From positions 1 through 43,864 of the forward strand of contig CAMJDZ010000005.1 of assembly GCA_946404545.1 (NCBI GenBank): a stretch of DNA of 43,864 bases, given 5' to 3'. Both the position numbers and the translations under genes were made by a program. The stretch is from an uncultured Candidatus Saccharibacteria bacterium (GTDB taxonomy: Bacteria; Patescibacteriota; Saccharimonadia; Saccharimonadales; Saccharimonadaceae). Below, piece after piece: positions 1 to 43,864 of the stretch (positions are counted from its first letter, which is position 1; the number at the start of each line of letters is the position of its first letter). Under the pieces are notes generated by a model. The model saw nothing but the letters and a program-made list of their open reading frames with translations. It did no database searches and was not told the DNA's origin.

Positions 1-1460
1 AATCCTATCCGAATATTGCGATTAATGCGAGCGGCAAATGGGTCGGCATTCCTGACGGCGACATGGGCAACAGCGAAGTTGGCCATAACGCGATGGGCGC
101 GGGCGAGATTGTTTTGCAGCGCAGCGCTGCCGTCGAAGAATCGATTATGGGCGGCAAAGCCTTTGCTGAGCCGGTTTGGCAAGACACAATCGCGCGCGTG
201 AACGGCAATAATTCGACGCTCCATTTTATGGGTATCTTTAGTGACGGAAACGTCCATTCGCATATTGCACACCTCGAGAAAATGCTCGAGCAAGCTCACA
301 AAGAAAATGTCAAGCGCGTGCGCATGCATATCCTGATTGATGGCCGCGATGTTGCGCCAAATAGCGAACCGCGGTATATACAACGCATTGAAAAATTCGT
401 CAAAAATCTTGGCGAAGCTGATTATAAAATCGCCAGCGGCGGCGGTCGTATGGTCATCACCTGCGATCGTTATGAAAACGATTGGGGCATGGTTGAACAG
501 GGTTGGCGAACGCATGTGCTCGGCGAAGGTCGCCAGTTCGCAAACGCGACCGAGGCTGTCGAAACCTACCGCAAAGAGCAGCCTGGCCTCCAAGATCAGT
601 ACATGCCAGCCTTTGTAATTGCCGAAAATGGCCAGCCAATTGGCACGATTAATGATGGCGACGCAGTAGTTTATATCGATTTTCGCGCTGACCGCGCTAT
701 CGAAATGGCTCAAGCCTTCACTTACAATGATTTCCCGCACTTCGATCGTATTCGCCGTCCAGACGTGCGCTTTGTCGGCATGACGGAATACAATGAAGAT
801 CTTCATGTTCCGCAGTACACGCTCGTCCCGACGCCACATTTTGAACGCCCACTCAGCTTCCATTTGGCTGACCTCGGTATTGGTCAGTACGCTATTTCTG
901 AAACCGTCAAGTTTGGCCACATTACCTACTATTTCAACGGTAATTCTCATACAATTCCGGCCAATGAAGTCGAGGAAGAGGTCCCGTCCTATACGGAGCC
1001 GTTTAATACGCGCCCATGGATGAAGTCGGCAGAGATTACCGACAAGCTCGTCGAGGCGATTGAGGGTGGTAATTATGAATTCCTACGCGTTAATTATCCG
1101 GGTGGCGATATGGTTGGCCACTTCGGCGAACTCGAGCCGACCGTCATTGCGATGGAGGCAATCGACGTCTGTTTGAAACGTATCATTGATGCAGTTAATG
1201 CGCGCGGCGGCGTCACGATTATCACGGCCGACCATGGCAATGCCGAGGAATTGATTGACGAAAAGGGCAATCCGAAGACCTCTCATACTACGAACAAGAT
1301 TCCGTTTATTCTCGTGGACGAAACGGAGAACGCGAAGAAATATCATTTCAAGAAAGGTGAATTTGGTCTCGCTAACGTAGCGGCGACCGTTGCGGATTTG
1401 CTTGGCGTTGAGCCGGCCGATAACTGGCGAGAATCAATGCTGGAGATAAAAGGTGAATAA
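1..1460 (+). CDS. gpmI: 2,3-bisphosphoglycerate-independent phosphoglycerate mutase (5' end outside window)
   Basis: Interconverts 3- and 2-phosphoglycerate in lower glycolysis, in the cytoplasm; a two-metal enzyme of the alkaline phosphatase superfamily. The frame is open from base 3, so the N-terminus, including the first metal-binding Asp region, lies upstream. Visible motifs are PDGDMGNSEVGHNAMGAG with the catalytic Ser, DGRDV, RADRAIEMAQ, a TEY segment, GHFGELEPTVIAMEAID and the metal-binding ADHGNAEEL near the C-terminus. About 485 codons are present, close to the full family length of about 510. The TAA stop overlaps the GTG start of the next gene, so the two are probably co-transcribed. 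The family assignment is secure from the motifs; only the missing start is uncertain. Confidence 0.97.
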   Translation, partial: SYPNIAINASGKWVGIPDGDMGNSEVGHNAMGAGEIVLQRSAAVEESIMGGKAFAEPVWQDTIARVNGNNSTLHFMGIFSDGNVHSHIAHLEKMLEQAHKENVKRVRMHILIDGRDVAPNSEPRYIQRIEKFVKNLGEADYKIASGGGRMVITCDRYENDWGMVEQGWRTHVLGEGRQFANATEAVETYRKEQPGLQDQYMPAFVIAENGQPIGTINDGDAVVYIDFRADRAIEMAQAFTYNDFPHFDRIRRPDVRFVGMTEYNEDLHVPQYTLVPTPHFERPLSFHLADLGIGQYAISETVKFGHITYYFNGNSHTIPANEVEEEVPSYTEPFNTRPWMKSAEITDKLVEAIEGGNYEFLRVNYPGGDMVGHFGELEPTVIAMEAIDVCLKRIIDAVNARGGVTIITADHGNAEELIDEKGNPKTSHTTNKIPFILVDETENAKKYHFKKGEFGLANVAATVADLLGVEPADNWRESMLEIKGE

Positions 1461-2148
1461 TATAATCGCCGTTATTGTCGCTAACGTTCTCGCGGTATTT
1501 GTCATTGGCTGCGCGATTAAACTTTTCGATATCGGCAGCAGCTTTGCAGCCTTGATTCAAAAATACGGCGTCTACCTCGCAATTTTGCTTGGCGTCGCTG
1601 CGGCCTTTGCGCTGATTCTGCCGGATCTCATCGAAATCGCGGAGCCAAAAGTTATCGCCTATACTGCGATGGTGATGGTTTTGGCCTGTAGCTTCCTCGC
1701 ATACGAATTCAGCATTTTGCGCAAAATGTTCCTCGAGCCAAAACGCAAAAAATCCCGCAGAAAAGGCCGCGCTTCGCGCTGGTCGGTTGCATTCGTGACG
1801 GCGATGGACGTCGTCTCTGGCTTGATGGTTGGCGCGACGGCCGGCATTTGCTATACGCTCAACTTCGGCACCGGCATTATGGTGACTTGCGCAATTATCT
1901 TATTCCAGACTCATATCAAAGTCGACCTTATCGACCGCTATTGGAAAGCTTTCTTTACGCGCGGCGAAAACATCTTCATCCTCGTCGTTTCTCTCCTCGC
2001 GCAACTCGCGGCCGCCTTGTTGGTTTATTTCTATGCCGATCCGCGTTATCGTCTGATGGGCGTCTTTATTTCGGCCGGCTTCGGCTACTTGCTCTACCTC
2101 TGTATCAGCCGCTTCTTTATGATTGCGAAATCCCGCAAAAGCAAGTAA
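1453..2148 (+). CDS. multi-pass membrane protein, unknown function
   Basis: A 231-aa protein with about seven predicted membrane segments (near residues 4-24, 38-60, 66-88, 111-132, 136-155, 170-194 and 198-222). A strongly basic cytoplasmic loop KRKKSRRKGR follows the third segment, and the C-terminus is a basic KSRKSK tail. It starts with GTG inside the last codons of gpmI, with a weak AAAAGG upstream, implying coupled translation. The spacing of the segments and the small-residue run SGLMVGATAG in the fourth helix faintly recall ZIP metal transporters, but the diagnostic His-containing motifs are absent, so I do not assign that function. The coding sequence is certain; the role is unknown. 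Confidence 0.85.
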   Translation: MNNIIAVIVANVLAVFVIGCAIKLFDIGSSFAALIQKYGVYLAILLGVAAAFALILPDLIEIAEPKVIAYTAMVMVLACSFLAYEFSILRKMFLEPKRKKSRRKGRASRWSVAFVTAMDVVSGLMVGATAGICYTLNFGTGIMVTCAIILFQTHIKVDLIDRYWKAFFTRGENIFILVVSLLAQLAAALLVYFYADPRYRLMGVFISAGFGYLLYLCISRFFMIAKSRKSK

Positions 2149-2157
2149 ACTATAACT

Positions 2158-2997
2158 ATGAAAATCAAGAAAGCTATTATTCCGGTCGCTGGCTGGGGTA
2201 CCCGTCGTTTGCCTATTACTAAAGTTATTGAAAAAGCTATGCTCCCAATCGGCAACCGTCCGCTCGTGGACTATGTCGTTGAGGACTGCGCCAAGGCTGG
2301 TATCGAGGACGTTTATATTGTCATCGATGAAAAACCTTTCTCGCAGATTAAAGCTTATTATGAAGAAAACGCCAAGCTCAATAATTATCTTATTGCGCGC
2401 GGTAAAGCAGATCGCCTCAAGCTCGCCGACACGAGCCGCGAAGGCCTAACGATTCATTTCTTTGTCCAGAAGGATGTCGATAGCCGCTACGGTTCCGCCT
2501 GCCCAGTGGCGCAGGTTGTTGAAGAATTTGGCATCGATGAGCCAACTGTCGTTTTGATGGGTGATGACCTCGTCTATAATGCCGATGGTTCTTCCGACCT
2601 CGCTCGTCTTATGGAGCTTATTCAGGAACCAACCGATTCCGCGATGCTCGCAACCGAAATCGATCCAAATGACGTCGAGAAGTATGGCGTCTTAAAGGTC
2701 GAAGATGGCAAACTCGCCGGCATTTACGAAAAGCCAAAGAAAGAGGAAGCCCCAAGCAACCTCATCAATATCAGCAAGTATATTATGTCGCCTGCTTTCC
2801 TTCAGCGCATCGTAAAATATTGCCACGACAACGACTTTGGTCCTGGCGATCAGGAATATCTCATTACCGATCCAATCATCGAGCATATCAAGGCTGGCGA
2901 AAAAATCTACGTCATGCCAATCAAGGGCGAATATCTCGACGGTGGCTCAGCCGAAGGATGGCTCCACGCAAATAACGTTGTTTGCGGCGGTAAATAA
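2158..2997 (+). CDS. galU: UTP--glucose-1-phosphate uridylyltransferase-type nucleotidyltransferase
   Basis: Would make UDP-glucose from UTP and glucose-1-phosphate for cell-surface glycans. The 279-aa protein opens with the nucleotide-binding signature KKAIIPVAGWGTRRLPITK and continues with MLPIGNRPLVDYVVEDC, the metal-binding region LMGDDLVY, a YGVLKV strand, YEKPKKEEAPSN and GDQEYLITDPI, in the order seen in GalU. Two spots differ from E. coli GalU: the GLGHAV loop reads YGSACPV, and DCGNKLGY reads DGGSAEGW, so another sugar phosphate is possible. The ATG lies six bases after TAAACT and has no ribosome site, suggesting a leaderless internal promoter that overlaps the stop of the preceding gene. 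Confidence 0.88.
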   Translation: MKIKKAIIPVAGWGTRRLPITKVIEKAMLPIGNRPLVDYVVEDCAKAGIEDVYIVIDEKPFSQIKAYYEENAKLNNYLIARGKADRLKLADTSREGLTIHFFVQKDVDSRYGSACPVAQVVEEFGIDEPTVVLMGDDLVYNADGSSDLARLMELIQEPTDSAMLATEIDPNDVEKYGVLKVEDGKLAGIYEKPKKEEAPSNLINISKYIMSPAFLQRIVKYCHDNDFGPGDQEYLITDPIIEHIKAGEKIYVMPIKGEYLDGGSAEGWLHANNVVCGGK

Positions 2998-3215
2998 TGC
3001 GCATTTCCGTTCGCGTTAAGCCCGGCACTAAGGGCGCGACGCGTCTCGAAAAACAGCCCGACGGTAGCTACATTGCCTTTTTGCATGCTCGCGCGCACGA
3101 CGGGGAAGCGAACAAAGCTTTGCTCGAGTTAATCTCGGACGAATTCAAGGTCCCGAAAACCAGCATCACGATCGTCGCCGGCGCTAAGTCCCGCGACAAA
3201 ATTATTGAATTATAG
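2997..3215 (+). CDS. DUF167 / YggU family protein
   Basis: A 72-aa protein with the full DUF167 pattern: an N-terminal VRVKPGTKG strand, a central ARAHDGEANKALLELI segment (family consensus DGKANKALI), and KTSITIVAGAKSRDKIIEL at the C-terminus (family consensus SSVEIVSGxxSRxK). The family is small, widely conserved and of unclear function. The ATG overlaps the galU stop (TAATG), so translation is probably coupled. Length and motif order fit a complete family member. Confidence 0.9.
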   Translation: MRISVRVKPGTKGATRLEKQPDGSYIAFLHARAHDGEANKALLELISDEFKVPKTSITIVAGAKSRDKIIEL

Positions 3216-3260
3216 CAATCAGAACACATTGTGGAGTTGAGAATCCGGAGTCGGAAACTC

Positions 3261-3333
3261 AAAAAATCTACCCGCCGCTAAGCTAAGGTAGATCTCAACC
3301 GTCGAGGTCGGGAGTCCTAGCCCCTGACCTACT
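3261..3333 (-). ncRNA. candidate small structured RNA, unknown family
   Basis: On the minus strand an extended -10 element (TGATATAAT, hexamer at 3345-3340) predicts a start near 3333. The next 28 bases fold as a hairpin, AGGTC...GACCT with inner GGG/CCC. A second hairpin, ATCTACC (3293-3287) with GGTAGAT (3272-3266), follows and is succeeded by six T's at 3266-3261, the layout of an intrinsic terminator. The product would be about 73 nt with no ORF. It does not show the SRP, tmRNA or 6S hallmarks I know. Just beyond, GTTGAGA and TCTCAAC can also pair around the terminator, so a longer read-through form is possible. It runs towards the 3' end of the DUF167 gene. Confidence 0.4.
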
Positions 3334-3429
3334 GCGTCTATTATATCACGGAAACCATGAGTGACATAGTGGCACTTTTCTTAGCAAAAATTACAACAAA
3401 AAAGCCATAAAAACTTTGCCGCAAATAAT

Positions 3430-3475
3430 CACGAGCGTGATAAAATAAGCATTAGTAAAGTAAGTGGAGTTACTA
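3430..3475 (+). promoter_or_regulatory. promoter and leader of surface protein gene
   Basis: Extended -10 TGaTAAAAT (hexamer 3441-3446) preceded by CACGAGCG. The short leader ends in GTGGAG seven bases before ATG 3476. The same block, base for base apart from a few positions, stands before the related gene at 41334. The GGAG at 3466-3469 fixes the start at ATG 3476 rather than the in-frame GTG at 3464. Confidence 0.7.
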
Positions 3476-6439
3476 ATGAAAACATACAAGCGCCGTAGTG
3501 CATGGCGAAGCAAGTTTTATGCGTTGTCCGCATTCATTTTTGCGGTCAGTTTTGTTGCTGCGCTAGCACCATCGATTACCGCTTTTGCGGCAGGGGCAAT
3601 TTTTGCAGTTAAGGGTGCAGAAATTACCGAAATATCAACCAACGCAACTGGAACGATTACCAGCTTTGACGATTCGACTATCGTCAGCGAAGTGACCTTC
3701 CATAAGCTCGGCGATTCTGCCACCTATAAAGTAACTCTTCAAAACATAGACAGTGAAGACCATACTATTAAAACCATTTCCGACGATAACAGTAACGCAA
3801 ACGTTTCTTACTTATACGAAAAGCATGAGAACGAAACGATTACAGCCGGTTCGAATTTAGAGTTCGTCTTTACTGCGAAATATGTGACCGCAGTCACGGA
3901 TACGAGCAAGCGCGCTCAGAGCTCTAATGTGAAATTCAGCATCGAGTTTGCCGACATCGAAGAAACTGCAGACATTGTTGTTTCGCCAAACACGAACGAC
4001 GATCTTGGCGCCAACATGATTGTTCTCGCAATTTCCGCAACCGGCCTTATCGTTTGCGCCGTAATTTACGTCAAGAACCATAAGAAATCTGCTAAGGTTC
4101 TCGGCATCGCAATCGCTCTCGTTGCGGCTACTGCAATCACGGCAGGCGTCAACGCTGCTTCGACTAGCTCAAACTCTTTCACGCTTACTACGAACTATGG
4201 CTTCTATGACAAAGTTGTCGTCAGTTATGCTGGCAACGATTATATTGTCGACTACGGCAAGACGCTCGAGGAGGCTGATGAAATTGAAGCGCCAAGCGCA
4301 ACCGGTCTAACCTTTGAGGGCTGGGAGGATGAGGATGGCAACGAGATTAATCCTACCGCTCCGATTACCGAAGATATAAAGATTATTGCCGTGACGACCG
4401 CCAATCGCTATTCGATCGTTTTTGATAAAAACGAGACCGCTGCAACCGGCGAAATGAATTCGCTGAATGCTACGTATGGCACGCCAATTACTTTGACGAG
4501 CAATGCCTTTGAATGGGCCGGCTATAACTTTGTTGGCTGGGCTACTACTCCGACTGGCGACGTCGTCTATGAAAATGGCGCAGAGGTTAGCAATCTTACT
4601 TCCGAGAATAACGGCGCAGTTACTCTCTATGCGAAGTGGGAAAGACCAAACCTCACTCTCCACATGATGGGCAACGGTCGCAAAATGGGCGACACCAATT
4701 CTGAACGCAATACGATTAAGCTGGATAGTAGCTGCCATACCGAGCCAGTTCCGATTACGAAGACGGTGCGCTCTAGCAACTTGGATAAAAATGGTGAAAA
4801 ACTCCAGATATACGATTCTTTCCTCCGCACGAAGGATGTTGTTTCGATTAGTGGAGCTTCCAAGCTTGTTGCGACCGTTAAATTTGGAACAGAATCTGGC
4901 AGCGATCCGCTTTATGTCTTCAGCGGCGTCTATGACGGTGAGGTGACCGACTCTTTGACGGGCTACGTTCAGGTATATTCCGGCTGGGTCAATAGCTTTA
5001 CTACTAGAACCGTCGAAATACCAGGCGATACGGCAACCTTTGCTTTCTATACCGATGAAGGTCTGAATGGCTATGGTTTCTATGCAACCATTATTGGCTA
5101 CGATGCAGATGGTAACGAGATTACCTGGGACAAGTCCTTCTGTGATCGCACGACACTCTCGGGGGAATATATGGATTTAGCGAGCGGTAATTATAGGCTT
5201 GAGGGGTGGTCTGAGGATCCTAACGCAAAAGAGCCTACGTATGAGACTTACGACGAAGTGCTTGCTCACTTGCCGGGCGATAATGGTGAAACTAAGACCG
5301 TGTACGCGGTTTGGACGCAAAAGTATCACCTCACCTATGACGGAAACGGCAGCAGTGAAGGCGATATGACCATGGTGAGCAACGATGGCTATGCGGGAGA
5401 CGAAACGAGTTTGTACGCTCCAAATTATCTACGCACTAATTACGGCTATATCGGCTGGAGCATCGATAAAAACGCGCAGCCAAACGGCAGTTCCGTTATC
5501 TATGGTCCAAACGAAATCTTGTTCTTCGAAGGCGACCTCGTAAGTAGAGCAACGAATGACGGAGAAATAGTCTTGTATGCAATTTGGGTGCCAAAAGAAA
5601 CCGCCTATACGCTGCAAACCTTCAATGCGTCAGCCTTCGAGATTACGAATCCGGGCAAGACTATTACTGCATTAGAAGATACTCGCGACGGGCAACCTTA
5701 TGCTGTCGCCAAGCTAGCAGACGGTAAATGGTGGATGATTGAAAACCTTCGTCTCGATCCCGCCGGTAAGACTCTTGATAATACGAATACTAATAATCCG
5801 ACCACGGCATTCACTAACCTAGCCAAGAATCGTACTAGCTCCTCAGTGTCTACTTGTACAGATGACTATAATGCATCTTGTATTAATACATATTCGGTAG
5901 AAACGTCTGGCATGACTGGCGCAACGGTTTCTCCTACGGAAAATAATGCTAAATGGCTCTCTTCCGGCATTTATTATAACTGGCATGTTGCGACGGCTGG
6001 GAATGGCACATATAGTACCGGTGGATATACGAACGTTACGGGTGATATCTGTCCTGCCGGCTGGCAATTGCCATCCATCTCGAATAATGGTTCTAACTGG
6101 TATACAGGCGACATTACAGTGCTAGACTCGGCGCTCGGTGGCAACGGCTTCCCTGTCGGTCAATATAGTAGACCGGAACCGAACAGAGGCCTGCAAGAGT
6201 TCAGGTTCCCAGTTAACTTCACGGTTGCTGGTCGTGCCGGCGATACTGGAACCTATTCGCGTAATCGTCAGGGTAATTACTGGTCTAGGACTAGCGGCAA
6301 TAGTTCGGATTACTCTATGGCGTATTATGGAATAAGAAATTATCGTAGTGACTATGGCTATCTGACTAGGGAGTTTAGCCCTAGCATGACGGGTCTATCG
6401 AAACGCGATCTCCATTTGGTGCGCTGCGTAGCAAAATAA
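3476..6439 (+). CDS. large surface protein with InlB B-type repeats and C-terminal FISUMP domain
   Basis: A 987-aa protein. In order: an N-terminal signal or anchor helix (residues about 14-38, ending AFA-AG); an extracellular domain (about 40-165, with [15 protein letters not shown]); a membrane helix (about 181-199); a short basic loop KNHKKSAK; a second helix (about 208-224); InlB/Listeria-Bacteroides-type repeats (about 245-388, with GLTFEGW and GYNFVGWATT ending VTLYAKW); an unassigned beta-rich region; another repeat (about 618-705, GYIGWS...VLYAIW); and a FISUMP-type domain (about 735-987: DTRDGQPY, WWMIENLRL, DICPAGWQLPS). No LPXTG or lipobox was seen, so anchoring is probably by the membrane helices. 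These domains occur in surface adhesin-like proteins; a role in host contact is inference. A terminator follows at once. Confidence 0.9.
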   Translation: MKTYKRRSAWRSKFYALSAFIFAVSFVAALAPSITAFAAGAIFAVKGAEITEISTNATGTITSFDDSTIVSEVTFHKLGDSATYKVTLQNIDSEDHTIKTISDDNSNANVSYLYEKHENETITAGSNLEFVFTAKYVTAVTDTSKRAQSSNVKFSIEFADIEETADIVVSPNTNDDLGANMIVLAISATGLIVCAVIYVKNHKKSAKVLGIAIALVAATAITAGVNAASTSSNSFTLTTNYGFYDKVVVSYAGNDYIVDYGKTLEEADEIEAPSATGLTFEGWEDEDGNEINPTAPITEDIKIIAVTTANRYSIVFDKNETAATGEMNSLNATYGTPITLTSNAFEWAGYNFVGWATTPTGDVVYENGAEVSNLTSENNGAVTLYAKWERPNLTLHMMGNGRKMGDTNSERNTIKLDSSCHTEPVPITKTVRSSNLDKNGEKLQIYDSFLRTKDVVSISGASKLVATVKFGTESGSDPLYVFSGVYDGEVTDSLTGYVQVYSGWVNSFTTRTVEIPGDTATFAFYTDEGLNGYGFYATIIGYDADGNEITWDKSFCDRTTLSGEYMDLASGNYRLEGWSEDPNAKEPTYETYDEVLAHLPGDNGETKTVYAVWTQKYHLTYDGNGSSEGDMTMVSNDGYAGDETSLYAPNYLRTNYGYIGWSIDKNAQPNGSSVIYGPNEILFFEGDLVSRATNDGEIVLYAIWVPKETAYTLQTFNASAFEITNPGKTITALEDTRDGQPYAVAKLADGKWWMIENLRLDPAGKTLDNTNTNNPTTAFTNLAKNRTSSSVSTCTDDYNASCINTYSVETSGMTGATVSPTENNAKWLSSGIYYNWHVATAGNGTYSTGGYTNVTGDICPAGWQLPSISNNGSNWYTGDITVLDSALGGNGFPVGQYSRPEPNRGLQEFRFPVNFTVAGRAGDTGTYSRNRQGNYWSRTSGNSSDYSMAYYGIRNYRSDYGYLTREFSPSMTGLSKRDLHLVRCVAK

Positions 6440-6451
6440 AACACCCAAACT

Positions 6452-6474
6452 CCAGCCCTTCGGGGCTGGTTTTT
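6452..6474 (+). terminator. intrinsic terminator after surface protein
   Basis: Stem CCAGCCC/GGGCTGG with a TTCG tetraloop, followed by TTTTT. It separates the plus-strand surface gene from the converging rarA gene. Confidence 0.92.
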
Positions 6475-6490
6475 GTTGGTCGGATTTGAG

Positions 6491-7666
6491 CTATAGAATC
6501 TTTTCGTCTTTAATTTCGTCCGGCAGGTAGTTTTTGTCGAGTTTGAAGCCGGCTTCCCATTTTTGGCCTTCGCCAAAGCCGAGATCTTTCATGAGTTTCG
6601 TCGGGGCATTGCGGAGCCAAATCGGCACCGGCAAACCCATCGTGCGACGCGCCAAATCCTGCGCCTTATACCAAGCATCGGTCGTCTCGCGTGACTTCTT
6701 TGCCTTGGCTAAGGCTGTCACAACATGCGCGAGAATCAGACCGCTTTCTGGCATACCAATTCGCTCAACCGCCATGAAAGCATTGAGTGCGAGATCGAGT
6801 GCGCCGTTGCCGGCTAGCCCGATATCCTCGGAAGCAAAAATCACCATGCGGCGCGCGACGAACTTCGGATCCTCGCCAGCACCAAGCATGCGCGCGAGAT
6901 AGTAGAGCGCCGCATCGGCATCGCCACCACGCATTGACTTGATAAACGCGGAAATATTGTCGTAATGATTGTCGCCTTTTTTGTCGTAGCCCGGCACTTT
7001 GCGACCGGCCGCTTCGAGTACTTGCTCGACGCCGACTTTTTGTGAGAGACTAAGTGCGAGCTCGAGGTCACCGAGCGCCGAGCGGGCATCGCCACCAGAA
7101 AGCTCGGCGAGATAATCGATCGCTGCAGCAGAGACTCGCTTTGTGGCCTTCTCGGCCCTAATCGCGCGCTTGAGAACCGTAATAATATCGTCTTTACTAA
7201 GATGCTTCACGATCACAACGCGGCTGCGAGAAAGCAGCGGGGAAATCACCTCGAAGCTCGGATTCTCGGTTGTCGCGCCAATGAGAGTAATTAGACCGGA
7301 TTCGACGTGTGGCAAAAAGGCATCTTGCTGCGCCTTGTTGAAGCGGTGAATTTCGTCCACGAACAGCACGGTGCGTTGCTTGAGATTCCAGTTGCGCTTC
7401 GCGGCTTCGACGACTTTTTCGACGTCTTTTTTGCCGGCCGTCACTGCGGAAATCTCGACGAAATCCGCCTTAAATTCGTTCGCGATAATACGTGCGAGCG
7501 TTGTTTTTCCGGTTCCTGGCGGGCCCCAGAAAATGATGTTCACCGGCTCTTGCTTGCGCACGATTTCGGTCAAAATCTTACCATCACCAATAATGTCTTC
7601 TTGACCCACCACCTCATCGAGCGACTTCGGTCGCATCCGCTCGGCGAGCGGGATTCTATTGTCCAT
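6491..7666 (-). CDS. rarA: replication-associated recombination protein RarA (MgsA) AAA+ ATPase
   Basis: Cytoplasmic AAA+ ATPase acting at stalled replication forks. The 391-aa protein opens with [20 protein letters not shown] and has Walker [10 protein letters not shown] (about residue 48), Walker [20 protein letters not shown], sensor 1 [13 protein letters not shown], an arginine-finger region SPLLSRSRV and the MgsA C-terminal domain ([23 protein letters not shown]). The length is slightly below that of E. coli RarA (about 447). The start has a clean AAAGGAG site and overlaps the stop of the upstream double-Nudix gene by 11 bp, so the two form an operon. Confidence 0.96.
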
Positions 7667-8654
7667 ATTGCTCCTTTAATACTTTGCGGGCGGCACGCAA
7701 AATCGCGAGCTCGCGGGCGGTGAAGAATTTTGCCTGATAAACCATATTTGTTGTGTCGACTTTTTCGACCGCGGCGATTGCATCATCAATCGAATCAAAC
7801 CATTCGAGCTCAAAGCCATCCTCGGCTTCGTCTTCCTCGAGTTTGTTGCCGACGAATTCGGTCGCACGCGCGAGGAATGCGTAGGCAATATTGAACTGTT
7901 CAAACTTGTGGCGCGTTTCGTGAGTGTAGCCGAGTGTCGCGAGTGGTTCGATTTTCCAACCCGCCTCTTCGATGACTTCGCGGTGCAACGCCTCGGAGAT
8001 TAACTCGCCTTCGTCGATGCCACCGCCAGGCAACTTATAGTAGCCGCGATTCTTCGCATTCATTAACGCTACGCGGTAATCTTTGTCGATAAGAACCGCT
8101 CGACTTCCAGAGCGCGTGACGAAAGTCTCCTCGTCGCCGTCCTCTGGCAAACCAAAATCTTTGTCGCGAAAACGCGCAATACATTCGTCCGGCACGATAT
8201 CGATATGGAAATCCGTAAATACATCATGTTCATTGAAATTGAAATAGGCATCAACGACCTTGCCGCGGAAGACTTCTGGCATCCAGTGCTCGTCGTCGCC
8301 CCACATTTTGTTGTAAGGCAGGGAATTAATATCGTACCAGCCCGGCACCAACTCATCTGATTCTGCAGGCTCGCCGTCGAAATCTTCGCTCATATAGACA
8401 TGTGTAATAGCAGTTTCTGGCTCACCCTTATAGTAGAGATTGCGAAAAATAATCGTACCAACTTTGTGCGCGCTATGTATTTTGACGCCGACTTCTTCTT
8501 CGGCCTCGCGGATCGCGGCCGCCTTTGGTGTTTCGCCCGGTTCGACTTTGCCGCCCGGCTCAACCAGTTTTCCGGCACCAAAACCACGCTTCTTGACCCC
8601 TAGGCAAGTCTTGTTGTCGCGTTTTAAAATCATTAAAGTCAGATGTCTAGCCAT
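7656..8654 (-). CDS. double Nudix hydrolase (MTH1-like domain fused to a second Nudix domain)
   Basis: A 332-aa protein from the ATG at 8654. The first domain (about residues 1-150) carries the Nudix box GGKVEPGETPKAAAIREAEEEVG within a MTH1-like context (VKKRGFGAGK before it; NKMWGDDEHWMPEV and FNFNEHD after it), pointing to 8-oxo-dGTP-type nucleotide sanitation. The second domain (about 185-332) has a second complete box, GGGIDEGELISEALHREVIEEAGW. Both boxes keep the catalytic GxxxxxExxxxxxxREUxEExG pattern, so both could be active. Upstream in-frame starts are unlikely: TATTAT (8666-8661) lies six bases before this ATG and there is no Shine-Dalgarno sequence, predicting a leaderless mRNA. 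It is co-transcribed with rarA. Confidence 0.9.
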   Translation of the reverse strand: MARHLTLMILKRDNKTCLGVKKRGFGAGKLVEPGGKVEPGETPKAAAIREAEEEVGVKIHSAHKVGTIIFRNLYYKGEPETAITHVYMSEDFDGEPAESDELVPGWYDINSLPYNKMWGDDEHWMPEVFRGKVVDAYFNFNEHDVFTDFHIDIVPDECIARFRDKDFGLPEDGDEETFVTRSGSRAVLIDKDYRVALMNAKNRGYYKLPGGGIDEGELISEALHREVIEEAGWKIEPLATLGYTHETRHKFEQFNIAYAFLARATEFVGNKLEEDEAEDGFELEWFDSIDDAIAAVEKVDTTNMVYQAKFFTARELAILRAARKVLKEQYGQ

Positions 8655-8678
8655 ACTCTTATAATACCACAAACTATC

Positions 8679-8767
8679 AGGGGTAATTATTGACTTTTTG
8701 GCCAATCTGTGGTATAATGTAGATATATTTGACTTTTGTGTCAAAAATACATTGTAGGAGGTGTCCT
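8679..8767 (+). promoter_or_regulatory. sigma70-type promoter with palindrome in the leader
   Basis: TTGACT (8690-8695), a 17-bp spacer ending TCTGTGG, then TATAAT (8713-8718), with CAGGGGTAAT just upstream. Between the promoter and the ribosome site GTAGGAGGTG lies the inverted repeat TTTGAC (8728-8733) / GTCAAA (8740-8745), a possible operator or short hairpin. The same extended promoter module reappears on the minus strand ahead of the gene ending at 22492. Confidence 0.7.
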
Positions 8768-9304
8768 ATGTCCTTTTTCAGTAGATTTTTTAAGAGAAGG
8801 AAACACGTATCGGACGAATACGGCTATCTCTGCCAGAGAAACAGAGAGTGGCAAGCGCTCGAAGATGAGCGCGATAAAGCCATAGCGGAACGCAATGAGG
8901 TTTTAGCGGAAAACGAAACTCTGCGCGCAGCTTTAGCCAAGTATGAGCCGAGCATTCCCTTGGTCAGACCTGGCTCACGTGCTGAACGCCCGGAGCTTAA
9001 GCCCGAGCCTCTCCCGTTGAATGGGTTGATCTTTGAGGTGCCCGAACCTGAGGAACCCAAAGATGAAGCACAGGCCTTCACTTTCGTTGAAGCGCCCCAT
9101 GCTGTTAAGAAGCCCGCCATTTCTAACGGCAAAGCATTCCACATCGTCATCGATACAGATGGTACGGTACACGAAAAGGATACTCCGGAGCCCGTAGAAG
9201 AGTCGGAGCAGAATCACGAAACCCCCACCACCGAGCAGGCGGCAAAGACCGCCATCACTCCGCTCCATCTACGCCAGAATCAGACAGGCGTCGGAGAGGG
9301 ATAG
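8768..9304 (+). CDS. small coiled-coil protein, unknown function
   Basis: A 178-aa protein starting at ATG 8768, seven bases after a strong GGAGGTG. It opens with a basic hydrophobic patch SFFSRFFKRRK that could touch the membrane, followed by a charged coiled coil (about residues 25-58, ALEDERDKAIAERNEVLAEN). The rest is a Pro/Glu-rich, probably disordered region (PEPEEPKDEAQ, TPEPVEESEQN) with one short ordered-looking stretch, GKAFHIVIDTDGTVHEK. No known family recognised. Its ribosome site and promoter resemble those of the unusual array at 15902-22056, but the mRNA-end pairing seen there is not obvious here. Confidence 0.8.
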   Translation: MSFFSRFFKRRKHVSDEYGYLCQRNREWQALEDERDKAIAERNEVLAENETLRAALAKYEPSIPLVRPGSRAERPELKPEPLPLNGLIFEVPEPEEPKDEAQAFTFVEAPHAVKKPAISNGKAFHIVIDTDGTVHEKDTPEPVEESEQNHETPTTEQAAKTAITPLHLRQNQTGVGEG

Positions 9305-9320
9305 TTTCCTTTTCATCAAA

Positions 9321-9350
9321 AAGACCCCCGTGTAAGCGAGGGTCTTTTTT
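9321..9350. terminator. bidirectional intrinsic terminator
   Basis: Stem AAGACCC (9321-9327) / GGGTCTT (9340-9346) with T's to the right and A's to the left. It can end both the plus-strand gene before it and the minus-strand redox operon that converges on it. Confidence 0.9.
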
Positions 9351-9356
9351 CGTGGT

Positions 9357-10109
9357 TTACTTCAAGATATTTTTGAGCTCGTTTGGCAAAACGATGACCG
9401 TCTTCTGGGAAGGATCGGACGAAATTTTCTCGAGCGTCTGAAGAGTACGAATTTGAATACCACCTGGCGTGCGAGCAAGCAAGGATGCAGCGTCGGCCAC
9501 GCTCTTTGCGGCAGATTTTTCACCTTCTGCCACAATGATGGCAGCGCGGCGTTCGCGCTCCGCCTCGGCCTGCTTGGCCATGGCGCGCTTCATGTCGCCT
9601 GGAAGCTCGATGTTCTGGAGCTTCACGTTCTCGATGTCGATACCCCACTTATCGGTTTCCTTGTCGACGATTTCCTTAATCTGAGCGGAAATCTCGTCGC
9701 GCTTAGAAAGAAGCTCATCGAGCTCGAAGTTACCGGTAATATCGCGAAGAGCTGCTTGAGCGAAGTTGGTCGTCGCGTAGATGTAATTCGTCGTCTCAAG
9801 CAGCGCTTTGGCTGGATCAAGTACGCGGAAATAAACAATTGCATCGACACCGACCGTGACGTTATCCTTGGTAATCACTTCCTGCTTTGGCACGTCAATT
9901 GGTGTCGAACGGACGTCGACGCGCTGCATTGTCTGGAAGTATGGCACGATGAGGCGAAGGCCTGGATTCTTGATGCCGCTAAATTTACCAAGCGTAAAGA
10001 TGACGCCGCGCTCAAACTGGCGCACGACGCGGCAGCCCGGCAAAATCAAAAAGATTAATACGAGGAAAAATACCCCGACAAATGCCCCTAAAATTTCTAG
10101 TGTATCCAT
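9357..10109 (-). CDS. SPFH/band 7 (slipin/stomatin-like) membrane protein
   Basis: A 250-aa protein with an N-terminal membrane hairpin or helix (about residues 5-27), directly followed by the SPFH domain. Typical features are VRQFERGVIFTLGKFSG, NPGLRLIVPYFQTM, VDVRSTPIDVPKQEVITKDNVTVGVDAIVYFRV and the alpha-helical tail KQAEAERERRAAIIVAEGEKSAA. This is the slipin branch, which forms oligomers on the cytoplasmic face of the membrane and is often linked to membrane quality control. No NfeD partner gene lies beside it. The start has AAAAAGGAG. It is the last gene of the operon that begins with superoxide reductase; only about 23 bp separate it from the DsbA-like gene. Confidence 0.93.
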   Translation of the reverse strand: MDTLEILGAFVGVFFLVLIFLILPGCRVVRQFERGVIFTLGKFSGIKNPGLRLIVPYFQTMQRVDVRSTPIDVPKQEVITKDNVTVGVDAIVYFRVLDPAKALLETTNYIYATTNFAQAALRDITGNFELDELLSKRDEISAQIKEIVDKETDKWGIDIENVKLQNIELPGDMKRAMAKQAEAERERRAAIIVAEGEKSAAKSVADAASLLARTPGGIQIRTLQTLEKISSDPSQKTVIVLPNELKNILK

Positions 10110-10132
10110 AAAACTCCTTTTTAATTATTATA

Positions 10133-10843
10133 CTATTTTGTGACGAGACCTGCATTAAGCATGAGCTTGACTTGCTCCCAGTCGTTGTCGGCGTTCCAGG
10201 TGCCGGCCATGCCGGAGACGGTGTACTTGTCGAAGACGAAATACGGCAAACCCTGGGCGGTATTGTAGGCGCGGCGCGTGTTGTTGTCGAGCTCCTTCGC
10301 GGTTTCTTCTTTTTCGACGCACTGAACGAACTGATCTTTATCGAGCTTGGTGCCGTCGGCGGCCTCATAGAAGTAACTGAGCTCCAAGTTTGGAATGTGG
10401 CGCGGGCTGTCGCGTTCGGCGCCGATGCCCTTGGAATGGTAGTCGTCGTAGAGCTTGTTGATGAGATTATAGTAATAATCCCAGAAATTGTTTTGCTTGG
10501 CGGCGCAATAAGCGGCGAGGCCGGCCGGGCGGCTATTGTTTGAGTGGCCGTTCTCGTAATTCATATCGGTCACGCGGATTTCAAAGAGGATTTTCTTGTC
10601 CTCAATGTAATCTTTGTCGAATTCTGCGAGGTGGGTGCTGACAGCGTGCGAGAACTTGTCGCAGTACGGGCAGAAAATGTCGGTATACATGATGTAGTGG
10701 TGTTGCGCGATCTTAGGATCGCCCTTTGTCATGGCGGCATTCCAGGTGTTCATGTCGTTGTTTTTGCCAGAATTTAGAACCATTAATGCAACCAAGAATC
10801 CCACTGCTGCCACCAAGGCTCCGATTCTAATTGCTTTTTGCAT
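10133..10843 (-). CDS. membrane-anchored DsbA-like thiol-disulfide oxidoreductase
   Basis: A 236-aa protein with an N-terminal membrane anchor (about residues 5-24) and a thioredoxin-fold domain of the DsbA / thioredoxin_4 type. The active site FCPYCDKF (about residue 60) is followed by the helical insertion (GLAAYCAAKQNNFWDYYYNL) and the cis-proline loop GLPYFVF. It should work on the outer face of the membrane, forming or exchanging disulfides in exported proteins. The start is set at ATG 10843 because AAAGGAG lies just before it; an in-frame ATG 27 bases upstream lacks such a site. It overlaps the preceding CPSC membrane protein by 17 bp, and that protein may be its redox partner. Confidence 0.92.
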   Translation of the reverse strand: MQKAIRIGALVAAVGFLVALMVLNSGKNNDMNTWNAAMTKGDPKIAQHHYIMYTDIFCPYCDKFSHAVSTHLAEFDKDYIEDKKILFEIRVTDMNYENGHSNNSRPAGLAAYCAAKQNNFWDYYYNLINKLYDDYHSKGIGAERDSPRHIPNLELSYFYEAADGTKLDKDQFVQCVEKEETAKELDNNTRRAYNTAQGLPYFVFDKYTVSGMAGTWNADNDWEQVKLMLNAGLVTK

Positions 10844-11438
10844 GCGTCTCCTTTGCTTTTTTACTGCCAATAATGATGTAGTCGATGTAGCCTAGACGAA
10901 TAATCGTATAAACCATCAGGATAAAGGCAAGAATAATAAGGATGAGCCCGATTTGTTCGGCGAGTACGGCTGCGCCGGTGCCAGCGATGGCGGAAAGTAG
11001 GGCGGAAAGTAGGCCGACGCCACAACTCGGACAGCCTAGCGTGATAAACCCGAGAATCGCGGCGATTGTGCCGGTGCTCGCACCATCAATTGCTTTGTCG
11101 CGTTCGCGGTTCTTCCAGGTAAAAACGAGCTGCATAATAATCGTACCCTGGAACAGCGACATAAAGATGATACTGATGCCGTAAAGCGAAGTGAAATTAT
11201 CGAGAATGTCGCGCCAGACCCTCCCGAGCACGCCGAGCTTGTCGCCGAGCGGCAGGCCGGACCAGATTAGCTGCCAGTTTGAACCGCCATCACGGAAGAA
11301 GGTGAGGAGGTAGAGAAAAACGAGGAAAGCTAAAATCCCGACAATGAGATAGCGCGGCTGCTTAGCGAGCTCCGCAAGGCTGAGGAGTGCGAATTTTGTG
11401 CGGTCAGCGACCGTCTCGGCTATTTTTCGGATTGCCAT
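10827..11438 (-). CDS. membrane protein with intramembrane CPSC motif, putative redox partner
   Basis: A 203-aa protein with about four membrane helices (near residues 30-48, 83-105, 123-150 and 158-182). The third contains LGCPSCGVGLLSALLSAI, a CxxC at the start of a helix, as in membrane thiol relays such as CcdA or DsbD, though the rest does not match those families. It sits between superoxide reductase (19-bp overlap) and a DsbA-like protein (17-bp overlap). A job passing electrons or disulfides across the membrane to or from the DsbA protein is therefore plausible, but this is inference from context. Confidence 0.85.
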   Translation of the reverse strand: MAIRKIAETVADRTKFALLSLAELAKQPRYLIVGILAFLVFLYLLTFFRDGGSNWQLIWSGLPLGDKLGVLGRVWRDILDNFTSLYGISIIFMSLFQGTIIMQLVFTWKNRERDKAIDGASTGTIAAILGFITLGCPSCGVGLLSALLSAIAGTGAAVLAEQIGLILIILAFILMVYTIIRLGYIDYIIIGSKKAKETHAKSN

Positions 11439-11812
11439 AGCCCGTGAATATTACAGAACGCGTAAGCGCGAACTTTGCCGTCCTCGGACATCTTTGAAAA
11501 CTTCACAACTGGCGGAGTAGTGAGACCGAGCTTCTGAATCTCGACACGGGCGCCATCAGTGAGGGCGACCCACTCAATGCGATGCTCAGGAGCCATCGCG
11601 TGAAGCTGTAAGCCGACCTGAACGGTCGTATCATTCTGATTAATATCAATGATTGGGGCATGTTTTTCGCTACCTTCAGTGCCATGGACGCAATCCAAGA
11701 TTTCCATACCAGTGCCGCAGCAAGTTGGACGGACGTCCGGATCAATCATCACCATAAAAAGGTTACCGCAGGTATTGCAGCGATAAAATTTTAAACCTTC
11801 TTGTTCTCCCAT
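11420..11812 (-). CDS. dfx: superoxide reductase (desulfoferrodoxin)
   Basis: Reduces superoxide to hydrogen peroxide without making oxygen, in the cytoplasm. The 130-aa protein has an N-terminal desulforedoxin-type Cys4 iron site (CNTCGNLF ... TCCGTGM) and the catalytic neelaredoxin domain with the square-pyramidal iron ligands: EKHAPII, HAMAPEHRIEWV and CNIHGLW. All four His and the Cys are present, so it looks active and belongs to the two-iron class. The start has AAGGAGG. It leads an operon with a CPSC membrane protein, a DsbA-like protein and an SPFH protein, suggesting a redox-stress role. Confidence 0.96.
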   Translation of the reverse strand: MGEQEGLKFYRCNTCGNLFMVMIDPDVRPTCCGTGMEILDCVHGTEGSEKHAPIIDINQNDTTVQVGLQLHAMAPEHRIEWVALTDGARVEIQKLGLTTPPVVKFSKMSEDGKVRAYAFCNIHGLWQSEK

Positions 11813-12120
11813 AAACCTCCTTAATTAATTCTATTTTAGCGTATCGGGGGCGTTTTTTCTACTCCCAACCATATAATTATTTCACAATGTTTTCGAAAAA
11901 AGTAAATAGATTTTGGCGTCTCCACCCCTGTTGTGATGGGTAAATATAATACAATGAAAACCAAAAAAGTCAATGTTGACGAAAATAACGCTTGCGCATA
12001 AAATAATAAGCAAGAGGTGTTTGTCGGACAAGGCGTTGAGAGTCTTGCCGGACAATTTAAATGAGTCTCATGCGAAAGGGGCTTATTTTTTTGCCTCGGG
12101 GTATGTTAAAATATAGCCAT
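11813..12120. other. intergenic region with divergent promoters and a repeated palindrome
   Basis: About 308 bp with no convincing gene. On the minus side it holds a TAAAAT -10 (11838-11833) and the AT-rich palindrome-like ATATAATTATTTCAC (11871-11885) upstream of superoxide reductase. On the plus side, TTGTCGGACAA (12021-12031) and TTGCCGGACAA (12045-12055) are 24 bp apart. An extended -10 TGtTAAAAT (hexamer 12107-12112) is placed to drive the two tRNAs. A 15-codon ORF from ATG 11954 is too short to support. Confidence 0.5.
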
Positions 12121-12194
12121 GGTGCGTTGGCGGAGCAGTTACGCAGAGGTCTGCAAAACCTCGTAGACCAGTGCAACTCTGGTACGCACCTCCA
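12121..12194 (+). tRNA. tRNA-Cys (GCA)
   Basis: Seven-base acceptor stem GGTGCGT/ACGCACC, anticodon arm GAGGT-CTGCAAA-ACCTC with anticodon GCA, T arm ACCAG/CTGGT with loop TGCAACT, and an encoded CCA end. The T loop departs from the usual TTCRANY. Confidence 0.93.
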
Positions 12195-12204
12195 TTTTTT
12201 AGAA

Positions 12205-12291
12205 GCCCAAGTGGCGGAATTGGTATACGCGGCGGACTTAAAATCCGCTTCCTTTACCGGATTATGAGTTCGAGTCTCATCTCGGGCACCA
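12205..12291 (+). tRNA. tRNA-Leu (UAA)
   Basis: Acceptor GCCCAAG/CTCGGGC (one A-C mismatch), anticodon arm GCGGA-CTTAAAA-TCCGC with anticodon TAA, a long variable arm as expected for leucine, T loop GTTCGAGTC, and an encoded CCA. Only ten bases after tRNA-Cys, so probably one transcript. Confidence 0.95.
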
Positions 12292-12344
12292 ATAATATCA
12301 AGCGGTGTTCCTACCGCATTAATTTTTATCAAAGGGAATTATAA

Positions 12345-12848
12345 ATGGACAAAACTCCAGCCCCAGCGAAAGCTGATAAGAAAAATGAAAAACTAACCGG
12401 TTGGCTTGGTGCCTTCGTCGGTCTCACCTCTCTTGGTGCAGCCTGGACGGTAATTAATCTCTTCCGCAACAACTTCGACATGCTCGGAACTTGCGGCAAA
12501 GCAAGCATTCTCTTGAAGGCTTTCTGTAAGGATGTTACGCCACCACTTATCGCCGAGATCATCGTTGGCTTCATCTTTGTTGCTCTCGCTATCTTAGCTG
12601 TCGTTTTGGTTTCTAAGCGCAAGAAGATCGCGATTCCATATGTTATCGCATTCGAATCGGCTGTTTTGGCTTGGAACATTATTGACTTTGCAATCGCAAA
12701 CGCCGTTCTTGGCCCATGGGCTGCAAAGACTAACGTTAATATTACTGGCACGCTCGTCGTTAGCCTCGTAATCTCTGTTATCCAGGCTGGTATCTGGATT
12801 CCTTACTTCATCCTTTCGAAGAAGGCGAAGCAGGAACTCAACCAATAG
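12345..12848 (+). CDS. four-helix membrane protein, DUF2569-like
   Basis: A 167-aa protein with a charged N-terminus (KTPAPAKADKKNEK) and four membrane helices (near residues 18-40, 66-89, 94-118 and 128-156). The end, AGIWIPYFILSKKAKQEL, closely follows the DUF2569 C-terminal pattern IWIPYFLxSKRVK, although the helix spacing was not verified against the family. Function unknown. An AAGGGA precedes the ATG. A strong terminator follows. Confidence 0.82.
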   Translation: MDKTPAPAKADKKNEKLTGWLGAFVGLTSLGAAWTVINLFRNNFDMLGTCGKASILLKAFCKDVTPPLIAEIIVGFIFVALAILAVVLVSKRKKIAIPYVIAFESAVLAWNIIDFAIANAVLGPWAAKTNVNITGTLVVSLVISVIQAGIWIPYFILSKKAKQELNQ

Positions 12849-12854
12849 TTTCAC

Positions 12855-12884
12855 AAAAGACCTCCTCGGCGGAGGTCTTTTTTG
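12855..12884 (+). terminator. intrinsic terminator
   Basis: Stem GACCTCC (12859-12865) / GGAGGTC (12871-12877) followed by a run of T's; A's on the left make it potentially bidirectional. Confidence 0.92.
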
Positions 12885-12895
12885 TGTTTTGAAAA

Positions 12896-12910
12896 TGAAA
12901 ACCGTTTTCA
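12896..12910. promoter_or_regulatory. 7-1-7 Fur/Zur-type operator
   Basis: Perfect inverted repeat TGAAAAC-c-GTTTTCA. Its right half supplies the -35 (TTTTCA, 12905-12910), 17 bp before the TATAAT (12928-12933) of the downstream Fur-family gene. The 7-1-7 spacing is typical of Fur-family boxes, so auto-repression of the metal operon is likely. Confidence 0.72.
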
Positions 12911-12939
12911 AATTCGAATAAATGCACTATAATAAAAAT

Positions 12940-13335
12940 ATGACATATAACACACGCCAAAAGAATTCCATCACCGAGCTCATCTCTGAGCAAAGTCAGG
13001 AATTTGCCGTCAAAGATATCTATAACGAGCTGATTCGCCGCGGTGAAGATCTCGGCCTTACCACGATTTATCGGGTGGTCGACGAACTGACCGAAGCGGG
13101 GAAGCTACGCAAGAATGTCTCGGCGGACGGTGCGGTGCGTTATCAGTATCTTGCCGACTGCAACCATCTCGGCCACTGTTATTTAAAGTGTCAGCACTGC
13201 GGACGCCTCAAACATGCGGATTGCCATTTGGTTAGACAGCTTACGGATCACGTGCGCGACGAGCATGGCTTCCAGGCAGACGAAAAACAAATTATTATTA
13301 ACGGAACTTGTGAGAGGTGCATAAATGAAAACTAA
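12940..13335 (+). CDS. zur: Fur-family metalloregulator (probably Zur)
   Basis: A 131-aa repressor with a winged helix (TRQKNSITELIS ... LGLTTIYRVVDELTEAGKL) and the C-terminal dimer/metal domain holding two CxxC pairs (CQHCGRLKHADCH and CERC) plus HLGHC, typical of Fur/Zur/PerR. Zur is preferred because the three following genes are a ZnuACB-type importer and the operator sits at this promoter, but a Mn or Fe regulator cannot be excluded by eye. ATG 12940 lies six bases after TATAAT with no Shine-Dalgarno, so the mRNA is probably leaderless. An upstream in-frame ATG would overlap the -10 and is rejected. The 3' end overlaps znuA by 11 bp. Confidence 0.92.
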   Translation: MTYNTRQKNSITELISEQSQEFAVKDIYNELIRRGEDLGLTTIYRVVDELTEAGKLRKNVSADGAVRYQYLADCNHLGHCYLKCQHCGRLKHADCHLVRQLTDHVRDEHGFQADEKQIIINGTCERCINEN

Positions 13336-14263
13336 ACATATTGCTTATATTCTTCTCGCCGCGGCAGCGGTTGTGCTCGCGACGATTTTCTTCTGGCCAA
13401 AACCAGCCAAAGAGCGTGGCACGATTATTTCGTCCTCCTTTATCGGCACGGATTTTGCTACTGCCGTCACGGGTGAAGCGACCGCCGTTTTGCCTCTTTT
13501 GCCTCCTAATGCCGATATGCACGATTACGAGCCGACTCCGCAGGATATTATTACGATTCAAAAAGCCAAGCTCTTTATCTATATCGGTGGCGAATCTGAG
13601 AGTTGGGTTGAGCGCTTGATTAAGGATAATGAAATTTCGGCCGACAAGACTCTTCGCCTGATGGATTTTGTGGAGCCTAAAAAAGAGGAGCTCAAAGAGG
13701 GTATGGAAGCCGAAGAGGAAGAGGGCGAAGAAGACGAGTATGATGAGCATATCTGGACTAGTCCGAAAAACGCCGTGCGTCTCGTGAATGCGATTCGCGA
13801 CAAACTCACGGCCATGAATTATGCGGACGCGAAGACTTTGGAAATAAACGCAAAGAGGTATACCGACCACCTCGAAGACCTCGACAAGCGCTTCGCTACA
13901 CTTGCTCAAAACGCAAAGCGCAAGACAATCATTGTCGCCGATCGTTTCCCGTTCCGCTACTTTGTCGACGAGTATGGTCTCGATTATTATGCTGCCTTCC
14001 CAGGTTGCTCCGAGCAGACTGAGCCGAGTGCGGCCACGGTGGCAAACTTGATGCACCGCGCAGAAGAAACCGGCACCACGATTATCTTTAAAACAGAGTC
14101 TAGCGACGGTAGACTCGCGCGGACGGTTGCCGAAGCGACTGGCGCTCAGGTACGCGTGCTCAAATCTGGACACAATATTACCGCCGAAGATCAGGCTTCG
14201 GGTAAGAGGTATGTCGACATGTTAGAAGATAACTATTTTGCGCTCAGCGAGGCCTTGAAATAA
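13325..14263 (+). CDS. znuA: metal ABC transporter substrate-binding protein (ZnuA/TroA family)
   Basis: Binds Zn2+ or Mn2+ outside the cell and delivers it to the permease. The 312-aa protein has an N-terminal helix (about residues 5-22) without a lipobox Cys, so it is probably membrane-anchored or cleaved rather than lipidated. Family motifs are LLPPNADMHDYEPTPQDIITIQKA with the first His ligand, YIGGESESWVERLI, an acidic loop of Glu and Asp residues ending DEHIWTSPKNAVRLVNAI with the second ligand, and DRFPFRYFVDEYGL. The acidic loop stands where zinc binders usually have a His-rich loop. The ribosome site is GAGAGGTG; it overlaps zur and ends TAATG into znuC. Confidence 0.92.
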   Translation: MKTKHIAYILLAAAAVVLATIFFWPKPAKERGTIISSSFIGTDFATAVTGEATAVLPLLPPNADMHDYEPTPQDIITIQKAKLFIYIGGESESWVERLIKDNEISADKTLRLMDFVEPKKEELKEGMEAEEEEGEEDEYDEHIWTSPKNAVRLVNAIRDKLTAMNYADAKTLEINAKRYTDHLEDLDKRFATLAQNAKRKTIIVADRFPFRYFVDEYGLDYYAAFPGCSEQTEPSAATVANLMHRAEETGTTIIFKTESSDGRLARTVAEATGAQVRVLKSGHNITAEDQASGKRYVDMLEDNYFALSEALK

Positions 14264-14940
14264 TGGCGCTTTTAACGCTCAAAAAAGTCCGCCTCGGCTA
14301 CGGCGATAATGTCGTCATTAATGATGCGAATTTTTCCATCGAAAGCGGCGATTTTGTCTGTATAGTTGGCACAAATGGCTCTGGCAAATCGACGCTCGTG
14401 CGCGGCATTCTCGGGCTAATCAAACCGCAAAAAGGCGAGATTATTTACGGCGATGGCCTCGATCGCACTCAAATCGGCTATTTGCCGCAGGAAACCAGAG
14501 TCGACGCAACTTTTCCGGCTACGGTCGAGGAAATTGTGCTGACTGGCTGCCTTGGCCATATGAAAATGCGCCCATTTTATTGCCATGGCGAGCACAAACA
14601 TGTCCATGAGAGTCTCAAAAAGCTCGGCATCGACTCGCTCGCAAAGAAGAGTTTTGTAGATTTGTCTGGCGGTCAAAAGCAAAAGGTTTTGCTTGCGCGC
14701 TCACTTTCGGCGACGCGAAAGCTCCTAATTCTCGATGAGCCGTCAAATAATCTCGACTACAAGTCGCGCAAGAGTTTTTATGCGGCGCTCGCGAAGCTCA
14801 ATCGGGAGCATGGCCTTACGATTATTATGATTACGCACGATCTTGATGCGGATGATTTGATTGGCAATAAAGTTTTGGCGCTCAAAGAGGGTAGCGTAAC
14901 GCTTGAAGATACGCAGAAATATTTGGAGGCCTACAAATGA
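14263..14940 (+). CDS. znuC: metal ABC transporter ATP-binding protein (ZnuC)
   Basis: The 225-aa ATPase of the importer, on the inner face of the membrane. Walker A GTNGSGKST (about residue 38), Q-loop GYLPQETR, signature LSGGQKQK, Walker B LLILDEPSNNLD and switch His MITHD are all present. The length is normal. The start shares bases with the znuA stop (TAATG) and the end overlaps znuB by four bases (ATGA), so the stoichiometry is likely set by coupled translation. Confidence 0.95.
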   Translation: MALLTLKKVRLGYGDNVVINDANFSIESGDFVCIVGTNGSGKSTLVRGILGLIKPQKGEIIYGDGLDRTQIGYLPQETRVDATFPATVEEIVLTGCLGHMKMRPFYCHGEHKHVHESLKKLGIDSLAKKSFVDLSGGQKQKVLLARSLSATRKLLILDEPSNNLDYKSRKSFYAALAKLNREHGLTIIMITHDLDADDLIGNKVLALKEGSVTLEDTQKYLEAYK

Positions 14941-15746
14941 TTTTCGAAATGTTCCAGTACCCATTCATGCAGCGCGCCTTGCTTGTTGGTCTATTTGTCG
15001 CAATTTGTGCGGCGCTCGTCGGTGTTTCACTCGTTTTGCGCAAGAACTCGATGATTGGCGACGGCCTTAGCCATACTGCATTCTCAGCCTTTGCGCTTGC
15101 GGCCGTTTTTGGCTTTGCGCCTCTGTATTTCGCGCTCCCAATTGTGATTTTAGCGAGCTTCTTTGTCTTGCGTTTGAGTCGTAATCGCAAGATTCACGGC
15201 GACGCGGCGATTGCGGTATTGTCGGCCTCGAGCTTGGCGCTCGGTACCTTCGCGATTTCTGTCACAAAAGGTGTAAACATTGATCTCAATAGTTATCTTT
15301 TCGGTAGCATTCTCTCTGTTAGCTGGTTAGACGTCTGGCTTAGTGCCGGTCTTGCTGCAATTGTCGTGATTCTATATTTCTTTGCTTATCATCGCATTTT
15401 TGCGATTACTTTTGACGAAGAATTCGCGCGTTCGGTCGGCGTCAAGACTGGTCTTTATGATGCAATTTTTGCGGCAATTTGCTCGGTCGTGATTGTACTC
15501 GGTATGCGTCTGCTTGGCTCGCTTTTAATCTCGAGCCTCATCATTTTTCCGACCCTTACCGCAATGCGCTGCGCTAAAACTTTCAAGGGTGTCGTGGCGG
15601 CTTCGGTTATTATCTCTGCCGTCGCCTTCGTGACCGGTTTGGTTTTGTCGTATTTCTGCGCCGCGCCAACTGGTGCGACGGTGGTGCTCGTCAATCTCGC
15701 CGCCCTAATCTTGGCGCTGTTTGTCGAAAAAATCCGAAAGGGCTAG
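14937..15746 (+). CDS. znuB: metal ABC transporter permease (ZnuB, ABC-3 family)
   Basis: A 269-aa integral membrane protein with about eight helices in the ABC-3 pattern. It begins FQYPFMQRALLVGLFVAICAALVG and holds VLRKNSMIGDGLSHTAFSAFAL, the conserved permease segment, ALGTFAISVTKGVNIDLNSYLFGSIL and LLGSLLISSLIIFPTLTAM. It forms the transport pore with ZnuC. It is the last gene of the zur-znuACB operon; no clear terminator is visible before the tRNA-Gly promoter. Confidence 0.95.
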   Translation: MIFEMFQYPFMQRALLVGLFVAICAALVGVSLVLRKNSMIGDGLSHTAFSAFALAAVFGFAPLYFALPIVILASFFVLRLSRNRKIHGDAAIAVLSASSLALGTFAISVTKGVNIDLNSYLFGSILSVSWLDVWLSAGLAAIVVILYFFAYHRIFAITFDEEFARSVGVKTGLYDAIFAAICSVVIVLGMRLLGSLLISSLIIFPTLTAMRCAKTFKGVVAASVIISAVAFVTGLVLSYFCAAPTGATVVLVNLAALILALFVEKIRKG

Positions 15747-15767
15747 CATTTCGCCCGCGGCTGTGAT

Positions 15768-15773
15768 ATAATC
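15768..15773 (+). promoter_or_regulatory. -10 element of tRNA-Gly
   Basis: Extended -10 TGATATAAT, eleven bases before the mature tRNA. Confidence 0.6.
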
Positions 15774-15783
15774 TAATGCAGTT

Positions 15784-15860
15784 GCGGGTTTAGCTCAGTT
15801 GTTTAGAGCGCTTCCTTGCCAAGGAAGAGGTCGAGAGTTAGAGTCTCTTAACCCGCACCA
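15784..15860 (+). tRNA. tRNA-Gly (GCC)
   Basis: Acceptor GCGGGTT/AACCCGC, D arm TAGCTCAGTTGTTTAGAGC, anticodon arm CTTCC-TTGCCAA-GGAAG with anticodon GCC, and encoded CCA, followed immediately by seven T's. The array of unusual cassettes begins right after it; no second copy of the tRNA 3' end was seen on the far side. Confidence 0.96.
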
Positions 15861-15901
15861 TTTTTTTATACCCCGACCAGGGGTTATTTTTGTGCCCAAA
15901 A

Positions 15902-15979
15902 TTGACTTTTTGGGGCATTTATGCTATAATTATAAGATAGTTTTAGGACTGCACATTACAAAGAAAGGTGGTGACCATA
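15902..15979 (+). promoter_or_regulatory. array unit 1 promoter and conserved leader
   Basis: TTGACT (15902-15907), 17 bp, TATAAT (15925-15930), then the conserved leader AGTTTTAGGACTGCAC starting at 15939 and the ribosome site AAAGGTGGTG. Confidence 0.85.
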
Positions 15980-16597
15980 ATGGGCACAGCAAAATCGGAC
16001 ATTATTAAGGAATTGTCGACAAGCAGAACAGAGCGCGATAACGCAAAGGATGTGTTGGCGCAAAAGGAAGACGTCTTTGAGAAAGTTAGAGAAACGTACA
16101 GGAAAGAACTAGATGTTTTTAAAGATGATCTACGAAATTGCACCGAAGCGCTTCTGGCTGAGTGTGGAACAAAACCGCGAACTCTTGCGGTGATGAGCGG
16201 TATCGTAATTAGATATCTAGAGGATGGCTCTAAATATCGTTATGTCTATCCCTTTGCAGATCTTTCATCGTCTGGCAAGGAGTTTATTAGTTCAATTCCT
16301 GTCGCTACAGTCGAAAGGTCGTATGAAGAACTGCTAAAAGAGTTTGACGCGACTTTCGCGAAGGGGAGCGCTATAATTAAGTACCCCAGGCACCGTGGCG
16401 GACGAAATGCGCGAAGCTGGGAAGGCGAGCTTTTGCGCTCGATTGCCTTTTTCTACTATCATTGGGAGCTCGATCTAATAGATGCAATCAATAAGGCAAA
16501 AGATGTTATCGAGCAGAATGCGTATCTGGCCGAGGATGGTTATTACGAATCCTTGACCGAATATCTTTTCTGCCTTGGCGACGCAGAATCCACCTAA
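15980..16597 (+). CDS. array protein 1, unknown function (coiled coil plus shared C-terminal motif)
   Basis: A 205-aa protein, no signal peptide. N-terminal coiled coil (about residues 8-55, TERDNAKDVLAQKEDVFEK). A middle part resembles its neighbours (VIRYLEDGSKYRYVYPF; SYEELLKEF then a hydrophobic strand). The C-terminus carries the array's shared motif, here LLRSIAFFYYHWELDLIDAI, then an alternating hydrophobic helix and YLFCL. The start is ATG 15980, seven bases after AAAGGTGGTG. The stop lies inside CCTAAAAC (16593-16600), complementary to the leader GTTTTAGG. Arg is often AGA/AGG, unlike the CGC-rich housekeeping genes around. No known family recognised. Confidence 0.85.
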   Translation: MGTAKSDIIKELSTSRTERDNAKDVLAQKEDVFEKVRETYRKELDVFKDDLRNCTEALLAECGTKPRTLAVMSGIVIRYLEDGSKYRYVYPFADLSSSGKEFISSIPVATVERSYEELLKEFDATFAKGSAIIKYPRHRGGRNARSWEGELLRSIAFFYYHWELDLIDAINKAKDVIEQNAYLAEDGYYESLTEYLFCLGDAEST

Positions 16598-16604
16598 AAC
16601 AATA

Positions 16605-16628
16605 CCGGCCCGCGTAGGGCCGGTTTTT
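16605..16628 (+). terminator. array unit 1 terminator
   Basis: CCGGCCC/GGGCCGG stem with a five-base loop, then TTTTT. The leader complement lies just before it. Confidence 0.93.
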
Positions 16629-16644
16629 CATTGGCTAGAATTCT

Positions 16645-16719
16645 TTGACAATAATAGAGAAATATGGTAAAATATACACAGTTTTAGGACGCACTTTGCA
16701 AAGAAATGAGGTGATTAAA
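16645..16719 (+). promoter_or_regulatory. array unit 2 promoter and conserved leader
   Basis: TTGACA (16645-16650), 17 bp, TAAAAT (16668-16673), six bases, then the leader AGTTTTAGGAC from 16680 and the ribosome site GAGGTG. Confidence 0.85.
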
Positions 16720-17295
16720 TTGGCAAAAGCAAATGTTGTCAAAAATCTCAGTCAAGAAATTTTACAGGAACTGGCTACTATTGCTGAGCTGGAAAAGAAA
16801 AAGCCGACTCAGAGAGCCGAATTGATGGAATCACTAAAGGAACGCACGCAGGTTTTGCTGAAGAGGTACGTAAACCATGATCCGGAGCTAGCATTGCTGG
16901 ACTCAGTCTTTATAGGGGAATGGCATATTTACCCATGTAAAAGCGCCCGTATTTATCGGCGCGCCTTCGTCATAAAATGGGATAAGAAAAAGCGCCGTTA
17001 CTATAATGCGGTAGGAGAAACTATTGGTAGTAACTGCGGCTTAAGTCCTTCGTTTGATGAAAAGGAACGCAAATTAACTGGCGACGGAGTAGTAATAAAA
17101 CTCCGGCCCAGCACGTATTACAAGGACCGTTTCCAGAACAACCTCACGATGATTCTCGCGTATTTTTACGAGCGGTCAGGCAGTATCAAACAGGCCATCG
17201 AAGACACAAAGAAGCTCGTTGAGTCACTCAGGGATCCTGACGATATCAACGACTACAATTACTTTCTGGATGCTTTGTTTAAAGATGGTGAGTGA
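16720..17295 (+). CDS. array protein 2, unknown function
   Basis: A 191-aa protein starting with TTG 16720 behind ATGAGGTGATTAAA. It has a short helical N-terminus (about residues 5-50) with less coiled coil than its neighbours, a middle with many basic and aromatic residues (IYRRAFVIKWDKKKRRYYNAVG), the strand GVVIKL, and the shared C-terminal motif MILAYFYERSGSIKQAIEDTKKLVE. It ends with TGA; the partner of the leader, CCTGAAACT (17307-17315), lies 11 bases beyond and pairs with AGTTTTAGG using one G-U wobble. No known family recognised. Confidence 0.83.
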   Translation: MAKANVVKNLSQEILQELATIAELEKKKPTQRAELMESLKERTQVLLKRYVNHDPELALLDSVFIGEWHIYPCKSARIYRRAFVIKWDKKKRRYYNAVGETIGSNCGLSPSFDEKERKLTGDGVVIKLRPSTYYKDRFQNNLTMILAYFYERSGSIKQAIEDTKKLVESLRDPDDINDYNYFLDALFKDGE

Positions 17296-17319
17296 AATCA
17301 ATTAAACCTGAAACTAACA

Positions 17320-17346
17320 CCGGCCCCCAAACGGAGGCCGGTTTTT
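17320..17346 (+). terminator. array unit 2 terminator
   Basis: CCGGCC (17320-17325) / GGCCGG (17336-17341), then TTTTT. Confidence 0.92.
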
Positions 17347-17395
17347 GCGCCCAAAATTTTCCCAGCTCAACCTTCAATATCGGCGCGCAAAATGT

Positions 17396-17448
17396 TATAA
17401 AAGAATTAGTTTTAGGTAGTACTTTTCAAAAGAAAGAAGGTGATGGCT
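17396..17448 (+). promoter_or_regulatory. array unit 3 promoter and conserved leader
   Basis: TATAAA (17396-17401) with only a weak -35 (TTCAAT), six bases, then the leader AGTTTTAGG from 17408 and the ribosome site AAGAAGGTG. Confidence 0.72.
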
Positions 17449-17631
17449 ATGGGGGACATTAATCACCCGACAGACCCAGAAGAGCTGCTAGAGACTCTAT
17501 GGTATTATCGGCTGCCGATCCACCTCAAAAACTATCAGCAATTTCTGTATGATCGCTACGTGGAAGAATTTGGTAAACCGCCGCCAGAGTACGAAGAAGT
17601 CTTCGACAACCTCATTAATAGGGAGATCTAA
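17449..17631 (+). CDS. array unit 3, short 60-aa protein, unknown
   Basis: The ORF is only 60 aa from ATG 17449, placed where the TTG start lies in other units; an in-frame ATG at 17443 is too close to the ribosome site. The sequence is acidic and helical (PTDPEELLETLWYY ... QQFLYDRYVEEFGKPPPEYEEVFDNLI) and lacks the coiled coil and FFYR-like motif of its neighbours, so it is either unrelated cargo or a heavily reduced copy. The stop lies in CTAAAAC (17628-17634), which still pairs with its own leader. Full promoter, leader and terminator are kept, which argues for a real gene. Confidence 0.65.
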   Translation: MGDINHPTDPEELLETLWYYRLPIHLKNYQQFLYDRYVEEFGKPPPEYEEVFDNLINREI

Positions 17632-17638
17632 AACCGCA

Positions 17639-17660
17639 CCGGCCTATGGGCCGGTTTTTT
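17639..17660 (+). terminator. array unit 3 terminator
   Basis: CCGGCC (17639-17644) / GGCCGG (17649-17654), then six T's. Confidence 0.92.
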
Positions 17661-17677
17661 CTCGCTTATGCTTGGCC

Positions 17678-17748
17678 AAAACCAATAATTCTTTATAATT
17701 TGAAGTAGTTTTAGTATGCACATTACAAACGAAAGAAGGTGACGAAAG
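17678..17748 (+). promoter_or_regulatory. array unit 4 promoter and conserved leader
   Basis: TATAAT (17694-17699) with the -35-like TTGGCC 16 bp upstream, then the leader AGTTTTAGTATGCAC from 17707 and the ribosome site GAAGGTG. Confidence 0.8.
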
Positions 17749-18408
17749 ATGTTCGAAGAATTCAAAAAAATCCGAAACATGAGCGCAGTCGAGATTGAAA
17801 AAGAGTGCGTAAGGCTCAGAAAAGAATTAGACAAGCCTGGAGCAAATGAGGACGAAAATTACGCAAAGCGACGCATGTATGCCTACGCGCGCGAGATTCG
17901 GTTCAGTGAATTCCGCAGTGATTTGGGAGATTATATTGTAGATTTTCGCACTAATAAAGGCGAAGAATTTAAAGAACTCCTCAGCAAGCTTGTCGTCCGG
18001 CAGGTCGTAGAAATCAAGCCGAACGATTACTATTTTGGCTGTAGGAAATTGAAGTTTTACGCCTATTCGCCCGTTTCTCGTTATTTCGAGATACTACAGA
18101 AGGACTGGAAACACGCTGCTTGCCAGTCGTATATCTGGCAAGACGATCCGGACTTCGAACGATTAGAGAAGGGGCTCGTCGACGGCAAGGTTGTCATTGA
18201 TCTCGAACTCGTCAACGAAGAATCCCTGCATGTGCTGTGGAGTGAAACGATTAAAGTATTCGCCTTCTATTATCGGCGCGACGGCTCATTTGAAAAAGCC
18301 GCGCTCGGTACGAAAGAGTTTATGGAAATACTGGTTGTCGCAGAGAAGTATTGGTCAGTTAAGGTTGACGAAGAGCTGTACAGAATCTCGCTGAAGCCGG
18401 CTTCCTAA
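17749..18408 (+). CDS. array protein 4, unknown function
   Basis: A 219-aa protein from ATG 17749. The N-terminal half is helical and charged (FKKIRNMSAVEIEKECVRLRKELD). The middle has aromatic strands (VEIKPNDYYFGCRKLKFYAYSPVSRYF), then DFERLEKGLVDGKVVIDLELV, a pattern shared with array proteins 5-7, and the C-terminal motif IKVFAFYYRRDGSFEKAALGTKEFMEI followed by ELYRISL. The stop lies in TTCCTAAAAACT (18402-18413), complementary to the leader TAGTTTTAG with one bulged A. No signal peptide or known domain recognised. Confidence 0.85.
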   Translation: MFEEFKKIRNMSAVEIEKECVRLRKELDKPGANEDENYAKRRMYAYAREIRFSEFRSDLGDYIVDFRTNKGEEFKELLSKLVVRQVVEIKPNDYYFGCRKLKFYAYSPVSRYFEILQKDWKHAACQSYIWQDDPDFERLEKGLVDGKVVIDLELVNEESLHVLWSETIKVFAFYYRRDGSFEKAALGTKEFMEILVVAEKYWSVKVDEELYRISLKPAS

Positions 18409-18416
18409 AAACTACA

Positions 18417-18437
18417 CCGGCCTTCGGGCCGGTTTTT
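18417..18437 (+). terminator. array unit 4 terminator
   Basis: CCGGCC-TTCG-GGCCGG followed by TTTTT. Confidence 0.95.
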
Positions 18438-18449
18438 CATGCTCATGCT

Positions 18450-18523
18450 TTGACAAAACTAACAATTATTATATAATTAGGATAGTTTTAGGACCGTACA
18501 TTTACAAAAAGGAGGTGGTCTGA
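18450..18523 (+). promoter_or_regulatory. array unit 5 promoter and conserved leader
   Basis: TTGACA (18450-18455), 16 bp, TATAAT (18472-18477), six bases, the leader AGTTTTAGGACCG from 18484, then AAAAAGGAGGTGG. Confidence 0.88.
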
Positions 18524-19123
18524 TTGGCCAAAAAGAATGCAGAACTTGAGCAAGCAGTACAGGAGCTCAAGGAAAAACAGGGGACCGTTCGAAAACTTAA
18601 GCAGAAAGAGGAAGAAAAGTTTTCGGAGTTCTGGAGCGAACTAGAAGATTGCGCTGAGGAAATTATGCGAGCTTGTCTGCGCAAAGAGACGAGGATTAGC
18701 GGTCTCAACAAGGTAATCTTGAAGCGTGACGTTTGCGACGACGAAAAATGGAGCCACGCCGTATATGAGAAGGCTTTTTGTTTCAAGATGGTTGTTGCCT
18801 CTGGCATGTGTCAGAATGAAATTGTAGAGTGCGCGGAGATCAAAACGGCCAGCCGCAGTCTTTTTAACCGCATGGAGTCGACTATTGTTGGTAGTGGAAC
18901 CCTCATTGATCTTGGAGATGGGTTCGTCTATGACGACGGGTCTCATATGAACCTTGATGAAGCATTGATGCTTATCTTTGCGTATTTCTATCGTCAGGAT
19001 CATGATGCTACTCGTGCAATTAGTAAGCTTAAAGAAATCCTCGAGACGAACAAGAAATTGAAGTCATACTGCGACTTTGGCTTTGACGAACAAGTCGCTA
19101 AGTACCTTTATAACTTGTCCTAA
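18524..19123 (+). CDS. array protein 5, unknown function
   Basis: A 199-aa protein starting with TTG 18524, seven bases after GGAGGTGG. N-terminal coiled coil (about residues 3-40, AELEQAVQELKEKQG), then FWSELEDCAEEIMRACL, a middle with several Cys residues, SGTLIDLGDG, and the shared motif LMLIFAYFYRQDHDATRAISKLKEIL with a final YLYNLS. The stop lies within GTCCTAAAAACT (19117-19128), which can pair over 12 bp with the leader TAGTTTTAGGAC with one bulge, the best match in the array. Function unknown. Confidence 0.86.
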   Translation: MAKKNAELEQAVQELKEKQGTVRKLKQKEEEKFSEFWSELEDCAEEIMRACLRKETRISGLNKVILKRDVCDDEKWSHAVYEKAFCFKMVVASGMCQNEIVECAEIKTASRSLFNRMESTIVGSGTLIDLGDGFVYDDGSHMNLDEALMLIFAYFYRQDHDATRAISKLKEILETNKKLKSYCDFGFDEQVAKYLYNLS

Positions 19124-19131
19124 AAACTACA

Positions 19132-19152
19132 CCGGCCTTCGGGCCGGTTTTT
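19132..19152 (+). terminator. array unit 5 terminator
   Basis: CCGGCC-TTCG-GGCCGG followed by TTTTT. Confidence 0.95.
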
Positions 19153-19164
19153 CATGCCCGTGTT

Positions 19165-19245
19165 TTGACGAGTGATGCAGATTATGGTATAATAATCTCA
19201 TTGTTTTAGGACCGCACATTTACAAAAAGAAATGAGGTGATTTGT
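19165..19245 (+). promoter_or_regulatory. array unit 6 promoter and conserved leader
   Basis: TTGACG (19165-19170), 17 bp, TATAAT (19188-19193), six bases, the leader ATTGTTTTAGGACC from 19200, then ATGAGGTGATTTG. Confidence 0.86.
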
Positions 19246-19923
19246 TTGGATTTAGCAGCAGCAAGAAAACTTGAGGCAGATTATAATTCTGCCGCAGCGC
19301 AGGTCAGTTCCGCAGCCGAGGAGCTCCGCGAAAGGGAAAACGCCTTCGAGAAGCTCGAGATCAAACGGAGGAGTTCGATCGAGACATTTTGGCGCGAACT
19401 GGAGGCATACTTCAATCGCGTTTTTAAAGACAAGATGACGAAGGATCCTGCCGTAACAGAAGCGTTGGGTAACGTAATAATCAAGTGGGCGGACGCTGAT
19501 ACGTTTGTGTCGCAGGCTTGGTATTGGCGTTATCTCGACTTTTTAACTCCGGCAGAGTCAATTCTGAAGGATAGAGACTGGAAATATGACGGTAGTAACT
19601 TTGTTGTTATTAGCAAAGATTATCCGAAATTGAAGGAGTGCGAGCTGTCTCTTTATGCGGAGCGCATTCTCGTATGCTTTCCATATCTACGCAGCCACTC
19701 CTGGGATAACCTTATCTACGATAAGAACAAAATTATGGCTTTCTTCTATCGCCAAACCGGGGGAGATGCCGTGTTGGCTACCGAATTGTTTAGGGATTTT
19801 ATCGAAAACTCAGCAAAAAATCCTGACTATTCGATAGAAAAATGCAGTCATGAGGGAAGTTTGGCGTATAAGGGCGACCTGTATGCCATCGCTCTTGCAG
19901 ATAATTCGCTTGAAGAGAAATGA
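19246..19923 (+). CDS. array protein 6, unknown function (first gene of a two-gene unit)
   Basis: A 225-aa protein from TTG 19246. Coiled coil (about residues 3-45, AAARKLEADYNSAAAQ ... ERENAFEKLEIKRR), then FWRELEAYFNRVF, a tryptophan/tyrosine-rich middle (AWYWRYLDFL), YPKLKECELSLYAERILVCFP and the shared motif IMAFFYRQTGGDAVLATELFRDFIE ending GDLYAIAL. Its TGA stop lies inside ATGAGGTG, the ribosome site of the next ORF. Unlike the other units it has no terminator or leader complement of its own. Function unknown. Confidence 0.85.
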   Translation: MDLAAARKLEADYNSAAAQVSSAAEELRERENAFEKLEIKRRSSIETFWRELEAYFNRVFKDKMTKDPAVTEALGNVIIKWADADTFVSQAWYWRYLDFLTPAESILKDRDWKYDGSNFVVISKDYPKLKECELSLYAERILVCFPYLRSHSWDNLIYDKNKIMAFFYRQTGGDAVLATELFRDFIENSAKNPDYSIEKCSHEGSLAYKGDLYAIALADNSLEEK

Positions 19924-19933
19924 GGTGATTTGT

Positions 19934-20563
19934 TTGTTAGACAATAAAGATGCTATTGCTATCGAGGAGCAGTGCAAGAATAGTGATGCTGAGCTCGCGA
20001 AGCTCGAGGAGCAAGTTGCTGCAAAAAAGCAGGAAAATAAGATAATAAACAAGCAACGCAACGAAAGTATCAGTAAATTTCGCGAGGATCTTATTAGTTA
20101 TTCGGAACGTTTCATGGGCGAAGTGTTGAATGTAGATGGCGGACGGGAACTCGGCGAATTGAGCACTATCTTCGTGAAGAGAGTTGAGAAATGGAAAAGC
20201 TCTAGAAGCGACAATAATGTCGTTCATAAATACTACCCCGCTTTCTATTTTAGATACAAGGACGGTTCACCCGATAATGACACCGGCTTATGGGGCCAGT
20301 ATAAACCGATATCTTATGTCGTTGAGGGCGACCCCAACTATGAGGCGCTCGTTAAGGCAATCATTGGCGAAGGCAAGGTAATAGAAGTTAGCGGTTATTG
20401 CGATGAAAATCTCTTCGTTTACGTTTTCTGTTATTTTTATCGTCAAAACAACGACATGAAGCAGTCGATTGACGAGATGATGAAGATTTTTGCCGGAAGA
20501 ACAGAACTGAATAGCGGCACCATCATTAATGACGTACTTTATGGCTTATATTTAAAGCAGTAG
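19934..20563 (+). CDS. array protein 7, unknown function (second gene of a two-gene unit)
   Basis: A 209-aa protein from TTG 19934. The string GAAATGAGGTGATTTGTTTG before it is identical to that before array protein 6, as if a unit leader had been joined directly to the end of gene 6. Long coiled coil (about residues 8-50), KFREDLISYSERFMGEVL, AFYFRYKDGSPD, YEALVKAIIGEGKVIEV and the shared motif VYVFCYFYRQNNDMKQSIDEMMKIF with final LYGLYLKQ. Just after the stop, GTCCTAAAACAG (20563-20574) pairs over 12 bases with the leader of gene 6 (TTGTTTTAGGAC). Function unknown. Confidence 0.85.
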   Translation: MLDNKDAIAIEEQCKNSDAELAKLEEQVAAKKQENKIINKQRNESISKFREDLISYSERFMGEVLNVDGGRELGELSTIFVKRVEKWKSSRSDNNVVHKYYPAFYFRYKDGSPDNDTGLWGQYKPISYVVEGDPNYEALVKAIIGEGKVIEVSGYCDENLFVYVFCYFYRQNNDMKQSIDEMMKIFAGRTELNSGTIINDVLYGLYLKQ

Positions 20564-20579
20564 TCCTAAAACAGATAAT

Positions 20580-20603
20580 CCGGCCCGCGTAGGGCCGGTT
20601 TTT
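20580..20603 (+). terminator. array unit 6-7 terminator
   Basis: CCGGCCC (20580-20586) / GGGCCGG (20592-20598), then TTTTT. Confidence 0.94.
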
Positions 20604-20615
20604 CATGCTCATGCT

Positions 20616-20692
20616 TTGACAAATAGAATAATTATTATATAATTAGGACAGTTTTAGGACTGCACATTACGAAAAGAAAAGAGGTGATTTGT
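20616..20692 (+). promoter_or_regulatory. array unit 8 promoter and conserved leader
   Basis: TTGACA (20616-20621), 16 bp, TATAAT (20638-20643), six bases, the leader AGTTTTAGGACTGCAC from 20650, then GAGGTGATTTG. Confidence 0.88.
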
Positions 20693-21334
20693 TTGGACAA
20701 AGCAGGAAGGTTGGAGCTCGAAGGTCTTTTTAATAAGACCCAGGAGGAGCTTGCGTCTCGTAGAAACATGGTTAGAGAGAGCGAGAAGGCCCTGGAGGAA
20801 AGAAAGGCCGCGCGTCGCAGCGAGATTTGCGAATTTGTGGACGAACTTCGCGACCTCGCCATTGAACTCAGGGAAACGGCCGATAGTACTCCATCACTCA
20901 AGGGCGCATTGAAGTCAGTTTATTTTAGATTTGATAATAAACCCGGTGAATATGTGTACTTCAATCTTTATGACGACTTTTGCGATGTCGAGCATAATAA
21001 TTGGGGCGAGTATGGTTTTATCCGAATTAGCAAAAAACATCCGGAACTCAAGGAACGCGAAGATGCCTTGTTTGCGAATAGGACGCTCATATGTATCCCC
21101 CGCTACTCTGATGCAACATCCTATGTTATGGATGCGGTTTGGTCAATTGTGGCATGCTTCTACCTTGTGGAGGGCAAAGATGTCGATAAGGCCATCGCAA
21201 AACTCAAGGAGTATATCGAATCGGCAGTTTGGGATAGGTGTTTCGGCGATGACGATAGCACCGATAAGGAAATTGAAGCTACTGTATATGGCGAAGATCT
21301 CTATAATAGCTATTTATCGAGCGACTACACCTAG
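20693..21334 (+). CDS. array protein 8, unknown function
   Basis: A 213-aa protein from TTG 20693. Coiled coil (about residues 4-45, LELEGLFNKTQEELASRRN), FVDELRDLAIELRE, aromatic strands (YVYFNLYDDFCDVEHNNW), HPELKEREDALFANRTLICIP (the same layout as array protein 6) and the shared C-terminal motif WSIVACFYLVEGKDVDKAIAKLKEYIE, where the usual FFYR is CFYL. It ends GEDLYNSYLSS. The TAG stop lies in CCTAGAAC (21330-21337), pairing with the leader GTTTTAGG through one G-U wobble. Function unknown. Confidence 0.85.
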   Translation: MDKAGRLELEGLFNKTQEELASRRNMVRESEKALEERKAARRSEICEFVDELRDLAIELRETADSTPSLKGALKSVYFRFDNKPGEYVYFNLYDDFCDVEHNNWGEYGFIRISKKHPELKEREDALFANRTLICIPRYSDATSYVMDAVWSIVACFYLVEGKDVDKAIAKLKEYIESAVWDRCFGDDDSTDKEIEATVYGEDLYNSYLSSDYT

Positions 21335-21342
21335 AACAATTT

Positions 21343-21370
21343 AAGACCCCGCGGTGCGGGGTCTTTTTTT
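21343..21370 (+). terminator. array unit 8 terminator
   Basis: AAGACCCCGC-GGT-GCGGGGTCTT followed by more T's. It differs in sequence from the CCGGCC type of the earlier units and matches the one after unit 9. Confidence 0.95.
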
Positions 21371-21375
21371 ATAGT

Positions 21376-21417
21376 CACCCCCGTAAAAACAAGCATCGAT
21401 CCGTGGTATAATAATGC
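21376..21417 (+). repeat. diverged copy of the htpX promoter region
   Basis: This stretch, from CACCCCCGTAAAAAC to GTGGTATAATAATG, matches 22559-22600 just upstream of htpX with only a handful of differences. No ORF follows it directly; the array unit 9 promoter lies just downstream. It looks like a relic of a local duplication or of an insertion between two copies. Confidence 0.75.
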
Positions 21418-21430
21418 AAGCTTCATGCCA

Positions 21431-21507
21431 TTGACTATTTGTAGTGATTATGCTATAATAATGTAAGCTTTTAGGCGCACATTACGAAAAGGAAGGAAGT
21501 GATTCTC
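21431..21507 (+). promoter_or_regulatory. array unit 9 promoter and leader
   Basis: TTGACT (21431-21436), 17 bp, TATAAT (21454-21459), six bases, the leader AGCTTTTAGGCGCAC from 21466 and the ribosome site GGAAGTG. Confidence 0.85.
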
Positions 21508-22020
21508 TTGAAAGGAAAAAGAGCAATCGAGGTAAACAGCTTGAACGATTTCGAGAAAGATCTCGCTATCCAGGCAGAGACTTTTATGTCGATGTATTTG
21601 GATGGCAAGATTAGGGTTCCCGGATTGTATGATATTCGTTTACTGGAGTCGGTTTATCGCCGTTTTGGTCGCGGTAAGGAACAGTATTATGATCACTACA
21701 TCAGGGCGTTCTCGTTTAAGCAGAGAGGGTCCGGCGAGGTTCATAATGACGGCCCGCACGACGATTACTACGCTCCGATTCGTCCCGAGATTGGCGGAAA
21801 AGTCGAAAAACTGGCGATTGGAAGAACTTGCTATATCGACATCGGCCAAGGCCTTGGCGAAGGGATGAATTACGATTCTGTGGTAGAAATTTTTGTATTC
21901 TTCTGGATGAGATATGAAAAGGATCTCGCCAAAATCATTAAGGCAACCGGCGAAGTAATTCGTAAACACGAGCAGTTGCCCTACGCTGAGCAGCTCTATA
22001 AGATAGCGTTCAAAGCTTAA
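21508..22020 (+). CDS. array protein 9, unknown function (shortened N-terminus)
   Basis: A 170-aa protein from TTG 21508. It lacks the N-terminal coiled coil and begins near the second helix of the family (LNDFEKDLAIQAETFMSMYL). A middle part with RVPGLYDIRLLESVYRRF corresponds to the RISGLNKVILK region of array protein 5, and the shared C-terminal motif is VVEIFVFFWMRYEKDLAKIIKATGEVI with LYKIAFKA. The leader reads AAGCTTTT and the 3' end has AAAGCTT (22012-22018), overlapping the stop, so the ends can still pair over 7 bp although the sequence differs from the other units. Function unknown. Confidence 0.83.
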   Translation: MKGKRAIEVNSLNDFEKDLAIQAETFMSMYLDGKIRVPGLYDIRLLESVYRRFGRGKEQYYDHYIRAFSFKQRGSGEVHNDGPHDDYYAPIRPEIGGKVEKLAIGRTCYIDIGQGLGEGMNYDSVVEIFVFFWMRYEKDLAKIIKATGEVIRKHEQLPYAEQLYKIAFKA

Positions 22021-22033
22021 TCCTTCAAAAAGG

Positions 22034-22056
22034 CCCCGCGGTGCGGGGTCTTTTTT
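22034..22056. terminator. bidirectional terminator between array and minus-strand gene
   Basis: CCCCGC-GGT-GCGGGG with TCTTTTTT on the right and A's on the left. It serves array unit 9 and the converging gene at 22055. Confidence 0.92.
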
Positions 22057-22492
22057 AAAGGTTTTCGACGAGAATATCGAGAAGCTTCTGGTTAGATTCG
22101 GTCGTGTTGCCACCCCAAACTGCGAAGAAAGAATCAATATTCCTATCTTCGTCGAGCGTTTGCTCGATGCGTTTTGTGGCCGCTTCTGCCTTAGACCAAT
22201 TGCTGAAACTTATCTGCCGGTCTTTCTGAATCAGAATCTTGTGATAGTCGCTAATGTGATGAAGAAACTGCTTTTCGAAATCTTCAGTCGCACAAAAGCC
22301 AACCATTCTAGATTCGGTATGAATGAATCGGTGATTGCGGTTTCGGTCCGCCTTATCCTTAGGCACGTCTAGGACATGAAATGACAGAACGGCTCCGTCG
22401 ATTTCATTCTCCTCGCACATTTTTGTAGCCTTGGCCACTGCTTGCTCCATATTCTCGCGCACTGCTGCAATGAACAACAAATCTTTATACAT
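22055..22492 (-). CDS. hypothetical protein, unknown function
   Basis: A 145-aa soluble protein. It begins KDLLFIAAVRENMEQAVAKATKMCEENEIDGAVLSFHVLDVPKDK, suggesting an alpha/beta domain. The second half is helical with FLHHISDYHKILIQKD, and the end reads SFFAVWGGNTTESNQKLLDILVENL. The sequence does not resemble the array proteins and I recognise no family. A strong GAGGGGGTG site precedes the ATG. Its promoter (TTGATT, 17 bp, TATAAT) matches that of the gene at 8768 over about 40 bases. It is transcribed divergently from htpX. Confidence 0.8.
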   Translation of the reverse strand: MYKDLLFIAAVRENMEQAVAKATKMCEENEIDGAVLSFHVLDVPKDKADRNRNHRFIHTESRMVGFCATEDFEKQFLHHISDYHKILIQKDRQISFSNWSKAEAATKRIEQTLDEDRNIDSFFAVWGGNTTESNQKLLDILVENL

Positions 22493-22602
22493 TTGTCTAC
22501 ACCCCCTCGAATATTGTATCTATTAATTATACCACAGAATGGCTCAAAAATCAAGAATCACCCCTGTAAAAACGAGCATCAATCTGTGGTATAATAATGT
22601 AT

Positions 22603-23467
22603 ATGGCGACCACAATGCGCAAGCAAATCGCGCAGAATAAACGCAACACTATTTTGATTATCATTGTTTTTGTGGCTTTCATTTCGCTTATCGGCGGAAT
22701 TTTTGCTTGGATTTATAATCGTCCGGGCATTTTAATTACGGTTGCAATCGTGGCGGCGGCCTATGCCCTTATTCAGTATTTCTTTGCTGACCGTATCGCC
22801 CTTATGGGCACCGGTGCACGCCAAATCGAAAAGACCGAAAATCCACGTTACTACAAAATTATCGAGCAACTCGCGAGCGAAAACAATCTCCCGATGCCAA
22901 AGGTTTATATTATGGATGAACCGGCACCGAACGCCTTCGCGACTGGTCGCGATCCGGCCCATTCCTGCGTCGCGGCAACCTCAGGTCTGCTTGAAATCAT
23001 GGACGACAAGGAACTCAAAGCCGTGATGGCGCACGAGATGTCGCACGTTAAGAATTATGATATTCGCGTCGGCATGATTGTCTTTGGTCTTGCTGCAGTC
23101 GTTGGTATGATTTCCGATCTCGGCCTCCGTATGTTGTTCTGGAACAATCGCGACGAAGAGGATAACTCGCCAGTCGGCGTGCTCTTTGCATTATTTACTA
23201 TTATTCTTGCGCCAATTGTTGCGACGATGATTCGTCTCGCCGTTTCGCGTCAGCGTGAATACCTTGCCGATGCCAGCGCTGCGAGTATGACTAGTAATGA
23301 CGATATGATTAATGCTTTGCGCAAGCTCGATACTCACCATCGCCCAATGCGTCAGCAAAACGTTGCGGCCGAGGCGCTTTTCATTGACGGTCCACTCAAA
23401 AAATCCGTAATCAGTAAATTGTTTGCAACCCACCCGTCTTTGGATGCGCGTATAGAAAGGCTCGAAA

Positions 23468-23481
<14 letters not shown>
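22603..23481 (+). CDS. htpX: membrane zinc metalloprotease HtpX
   Basis: M48-family protease that degrades misfolded membrane proteins from the cytoplasmic side. The 292-aa protein has two N-terminal helices (about residues 17-37 and 41-60), the catalytic MAHEMSHVKNYD, two further helices, and the third zinc ligand Glu in SRQREYLADASAA, ending THPSLDARIERLENGKK. The start is set at ATG 22603, seven bases after TATAAT (22590-22595); an in-frame ATG at 22597 is only one base from the -10 and is unlikely. No Shine-Dalgarno, so probably leaderless. It overlaps the next gene by 14 bp. Confidence 0.95.
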
Positions 23482-26486
<3,005 letters not shown>

Positions 26487-26897
26487 ATGAAAATTTGTGT
26501 TTGTTGTAGTTTGAGTTTTCCAAACGAAGTCAATAAAGTTGCCGACGAATTGCGCGCGCTCGGCCACGAAGTGCTTTTGCCGCATGGCATTATTATTCGC
26601 GCGATTGAACAGCCGGATTTTGATCCAGTCGCCGCAAAACATGATGGTGGCTACGATGCGATGAGTGCGCACTTTGCGAAGATTCGCGAGTCTGAAGCGA
26701 TTTTGGTTTGCAACTTCACGAAAAAGGGCATCGAAAACTATATTGGCGCCAACACCTTCCTCGAAATGGGCCATGCTTACGCGCTCGAAAAACCAATCTA
26801 TGTCCTAAATAAGCTCCCAGACCAACCATTCATTAATGATGAGCTCAAAGCCTTCGGCACGATTGAGCTCGACGGTGATTTGGCAAAGATAAAATAA
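26487..26897 (+). CDS. nucleoside 2-deoxyribosyltransferase-like protein
   Basis: A 136-aa protein with a Rossmann-like layout: an N-terminal strand KICVCCSLSF, a helix VNKVADELRALGHEVLLP, then IRESEAILVCNFTKKGIENYIGANTFLEMGHAYALEKPIYVLNKLP. The ANTFLEMGHAYAL segment, with a Glu in the position of the family nucleophile, and the preceding Asn-containing strand are typical of the deoxyribosyltransferase-like fold. The substrate cannot be told. It starts one base after the ligA stop behind AGGAGA, so it is in the same operon. Confidence 0.75.
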   Translation: MKICVCCSLSFPNEVNKVADELRALGHEVLLPHGIIIRAIEQPDFDPVAAKHDGGYDAMSAHFAKIRESEAILVCNFTKKGIENYIGANTFLEMGHAYALEKPIYVLNKLPDQPFINDELKAFGTIELDGDLAKIK

Positions 26898-26923
26898 AAC
26901 CCCAGCGGTTAAGCTGGGGTTTT
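26896..26923. terminator. bidirectional intrinsic terminator
   Basis: AAAACCCCAGC ... GCTGGGGTTTT with a six-base loop; serves the ligA operon and the converging gene at 26925. Confidence 0.93.
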
Positions 26924-26924
26924 G

Positions 26925-27593
26925 TCATGAAAAGTTTGGCATAATTCTGTCGTCGGAAATCGGCAATAGCGGAAGAGGATTGCGAGACCTCAGCTTTGAC
27001 CTTGCCGAATCTTTTATCTTTCGAGCTTCTTCCTCGCTTATGCAGAGGGCGCTAGCAATTTTCCTATCGAACGTGTCGAAAGCCATCCCGAGATGGCCGC
27101 TAAGCTCGAGCATTACGACTGCGCATTCTTCGGGGGTTAGACGAGCTGCAATTGCCATTCTCAACTTAGCGCACTCTTCAGGAGTCAGCGGATTAAGATT
27201 TTCGTAATTCTCATTAGCTTCCGCAAAGGGATTCCCGATGAATCCGTGGCCGCTAGGATTGAATATCGCCTTAAAATTCGTAAAAGATGTAGTACAGCCT
27301 CGATATCCAAGGCTTTCATACAATTGCCCAATGCGGAACAGCTCACCGAGGTCATAACGAACGAGATCGTTAGCTATTATCCTGTCTTTTAGTACCCCGG
27401 TCTTGATACGCGTCAGACTCTTGTCTTTGCGGTCATCTCCGATATAATGGTGCTGTTCGCTACCTAAGTACACTGCGTATCGGCCTTCGAAAATAATTCT
27501 TTGGACGGAACCAAAAGCCTCTAATAAATAATTACCATCGGCCTTCTTAAATCCTAAGTCGGCGATAGTTTTGAATTCCTTTGCCTTTCTCAT
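26925..27593 (-). CDS. protein with sigma-70 region 4-like C-terminal domain
   Basis: A 222-aa protein from ATG 27593, behind AAAGGAGG; an upstream in-frame ATG has no ribosome site. The first 130 residues are unassigned (DLGFKKADGNYLLEAF, EGRYAVYLGSEQHHYIGDDRKDK). The C-terminal 75 residues resemble a sigma region 4 / HTH: LTPEECAVVMLEL ... FDRKIASALCISEEEARKIKDSARSKLRS, following the pattern L-T-P-E-E, EIAxxLGIS, VRQIExxAxxKLR. TPEECA also occurs once more 20 residues earlier. It is probably a DNA-binding regulator. Divergent from clpC; its mRNA has a long structured leader. Confidence 0.8.
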   Translation of the reverse strand: MRKAKEFKTIADLGFKKADGNYLLEAFGSVQRIIFEGRYAVYLGSEQHHYIGDDRKDKSLTRIKTGVLKDRIIANDLVRYDLGELFRIGQLYESLGYRGCTTSFTNFKAIFNPSGHGFIGNPFAEANENYENLNPLTPEECAKLRMAIAARLTPEECAVVMLELSGHLGMAFDTFDRKIASALCISEEEARKIKDSARSKLRSRNPLPLLPISDDRIMPNFS

Positions 27594-27621
27594 GTTAGTT
27601 TTCCTCCTTTTAATAGATGGA

Positions 27622-27673
27622 GGCGAGTACACGGGCGGAAGCCCAAATCTTTCATGATTTTAATGTACTCGCC
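27622..27673 (-). promoter_or_regulatory. structured 5' leader of the sigma-4-like gene
   Basis: Ten-base inverted repeat GGCGAGTACA (27673-27664 on the minus strand) / TGTACTCGCC (27631-27622), enclosing a smaller hairpin GGGC/GCCC (27644-27633). It lies between the promoter and the ribosome site. Could be an RNA switch, a stabilising hairpin or an operator. Confidence 0.6.
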
Positions 27674-27678
27674 CAAAA

Positions 27679-27724
27679 ATGCGTATAATAGTCTATTATA
27701 GCATAAACTTAATAAAAAGTCAAG
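27679..27724 (-). promoter_or_regulatory. promoter of the sigma-4-like gene
   Basis: On the minus strand TTGACT, 17 bp ending TTATGC, then TATAAT: a near-consensus sigma70 promoter with an extended -10. Confidence 0.7.
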
Positions 27725-27747
27725 AAAACAGGGGTAAAAATGATGAA

Positions 27748-27774
27748 TTAGCACTCTTGCATTCCGAGTGCTAA
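27748..27774. promoter_or_regulatory. CIRCE element (HrcA operator) upstream of clpC
   Basis: Perfect TTAGCACTC-N9-GAGTGCTAA. The spacer holds TTGCAT (27757-27762), which is 17 bp from the TATAAT at 27780-27785 and so acts as the -35. Repressor bound here would block clpC transcription. Confidence 0.96.
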
Positions 27775-27792
27775 TTGTCTATAATAGGGGTT

Positions 27793-30267
27793 ATGGTAGA
27801 CGAATTTAGTGAAATTATGAATCATCTCAGCGAAAATGCGCGCTTTGCGTTGCAGAAAGCTGACTATTATTCCAAACGCTACAATCAGGGCTACATGGGC
27901 ACCGAACATCTTTTGATGGGCATCATGGCGCAAGACACTTCGACTGGCGCAAAAATGCTCAGCGCGGAAGACGTAGATCTTAATCAGATTGAGCGCGCGC
28001 TCAACAAGCCGGCATCTGATGTCCCGGCCGCGCCGATGGCAATGATGTCGCTTTCCGAGGCGACCGTCCTCACGCTCCGCATGGCACTAAATTTCGTCAA
28101 GGAAAATGGCCTCGACATTGTTGGCACCGAGCATATCCTTTATTCGCTTTTGCGTCAGCCAAATTCCCGCGCGACCGTGCTTTTGAACCAGCTCGACGTC
28201 GATGTTGAAAAAGTCGCGAACAATATCGAAGATTTAATTGAAAAGCAGGCCGAAGAAGCCAAAGTTGAAGCCGAAAAACGCAAAAATGGTAAGCGCGCAA
28301 CTTTCCGCTATCTCACGAAATATGGCACCGAACTCACCGAAGAAGCCCGCCAGGGTAAACTCGACACCGTGATTGGTCGCGAGCAAGAAATCGAGCGTGT
28401 CGTCACGATTCTTTGCCGCCGCACGAAGTCAAACCCAGTTTTGATTGGTGAAGCGGGCGTTGGTAAAACCGCCATCGTTGAAGGTCTTGCGACACGCATC
28501 GCAAAAAACGAAGTGCCGAGTGTCTTAATTGGCAAGCGCATTTTTCAAATCGATCTTAGCGCCGTTGTTGCCGGTACGAAATTCCGCGGTGAATTCGAGG
28601 AACGTATTAAGGGCATTATTGACGAAGCCGTGAACGACGATTCGGTTGTGCTGTTTATTGACGAGTTGCATTTGCTCGCTGGCGCCGGTAGCTCCGAGGG
28701 TAGCATGGACGCGGCGAATATCTTGAAGCCAGCTCTCGCGCGCAACCAGCTCAAACTCATCGGCGCAACCACGCTCGACGAGTATCGCAAAAACATCGAG
28801 AAAGACAAGGCACTCGCTCGCCGCTTCCAGACCGTCATCGTGAACGAGCCGAGCCCGACTATCACGCTCCGCATTTTGAAAGGCATCAAGAAGCATTACG
28901 AAAAGCATCATCAAGTTGCGATTAGTGACGAGATTTTGGAAGAAGCAATCAATCTTTCCGAGCGTTATATTTCCGATCGCTTTATGCCGGATAAAGTTAT
29001 CGATGTAATCGATGAAGCGAGCGCCATTGCGCGCGTGGCCTTTGACAAAAAAGGTGGCGCAGCCTACAAGAAACTTAAAATCGAGCTCGAAGATCTGACA
29101 AAGAAAATCGAAGACGCCGCCGAGGCGGAAGATTACGAAAAAGCAGCTGAGTTCAAGACGCGCGCCGCGCAGGTCGAGGAAGAAATTAAAAAGCTCGAAA
29201 AAGAGCACAAGGATGTCGATAAAACCCCTGACGTCACGAGCGAAAATCTCGCCGCGGCAATCAGTCTTAAAACCGGCATTCCGGTCACCCGCGTGCGTGG
29301 CTCCGAGCAGGAACTTTTGCTCAATCTCGAAAAGCATCTCCAGAAAGAAATCATCGGCCAAAACGCTGCGATTTCCGCGACGAGCAAAGCGATTCGCCGT
29401 GGTCGCTCTGGTATTTCAAATCTCCATCGCCCAATCGGCTCCTTTATCTTTATGGGTCCAACTGGCGTTGGCAAGACCGAGCTCGCAAAAACTATCGCGC
29501 GCGAGGTATTTGGCGGCGATGACGCTTTGATTAAAATCGACATGTCCGAATTTGGCGAGAAGCATAATGTCAGTCGCCTCGTTGGCGCGCCAGCCGGTTA
29601 CGTCGGCTACGAAGACGGCGGCAAACTTACCGAGCAAATCCGTCGCCATCCATATTCCGTTGTCTTGTTTGACGAAATCGAAAAGGCTCATCCAGACGTC
29701 TTTAATATCCTGCTCCAAATTCTCGAAGACGGCGAATTAACTGACGGCCAGGGCACGAAAGTGAAGTTTAACAATTCGATCATTATTTTAACTTCTAACC
29801 TCGGCGCCGAGGATATGTATCGCGAATCCGAAATGGGCTTTGCGGTCAAAACTAAGCGCGACGAAAAGGCTCTAAAGGCTGAGCACGATGCAAACGAGGA
29901 GGCTGCCATGAAGGCTCTCCGTAAACTCATGCGCCCAGAACTTGTGAACCGCTTTGACGCGATTGTGACTTTCAATGCTTTGAGCCACGAAAATGTCGAA
30001 CGCATTTTCGACAACATGATTGCTGATCTCAAAAAGCGTTTGTCCAAGAAATCGATTGGCCTCGAGCTTACGCCGTCTGCGAAGAAACAACTCATCGCGC
30101 AGGGCTATGATCCAAAGAATGGCGCGCGCCCACTTCGCCGCACGATTGAAGACAATGTTGAAACTTTGCTCGCCGACAATATTCTCGCCGGCAAATTCGA
30201 GAAAGGCGACATCGCCAAAGTCGATTACAAGAAGGGCGAATTTACGGTCGTCAAAGCCCGCGAATAG
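27793..30267 (+). CDS. clpC: ATP-dependent Clp protease ATPase subunit ClpC
   Basis: HSP100 unfoldase that feeds proteins to ClpP. The 824-aa protein has two Clp_N repeats ([20 protein letters not shown]), the first AAA domain with GEAGVGKTA and [13 protein letters not shown], a short coiled linker with UVR-like [13 protein letters not shown] (as in ClpC, not the long ClpB middle domain), the second AAA domain with [12 protein letters not shown] and [15 protein letters not shown], and a C-terminal D2 small domain with [13 protein letters not shown] 27793 is seven bases after TATAAT and no Shine-Dalgarno is present; the TTG upstream is rejected. Heat-shock control by HrcA is indicated by the CIRCE element. 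Confidence 0.96.
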
Positions 30268-30284
30268 TCTGATATAATATAGCC

Positions 30285-31358
30285 ATGTTTGAACTTCAGA
30301 AGCGTCTGGAAAATCTTCGCGCTGCATTTGAAACGATTTGGCAAAAACTCAAAGTCGACGAACGTCTCGAGCAACTAAAACAGCTCGAAGACGAGGTTGC
30401 GGTGCCGGAAATTTGGAATAATCCGGACGTCGCGCGCGAAAAAACCACCAAGGTTGCGCAGCTCCACGACGAGCTCGACCCGTGGACTTTGCTCAAAACC
30501 CAAATCAATGATTTATCTGAATTAATGCAGCTCGGCGACGAGAGTTTGACGGAAGAATTTTCCGAGCAGCTCGACGCGATGGAGCAGAATCTTGAATCCT
30601 TGCGCCAGGAACTACGCTTTACTGGCAAATATGATCACAATGGCGCAATTTTGCGCATCACGGCTGGCGCCGGCGGTACCGAAGCGATGGATTGGTCTGG
30701 CATGCTCGAGCGCATGTATTTGCGTTGGGCGGAGCAACATAAAGTTTCCGCGACGATTCTTGACCGCATCGACGGCGAGGAAGCCGGTATCAAAACTAGT
30801 GTGATTGAACTCAAAGGCACGAATGTTTACGGTCAGCTCAAGTCTGAGCATGGTACGCATCGCCTCGTTCGCCTTAGCCCATTTAATGCTGACCATTTAC
30901 GCCAGACCTCCTTCTCGCTCGTCGAAGTTTTGCCAATTATTGAAGATGATTCTGAAGTTCAAATCGATCCAAAAGATTTGCGCATTGATGTTTACCATTC
31001 CGGCGGCCATGGCGGCCAGTCGGTCAACACGACCAACTCTGCTGTGCGCATTACGCACTTGCCGACCAATATTGTCGTGGCAATTCAAAACGAGCGCAGC
31101 CAGCTCCAAAACAAGGAAAAAGCGATGGAGATTTTGCGCGGTAAATTGCAGCAAATGATGCAGGAGCAAAATGCCGAGTCGGTCGATAAGCTCCGCGCTG
31201 GCGAATCGGCGAGCTGGGGCCAGCAAATCAGAAATTATGTTCTTCATCCATACAAGCTTGTCAAGGACACGCGTACGAAGTATGAAGAGAATGATGCGGA
31301 TGCGGTTTTGGATGGAAAAATTGACGGATTTATTACGAGCTTTTTGGACAATCAATAG
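30285..31358 (+). CDS. prfB: peptide chain release factor 2
   Basis: Ends translation at UGA and UAA. The 357-aa protein has the codon-reading SPF tripeptide (RLVRLSPFNADHLRQTSF), the catalytic GGQ loop (SGGHGGQSVNTTNSAVRITHLPT) and the AGAGGTEAMDWSGMLERMYLRW segment. There is no in-frame stop, so the programmed +1 frameshift that controls prfB in many bacteria is absent. Its presence, together with TGA stops in this window, indicates UGA is a stop codon here. ATG lies six bases after TATAAT (30273-30278) without a Shine-Dalgarno. Confidence 0.96.
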   Translation: MFELQKRLENLRAAFETIWQKLKVDERLEQLKQLEDEVAVPEIWNNPDVAREKTTKVAQLHDELDPWTLLKTQINDLSELMQLGDESLTEEFSEQLDAMEQNLESLRQELRFTGKYDHNGAILRITAGAGGTEAMDWSGMLERMYLRWAEQHKVSATILDRIDGEEAGIKTSVIELKGTNVYGQLKSEHGTHRLVRLSPFNADHLRQTSFSLVEVLPIIEDDSEVQIDPKDLRIDVYHSGGHGGQSVNTTNSAVRITHLPTNIVVAIQNERSQLQNKEKAMEILRGKLQQMMQEQNAESVDKLRAGESASWGQQIRNYVLHPYKLVKDTRTKYEENDADAVLDGKIDGFITSFLDNQ

Positions 31359-31379
31359 CGCTTATGGTATCATAGTTAT

Positions 31380-32408
31380 ATGATATTCCTGGACAATGTT
31401 TCGAAATATTATCCTCACGAAAAAGTCCCGGCGCTCGATGAAGTGACGCTTCATATTGCGCCGAAAGAATTCGTTTTTATTGTTGGTGCTTCCGGTGCCG
31501 GCAAATCGACTTTGATTAAAATGCTCACCCGCGAAGAGAAGCCAAACTACGGCAAGATTATCGTTGGTGGTATTGATTACGATTACATGAAGAAGCGCCA
31601 TATCCCGCATATCCGCCGCCGCCTCGGTGTTGTCTTCCAGGATTTCAAACTTTTCCCAAATCGCACGGTTTATGAAAACGTTGCCTTTACGCTCGAGATT
31701 GTTGGTGTGCCGACAGCCGAGATTAAGCGCACCGTGCCAAAGGTTCTCGAGCTCGTGGGTTTGAGCGGCAAGGAAGATAAATTCCCAAGCCAGCTTTCCG
31801 GCGGTCAGCGTCAGCGTGTTGCAATCGCCCGTGCCATGGCTCGCCAGCCAAAGATTCTCATCGCCGATGAGCCTACCGGCAACCTTGATCCAGACAATTC
31901 TTTGGAAATTATGCATTTGCTCGAAGAGATTAATAACTTCGGCACCACGATTATCGTGACGACTCATGACGAAAAGGTTGTGAACATGCTCAAGAAGCGC
32001 GTCGTTACGATTCGCGACGGCAAGATTATTGGCGACCAGATTAGTGGCGGTCATTACGATCTCGATGCATCTCGTACTAAGATCGAAAAACGCTCCCTCG
32101 GCGGTCCAGCTACAAAAGCCGCACCAGCCGCAGCGACTACTCGTCCAGCTCTAGTCCCGAATGCCCAGCCGGCCACACAGCCAGCCGAGCAACCAGCACC
32201 TATTAAACATGCTGCACCAGTCGCTACTCAAGTTGCTGCAATGAAAGCCGCAAAGTCTACCGCAAAAGCGCAGCCAAAAGTTACCGTTGCAAAACCAGCC
32301 CTCAAACCTGCTAAATCTTCCGGCTCGGCCGTACTCGAACAGATGCGTCGCGCCAAAGCTGCCGATGATGCAAAACCAGTAGCAAAGAGAAGGACTTTTA
32401 TTCACTAG
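31380..32408 (+). CDS. ftsE: cell division ABC ATPase FtsE with a long C-terminal tail
   Basis: ATP-binding partner of FtsX, which controls peptidoglycan hydrolases at the division site. Residues 1-225 are a complete ATPase: GASGAGKST, Q-loop VFQDFKLFPNRTVYENV, LSGGQRQR, ILIADEPTGNLDP and TTHD. Typical FtsE ends near here, but this 342-aa protein continues with about 115 residues rich in Ala, Pro, Lys and Gln (APAAATTRPALVP ... KSSGSAVLEQMRRAKAADD), probably disordered. The ATG is six bases after TATCAT with an extended TG and no Shine-Dalgarno. ftsX starts one base after the stop. Confidence 0.95.
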   Translation: MIFLDNVSKYYPHEKVPALDEVTLHIAPKEFVFIVGASGAGKSTLIKMLTREEKPNYGKIIVGGIDYDYMKKRHIPHIRRRLGVVFQDFKLFPNRTVYENVAFTLEIVGVPTAEIKRTVPKVLELVGLSGKEDKFPSQLSGGQRQRVAIARAMARQPKILIADEPTGNLDPDNSLEIMHLLEEINNFGTTIIVTTHDEKVVNMLKKRVVTIRDGKIIGDQISGGHYDLDASRTKIEKRSLGGPATKAAPAAATTRPALVPNAQPATQPAEQPAPIKHAAPVATQVAAMKAAKSTAKAQPKVTVAKPALKPAKSSGSAVLEQMRRAKAADDAKPVAKRRTFIH

Positions 32409-32409
32409 T

Positions 32410-33444
32410 ATGCCAAGCAGAAAAACTACCAAAGAAGAAGAAAAAGCTATTGCAGAGATCAGCAAAGAGCGTTTGCGCCGCATTACTAAGGTGCATCGTC
32501 ATCATCTCCGCACGAATGCGCGCGTCCTCAAATATGGCGCCAAGAGTTTTGTGCGCAATACTTGGTTGAGCGTTGCCGCGATTGCAATCATGGCGGTGAC
32601 TCTAGTTGTGCTTTCCGCTACGATTATTGCTACCCATGCCATGGGCACGGCCATTAACAAAATCGAGCAGCAAGTCGATATGTCTGTTTATATCAAGCAG
32701 GGCGCAACCGAAGAGCAAGTCGAACGCATTATTGGTCGCATGACTCAGCTCGAAACGGTCGTGAGCGTCGCCAAGACTTCGCCAGACGAGGCGAACAAGG
32801 AGGCAATCCAGAAGATTCTCGCTAGCGTTACTGGCATGTCTGAGGAAGAGAAAAAGGTTTACGAGCAGAATCTCTATGATGCGCCAAACAAATTGCCTTG
32901 GACGCTCAATATTAAGTTGATTAACTTGAATGACACGAGCGAACTTGAGAATTTCGTCGCCAAAGACGAGTCGATTACGAATATGCTCGATGCTCGTCCA
33001 CCTAGCTATTCGACTGGTCACCGCGAAACAATCGATCGCATTGCTGCAATGATGAATCGCATTGAAATGGTCGGTTTGATTGCTGCCGGTGTCTTCGCAA
33101 TTATCGCTATCCTCGTCGTCTTCAATACGATTCGTATGGCAATCTTCAACCGCAAGGAAGAAATTTATATGATGCGCCTCGTCGGTGCAAGTCGCTGGTT
33201 TATCGTTGGCCCATTCGTCGTTGAAGCTTCATTCTATGGCGTCGTTGCGGCTATTATTGCCGGCGTTCTCTCTTATGGTATTGTCTTTGCGTTGAAAGAC
33301 AACTTCGGCTCTACGCTCGCGCCAACCTTCGATATTATGACCAAGTATTGGTACTTCGTTGTGGCAGCTTTGCTTGTCGCGGGTATCCTTATTGGCGTGC
33401 TCTCGTCGCTCCTCGCGATTCGTAGATATCTCAAGCAAAAATAA
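32410..33444 (+). CDS. ftsX: cell division protein FtsX
   Basis: A 344-aa membrane protein with a basic cytoplasmic N-terminus, the first helix at about residues 55-77, a large extracellular domain (about 78-215, starting NKIEQQVDMSVYIKQGATEEQVERI, a family hallmark), and three further helices (about 220-245, 268-292 and 310-335). VFNTIRMAIFNRKEEIYMMRLVGASRWFI is the conserved FtsX cytoplasmic loop. With FtsE it should activate the CHAP hydrolase encoded next. Confidence 0.95.
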   Translation: MPSRKTTKEEEKAIAEISKERLRRITKVHRHHLRTNARVLKYGAKSFVRNTWLSVAAIAIMAVTLVVLSATIIATHAMGTAINKIEQQVDMSVYIKQGATEEQVERIIGRMTQLETVVSVAKTSPDEANKEAIQKILASVTGMSEEEKKVYEQNLYDAPNKLPWTLNIKLINLNDTSELENFVAKDESITNMLDARPPSYSTGHRETIDRIAAMMNRIEMVGLIAAGVFAIIAILVVFNTIRMAIFNRKEEIYMMRLVGASRWFIVGPFVVEASFYGVVAAIIAGVLSYGIVFALKDNFGSTLAPTFDIMTKYWYFVVAALLVAGILIGVLSSLLAIRRYLKQK

Positions 33445-33513
33445 TCAAAATAGAAAGGTAGACAATCTGGCGGGTGGCTTGCAAAACCGTCCCGCTTATG
33501 CTATTGTAAAAAT

Positions 33514-34674
33514 ATGAAAATCAAGCGCAACATCATCTGTCTTTGCCTTGCATCTGCGCTTTTAGTGGCAAATTCTTTGCCGGCTCCAAAGGCTTTTGCT
33601 TACACTCAGCAAGACCTCGTCAATATCAATTCCAAGATTAGTAATCTCCGCGCTGAAATGAACGGCTACGAAAAGCAGGCCAACGCGCTTGCGAACGAAG
33701 CTCAGTCAATCCAGAACGAGATTAATGCTTTGCGCGTTCAAGAAAACAAGCTCAAGGTCGAAATCCAGCTCAAAGAAGCGGAGCGCCAGAAGCTCATCGC
33801 TGAAATAGAAACGATTACCAAGCGTATTAGTGATAACTCTGAGACGGTTGGCTATACGATTGCGCAGTATTACTACAACAGCGAAGTTTCGACGCTCGAG
33901 CGCATTGTTTCGTCCGATTCCTTCTCGAGCTTCATCGATGAAGAGATGCAGCTTTCGAGTATTTCCGATACGCTTTCGGCGATTATTGAGGAAAACAAAA
34001 ACCTCAAGGCTGAACTTGAGCAAAAGAAAAAGAATGCTGAGTTGATGCTCGAAGATTTGAAAAACCAGAACGCTCAGCTCGTCGCCCTTGAAAACCAACA
34101 GGCGGTTTTACTTGCGCAAACCCGCGCCAGCGAGGCAACCTATCGCGACATGAAGAATCAAGTTGCCAGCCAAAAGGCTGCACTCGAAGAAGAGCAGCAG
34201 AAGATTCTCGCCGATTTGGCGCGTCAATATAACGTTACAAACGTGACTGCCGGCGATCCGAACAAAGGTGGCTATCCATACAGTAGCCGTTGCCCAGCTG
34301 CTAAGATTAACAACCGCCAGTTCTCCGACCAGTGGGGTATGTATATCTGCGAATGTGTTTCTTATACCGCTTGGAAAGTTTATAGCACCTACGGCTACAT
34401 GCCGTATTGGGGCGGCCGTGGCAACGCGAAGCAATGGATTGGCAACGCACGCGGTGCGGGCTACAAAGTTTCTAGTATTCCAAAACCGGGCACGGTCGGT
34501 ATTTCGACCAGCGGTACCTATGGCCACGCCGTTTGGGTTGAGGCCGTTTCTGGCACCCGCGTTTACATCTCTCAGTACAATTATCGCAACGCTGCAACCG
34601 GCTACCAGCCAGGTCAGTATTCTGAGCAGTGGGTAGATCAGGGCATGTATCAGTATATCTATTTTGGCGGATAG
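33514..34674 (+). CDS. secreted coiled-coil CHAP-domain peptidoglycan hydrolase (PcsB-like)
   Basis: A 386-aa protein with a signal peptide (residues 1-29, ending KAFAY), a long antiparallel coiled coil (about 30-245) and a C-terminal CHAP amidase/endopeptidase domain (about 258-386). The catalytic Cys is in YICECVSYTAWKV and the His in TYGHAVWVEAV. The layout matches PcsB and related FtsEX-dependent hydrolases, and it lies directly after ftsEX, so it is very probably the enzyme they activate for daughter-cell separation. The promoter is TTGCAA, 17 bp, TATTGT, with the ATG six bases further on; no Shine-Dalgarno. Confidence 0.93.
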   Translation: MKIKRNIICLCLASALLVANSLPAPKAFAYTQQDLVNINSKISNLRAEMNGYEKQANALANEAQSIQNEINALRVQENKLKVEIQLKEAERQKLIAEIETITKRISDNSETVGYTIAQYYYNSEVSTLERIVSSDSFSSFIDEEMQLSSISDTLSAIIEENKNLKAELEQKKKNAELMLEDLKNQNAQLVALENQQAVLLAQTRASEATYRDMKNQVASQKAALEEEQQKILADLARQYNVTNVTAGDPNKGGYPYSSRCPAAKINNRQFSDQWGMYICECVSYTAWKVYSTYGYMPYWGGRGNAKQWIGNARGAGYKVSSIPKPGTVGISTSGTYGHAVWVEAVSGTRVYISQYNYRNAATGYQPGQYSEQWVDQGMYQYIYFGG

Positions 34675-34704
34675 CGTTTAAGCTAAGAGTGCTATACTAG
34701 ATAT

Positions 34705-35931
34705 ATGGCTAAAAAGAAAACTGCAACTCAAGAAATTTATTACCAAAGTCCTGCAACTGAAAAGAAAGTTAGTCTAACGACGACGATTATTATTGCGGCG
34801 CTCGTTTTTCCGGCCGGCCTCATTCTTGGCCTGAACTGGACGAACATTGTGAACGAATTTGCGCCAGTGTTTGGCGCGAAGAAAAGTGTCGGTCAGCTAG
34901 ATTTTTCGTCGCTCAATAAGGTCTATGAACGCCTCGCTGAAAACTTTGATGGCGAGCTCGACAAAAAGACTCTCGTCGAAGGCGCTAAGCGCGGTCTCGT
35001 CGAAGCGGCAGGCGATACTTACACCTACTACATGAATGCAGTTGAAGCCCAAGAATTTGAAAAAGATTTGAATGGTGACGTTGGTGCCGGCATCGGCGTT
35101 GAAATCGGTCAGCGCGACGGTCTCGTCAAGGTTTTGCGTACTACCCCAGATAACCCAGCTCGTAAAGCGGGTGTGCTCGCCGGTGATATTATTTACAAAG
35201 CCGACGGCGAAGACATTTCTGCCAAATCTGTCGACGAAGTCGCCAAGAAACTTCGTGGCCAGGCTGGCACGAAAGTGAAGCTCACGGTCATGCGCGACAA
35301 CAAGGAAATTGAATTTGAACTCACGCGCGAGACGATTAATAATGTTTCGGTCTATTCCGATTACAAAGATAAAACCGCGATTATTACGATTACGCGCTTC
35401 GATCAGGATACCGGCCGCCTCGCTCGCGAGAAAGCGCGCGAAGCAGTCGATCGTGGTTGCGATAAATTCATCATTGATTTGCGTGGCAATGGCGGCGGCT
35501 ACGTTAGTGCCGCAAAGGAAGTTGCATCGCTCTGGCTCGATGGCAAGCTCGTAGTTGAGCAGCGCTCCAGCAACGGTGTTTACGACGAAAAGACTTATTC
35601 TGATCGTGGCCAGGCGATTCTCGCCGGCAAGAAGACAATTGTCCTCGTCAACGGCTCTACCGCTAGTGCGAGCGAGATTGTGGCTGGCGCCCTCAAGGAT
35701 TACGAAATGGCGACAATTCTTGGTGAAAAGACCTACGGCAAGGGCAGCGTCCAGGCGCTCGAGAATTTCCTTAGCGGCGAGATGCTCCGCGTGACGGTGG
35801 CGAAGTGGTATACGCCAAATGGCAAAAATATCAACAAAGAGGGCATCGAACCAGATGTCAAAGTCGAGCGCACGTTCGAGCAGATTAATAAAGAGATTGA
35901 TCCGCAGCTCGATGCCGCCCTCAAATATTAA
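34705..35931 (+). CDS. ctpA: S41-family C-terminal processing peptidase (CtpA-like)
   Basis: A 408-aa membrane-anchored protease facing outside: a helix (about residues 24-44), a PDZ domain (about 115-200, GVGAGIGVEIGQRDGLVKVLRTTPDNPARKAGVLAGDII) and the peptidase S41 core with the catalytic Ser in NGSTASASEIVAGAL and Lys in GEKTYGKGSVQ, preceded by DLRGNGGG. In other bacteria such proteases regulate cell-wall hydrolases; its place after the FtsEX-CHAP genes fits that. The ATG is six bases after TATACT (extended TGC) without a ribosome site. Confidence 0.94.
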   Translation: MAKKKTATQEIYYQSPATEKKVSLTTTIIIAALVFPAGLILGLNWTNIVNEFAPVFGAKKSVGQLDFSSLNKVYERLAENFDGELDKKTLVEGAKRGLVEAAGDTYTYYMNAVEAQEFEKDLNGDVGAGIGVEIGQRDGLVKVLRTTPDNPARKAGVLAGDIIYKADGEDISAKSVDEVAKKLRGQAGTKVKLTVMRDNKEIEFELTRETINNVSVYSDYKDKTAIITITRFDQDTGRLAREKAREAVDRGCDKFIIDLRGNGGGYVSAAKEVASLWLDGKLVVEQRSSNGVYDEKTYSDRGQAILAGKKTIVLVNGSTASASEIVAGALKDYEMATILGEKTYGKGSVQALENFLSGEMLRVTVAKWYTPNGKNINKEGIEPDVKVERTFEQINKEIDPQLDAALKY

Positions 35932-35965
35932 GATGTGTTAAACTAAAAGAATAAAAGGAGGAGTC

Positions 35966-36934
35966 ATGTCAGAATTTGATGTTTTTCAGTGGGCAAACAG
36001 CGTCGATGAAATTAAAAATAACGTTTCAGTAGAGTTATTCCTATTCAACAAGAATTACACCCCGTATAAGGTGCGCTATTCCGATGTATTGATGCAGGCC
36101 ATCCGCAGCATGTTCATGCTCGAGGCGGTCGAATACGTCATCAAGGAAGCAGATAAGGGTCTCGAATGCCGCGATTACGAAATGAGCGACGGCGAGGATA
36201 AGGTTATCTATCGCATTGGTCTCGACAAGGTCGGCCGCGCCGAAACCCTCATTCATCTCATTGAGAATGAATACAAAGACATCGCTTACTTTACGGATGA
36301 TGAATACGAATTCAAGCGCATCAAGGGTATTATTGCGAAGTTTAGCTATCCTGGCGACGACGGTCAGAAGACTTTCTATATTGCCAAGAATCTCGCCGCT
36401 TCCGCTGCGCTCAAGGGTAAGCTTAGCTGGGAATTGAACGGCGAAAGCTTCGAACCGCTCACAGCTGATCTCGCAATCAAGGTCCCAGAAGGCAATGAAA
36501 CCGCAATTGTTGACGGCACGATTGTTATCTTCAACCAGAGCAAATTCGAGAAACTCTTCCAGTTTGATTACAAACAGCAGGTTATTTCCGAGCAAAAGGC
36601 CAAGGAGCTCGAAGAGGCTTATAAGCTTAGCTTCCCAGAAGGCCTCACTTTGAATGCTTTGCTTGAGGATAAGAAACCGCTCGTCAAGAAACTCCAGGCG
36701 GTTGAGATTGGCGAAATGAGTCAAGAGCAGCTCCTCGATTACGCTGACGAAATGAAGCTCGAGCTCATGACTGACGACCAGAATAAGATTATCATCATGG
36801 ACGACCGTGATCTCAATATGTTTGTAAACTTGCTTAGCGAAGACTACTTCGTCTCGCCAGTAAATGGCCGCCGCTATGAAATTAAGAGCAAGAAACTTCT
36901 CGACGAGCCAGAAGGTGAACCGCCACGCGGCTAA
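35966..36934 (+). CDS. DUF4868-like (KwaB-type) protein, tentative
   Basis: A 322-aa soluble protein with AAAGGAGG before the ATG. The layout (FKRIKGIIAKFSYPGDDGQKTFYIAKNLAAS, then SFEPLTADLAIKVPEG, TIVIFNQSKFEKLFQFDYKQQVISEQKAKEL) follows what I know of DUF4868, the domain of KwaB in the Kiwa anti-phage system: a beta-rich part with F-D-type strands, then IxNxxKFExxFxF and helices. This is by eye and may be wrong. No KwaA-like membrane partner lies beside it, so a defence role is not claimed. It ends one base before tatD, suggesting co-transcription. Confidence 0.65.
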   Translation: MSEFDVFQWANSVDEIKNNVSVELFLFNKNYTPYKVRYSDVLMQAIRSMFMLEAVEYVIKEADKGLECRDYEMSDGEDKVIYRIGLDKVGRAETLIHLIENEYKDIAYFTDDEYEFKRIKGIIAKFSYPGDDGQKTFYIAKNLAASAALKGKLSWELNGESFEPLTADLAIKVPEGNETAIVDGTIVIFNQSKFEKLFQFDYKQQVISEQKAKELEEAYKLSFPEGLTLNALLEDKKPLVKKLQAVEIGEMSQEQLLDYADEMKLELMTDDQNKIIIMDDRDLNMFVNLLSEDYFVSPVNGRRYEIKSKKLLDEPEGEPPRG

Positions 36935-36935
36935 T

Positions 36936-37700
36936 ATGCTAGTCGATACTCATACGCATATTCATAATCCCGAAGATTGCGCCGATAGCGCTGACGGGAT
37001 TTTTGCGCATGCCCACGCCCAGGGCGTAGATAAGATTATTACCATCGGTACTAGCCCGGCTGATTCGTTGATGGCTCGTGATTTTGCCGAAAAATACGCC
37101 GCTAAAGGCGAAAAAATCTTTTGGACCTACGGATATCATCCGAATTGTTATGACGAAAACGGCCGCCAAACTCTCCAGAGCGACTTAAAAGTGGCCCTAG
37201 AGGCGATAAAAAGCCCGCAAAACGTCGGTATTGGCGAAATTGGGCTCGATTACCACTTTGACGGCTATAGTCCTGAAATGCAGCGAGAATTGCTATTGAG
37301 AGTGCTCCAGATTGCCCAAGATCAGAAAAAGCCCGTTTCTTTCCATATTCGCGAGGCATTTGACGATTTTTGGCCGATACTCGACAATTTCAAGATTCCT
37401 ACCTCTGTTTTGCACTCGTATTCTGACAGTAAAAAGAACCTGCGCGAAGCTCTTAACCGCAACCTTTTTATAGGGGTGAACGGCCTAGCAACCTTTGCCG
37501 ACATTGCGCACGCTCCTCTCGAGAGGATTATCCTTGAGACGGACGCTCCCTACTTGACACCAGCGCCATTTCGTGGTACAATGAATAAGCCGGGTTATGT
37601 GAGGAACATAGCCGAATGGGCAGCCGAATTTTATCAAGTTGACCTCGGTAAAGTGGCGGAAATCACCACGAAAAATGCCGAATCAATCTTTAAGATATAG
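36936..37700 (+). CDS. tatD: TatD-family metal-dependent hydrolase
   Basis: A 254-aa TIM-barrel DNase or hydrolase. Metal ligands are visible: DTHTHIH at the start, GIGEIGLDYH, SFHIREAF, VLHSYSDS and LETDAPYLTP near the end, in family order. The start is ATG 36936, which gives the standard N-terminus MLVDTHTH; an in-frame upstream ATG inside the preceding gene is rejected. TatD enzymes act on DNA 3' ends and have been linked to DNA repair; the substrate is not evident here. Confidence 0.94.
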   Translation: MLVDTHTHIHNPEDCADSADGIFAHAHAQGVDKIITIGTSPADSLMARDFAEKYAAKGEKIFWTYGYHPNCYDENGRQTLQSDLKVALEAIKSPQNVGIGEIGLDYHFDGYSPEMQRELLLRVLQIAQDQKKPVSFHIREAFDDFWPILDNFKIPTSVLHSYSDSKKNLREALNRNLFIGVNGLATFADIAHAPLERIILETDAPYLTPAPFRGTMNKPGYVRNIAEWAAEFYQVDLGKVAEITTKNAESIFKI

Positions 37701-37712
37701 GGAAGGTTAATA

Positions 37713-37922
37713 ATGTTTGAATCAGATAACGCAGAGGAATTCCATCTGCCAATTCAGCCAACGACCAAGGCTATCGAAACAGTCGCGACCAAGCCACTGC
37801 AGTATAGTCATACTTTTTCTGCTTCCGACAAGATTAGCGACCAGGCTCTCTTTGATGAATTAAACGCGATTTCCGAGGAAGTCATCTCATGCCGAAATCA
37901 CATCTTAAGCAAAATCTCCTAG
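37713..37922 (+). CDS. small hypothetical protein
   Basis: A 69-aa protein with GGGAAGG nine bases before ATG 37713. An acidic, probably unstructured first half (SDNAEEFHLPIQPTTKAIE) and a helical C-terminus (ISDQALFDELNAISEEVISCRNHIL). It lies 12 bp after tatD and overlaps the next ORF by 34 bp. No family recognised; accepted because of the ribosome site and gapless operon position. Confidence 0.68.
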   Translation: MFESDNAEEFHLPIQPTTKAIETVATKPLQYSHTFSASDKISDQALFDELNAISEEVISCRNHILSKIS

Positions 37923-38242
37923 GCTTTTTGCGCAAACAGCCAGATGCCGACGCGCGCAGAGCTTCTGTAGAGAATGATCTAATCAATGCAGAATCCGCTC
38001 TTGGGCGGACACTTTTCGGCGATGTGGCGCCAGGCCACCAGCGCGAATTTTTCATGCACAAAAAGAACGTGTGGATTTGGCACGAAGACGGCATGACGAT
38101 TCGCTATGAAGTCCGCAGTAATGGCGTTTTCAAGAAAGTCAACGACAGTGGCTACCACAAGGTGACTGGCGAGGAGCTCGCGCATTTTCGCGCTGCCGCT
38201 AGCGCCTATTTGAAACTTGTGAAATCTCGTATTTACGAGTAA
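37889..38242 (+). CDS. hypothetical protein
   Basis: A 117-aa protein. A basic N-terminus (PKSHLKQNLLGFLRKQ), a helical stretch (RRASVENDLINAESALGRTLFGDV) and a compact part with REFFMHKKNVWIWHEDGMTIRYEVRSNGVFKKVN, alternating aromatic and hydrophobic residues as in a beta sheet. The ATG follows GAGGAAGT. It overlaps the preceding small gene. Function unknown. Confidence 0.78.
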   Translation: MPKSHLKQNLLGFLRKQPDADARRASVENDLINAESALGRTLFGDVAPGHQREFFMHKKNVWIWHEDGMTIRYEVRSNGVFKKVNDSGYHKVTGEELAHFRAAASAYLKLVKSRIYE

Positions 38243-38261
38243 AAAGCTATACAATATAAGC

Positions 38262-39254
38262 ATGAGCATTCCTCGTGCTACTTTGCGCACGCACCGAATT
38301 ATTCGAACGGTTGCTAGCCTCGTGATTATCGCCTCGATTTTTGCCGCTTGGCGTTTCGTGAATTTCTCGGTTCTTTTTGATACTGTGAATGCGAACGGCT
38401 ACGATCCGTCGGTGGAGTTGCAAGACATTATCGCGAACATTCGTCTGACTCCGGCGGGCGACCGCATCATGCGCGGCACGCGGGCAGAATTGCAAGACGC
38501 CGATGCATTTAATGCGAGCTGTGAACGTAGCGAAGAAAAGATTATTTTGCTTGGTTGTTATGCAAACAACCAGATTTTTGTTTACAATATCGACGACCGC
38601 GATTTGAAGGGCGTACGTGAAGCGACCTTGGCGCACGAATTGCTACATGCGGTCTGGGCGCGCACGCCGGCGTCCGAGCGCGATGCTCTCAAAGTTTCGC
38701 TAAAGTCGCTCTATGACAAAAACGAGGATCTGCAAAAGCATCTCAAGCTCTATAACGAAAGCGAATTCTATGATGAGCTCCATTCAATTGTCGGCTCTCA
38801 GATCGATAATGATTTGCTGCCGGCCGATTTGAAGGTGCACTATGCGAAGTATTTTCAGGACCAAAACCTCATCGCGAAGTTTTATCACAAATATAACGAT
38901 AATCTAACCGCGACCGAGAAGCGCCTGGATGAGCTCGAGAAGATAATGGAGTCTAGTGGCGCAGCCTTACAGACGCGTCTCGACGCTTACAATATGGCCA
39001 ACCAGAAGTTGTCGGACGACGTGGCTGCCTTTAACTCGAAGGCTTCGAAGGGCACGATGACGGAAGAGGAATATAACATCGGCTACGCGGATTTGACGAA
39101 GCGCAAAGAAGAAATGCTTGCCGAATACAATGCGATTCAGGCGGCGATCGAAGACTATAACGTTTACGTCACCGAATACAACAAGTATGTTGTGTTTACG
39201 AAAAAAATCTACAACAGTATGGATAGCAAAGCCAAAAAACCAGAGGCAAATTAG
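38262..39254 (+). CDS. membrane-anchored protein with HExxH metalloprotease motif
   Basis: A 330-aa protein. One N-terminal membrane helix (about residues 16-36), then an extracellular domain with LAHELLHAVWAR (about 125-136), a zinc-protease type HExxH, and a later DELHSIVGSQ that could offer the third ligand. From about residue 200 it is a long coiled coil (ATEKRLDELEKIMES ... KRKEEMLAEYNAIQAAIED). A peptidase role is suggested by the motif only. The ATG lies six bases after TACAAT, no Shine-Dalgarno. Its stop codon is inside the CIRCE element of clpP. Confidence 0.85.
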   Translation: MSIPRATLRTHRIIRTVASLVIIASIFAAWRFVNFSVLFDTVNANGYDPSVELQDIIANIRLTPAGDRIMRGTRAELQDADAFNASCERSEEKIILLGCYANNQIFVYNIDDRDLKGVREATLAHELLHAVWARTPASERDALKVSLKSLYDKNEDLQKHLKLYNESEFYDELHSIVGSQIDNDLLPADLKVHYAKYFQDQNLIAKFYHKYNDNLTATEKRLDELEKIMESSGAALQTRLDAYNMANQKLSDDVAAFNSKASKGTMTEEEYNIGYADLTKRKEEMLAEYNAIQAAIEDYNVYVTEYNKYVVFTKKIYNSMDSKAKKPEAN

Positions 39255-39277
39255 CACTCTTGCATTTGGAGTGCTAG
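39251..39277. promoter_or_regulatory. CIRCE element upstream of clpP
   Basis: TTAGCACTC-N9-GAGTGCTAG, one base from perfect. As at clpC, the spacer contains TTGCAT (39260-39265), here 18 bp from the TATACT -10 (39284-39289). Confidence 0.92.
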
Positions 39278-39295
39278 TTGTTCTATACTGAAAAT

Positions 39296-39877
39296 ATGAA
39301 AAATTATTTAGTTCCAACAGTTGTTGAAGAAAGTAATAAGGGTGAGCGCGCCTATGACATTTACTCGCGTCTTTTGAAGGAGCGTGTAGTATTCTTAGGC
39401 GATCAGGTTACGCCGGAGACTGCGAATATCGTGATTGCGCAGCTCTTGCATCTTGCCTACGAAGATCCAAAAAAGGATATTAAGCTCTACATTAATTCGC
39501 CGGGCGGCTCTGTCTATGATGGTCTCGCGATTATTGATACGATGAATTACATCGAGCCGGATGTGCAGACGATTGGTATCGGCTTGCAGGCTTCGATGGG
39601 TGCGATGTTGCTGTCCGCTGGTGCGAAGGGCAAGCGCGTCTGTTTGCCAAACGCTCGCATCATGATTCACCAGCCAAGCTCTGGCACCGAGGGTAAGATT
39701 ACTGATCAGGAAATCGCTCTCCGCGAAGGTGTTTATCTCAAGCAAGTGCTCGCCGAAATGATGGCGAAGAATACCGGTAAGTCGCTTAAAGATGTCGAAA
39801 AAGCGATGGACCGCGACTACTGGATGTCCGCCGAAGAAGCCAAAGAATTTGGCATCATCGACGAAGTGATAAAATAG
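39296..39877 (+). CDS. clpP: ATP-dependent Clp protease proteolytic subunit ClpP
   Basis: Serine protease that assembles into a barrel and works with ClpC. The 193-aa protein has the catalytic triad Ser in [14 protein letters not shown], His in MIHQPSSG and Asp in [18 protein letters not shown], and the [15 protein letters not shown] substrate-binding strand. The length is normal. ATG 39296 is six bases after TATACT; no ribosome site. The shared CIRCE suggests joint heat-shock control with clpC. Confidence 0.97.
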
Positions 39878-39904
39878 AACTAGATAATTATTGGAGGTGC
39901 CATA

Positions 39905-41266
39905 ATGGCAAAAGCTAAAGCAAAATTTGTTTGCCAAAATTGTGGCACGAGCTATGCGAAGTGGGCGGGCCGCTGCGAGAATTGCGGCGAGTGGAATACG
40001 CTGCTCGAGCAAGAGGTTCCGACCGAAGCCGAAGCAAAATCCGCCCTCGCACGCGGGGCAGTTTCTGGCAAGAAACTCGCCGCCGTTTCGATTAATGAAA
40101 TTGAGCCGTCCGACGCTGGCAGCCGCCTTAAGACTGGGTTTGCCGAACTAGATAATGTCCTCGGCGGCGGGATTTTGCTGGGTGGCGTGGCGCTTCTGGC
40201 CGGTCAGCCAGGTATGGGCAAGTCTACGATTCTCATGCAGATTTGTGCGACAATCTCTAATAATGGTCGCAAGGTGCTCTATGTGTCCGGCGAGGAATCG
40301 GCGGGGCAGGTCAAGATGCGTGCGATTCGTCTCGGCGCAAGTTCTGACCAGCTCCATTTTGCGAGCTCATCTTCCGCAAACGATATCGCAAAAACCATCG
40401 AAGAGGACGGCTATGATCTCGTAATTGTCGACTCGATTCAGACGCTCTCGATGGCGGAGATTAGTTCGGCTCCTGGCACGGTCAGCCAGGTCAGTAACTG
40501 TGGCAACCTCATTATTCGCGCCGCGAAAAATAGCGGCACGGCTGTTATAATTGTTGGCCACGTTACGAAGGAAGGCACGCTCGCCGGTCCGAAGGTACTT
40601 GAGCATCTCGTCGACGTCGTGTTGAATTTCGAAGGCGATCGCTACGGCGGCTTCAAGACGATTCGCGCGGTCAAAAATCGCTTTGGTTCGACCAATGAAG
40701 TTGCGATTTTTGAGATGGCCTCCGAAGGTCTCGTCGAGGTAAAGAATCCGTCTGAGGCTCTCCTTTCTGAGCGCCAAAACACCGACGGCAGCATCATTAT
40801 GGCGACGATTGAGGGTACGCGCCCACTCCTCGTCGAAATTCAGGCGCTCGTCAATTCGACGAACTTCGGCTATCCGAAGCGCACCGCGTCCGGCTTCGAC
40901 CTTAATCGCCTTAACCTCTTGATTGCAGTGCTCGAAAAGCGCACGAAACTCAAACTCCAGGACAAAGATATTTTTATTAATGTCGTCGGCGGCATGAAGC
41001 TGAATGACTCCGCGGCAGATCTTGCGATTTGTATGGCGATTGCGTCGGCCGCGGCCGGTCGCAAACTCGACGACAAAATCGTGGTCTTTGGCGAGGTTGG
41101 TCTCGGCGGAGAAATTCGCTCCGTGATTGCGCCAGATCGTCGCATCGCCGAAGCAAAGAAGCTTGGCTTCAAGAACGCTATTGCCCCAGCCACTGTCAAA
41201 GACAAGTTTGTTTTGCCGGTCAAAGACCTACGCGACGCACTCATTAAATACATGAACAACAAATAA
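39905..41266 (+). CDS. radA: DNA repair protein RadA
   Basis: RecA-like ATPase helping homologous recombination. The 453-aa protein has the N-terminal zinc finger CQNCGTSYAKWAGRCENCGEWNTL, Walker A GQPGMGKST, Walker B-type DLVIVDSIQTL, the RadA signature KNRFGSTNE and a Lon-like C-terminal domain (LQDKDIFINVVGGMKLNDSAADLAI ... GEVGLGGEIR). A clear GGAGGTG lies before the ATG, in contrast to the leaderless clpP just upstream. Confidence 0.97.
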   Translation: MAKAKAKFVCQNCGTSYAKWAGRCENCGEWNTLLEQEVPTEAEAKSALARGAVSGKKLAAVSINEIEPSDAGSRLKTGFAELDNVLGGGILLGGVALLAGQPGMGKSTILMQICATISNNGRKVLYVSGEESAGQVKMRAIRLGASSDQLHFASSSSANDIAKTIEEDGYDLVIVDSIQTLSMAEISSAPGTVSQVSNCGNLIIRAAKNSGTAVIIVGHVTKEGTLAGPKVLEHLVDVVLNFEGDRYGGFKTIRAVKNRFGSTNEVAIFEMASEGLVEVKNPSEALLSERQNTDGSIIMATIEGTRPLLVEIQALVNSTNFGYPKRTASGFDLNRLNLLIAVLEKRTKLKLQDKDIFINVVGGMKLNDSAADLAICMAIASAAAGRKLDDKIVVFGEVGLGGEIRSVIAPDRRIAEAKKLGFKNAIAPATVKDKFVLPVKDLRDALIKYMNNK

Positions 41267-41292
41267 TTTCTTCATTTTTTACCAAAACTAAC

Positions 41293-41333
41293 CACGAGCG
41301 TGTTAAAATAAGCATAAGTAAGTGGAGTTATTA
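41293..41333 (+). promoter_or_regulatory. promoter and leader of second surface protein gene
   Basis: Extended -10 TGtTAAAAT (hexamer 41304-41309) preceded by CACGAGCG, a short leader, and GTGGAG before ATG 41334. Nearly identical to 3430-3475. Confidence 0.72.
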
Positions 41334-43664
41334 ATGAAGGAACTACAGGGACGCCGTAGTTGGCGCAGTCGAATTTGTGGCTTGACCGCTTGTATTTTTG
41401 CGGCCAGTTTTTTAGTTGCACTCGTACCGACGATTGCCGCGAATGCAGAAGGAACAATATTTAAGATTCAGGGCGCAGAAATTACTGCGATTTCAGATAA
41501 TGCTACTGGTGCTATCGCGAGTTTTGATGACTCCAAAATCGTTAGCGAAGTTACCTTCCATAAACTTGGCGACTCCGCCACTTACAAAATAACTCTCAAG
41601 AATACAGACAGCAAAGACCACACTATTCAGAGCATTACCGATAATAACGCCAACTCTTACATTTCTTATTCCTACGATAAGCATGCAAACGAAACTATTA
41701 CGGCCGGCTCGAATCTAGAACTCACCTTTACTGCTAAGTACGAAACCGCAGCCGATCTGGATGCGCGTGTCCAGAGTTCGAATATCAAGTTTAGTATTCA
41801 ATTCACTGACATCGATGAGCCGGAAGAAGTGGTCATTACTCCTAACACTAGCGATAGCCTCGGTGCTAGCCTTGCCATTCTTGCGGTCTCTAGCGTCGTC
41901 CTCATCATCTGCGTCGTCGTCTTTGCAAAGAATCATAAGGCTGCACGCAAGATTGTTGCTGTCGTTATTGTCGCTCTCGCCGCTGCTTTTGTCGCTACTG
42001 GCGTTAAGGCTGCCACAATCGAAGAAAATTCTTTTACTCTCGTAACTAACTATGGCCTCCGTGATAAGGTTGCCGTCCGTATTGATAGCGAAGAAAATGT
42101 CATCGATTACGGCGACACTATTGAAGATACTATTACGGACCCAGAAAAACCGGGCTACATTTTCGACGGCTGGACCGACGAAAACGGCGAGGAAGTTGAC
42201 CCGACGAAACCGGTTCATGAAGATATTACTATTACGCCAGCATATTCTGCTATTAGCTATAAAGTTCGCTTCAATGCCAACGGTGGAACTGGCGAAATGG
42301 CCAACCAGAGTTTCACATATGATCTAGCCCAGAATCTTGCGGATAACACCTTCGCCTATGTCGACCACAGTTTTATGGGTTGGGATACGCAGGCAAATGG
42401 CACCGGTGTCCACTATGACAACAAAGAAAGCGTCAGCAACCTCACTACCGAGAACAATGCTGTTGTCGACCTTTATGCTCAGTGGGCTCATGATCCATAT
42501 ACGGTCTCGCTTGTCGTGAATAACGGTACTGGTTCTGATACGAAGAGTGTTGATGTCGGCGAAAGTGCATCCTTTACTGGCATTACGCCAAACGCAACTT
42601 ATCACATGCAAAGTGAAGTAAGTTGTACGAATGGACAAACTGCTGCTTACGAAGACGGTACGATTACCGTAAGTGGGGTAACTGCTCACACTACCTGTAC
42701 GATAACCGCGGTTCCAACAATTCATACGATTACGAATATGCAAGAAATGACCTCGGCTATCTGCGCGGCGACTACTACTCCAGATTCCAGTCTTGATACC
42801 AAAAACTATGATGACTGGGACGGTTCGCACCATGGCGACATAAACTACATTCCGAGAAAAGTTTTGGTTGACACTCGCGATAACCAAAAGTACCTCGTCG
42901 CCAAACTCGCAGATGGCGAATGTTGGATGACGCAAAACTTGAACTTAGTCATGTCTACGACGAAGACTTTGACGAAAGATGATTCTGATCTTCAGACCAT
43001 AGATTCCTATACTCCGAATCGTAATACCGAGACATCTTTGCCAACATCTGGCTCCCCGTATGGCGATTTTGCGACGGTTTCTGATATTCAGCTATCTTGG
43101 TATCCAAGGAATAAATACTATGTCAGCAACGAGCAGTATCCGAGCATTGGCGTTGTCGGCTCTGCAACCCCAACGAGCGACTCTGATGAATACCTATGGC
43201 AAAAAGCGGGCATTTTCTACAGCGGCCTCGTCTTGTCTGCTGGCACCTATCACTATAATGGCGGAAGCGGTGTTCATTATTCCGATACTATTTGCCCTAA
43301 AGGATGGACCTTGCCAGAAGGCAAAGCAAGAGCAAGTGCGGAGTCGGATCCAAGGGAAAAATCTTTCGATAAGCTCTATAGCACTTATGTGCCAAGCAGG
43401 GATTATATGGAAATAGCCAGCTTTAATCAAACTAGTATTTTTAGACTTGTATATCCGGGGTATCTCAGGACCTATACTAGTGCGGGTCTCAATTATGAAA
43501 CGTGGGCTACGTACTTCGCTTCGAATTATATTGCCGATTATAATGGACAATCGAACCGGAACTCTATAACTAAGGCATTCTATTTGACTAGGGACTCCGC
43601 TATTAACTCCTATATCGCAGGGCATGCCGCCTACGGCTTGAGCGCTCGTTGTATTGCAAGGTAA
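41334..43664 (+). CDS. second large surface protein with InlB B-type repeats and FISUMP domain
   Basis: A 776-aa protein related to the one at 3476. N-terminal signal or anchor helix (about residues 14-38), an extracellular domain closely similar to the other copy ([32 protein letters not shown]), a membrane helix, the loop KNHKAARK, a second helix, then InlB-type repeats ([24 protein letters not shown] ending VDLYAQWA), a short Cys-containing domain, and a FISUMP-type C-terminus ([33 protein letters not shown], ending GLSARCIAR). The downstream halves are more divergent than the N-termini, suggesting variable display domains on a constant anchor. The start is fixed by GTGGAG before ATG 41334. 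Confidence 0.9.
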
Positions 43665-43686
43665 TCTCTTGCATCTATCTCTAATC

Positions 43687-43697
43687 TGTGGTAAAAT
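43687..43697 (+). promoter_or_regulatory. promoter of rpsO
   Basis: TGTGGTAAAAT, the recurring TGTGG-extended -10 of this genome (hexamer 43692-43697), ten bases before ATG 43708. Confidence 0.65.
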
Positions 43698-43707
43698 ACG
43701 ACACAGT

Positions 43708-43864
43708 ATGATTACAAAAGACAACAAAGCCAAGGCTATTAAGAAGCTTGCCCGCAGCGACAAAGATGTCGGTTCTCCAGAGGTTCAGGTTGCTATTTTG
43801 ACTGAGCGCATCAAGGAAGTTACCGAGCATGTCAAGGCTAACAAGCACGATTTCATGGCAAAGC
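43708..43864 (+). CDS. rpsO: 30S ribosomal protein S15 (3' end outside window)
   Basis: The first 52 codons read [51 protein letters not shown], the standard S15 N-terminus with [14 protein letters not shown] and the HxKxNKHDF motif. The first part of the 16S rRNA-binding protein is seen; the rest lies beyond the window. Confidence 0.96.

Follow-up and report, generated by a model that had tools for sequence, protein, structure and literature searches.

Short complementary ends (panhandle or cyclisation sequences) close the long RNA molecules of RNA viruses. Among bacterial mRNAs, end-to-end pairing has been described for icaR and a small number of toxin mRNAs. Type I toxin mRNAs of the hok and aapA kinds, at full length, pair their 5' and 3' ends; coupled covariation of the mRNA ends has been described for hok, and the closed form is stable and remains untranslated until trimming of the 3' end (PMC6733600). 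In icaR of Staphylococcus aureus, a single mRNA with a 390-nt 3'-UTR, the UCCCCUG motif located 260 nt past the stop codon pairs with the Shine-Dalgarno sequence of its own 5'-UTR and lowers translation, and the pairing was restored by a compensating mutation (PMC3868564).

The window analysed here (the whole 43,864-nucleotide stretch from an uncultured Candidatus Saccharibacteria bacterium) carries an array of eight transcription units with nine ORFs, each unit with a 5' element at the predicted mRNA start and its complement near the terminator stem:

15940..15947, + strand: unit 1 5' element GTTTTAGG, predicted mRNA start (-10 box at 15925)
15951..15957, + strand: unit 1 motif GCACATT
15980..16597, + strand: unit 1 ORF, 205 aa, without family match
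16593..16600, + strand: unit 1 3' element CCTAAAAC, overlapping the stop codon; terminator 16604-16624 next
16680..16688, + strand: unit 2 5' element AGTTTTAGG; motif GCACTTT at 16691-16697
16720..17295, + strand: unit 2 ORF, 191 aa
17307..17315, + strand: unit 2 3' element CCTGAAACT, starting 11 nt past the stop codon, ahead of the terminator hairpin; one G-U
17409..17417, + strand: unit 3 5' element GTTTTAGGT; motif GTACTTT at 17419-17425
17440..17631, + strand: unit 3 ORF, short at about 61 aa, by appearance a truncated paralogue
17626..17634, + strand: unit 3 3' element ATCTAAAAC, one G-U; terminator 17638-17655 next
17709..17714, + strand: unit 4 5' element TTTTAG; motif GCACATT at 17718-17724
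17749..18408, + strand: unit 4 ORF, 219 aa
18405..18410, + strand: unit 4 3' element CTAAAA (within CCTAAAAACT); terminator 18416-18433
18486..18494, + strand: unit 5 5' element TTTTAGGAC; motif GTACATT at 18496-18502
18524..19123, + strand: unit 5 ORF, 199 aa
19117..19125, + strand: unit 5 3' element GTCCTAAAA, with a bulged A beyond the element; terminator 19131-19148
19201..19212, + strand: unit 6-7 5' element TTGTTTTAGGAC; motif GCACATT at 19214-19220
19246..19923, + strand: unit 6 ORF, 225 aa
19937..20563, + strand: unit 7 ORF, 208 aa, on the unit 6 transcript, without its own leader
20563..20574, + strand: unit 6-7 3' element GTCCTAAAACAG, sharing one base with the stop codon; terminator 20580-20598
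20651..20658, + strand: unit 8 5' element GTTTTAGG; motif GCACATT at 20662-20668
20693..21334, + strand: unit 8 ORF, 213 aa
21330..21337, + strand: unit 8 3' element CCTAGAAC, one G-U; terminator 21343-21365
21464..21471, + strand: unit 9 5' element TAAGCTTT; motif GCACATT at 21477-21483
21508..22020, + strand: unit 9 ORF, 170 aa
22012..22019, + strand: unit 9 3' element AAAGCTTA, weak, with a self-complementary core

Sigma-70-like promoters (score 10-12 of 12) precede seven of the eight units, the weaker promoter of unit 3 falling outside that list, and predicted hairpin terminators close the units. The array is located at a variable site flanked by a tRNA gene and htpX. All the complementary elements that an earlier note on this DNA had listed were found at the places given there, but longer helices in units 4 and 5 are possible only with a bulge, since AAAAA faces TTTT, and the pairing of unit 9 is weak. 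In the folded transcripts, the predicted helices had probabilities of 1.00 (units 6-7, 12 bp with one G-U), 0.98 (unit 1, mean value), 0.98 (unit 2), 0.96 (unit 8), 0.75 (unit 5) and 0.74 (unit 3); unit 4 gave no strong prediction, and the helix of unit 9, whose AAGCTT is self-complementary, was absent from the folded full transcript (probability about 0.002). The stop codon, proposed to be hidden by the closed form, lies within the helix in most units, but the helix of unit 2 begins 11 nt downstream of it and that of units 6-7 shares only one base with it; hiding of the stop codon is therefore not the rule.

Swapping leaders and 3' ends among units was the control proposed in the earlier note. 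Within the window, swapped ends were as good as the units' own ends in 403 of 20,000 permutations by energy and in 685 of 20,000 by helix score (p about 0.02-0.03), a modest advantage because the units share a consensus. These values alone would leave room for chance or shared ancestry, in which copies of one unit, here paralogues with a common consensus, would have inherited a fortuitous match of leader and stop-codon region. The relatives settle, by sequence comparison, that the match of the ends in the window is not due to chance: in 26 array-type units drawn from two genera, none of the 20,000 swaps equalled the units' own ends (z -6.7). Changed leaders were accompanied by changed 3' ends: the nucleotide preceding GTTTT was paired as A-U, G-C or U-A, and that following AGGA as C-G, U-A or A-U. 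Examples of leaders and their 3' ends are AGTTTTTAGAAG/CTTCTAAAAACT (genome G348) and TAGGTTTTAGG/CCTAAAACCTA (G263), and the pair TAGGTTTGGG/CCCAAACCTA (G336) precedes an unrelated SH3-domain gene.

Unrelated genes of the same two genera were picked by their 5' pattern alone (-10 box, GCACATT and AGG). In 64 non-redundant genes with the motif, the leader was complementary to the gene's own 18 nt before the terminator (z 13.2, 0 of 10,000 permutations), and the match to the own end ranked in the top 5% for 29 of the 64 units, 3.2 being expected; about half of the motif-bearing genes had no clear end pairing. A first set of 43 control units gave z -2.3 by energy, having been contaminated by array-type units and one tRNA-bearing unit; after removal of the three contaminating units the signal was gone, and the 40 controls without the motif showed no end pairing (z -0.4 by helix score). 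An initial search of the genus by pattern produced false leads in G019 and G026. With unrelated genes behaving as the paralogues do, using different sequences, chance or ancestry becomes a negligible explanation, and the swap tests in both array-type units and unrelated genes contradict a plain repeat or chance. The original observation is confirmed by these comparisons and extends beyond the array to unrelated genes of two Saccharibacteria genera.

The similarity to hok and aapA lies in the 5'-3' pairing of each mRNA with itself and in its covariation, seen here in sequences and predicted folds. The differences are that hok and aapA encode small toxins, have antisense RNAs and mask the Shine-Dalgarno sequence, whereas the motif genes encode mostly larger, unrelated proteins (56-376 aa), some with enzyme-type domains; in the array, moreover, the helix is placed 5' of the Shine-Dalgarno sequence, GCACAUU is present as a shared motif and the helix varies by gene. 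HD, PNP_UDP_1, CTP_transf_1 and SH3_3 proteins are among the members outside the array, together with unknowns. The small hydrophobic ORF typical of type I toxins was not found among the array ORFs (about 61-225 aa, no toxin family match). Likeness to icaR is seen in genes such as L102 and L172, with a CCUCC-type element before the terminator facing the Shine-Dalgarno site; unlike icaR, the 3' element here adjoins the stop codon and terminator, and many genes have the leader motif in common. No 3' element complementary to the Shine-Dalgarno sequence was found in the array, where the 5' partner is the mRNA start. Unlike the RNAs with viral panhandles, those here are bacterial messages that carry a terminator hairpin, and replication is not involved. 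Both hok/aapA and icaR are related in mode of action, but neither is a genus-wide system with gene-specific helices.

The signal begins at the predicted transcription start, with none upstream, and on the 3' side is confined to about 14 nt ahead of the terminator stem, with none within the terminator or the coding region. In the motif genes, alignment to the terminator gave a tighter signal (z 12.1) than alignment to the stop codon did (z 8.2). In the 29 best-matching motif units, helices ended a median of 2 nt from the terminator stem, in agreement with the suggestion that the panhandle adjoins the terminator; the median helix start was 8 nt downstream of the -10 box. When the motif was 14-20 nt from the -10 box, the helix was upstream of the motif (z 10.6) and the stretch ahead of the start codon paired too (z 4.8); when the motif was nearer, the helix lay just downstream of it (z 5.7). 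Outside the array, the region downstream of the motif pairs with the 3' end (z 6.7). The helix flanks the conserved GCACAUUA, which itself shows no specific pairing. In full-length folds, native ends shared a median of 8.1 bp against 1.9 for swapped 3' pieces, and at least 5 bp were formed in 38 of 54 native but 14 of 54 swapped cases.

These boundaries bear on whether the elements act at the DNA level, as inverted repeats around each ORF serving recombination or cassette exchange. Such a role would suit the variable spot from the tRNA gene to htpX and helices that are mainly Watson-Crick, with G-U no more common than A-C. G-U and A-C mismatches being equally frequent, that test gives RNA no advantage, and the asymmetry was dropped as proof of RNA, which is argued from the signal boundaries. 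As the elements are gene-specific, the genes share no recombination site, and none of the integron-cassette type was found beside them; the signal limits coincide with transcription start and terminator, and repeats placed inside promoter and terminator bound no complete movable unit. Action as DNA repeats is thus highly improbable. Own ends exceeding swapped ends, the differing Watson-Crick pairs and the bounded signal all bear out the proposal of RNA pairing with compensating changes over a plain repeat, and strongly indicate that pairing takes place in RNA.

The best explanation, with a probability of roughly 0.55, is a fold-back of the mRNA that both controls translation and protects the ends, and that is opened through GCACAUU. 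In each gene, a helix of its own, about 8-13 bp long, would connect the first mRNA nucleotides, or those that immediately follow the motif, with some 14 nt preceding the intrinsic terminator stem; placed beside that stem, the helix could stack on the terminator hairpin. Silencing of translation through 5'-3' pairing has precedents in icaR and aapA/hok, but in the array, with the Shine-Dalgarno sequence outside the helix, direct masking is not indicated. The leader would be free while transcription runs, allowing ribosomes to load, and would close onto the 3' end once this is made. The closed mRNA would have protected ends and a constrained ribosome-binding region, and would therefore be stored and poorly translated until opened by a putative factor at GCACAUU or by a ribosome arriving at the stop codon.

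An alternative, rather unlikely on present evidence, is end protection alone: the helix would cover the 5' end and stack on the terminator, leaving no single-stranded end for 5'- or 3'-exonucleases and translation unaffected. The span of the helix, from about the first predicted mRNA nucleotide to the terminator stem, suits this reading, as does the array, where the Shine-Dalgarno sequence is free, downstream of the helix. However, where the motif is close to the 5' end, the helix follows the motif and the 5' end is unpaired; genes outside the array include some with a paired Shine-Dalgarno region; and the conserved GCACAUU is left unexplained. Pairing between molecules, in which leaders would be regulated in trans, either by a 3' piece freed with its terminator as a small RNA or by pairing of sibling mRNAs, appears improbable. 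Own pairs in the window only slightly exceed swapped ones, and the array leaders (AGUUUUAGGA) and tails (UCCUAAAAC) are common to the units, so cross-pairing could occur there; outside arrays, however, each gene's own ends match best, as predicted for contact in cis, and the end contact is predicted inside single full-length transcripts.

The matching ends point to an undescribed control of whole sets of messages by looping. Such pairing recurs here as a design of many unrelated genes that share a leader motif, in tiny gut bacteria (Saccharibacteria) that are reduced, depend on hosts and have little-known gene control. More tentatively, a trans-acting factor may read GCACAUUA beside the terminal helix, forming a post-transcriptional regulon in two genera in which dozens of unrelated mRNAs are closed, each with a private helix; such reading would be a bacterial counterpart of closed-loop mRNA control. 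Closure of mRNAs as a general bacterial regulatory device becomes testable, and GCACAUU would be an address for finding the reading factor. No common candidate for a small RNA complementary to the motif emerged: in 174 genomes, a promoter followed by the anti-motif KTAATGTGC was seen at 28 places, exceeding the reversed control by little.

Rfam covariance models at gathering score detected only three tRNAs in the window. A literature search found no report of such leaders in Saccharibacteria, although its coverage was incomplete and this is weak evidence of novelty. The array proteins had no convincing match to a known family, defence system or fold, the best structural hits being E about 0.9 with Foldseek and Z 5.0 over 44-83 residues with VIA-align. 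The AlphaFold model of the unit 8 protein (pLDDT 86) has a long N-terminal helix together with an alpha/beta and helical part.

The array lies in an 801 kb genome (94.6% complete) and, with the gene that closes it, has the following layout:

15.9-22.0 kb, array of nine ORFs in eight transcription units (units 6 and 7 share one transcript), with a tRNA gene on one side and htpX on the other
22055-22492, minus strand, convergent gene of about 145 aa, closing the array beside htpX

Sigma-70-like promoters were good (10-12 of 12) in seven of the eight array units and weaker in unit 3, and the units ended in hairpin terminators. The 5' elements began where the mRNA was predicted to start, and their complements, the 3' elements, stopped a few nucleotides short of the terminator stem. 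The leader/3' pairs described in the earlier note were present, with some corrections, when element positions were checked in the sequence. In the eight folded window transcripts, the end helix was strong for units 1, 2, 6-7 and 8, moderate for units 3 and 5, and weak for units 4 and 9. The earlier note had proposed that ends of the same unit should match better than ends of different units; the window alone gave a modest positive result (own better than swapped pairs, p about 0.02-0.03) which was not decisive, because its units are paralogues sharing one consensus, so that the leader of one unit also matches the tail of another.

The array proteins (15980-22020) were fast-diverging paralogues (identity mostly 14-27%) in which a long helix forms the N-terminal part and an AYFYR-like motif is conserved close to the C-terminus; Pfam, PHROG and PADLOC gave no match and no convincing PDB fold was found, though the model was confident (pLDDT 86). 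The window copy of the convergent gene had no family match, and similar convergent genes occupied the same place in G030 and G040 (loci L013 and L033).

Arrays at the same site were found in three relatives' genomes (G018, G030 and G040), together with a collapsed remnant in G015, where just the last 3' piece of one unit was left, joined to the first promoter region. This tRNA gene-htpX site (window 15784-22597; L013, L033, L012/L014, L028) was variable, array size differing among four species of the genus. A leader sequence model (R1, then R2) also picked out units of the array type in a second genus of this family. For 26 array-type units, own ends out-paired all 20,000 swaps (z -6.7 for duplex energy, 6.8 for helix score). 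The nucleotide before GTTTT was paired in 16 of 23 units (shuffled mean 12.1, p 0.002) as A-U, G-C, U-A or G-U, and the nucleotide after AGGA in 7 of 9 (p 0.02) as C-G, U-A or A-U. End pairing was wholly or mostly lost in two units (G030 unit 1 and G045_b).

GCACATT, extending to about GCACATTA(A/C)(A/C)A, was common to the leaders after the 5' element. A pattern requiring only a -10 box, GCACATT and AGG matched in 112 of 394 genomes of the family (reversed control, a handful), with matches concentrated in two genera, few in the family's other genera and almost none elsewhere in the class. The motif-bearing relatives were Candidatus Saccharibacteria in the public record, largely from ruminant guts. 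About 110 loci were chosen by this 5' pattern, blind to 3' ends, and start codon, operon end and terminator were called by a fixed script; transcript ends are predicted and some calls may be wrong, which should weaken the signal, not create it. The test set comprised 64 non-redundant motif units with a terminator, among which a few homologous pairs were left (e.g. L148 and L152). Leaders were complementary to the 18 nt before their own terminator stem with a helix score of 16.7, vs. 12.8 for swapped pairs (z 13.2; 0 of 10,000 permutations reached the native score), and 29 units reached the top 5% (3.2 expected). An identical test on a small control of 40 units without the motif gave z -0.4. 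About half of the motif genes had no clear end pairing. Examples of the helices were:

L119: 5' AATTCTTATGCA with 3' TGCATAAGAATT
L167: 5' GGTGATTTATCG with 3' CGATAAATCACT, one G-U
L120: 5' AAAAGGTTGGT with 3' ACCAACCTTTT
L086: 5' GTAGGAATTA with 3' TAATTCCTAC
L136: 5' TAGGTTTGGG with 3' CCCAAACCTA

The signal was mapped by scanning 12-nt windows. The pairing signal was absent from the -35 region up to and including the -10 box; it began 2 nt past the latter, peaked at 6-17 nt (z 10.3), dropped at the motif and reappeared at 18-41 nt, the helix flanking the motif upstream if there was room and directly downstream if the motif was near the 5' end. The 3' signal appeared only in windows whose end lay at or close to the terminator stem (z 12.1); neither the stem, the region beyond it nor the coding region showed it. 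This respect for transcript start and end, for which a DNA repeat would have no reason, is the main argument for pairing of RNA; a test of G-U vs. A-C mismatches was neutral. Full-length folding of motif units gave a median of 8.1 expected end-to-end pairs, vs. 1.9 with swapped 3' pieces.

The motif genes were diverse (HD-domain proteins, a nucleoside phosphorylase family, a cytidylyltransferase, an SH3-domain protein and many unknowns). Fold-back silencing of translation would be the preferred function, because the 5'-3' pairings studied experimentally in bacterial mRNAs, among those consulted, lowered translation (PMC3868564; PMC6733600) and the Shine-Dalgarno region was paired in some members. 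In the array itself the Shine-Dalgarno region was free, and there end protection is almost equally plausible. The position of GCACAUU adjoining the helix suggests a recognised site; a search for a small RNA complementary to it found none.

At L062 (minus, ~7555) and L063 (minus, ~6373), a short basic peptide (end ...GKGSCCRCE) and a radical SAM gene follow the leader GAACCT-GGTTTT-AGGTTC-GCACTTTTAC, which makes a local hairpin; this may be a locus for a ribosomal-peptide product, carrying the 5' helix in a local form. In G365, four copies of a repeated element, TATAAT...CATAAAGCACATTACATATACTTGGCTAGGATTTGTATATG, lay on three contigs (L106-L109); the element has a local hairpin, lacks a clear ORF, and could be a mobile element or non-coding RNA carrying the same motif. 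In the window's own genome, a non-array leader with GCACATTA (L287, contig C2, ~63480) had a local hairpin, CCAC-AAGCGA-GTGG, upstream of GCACATTA and preceded an unidentified gene (protein start MDARILLDPM). GCACATT leaders were also found at L144/L145 (own genome C7 and G018 C21), whose gene encodes a zinc-ribbon-like protein of 69-70 aa; there the Shine-Dalgarno region AGGTGGA matches TCCACCT downstream of the stop codon.
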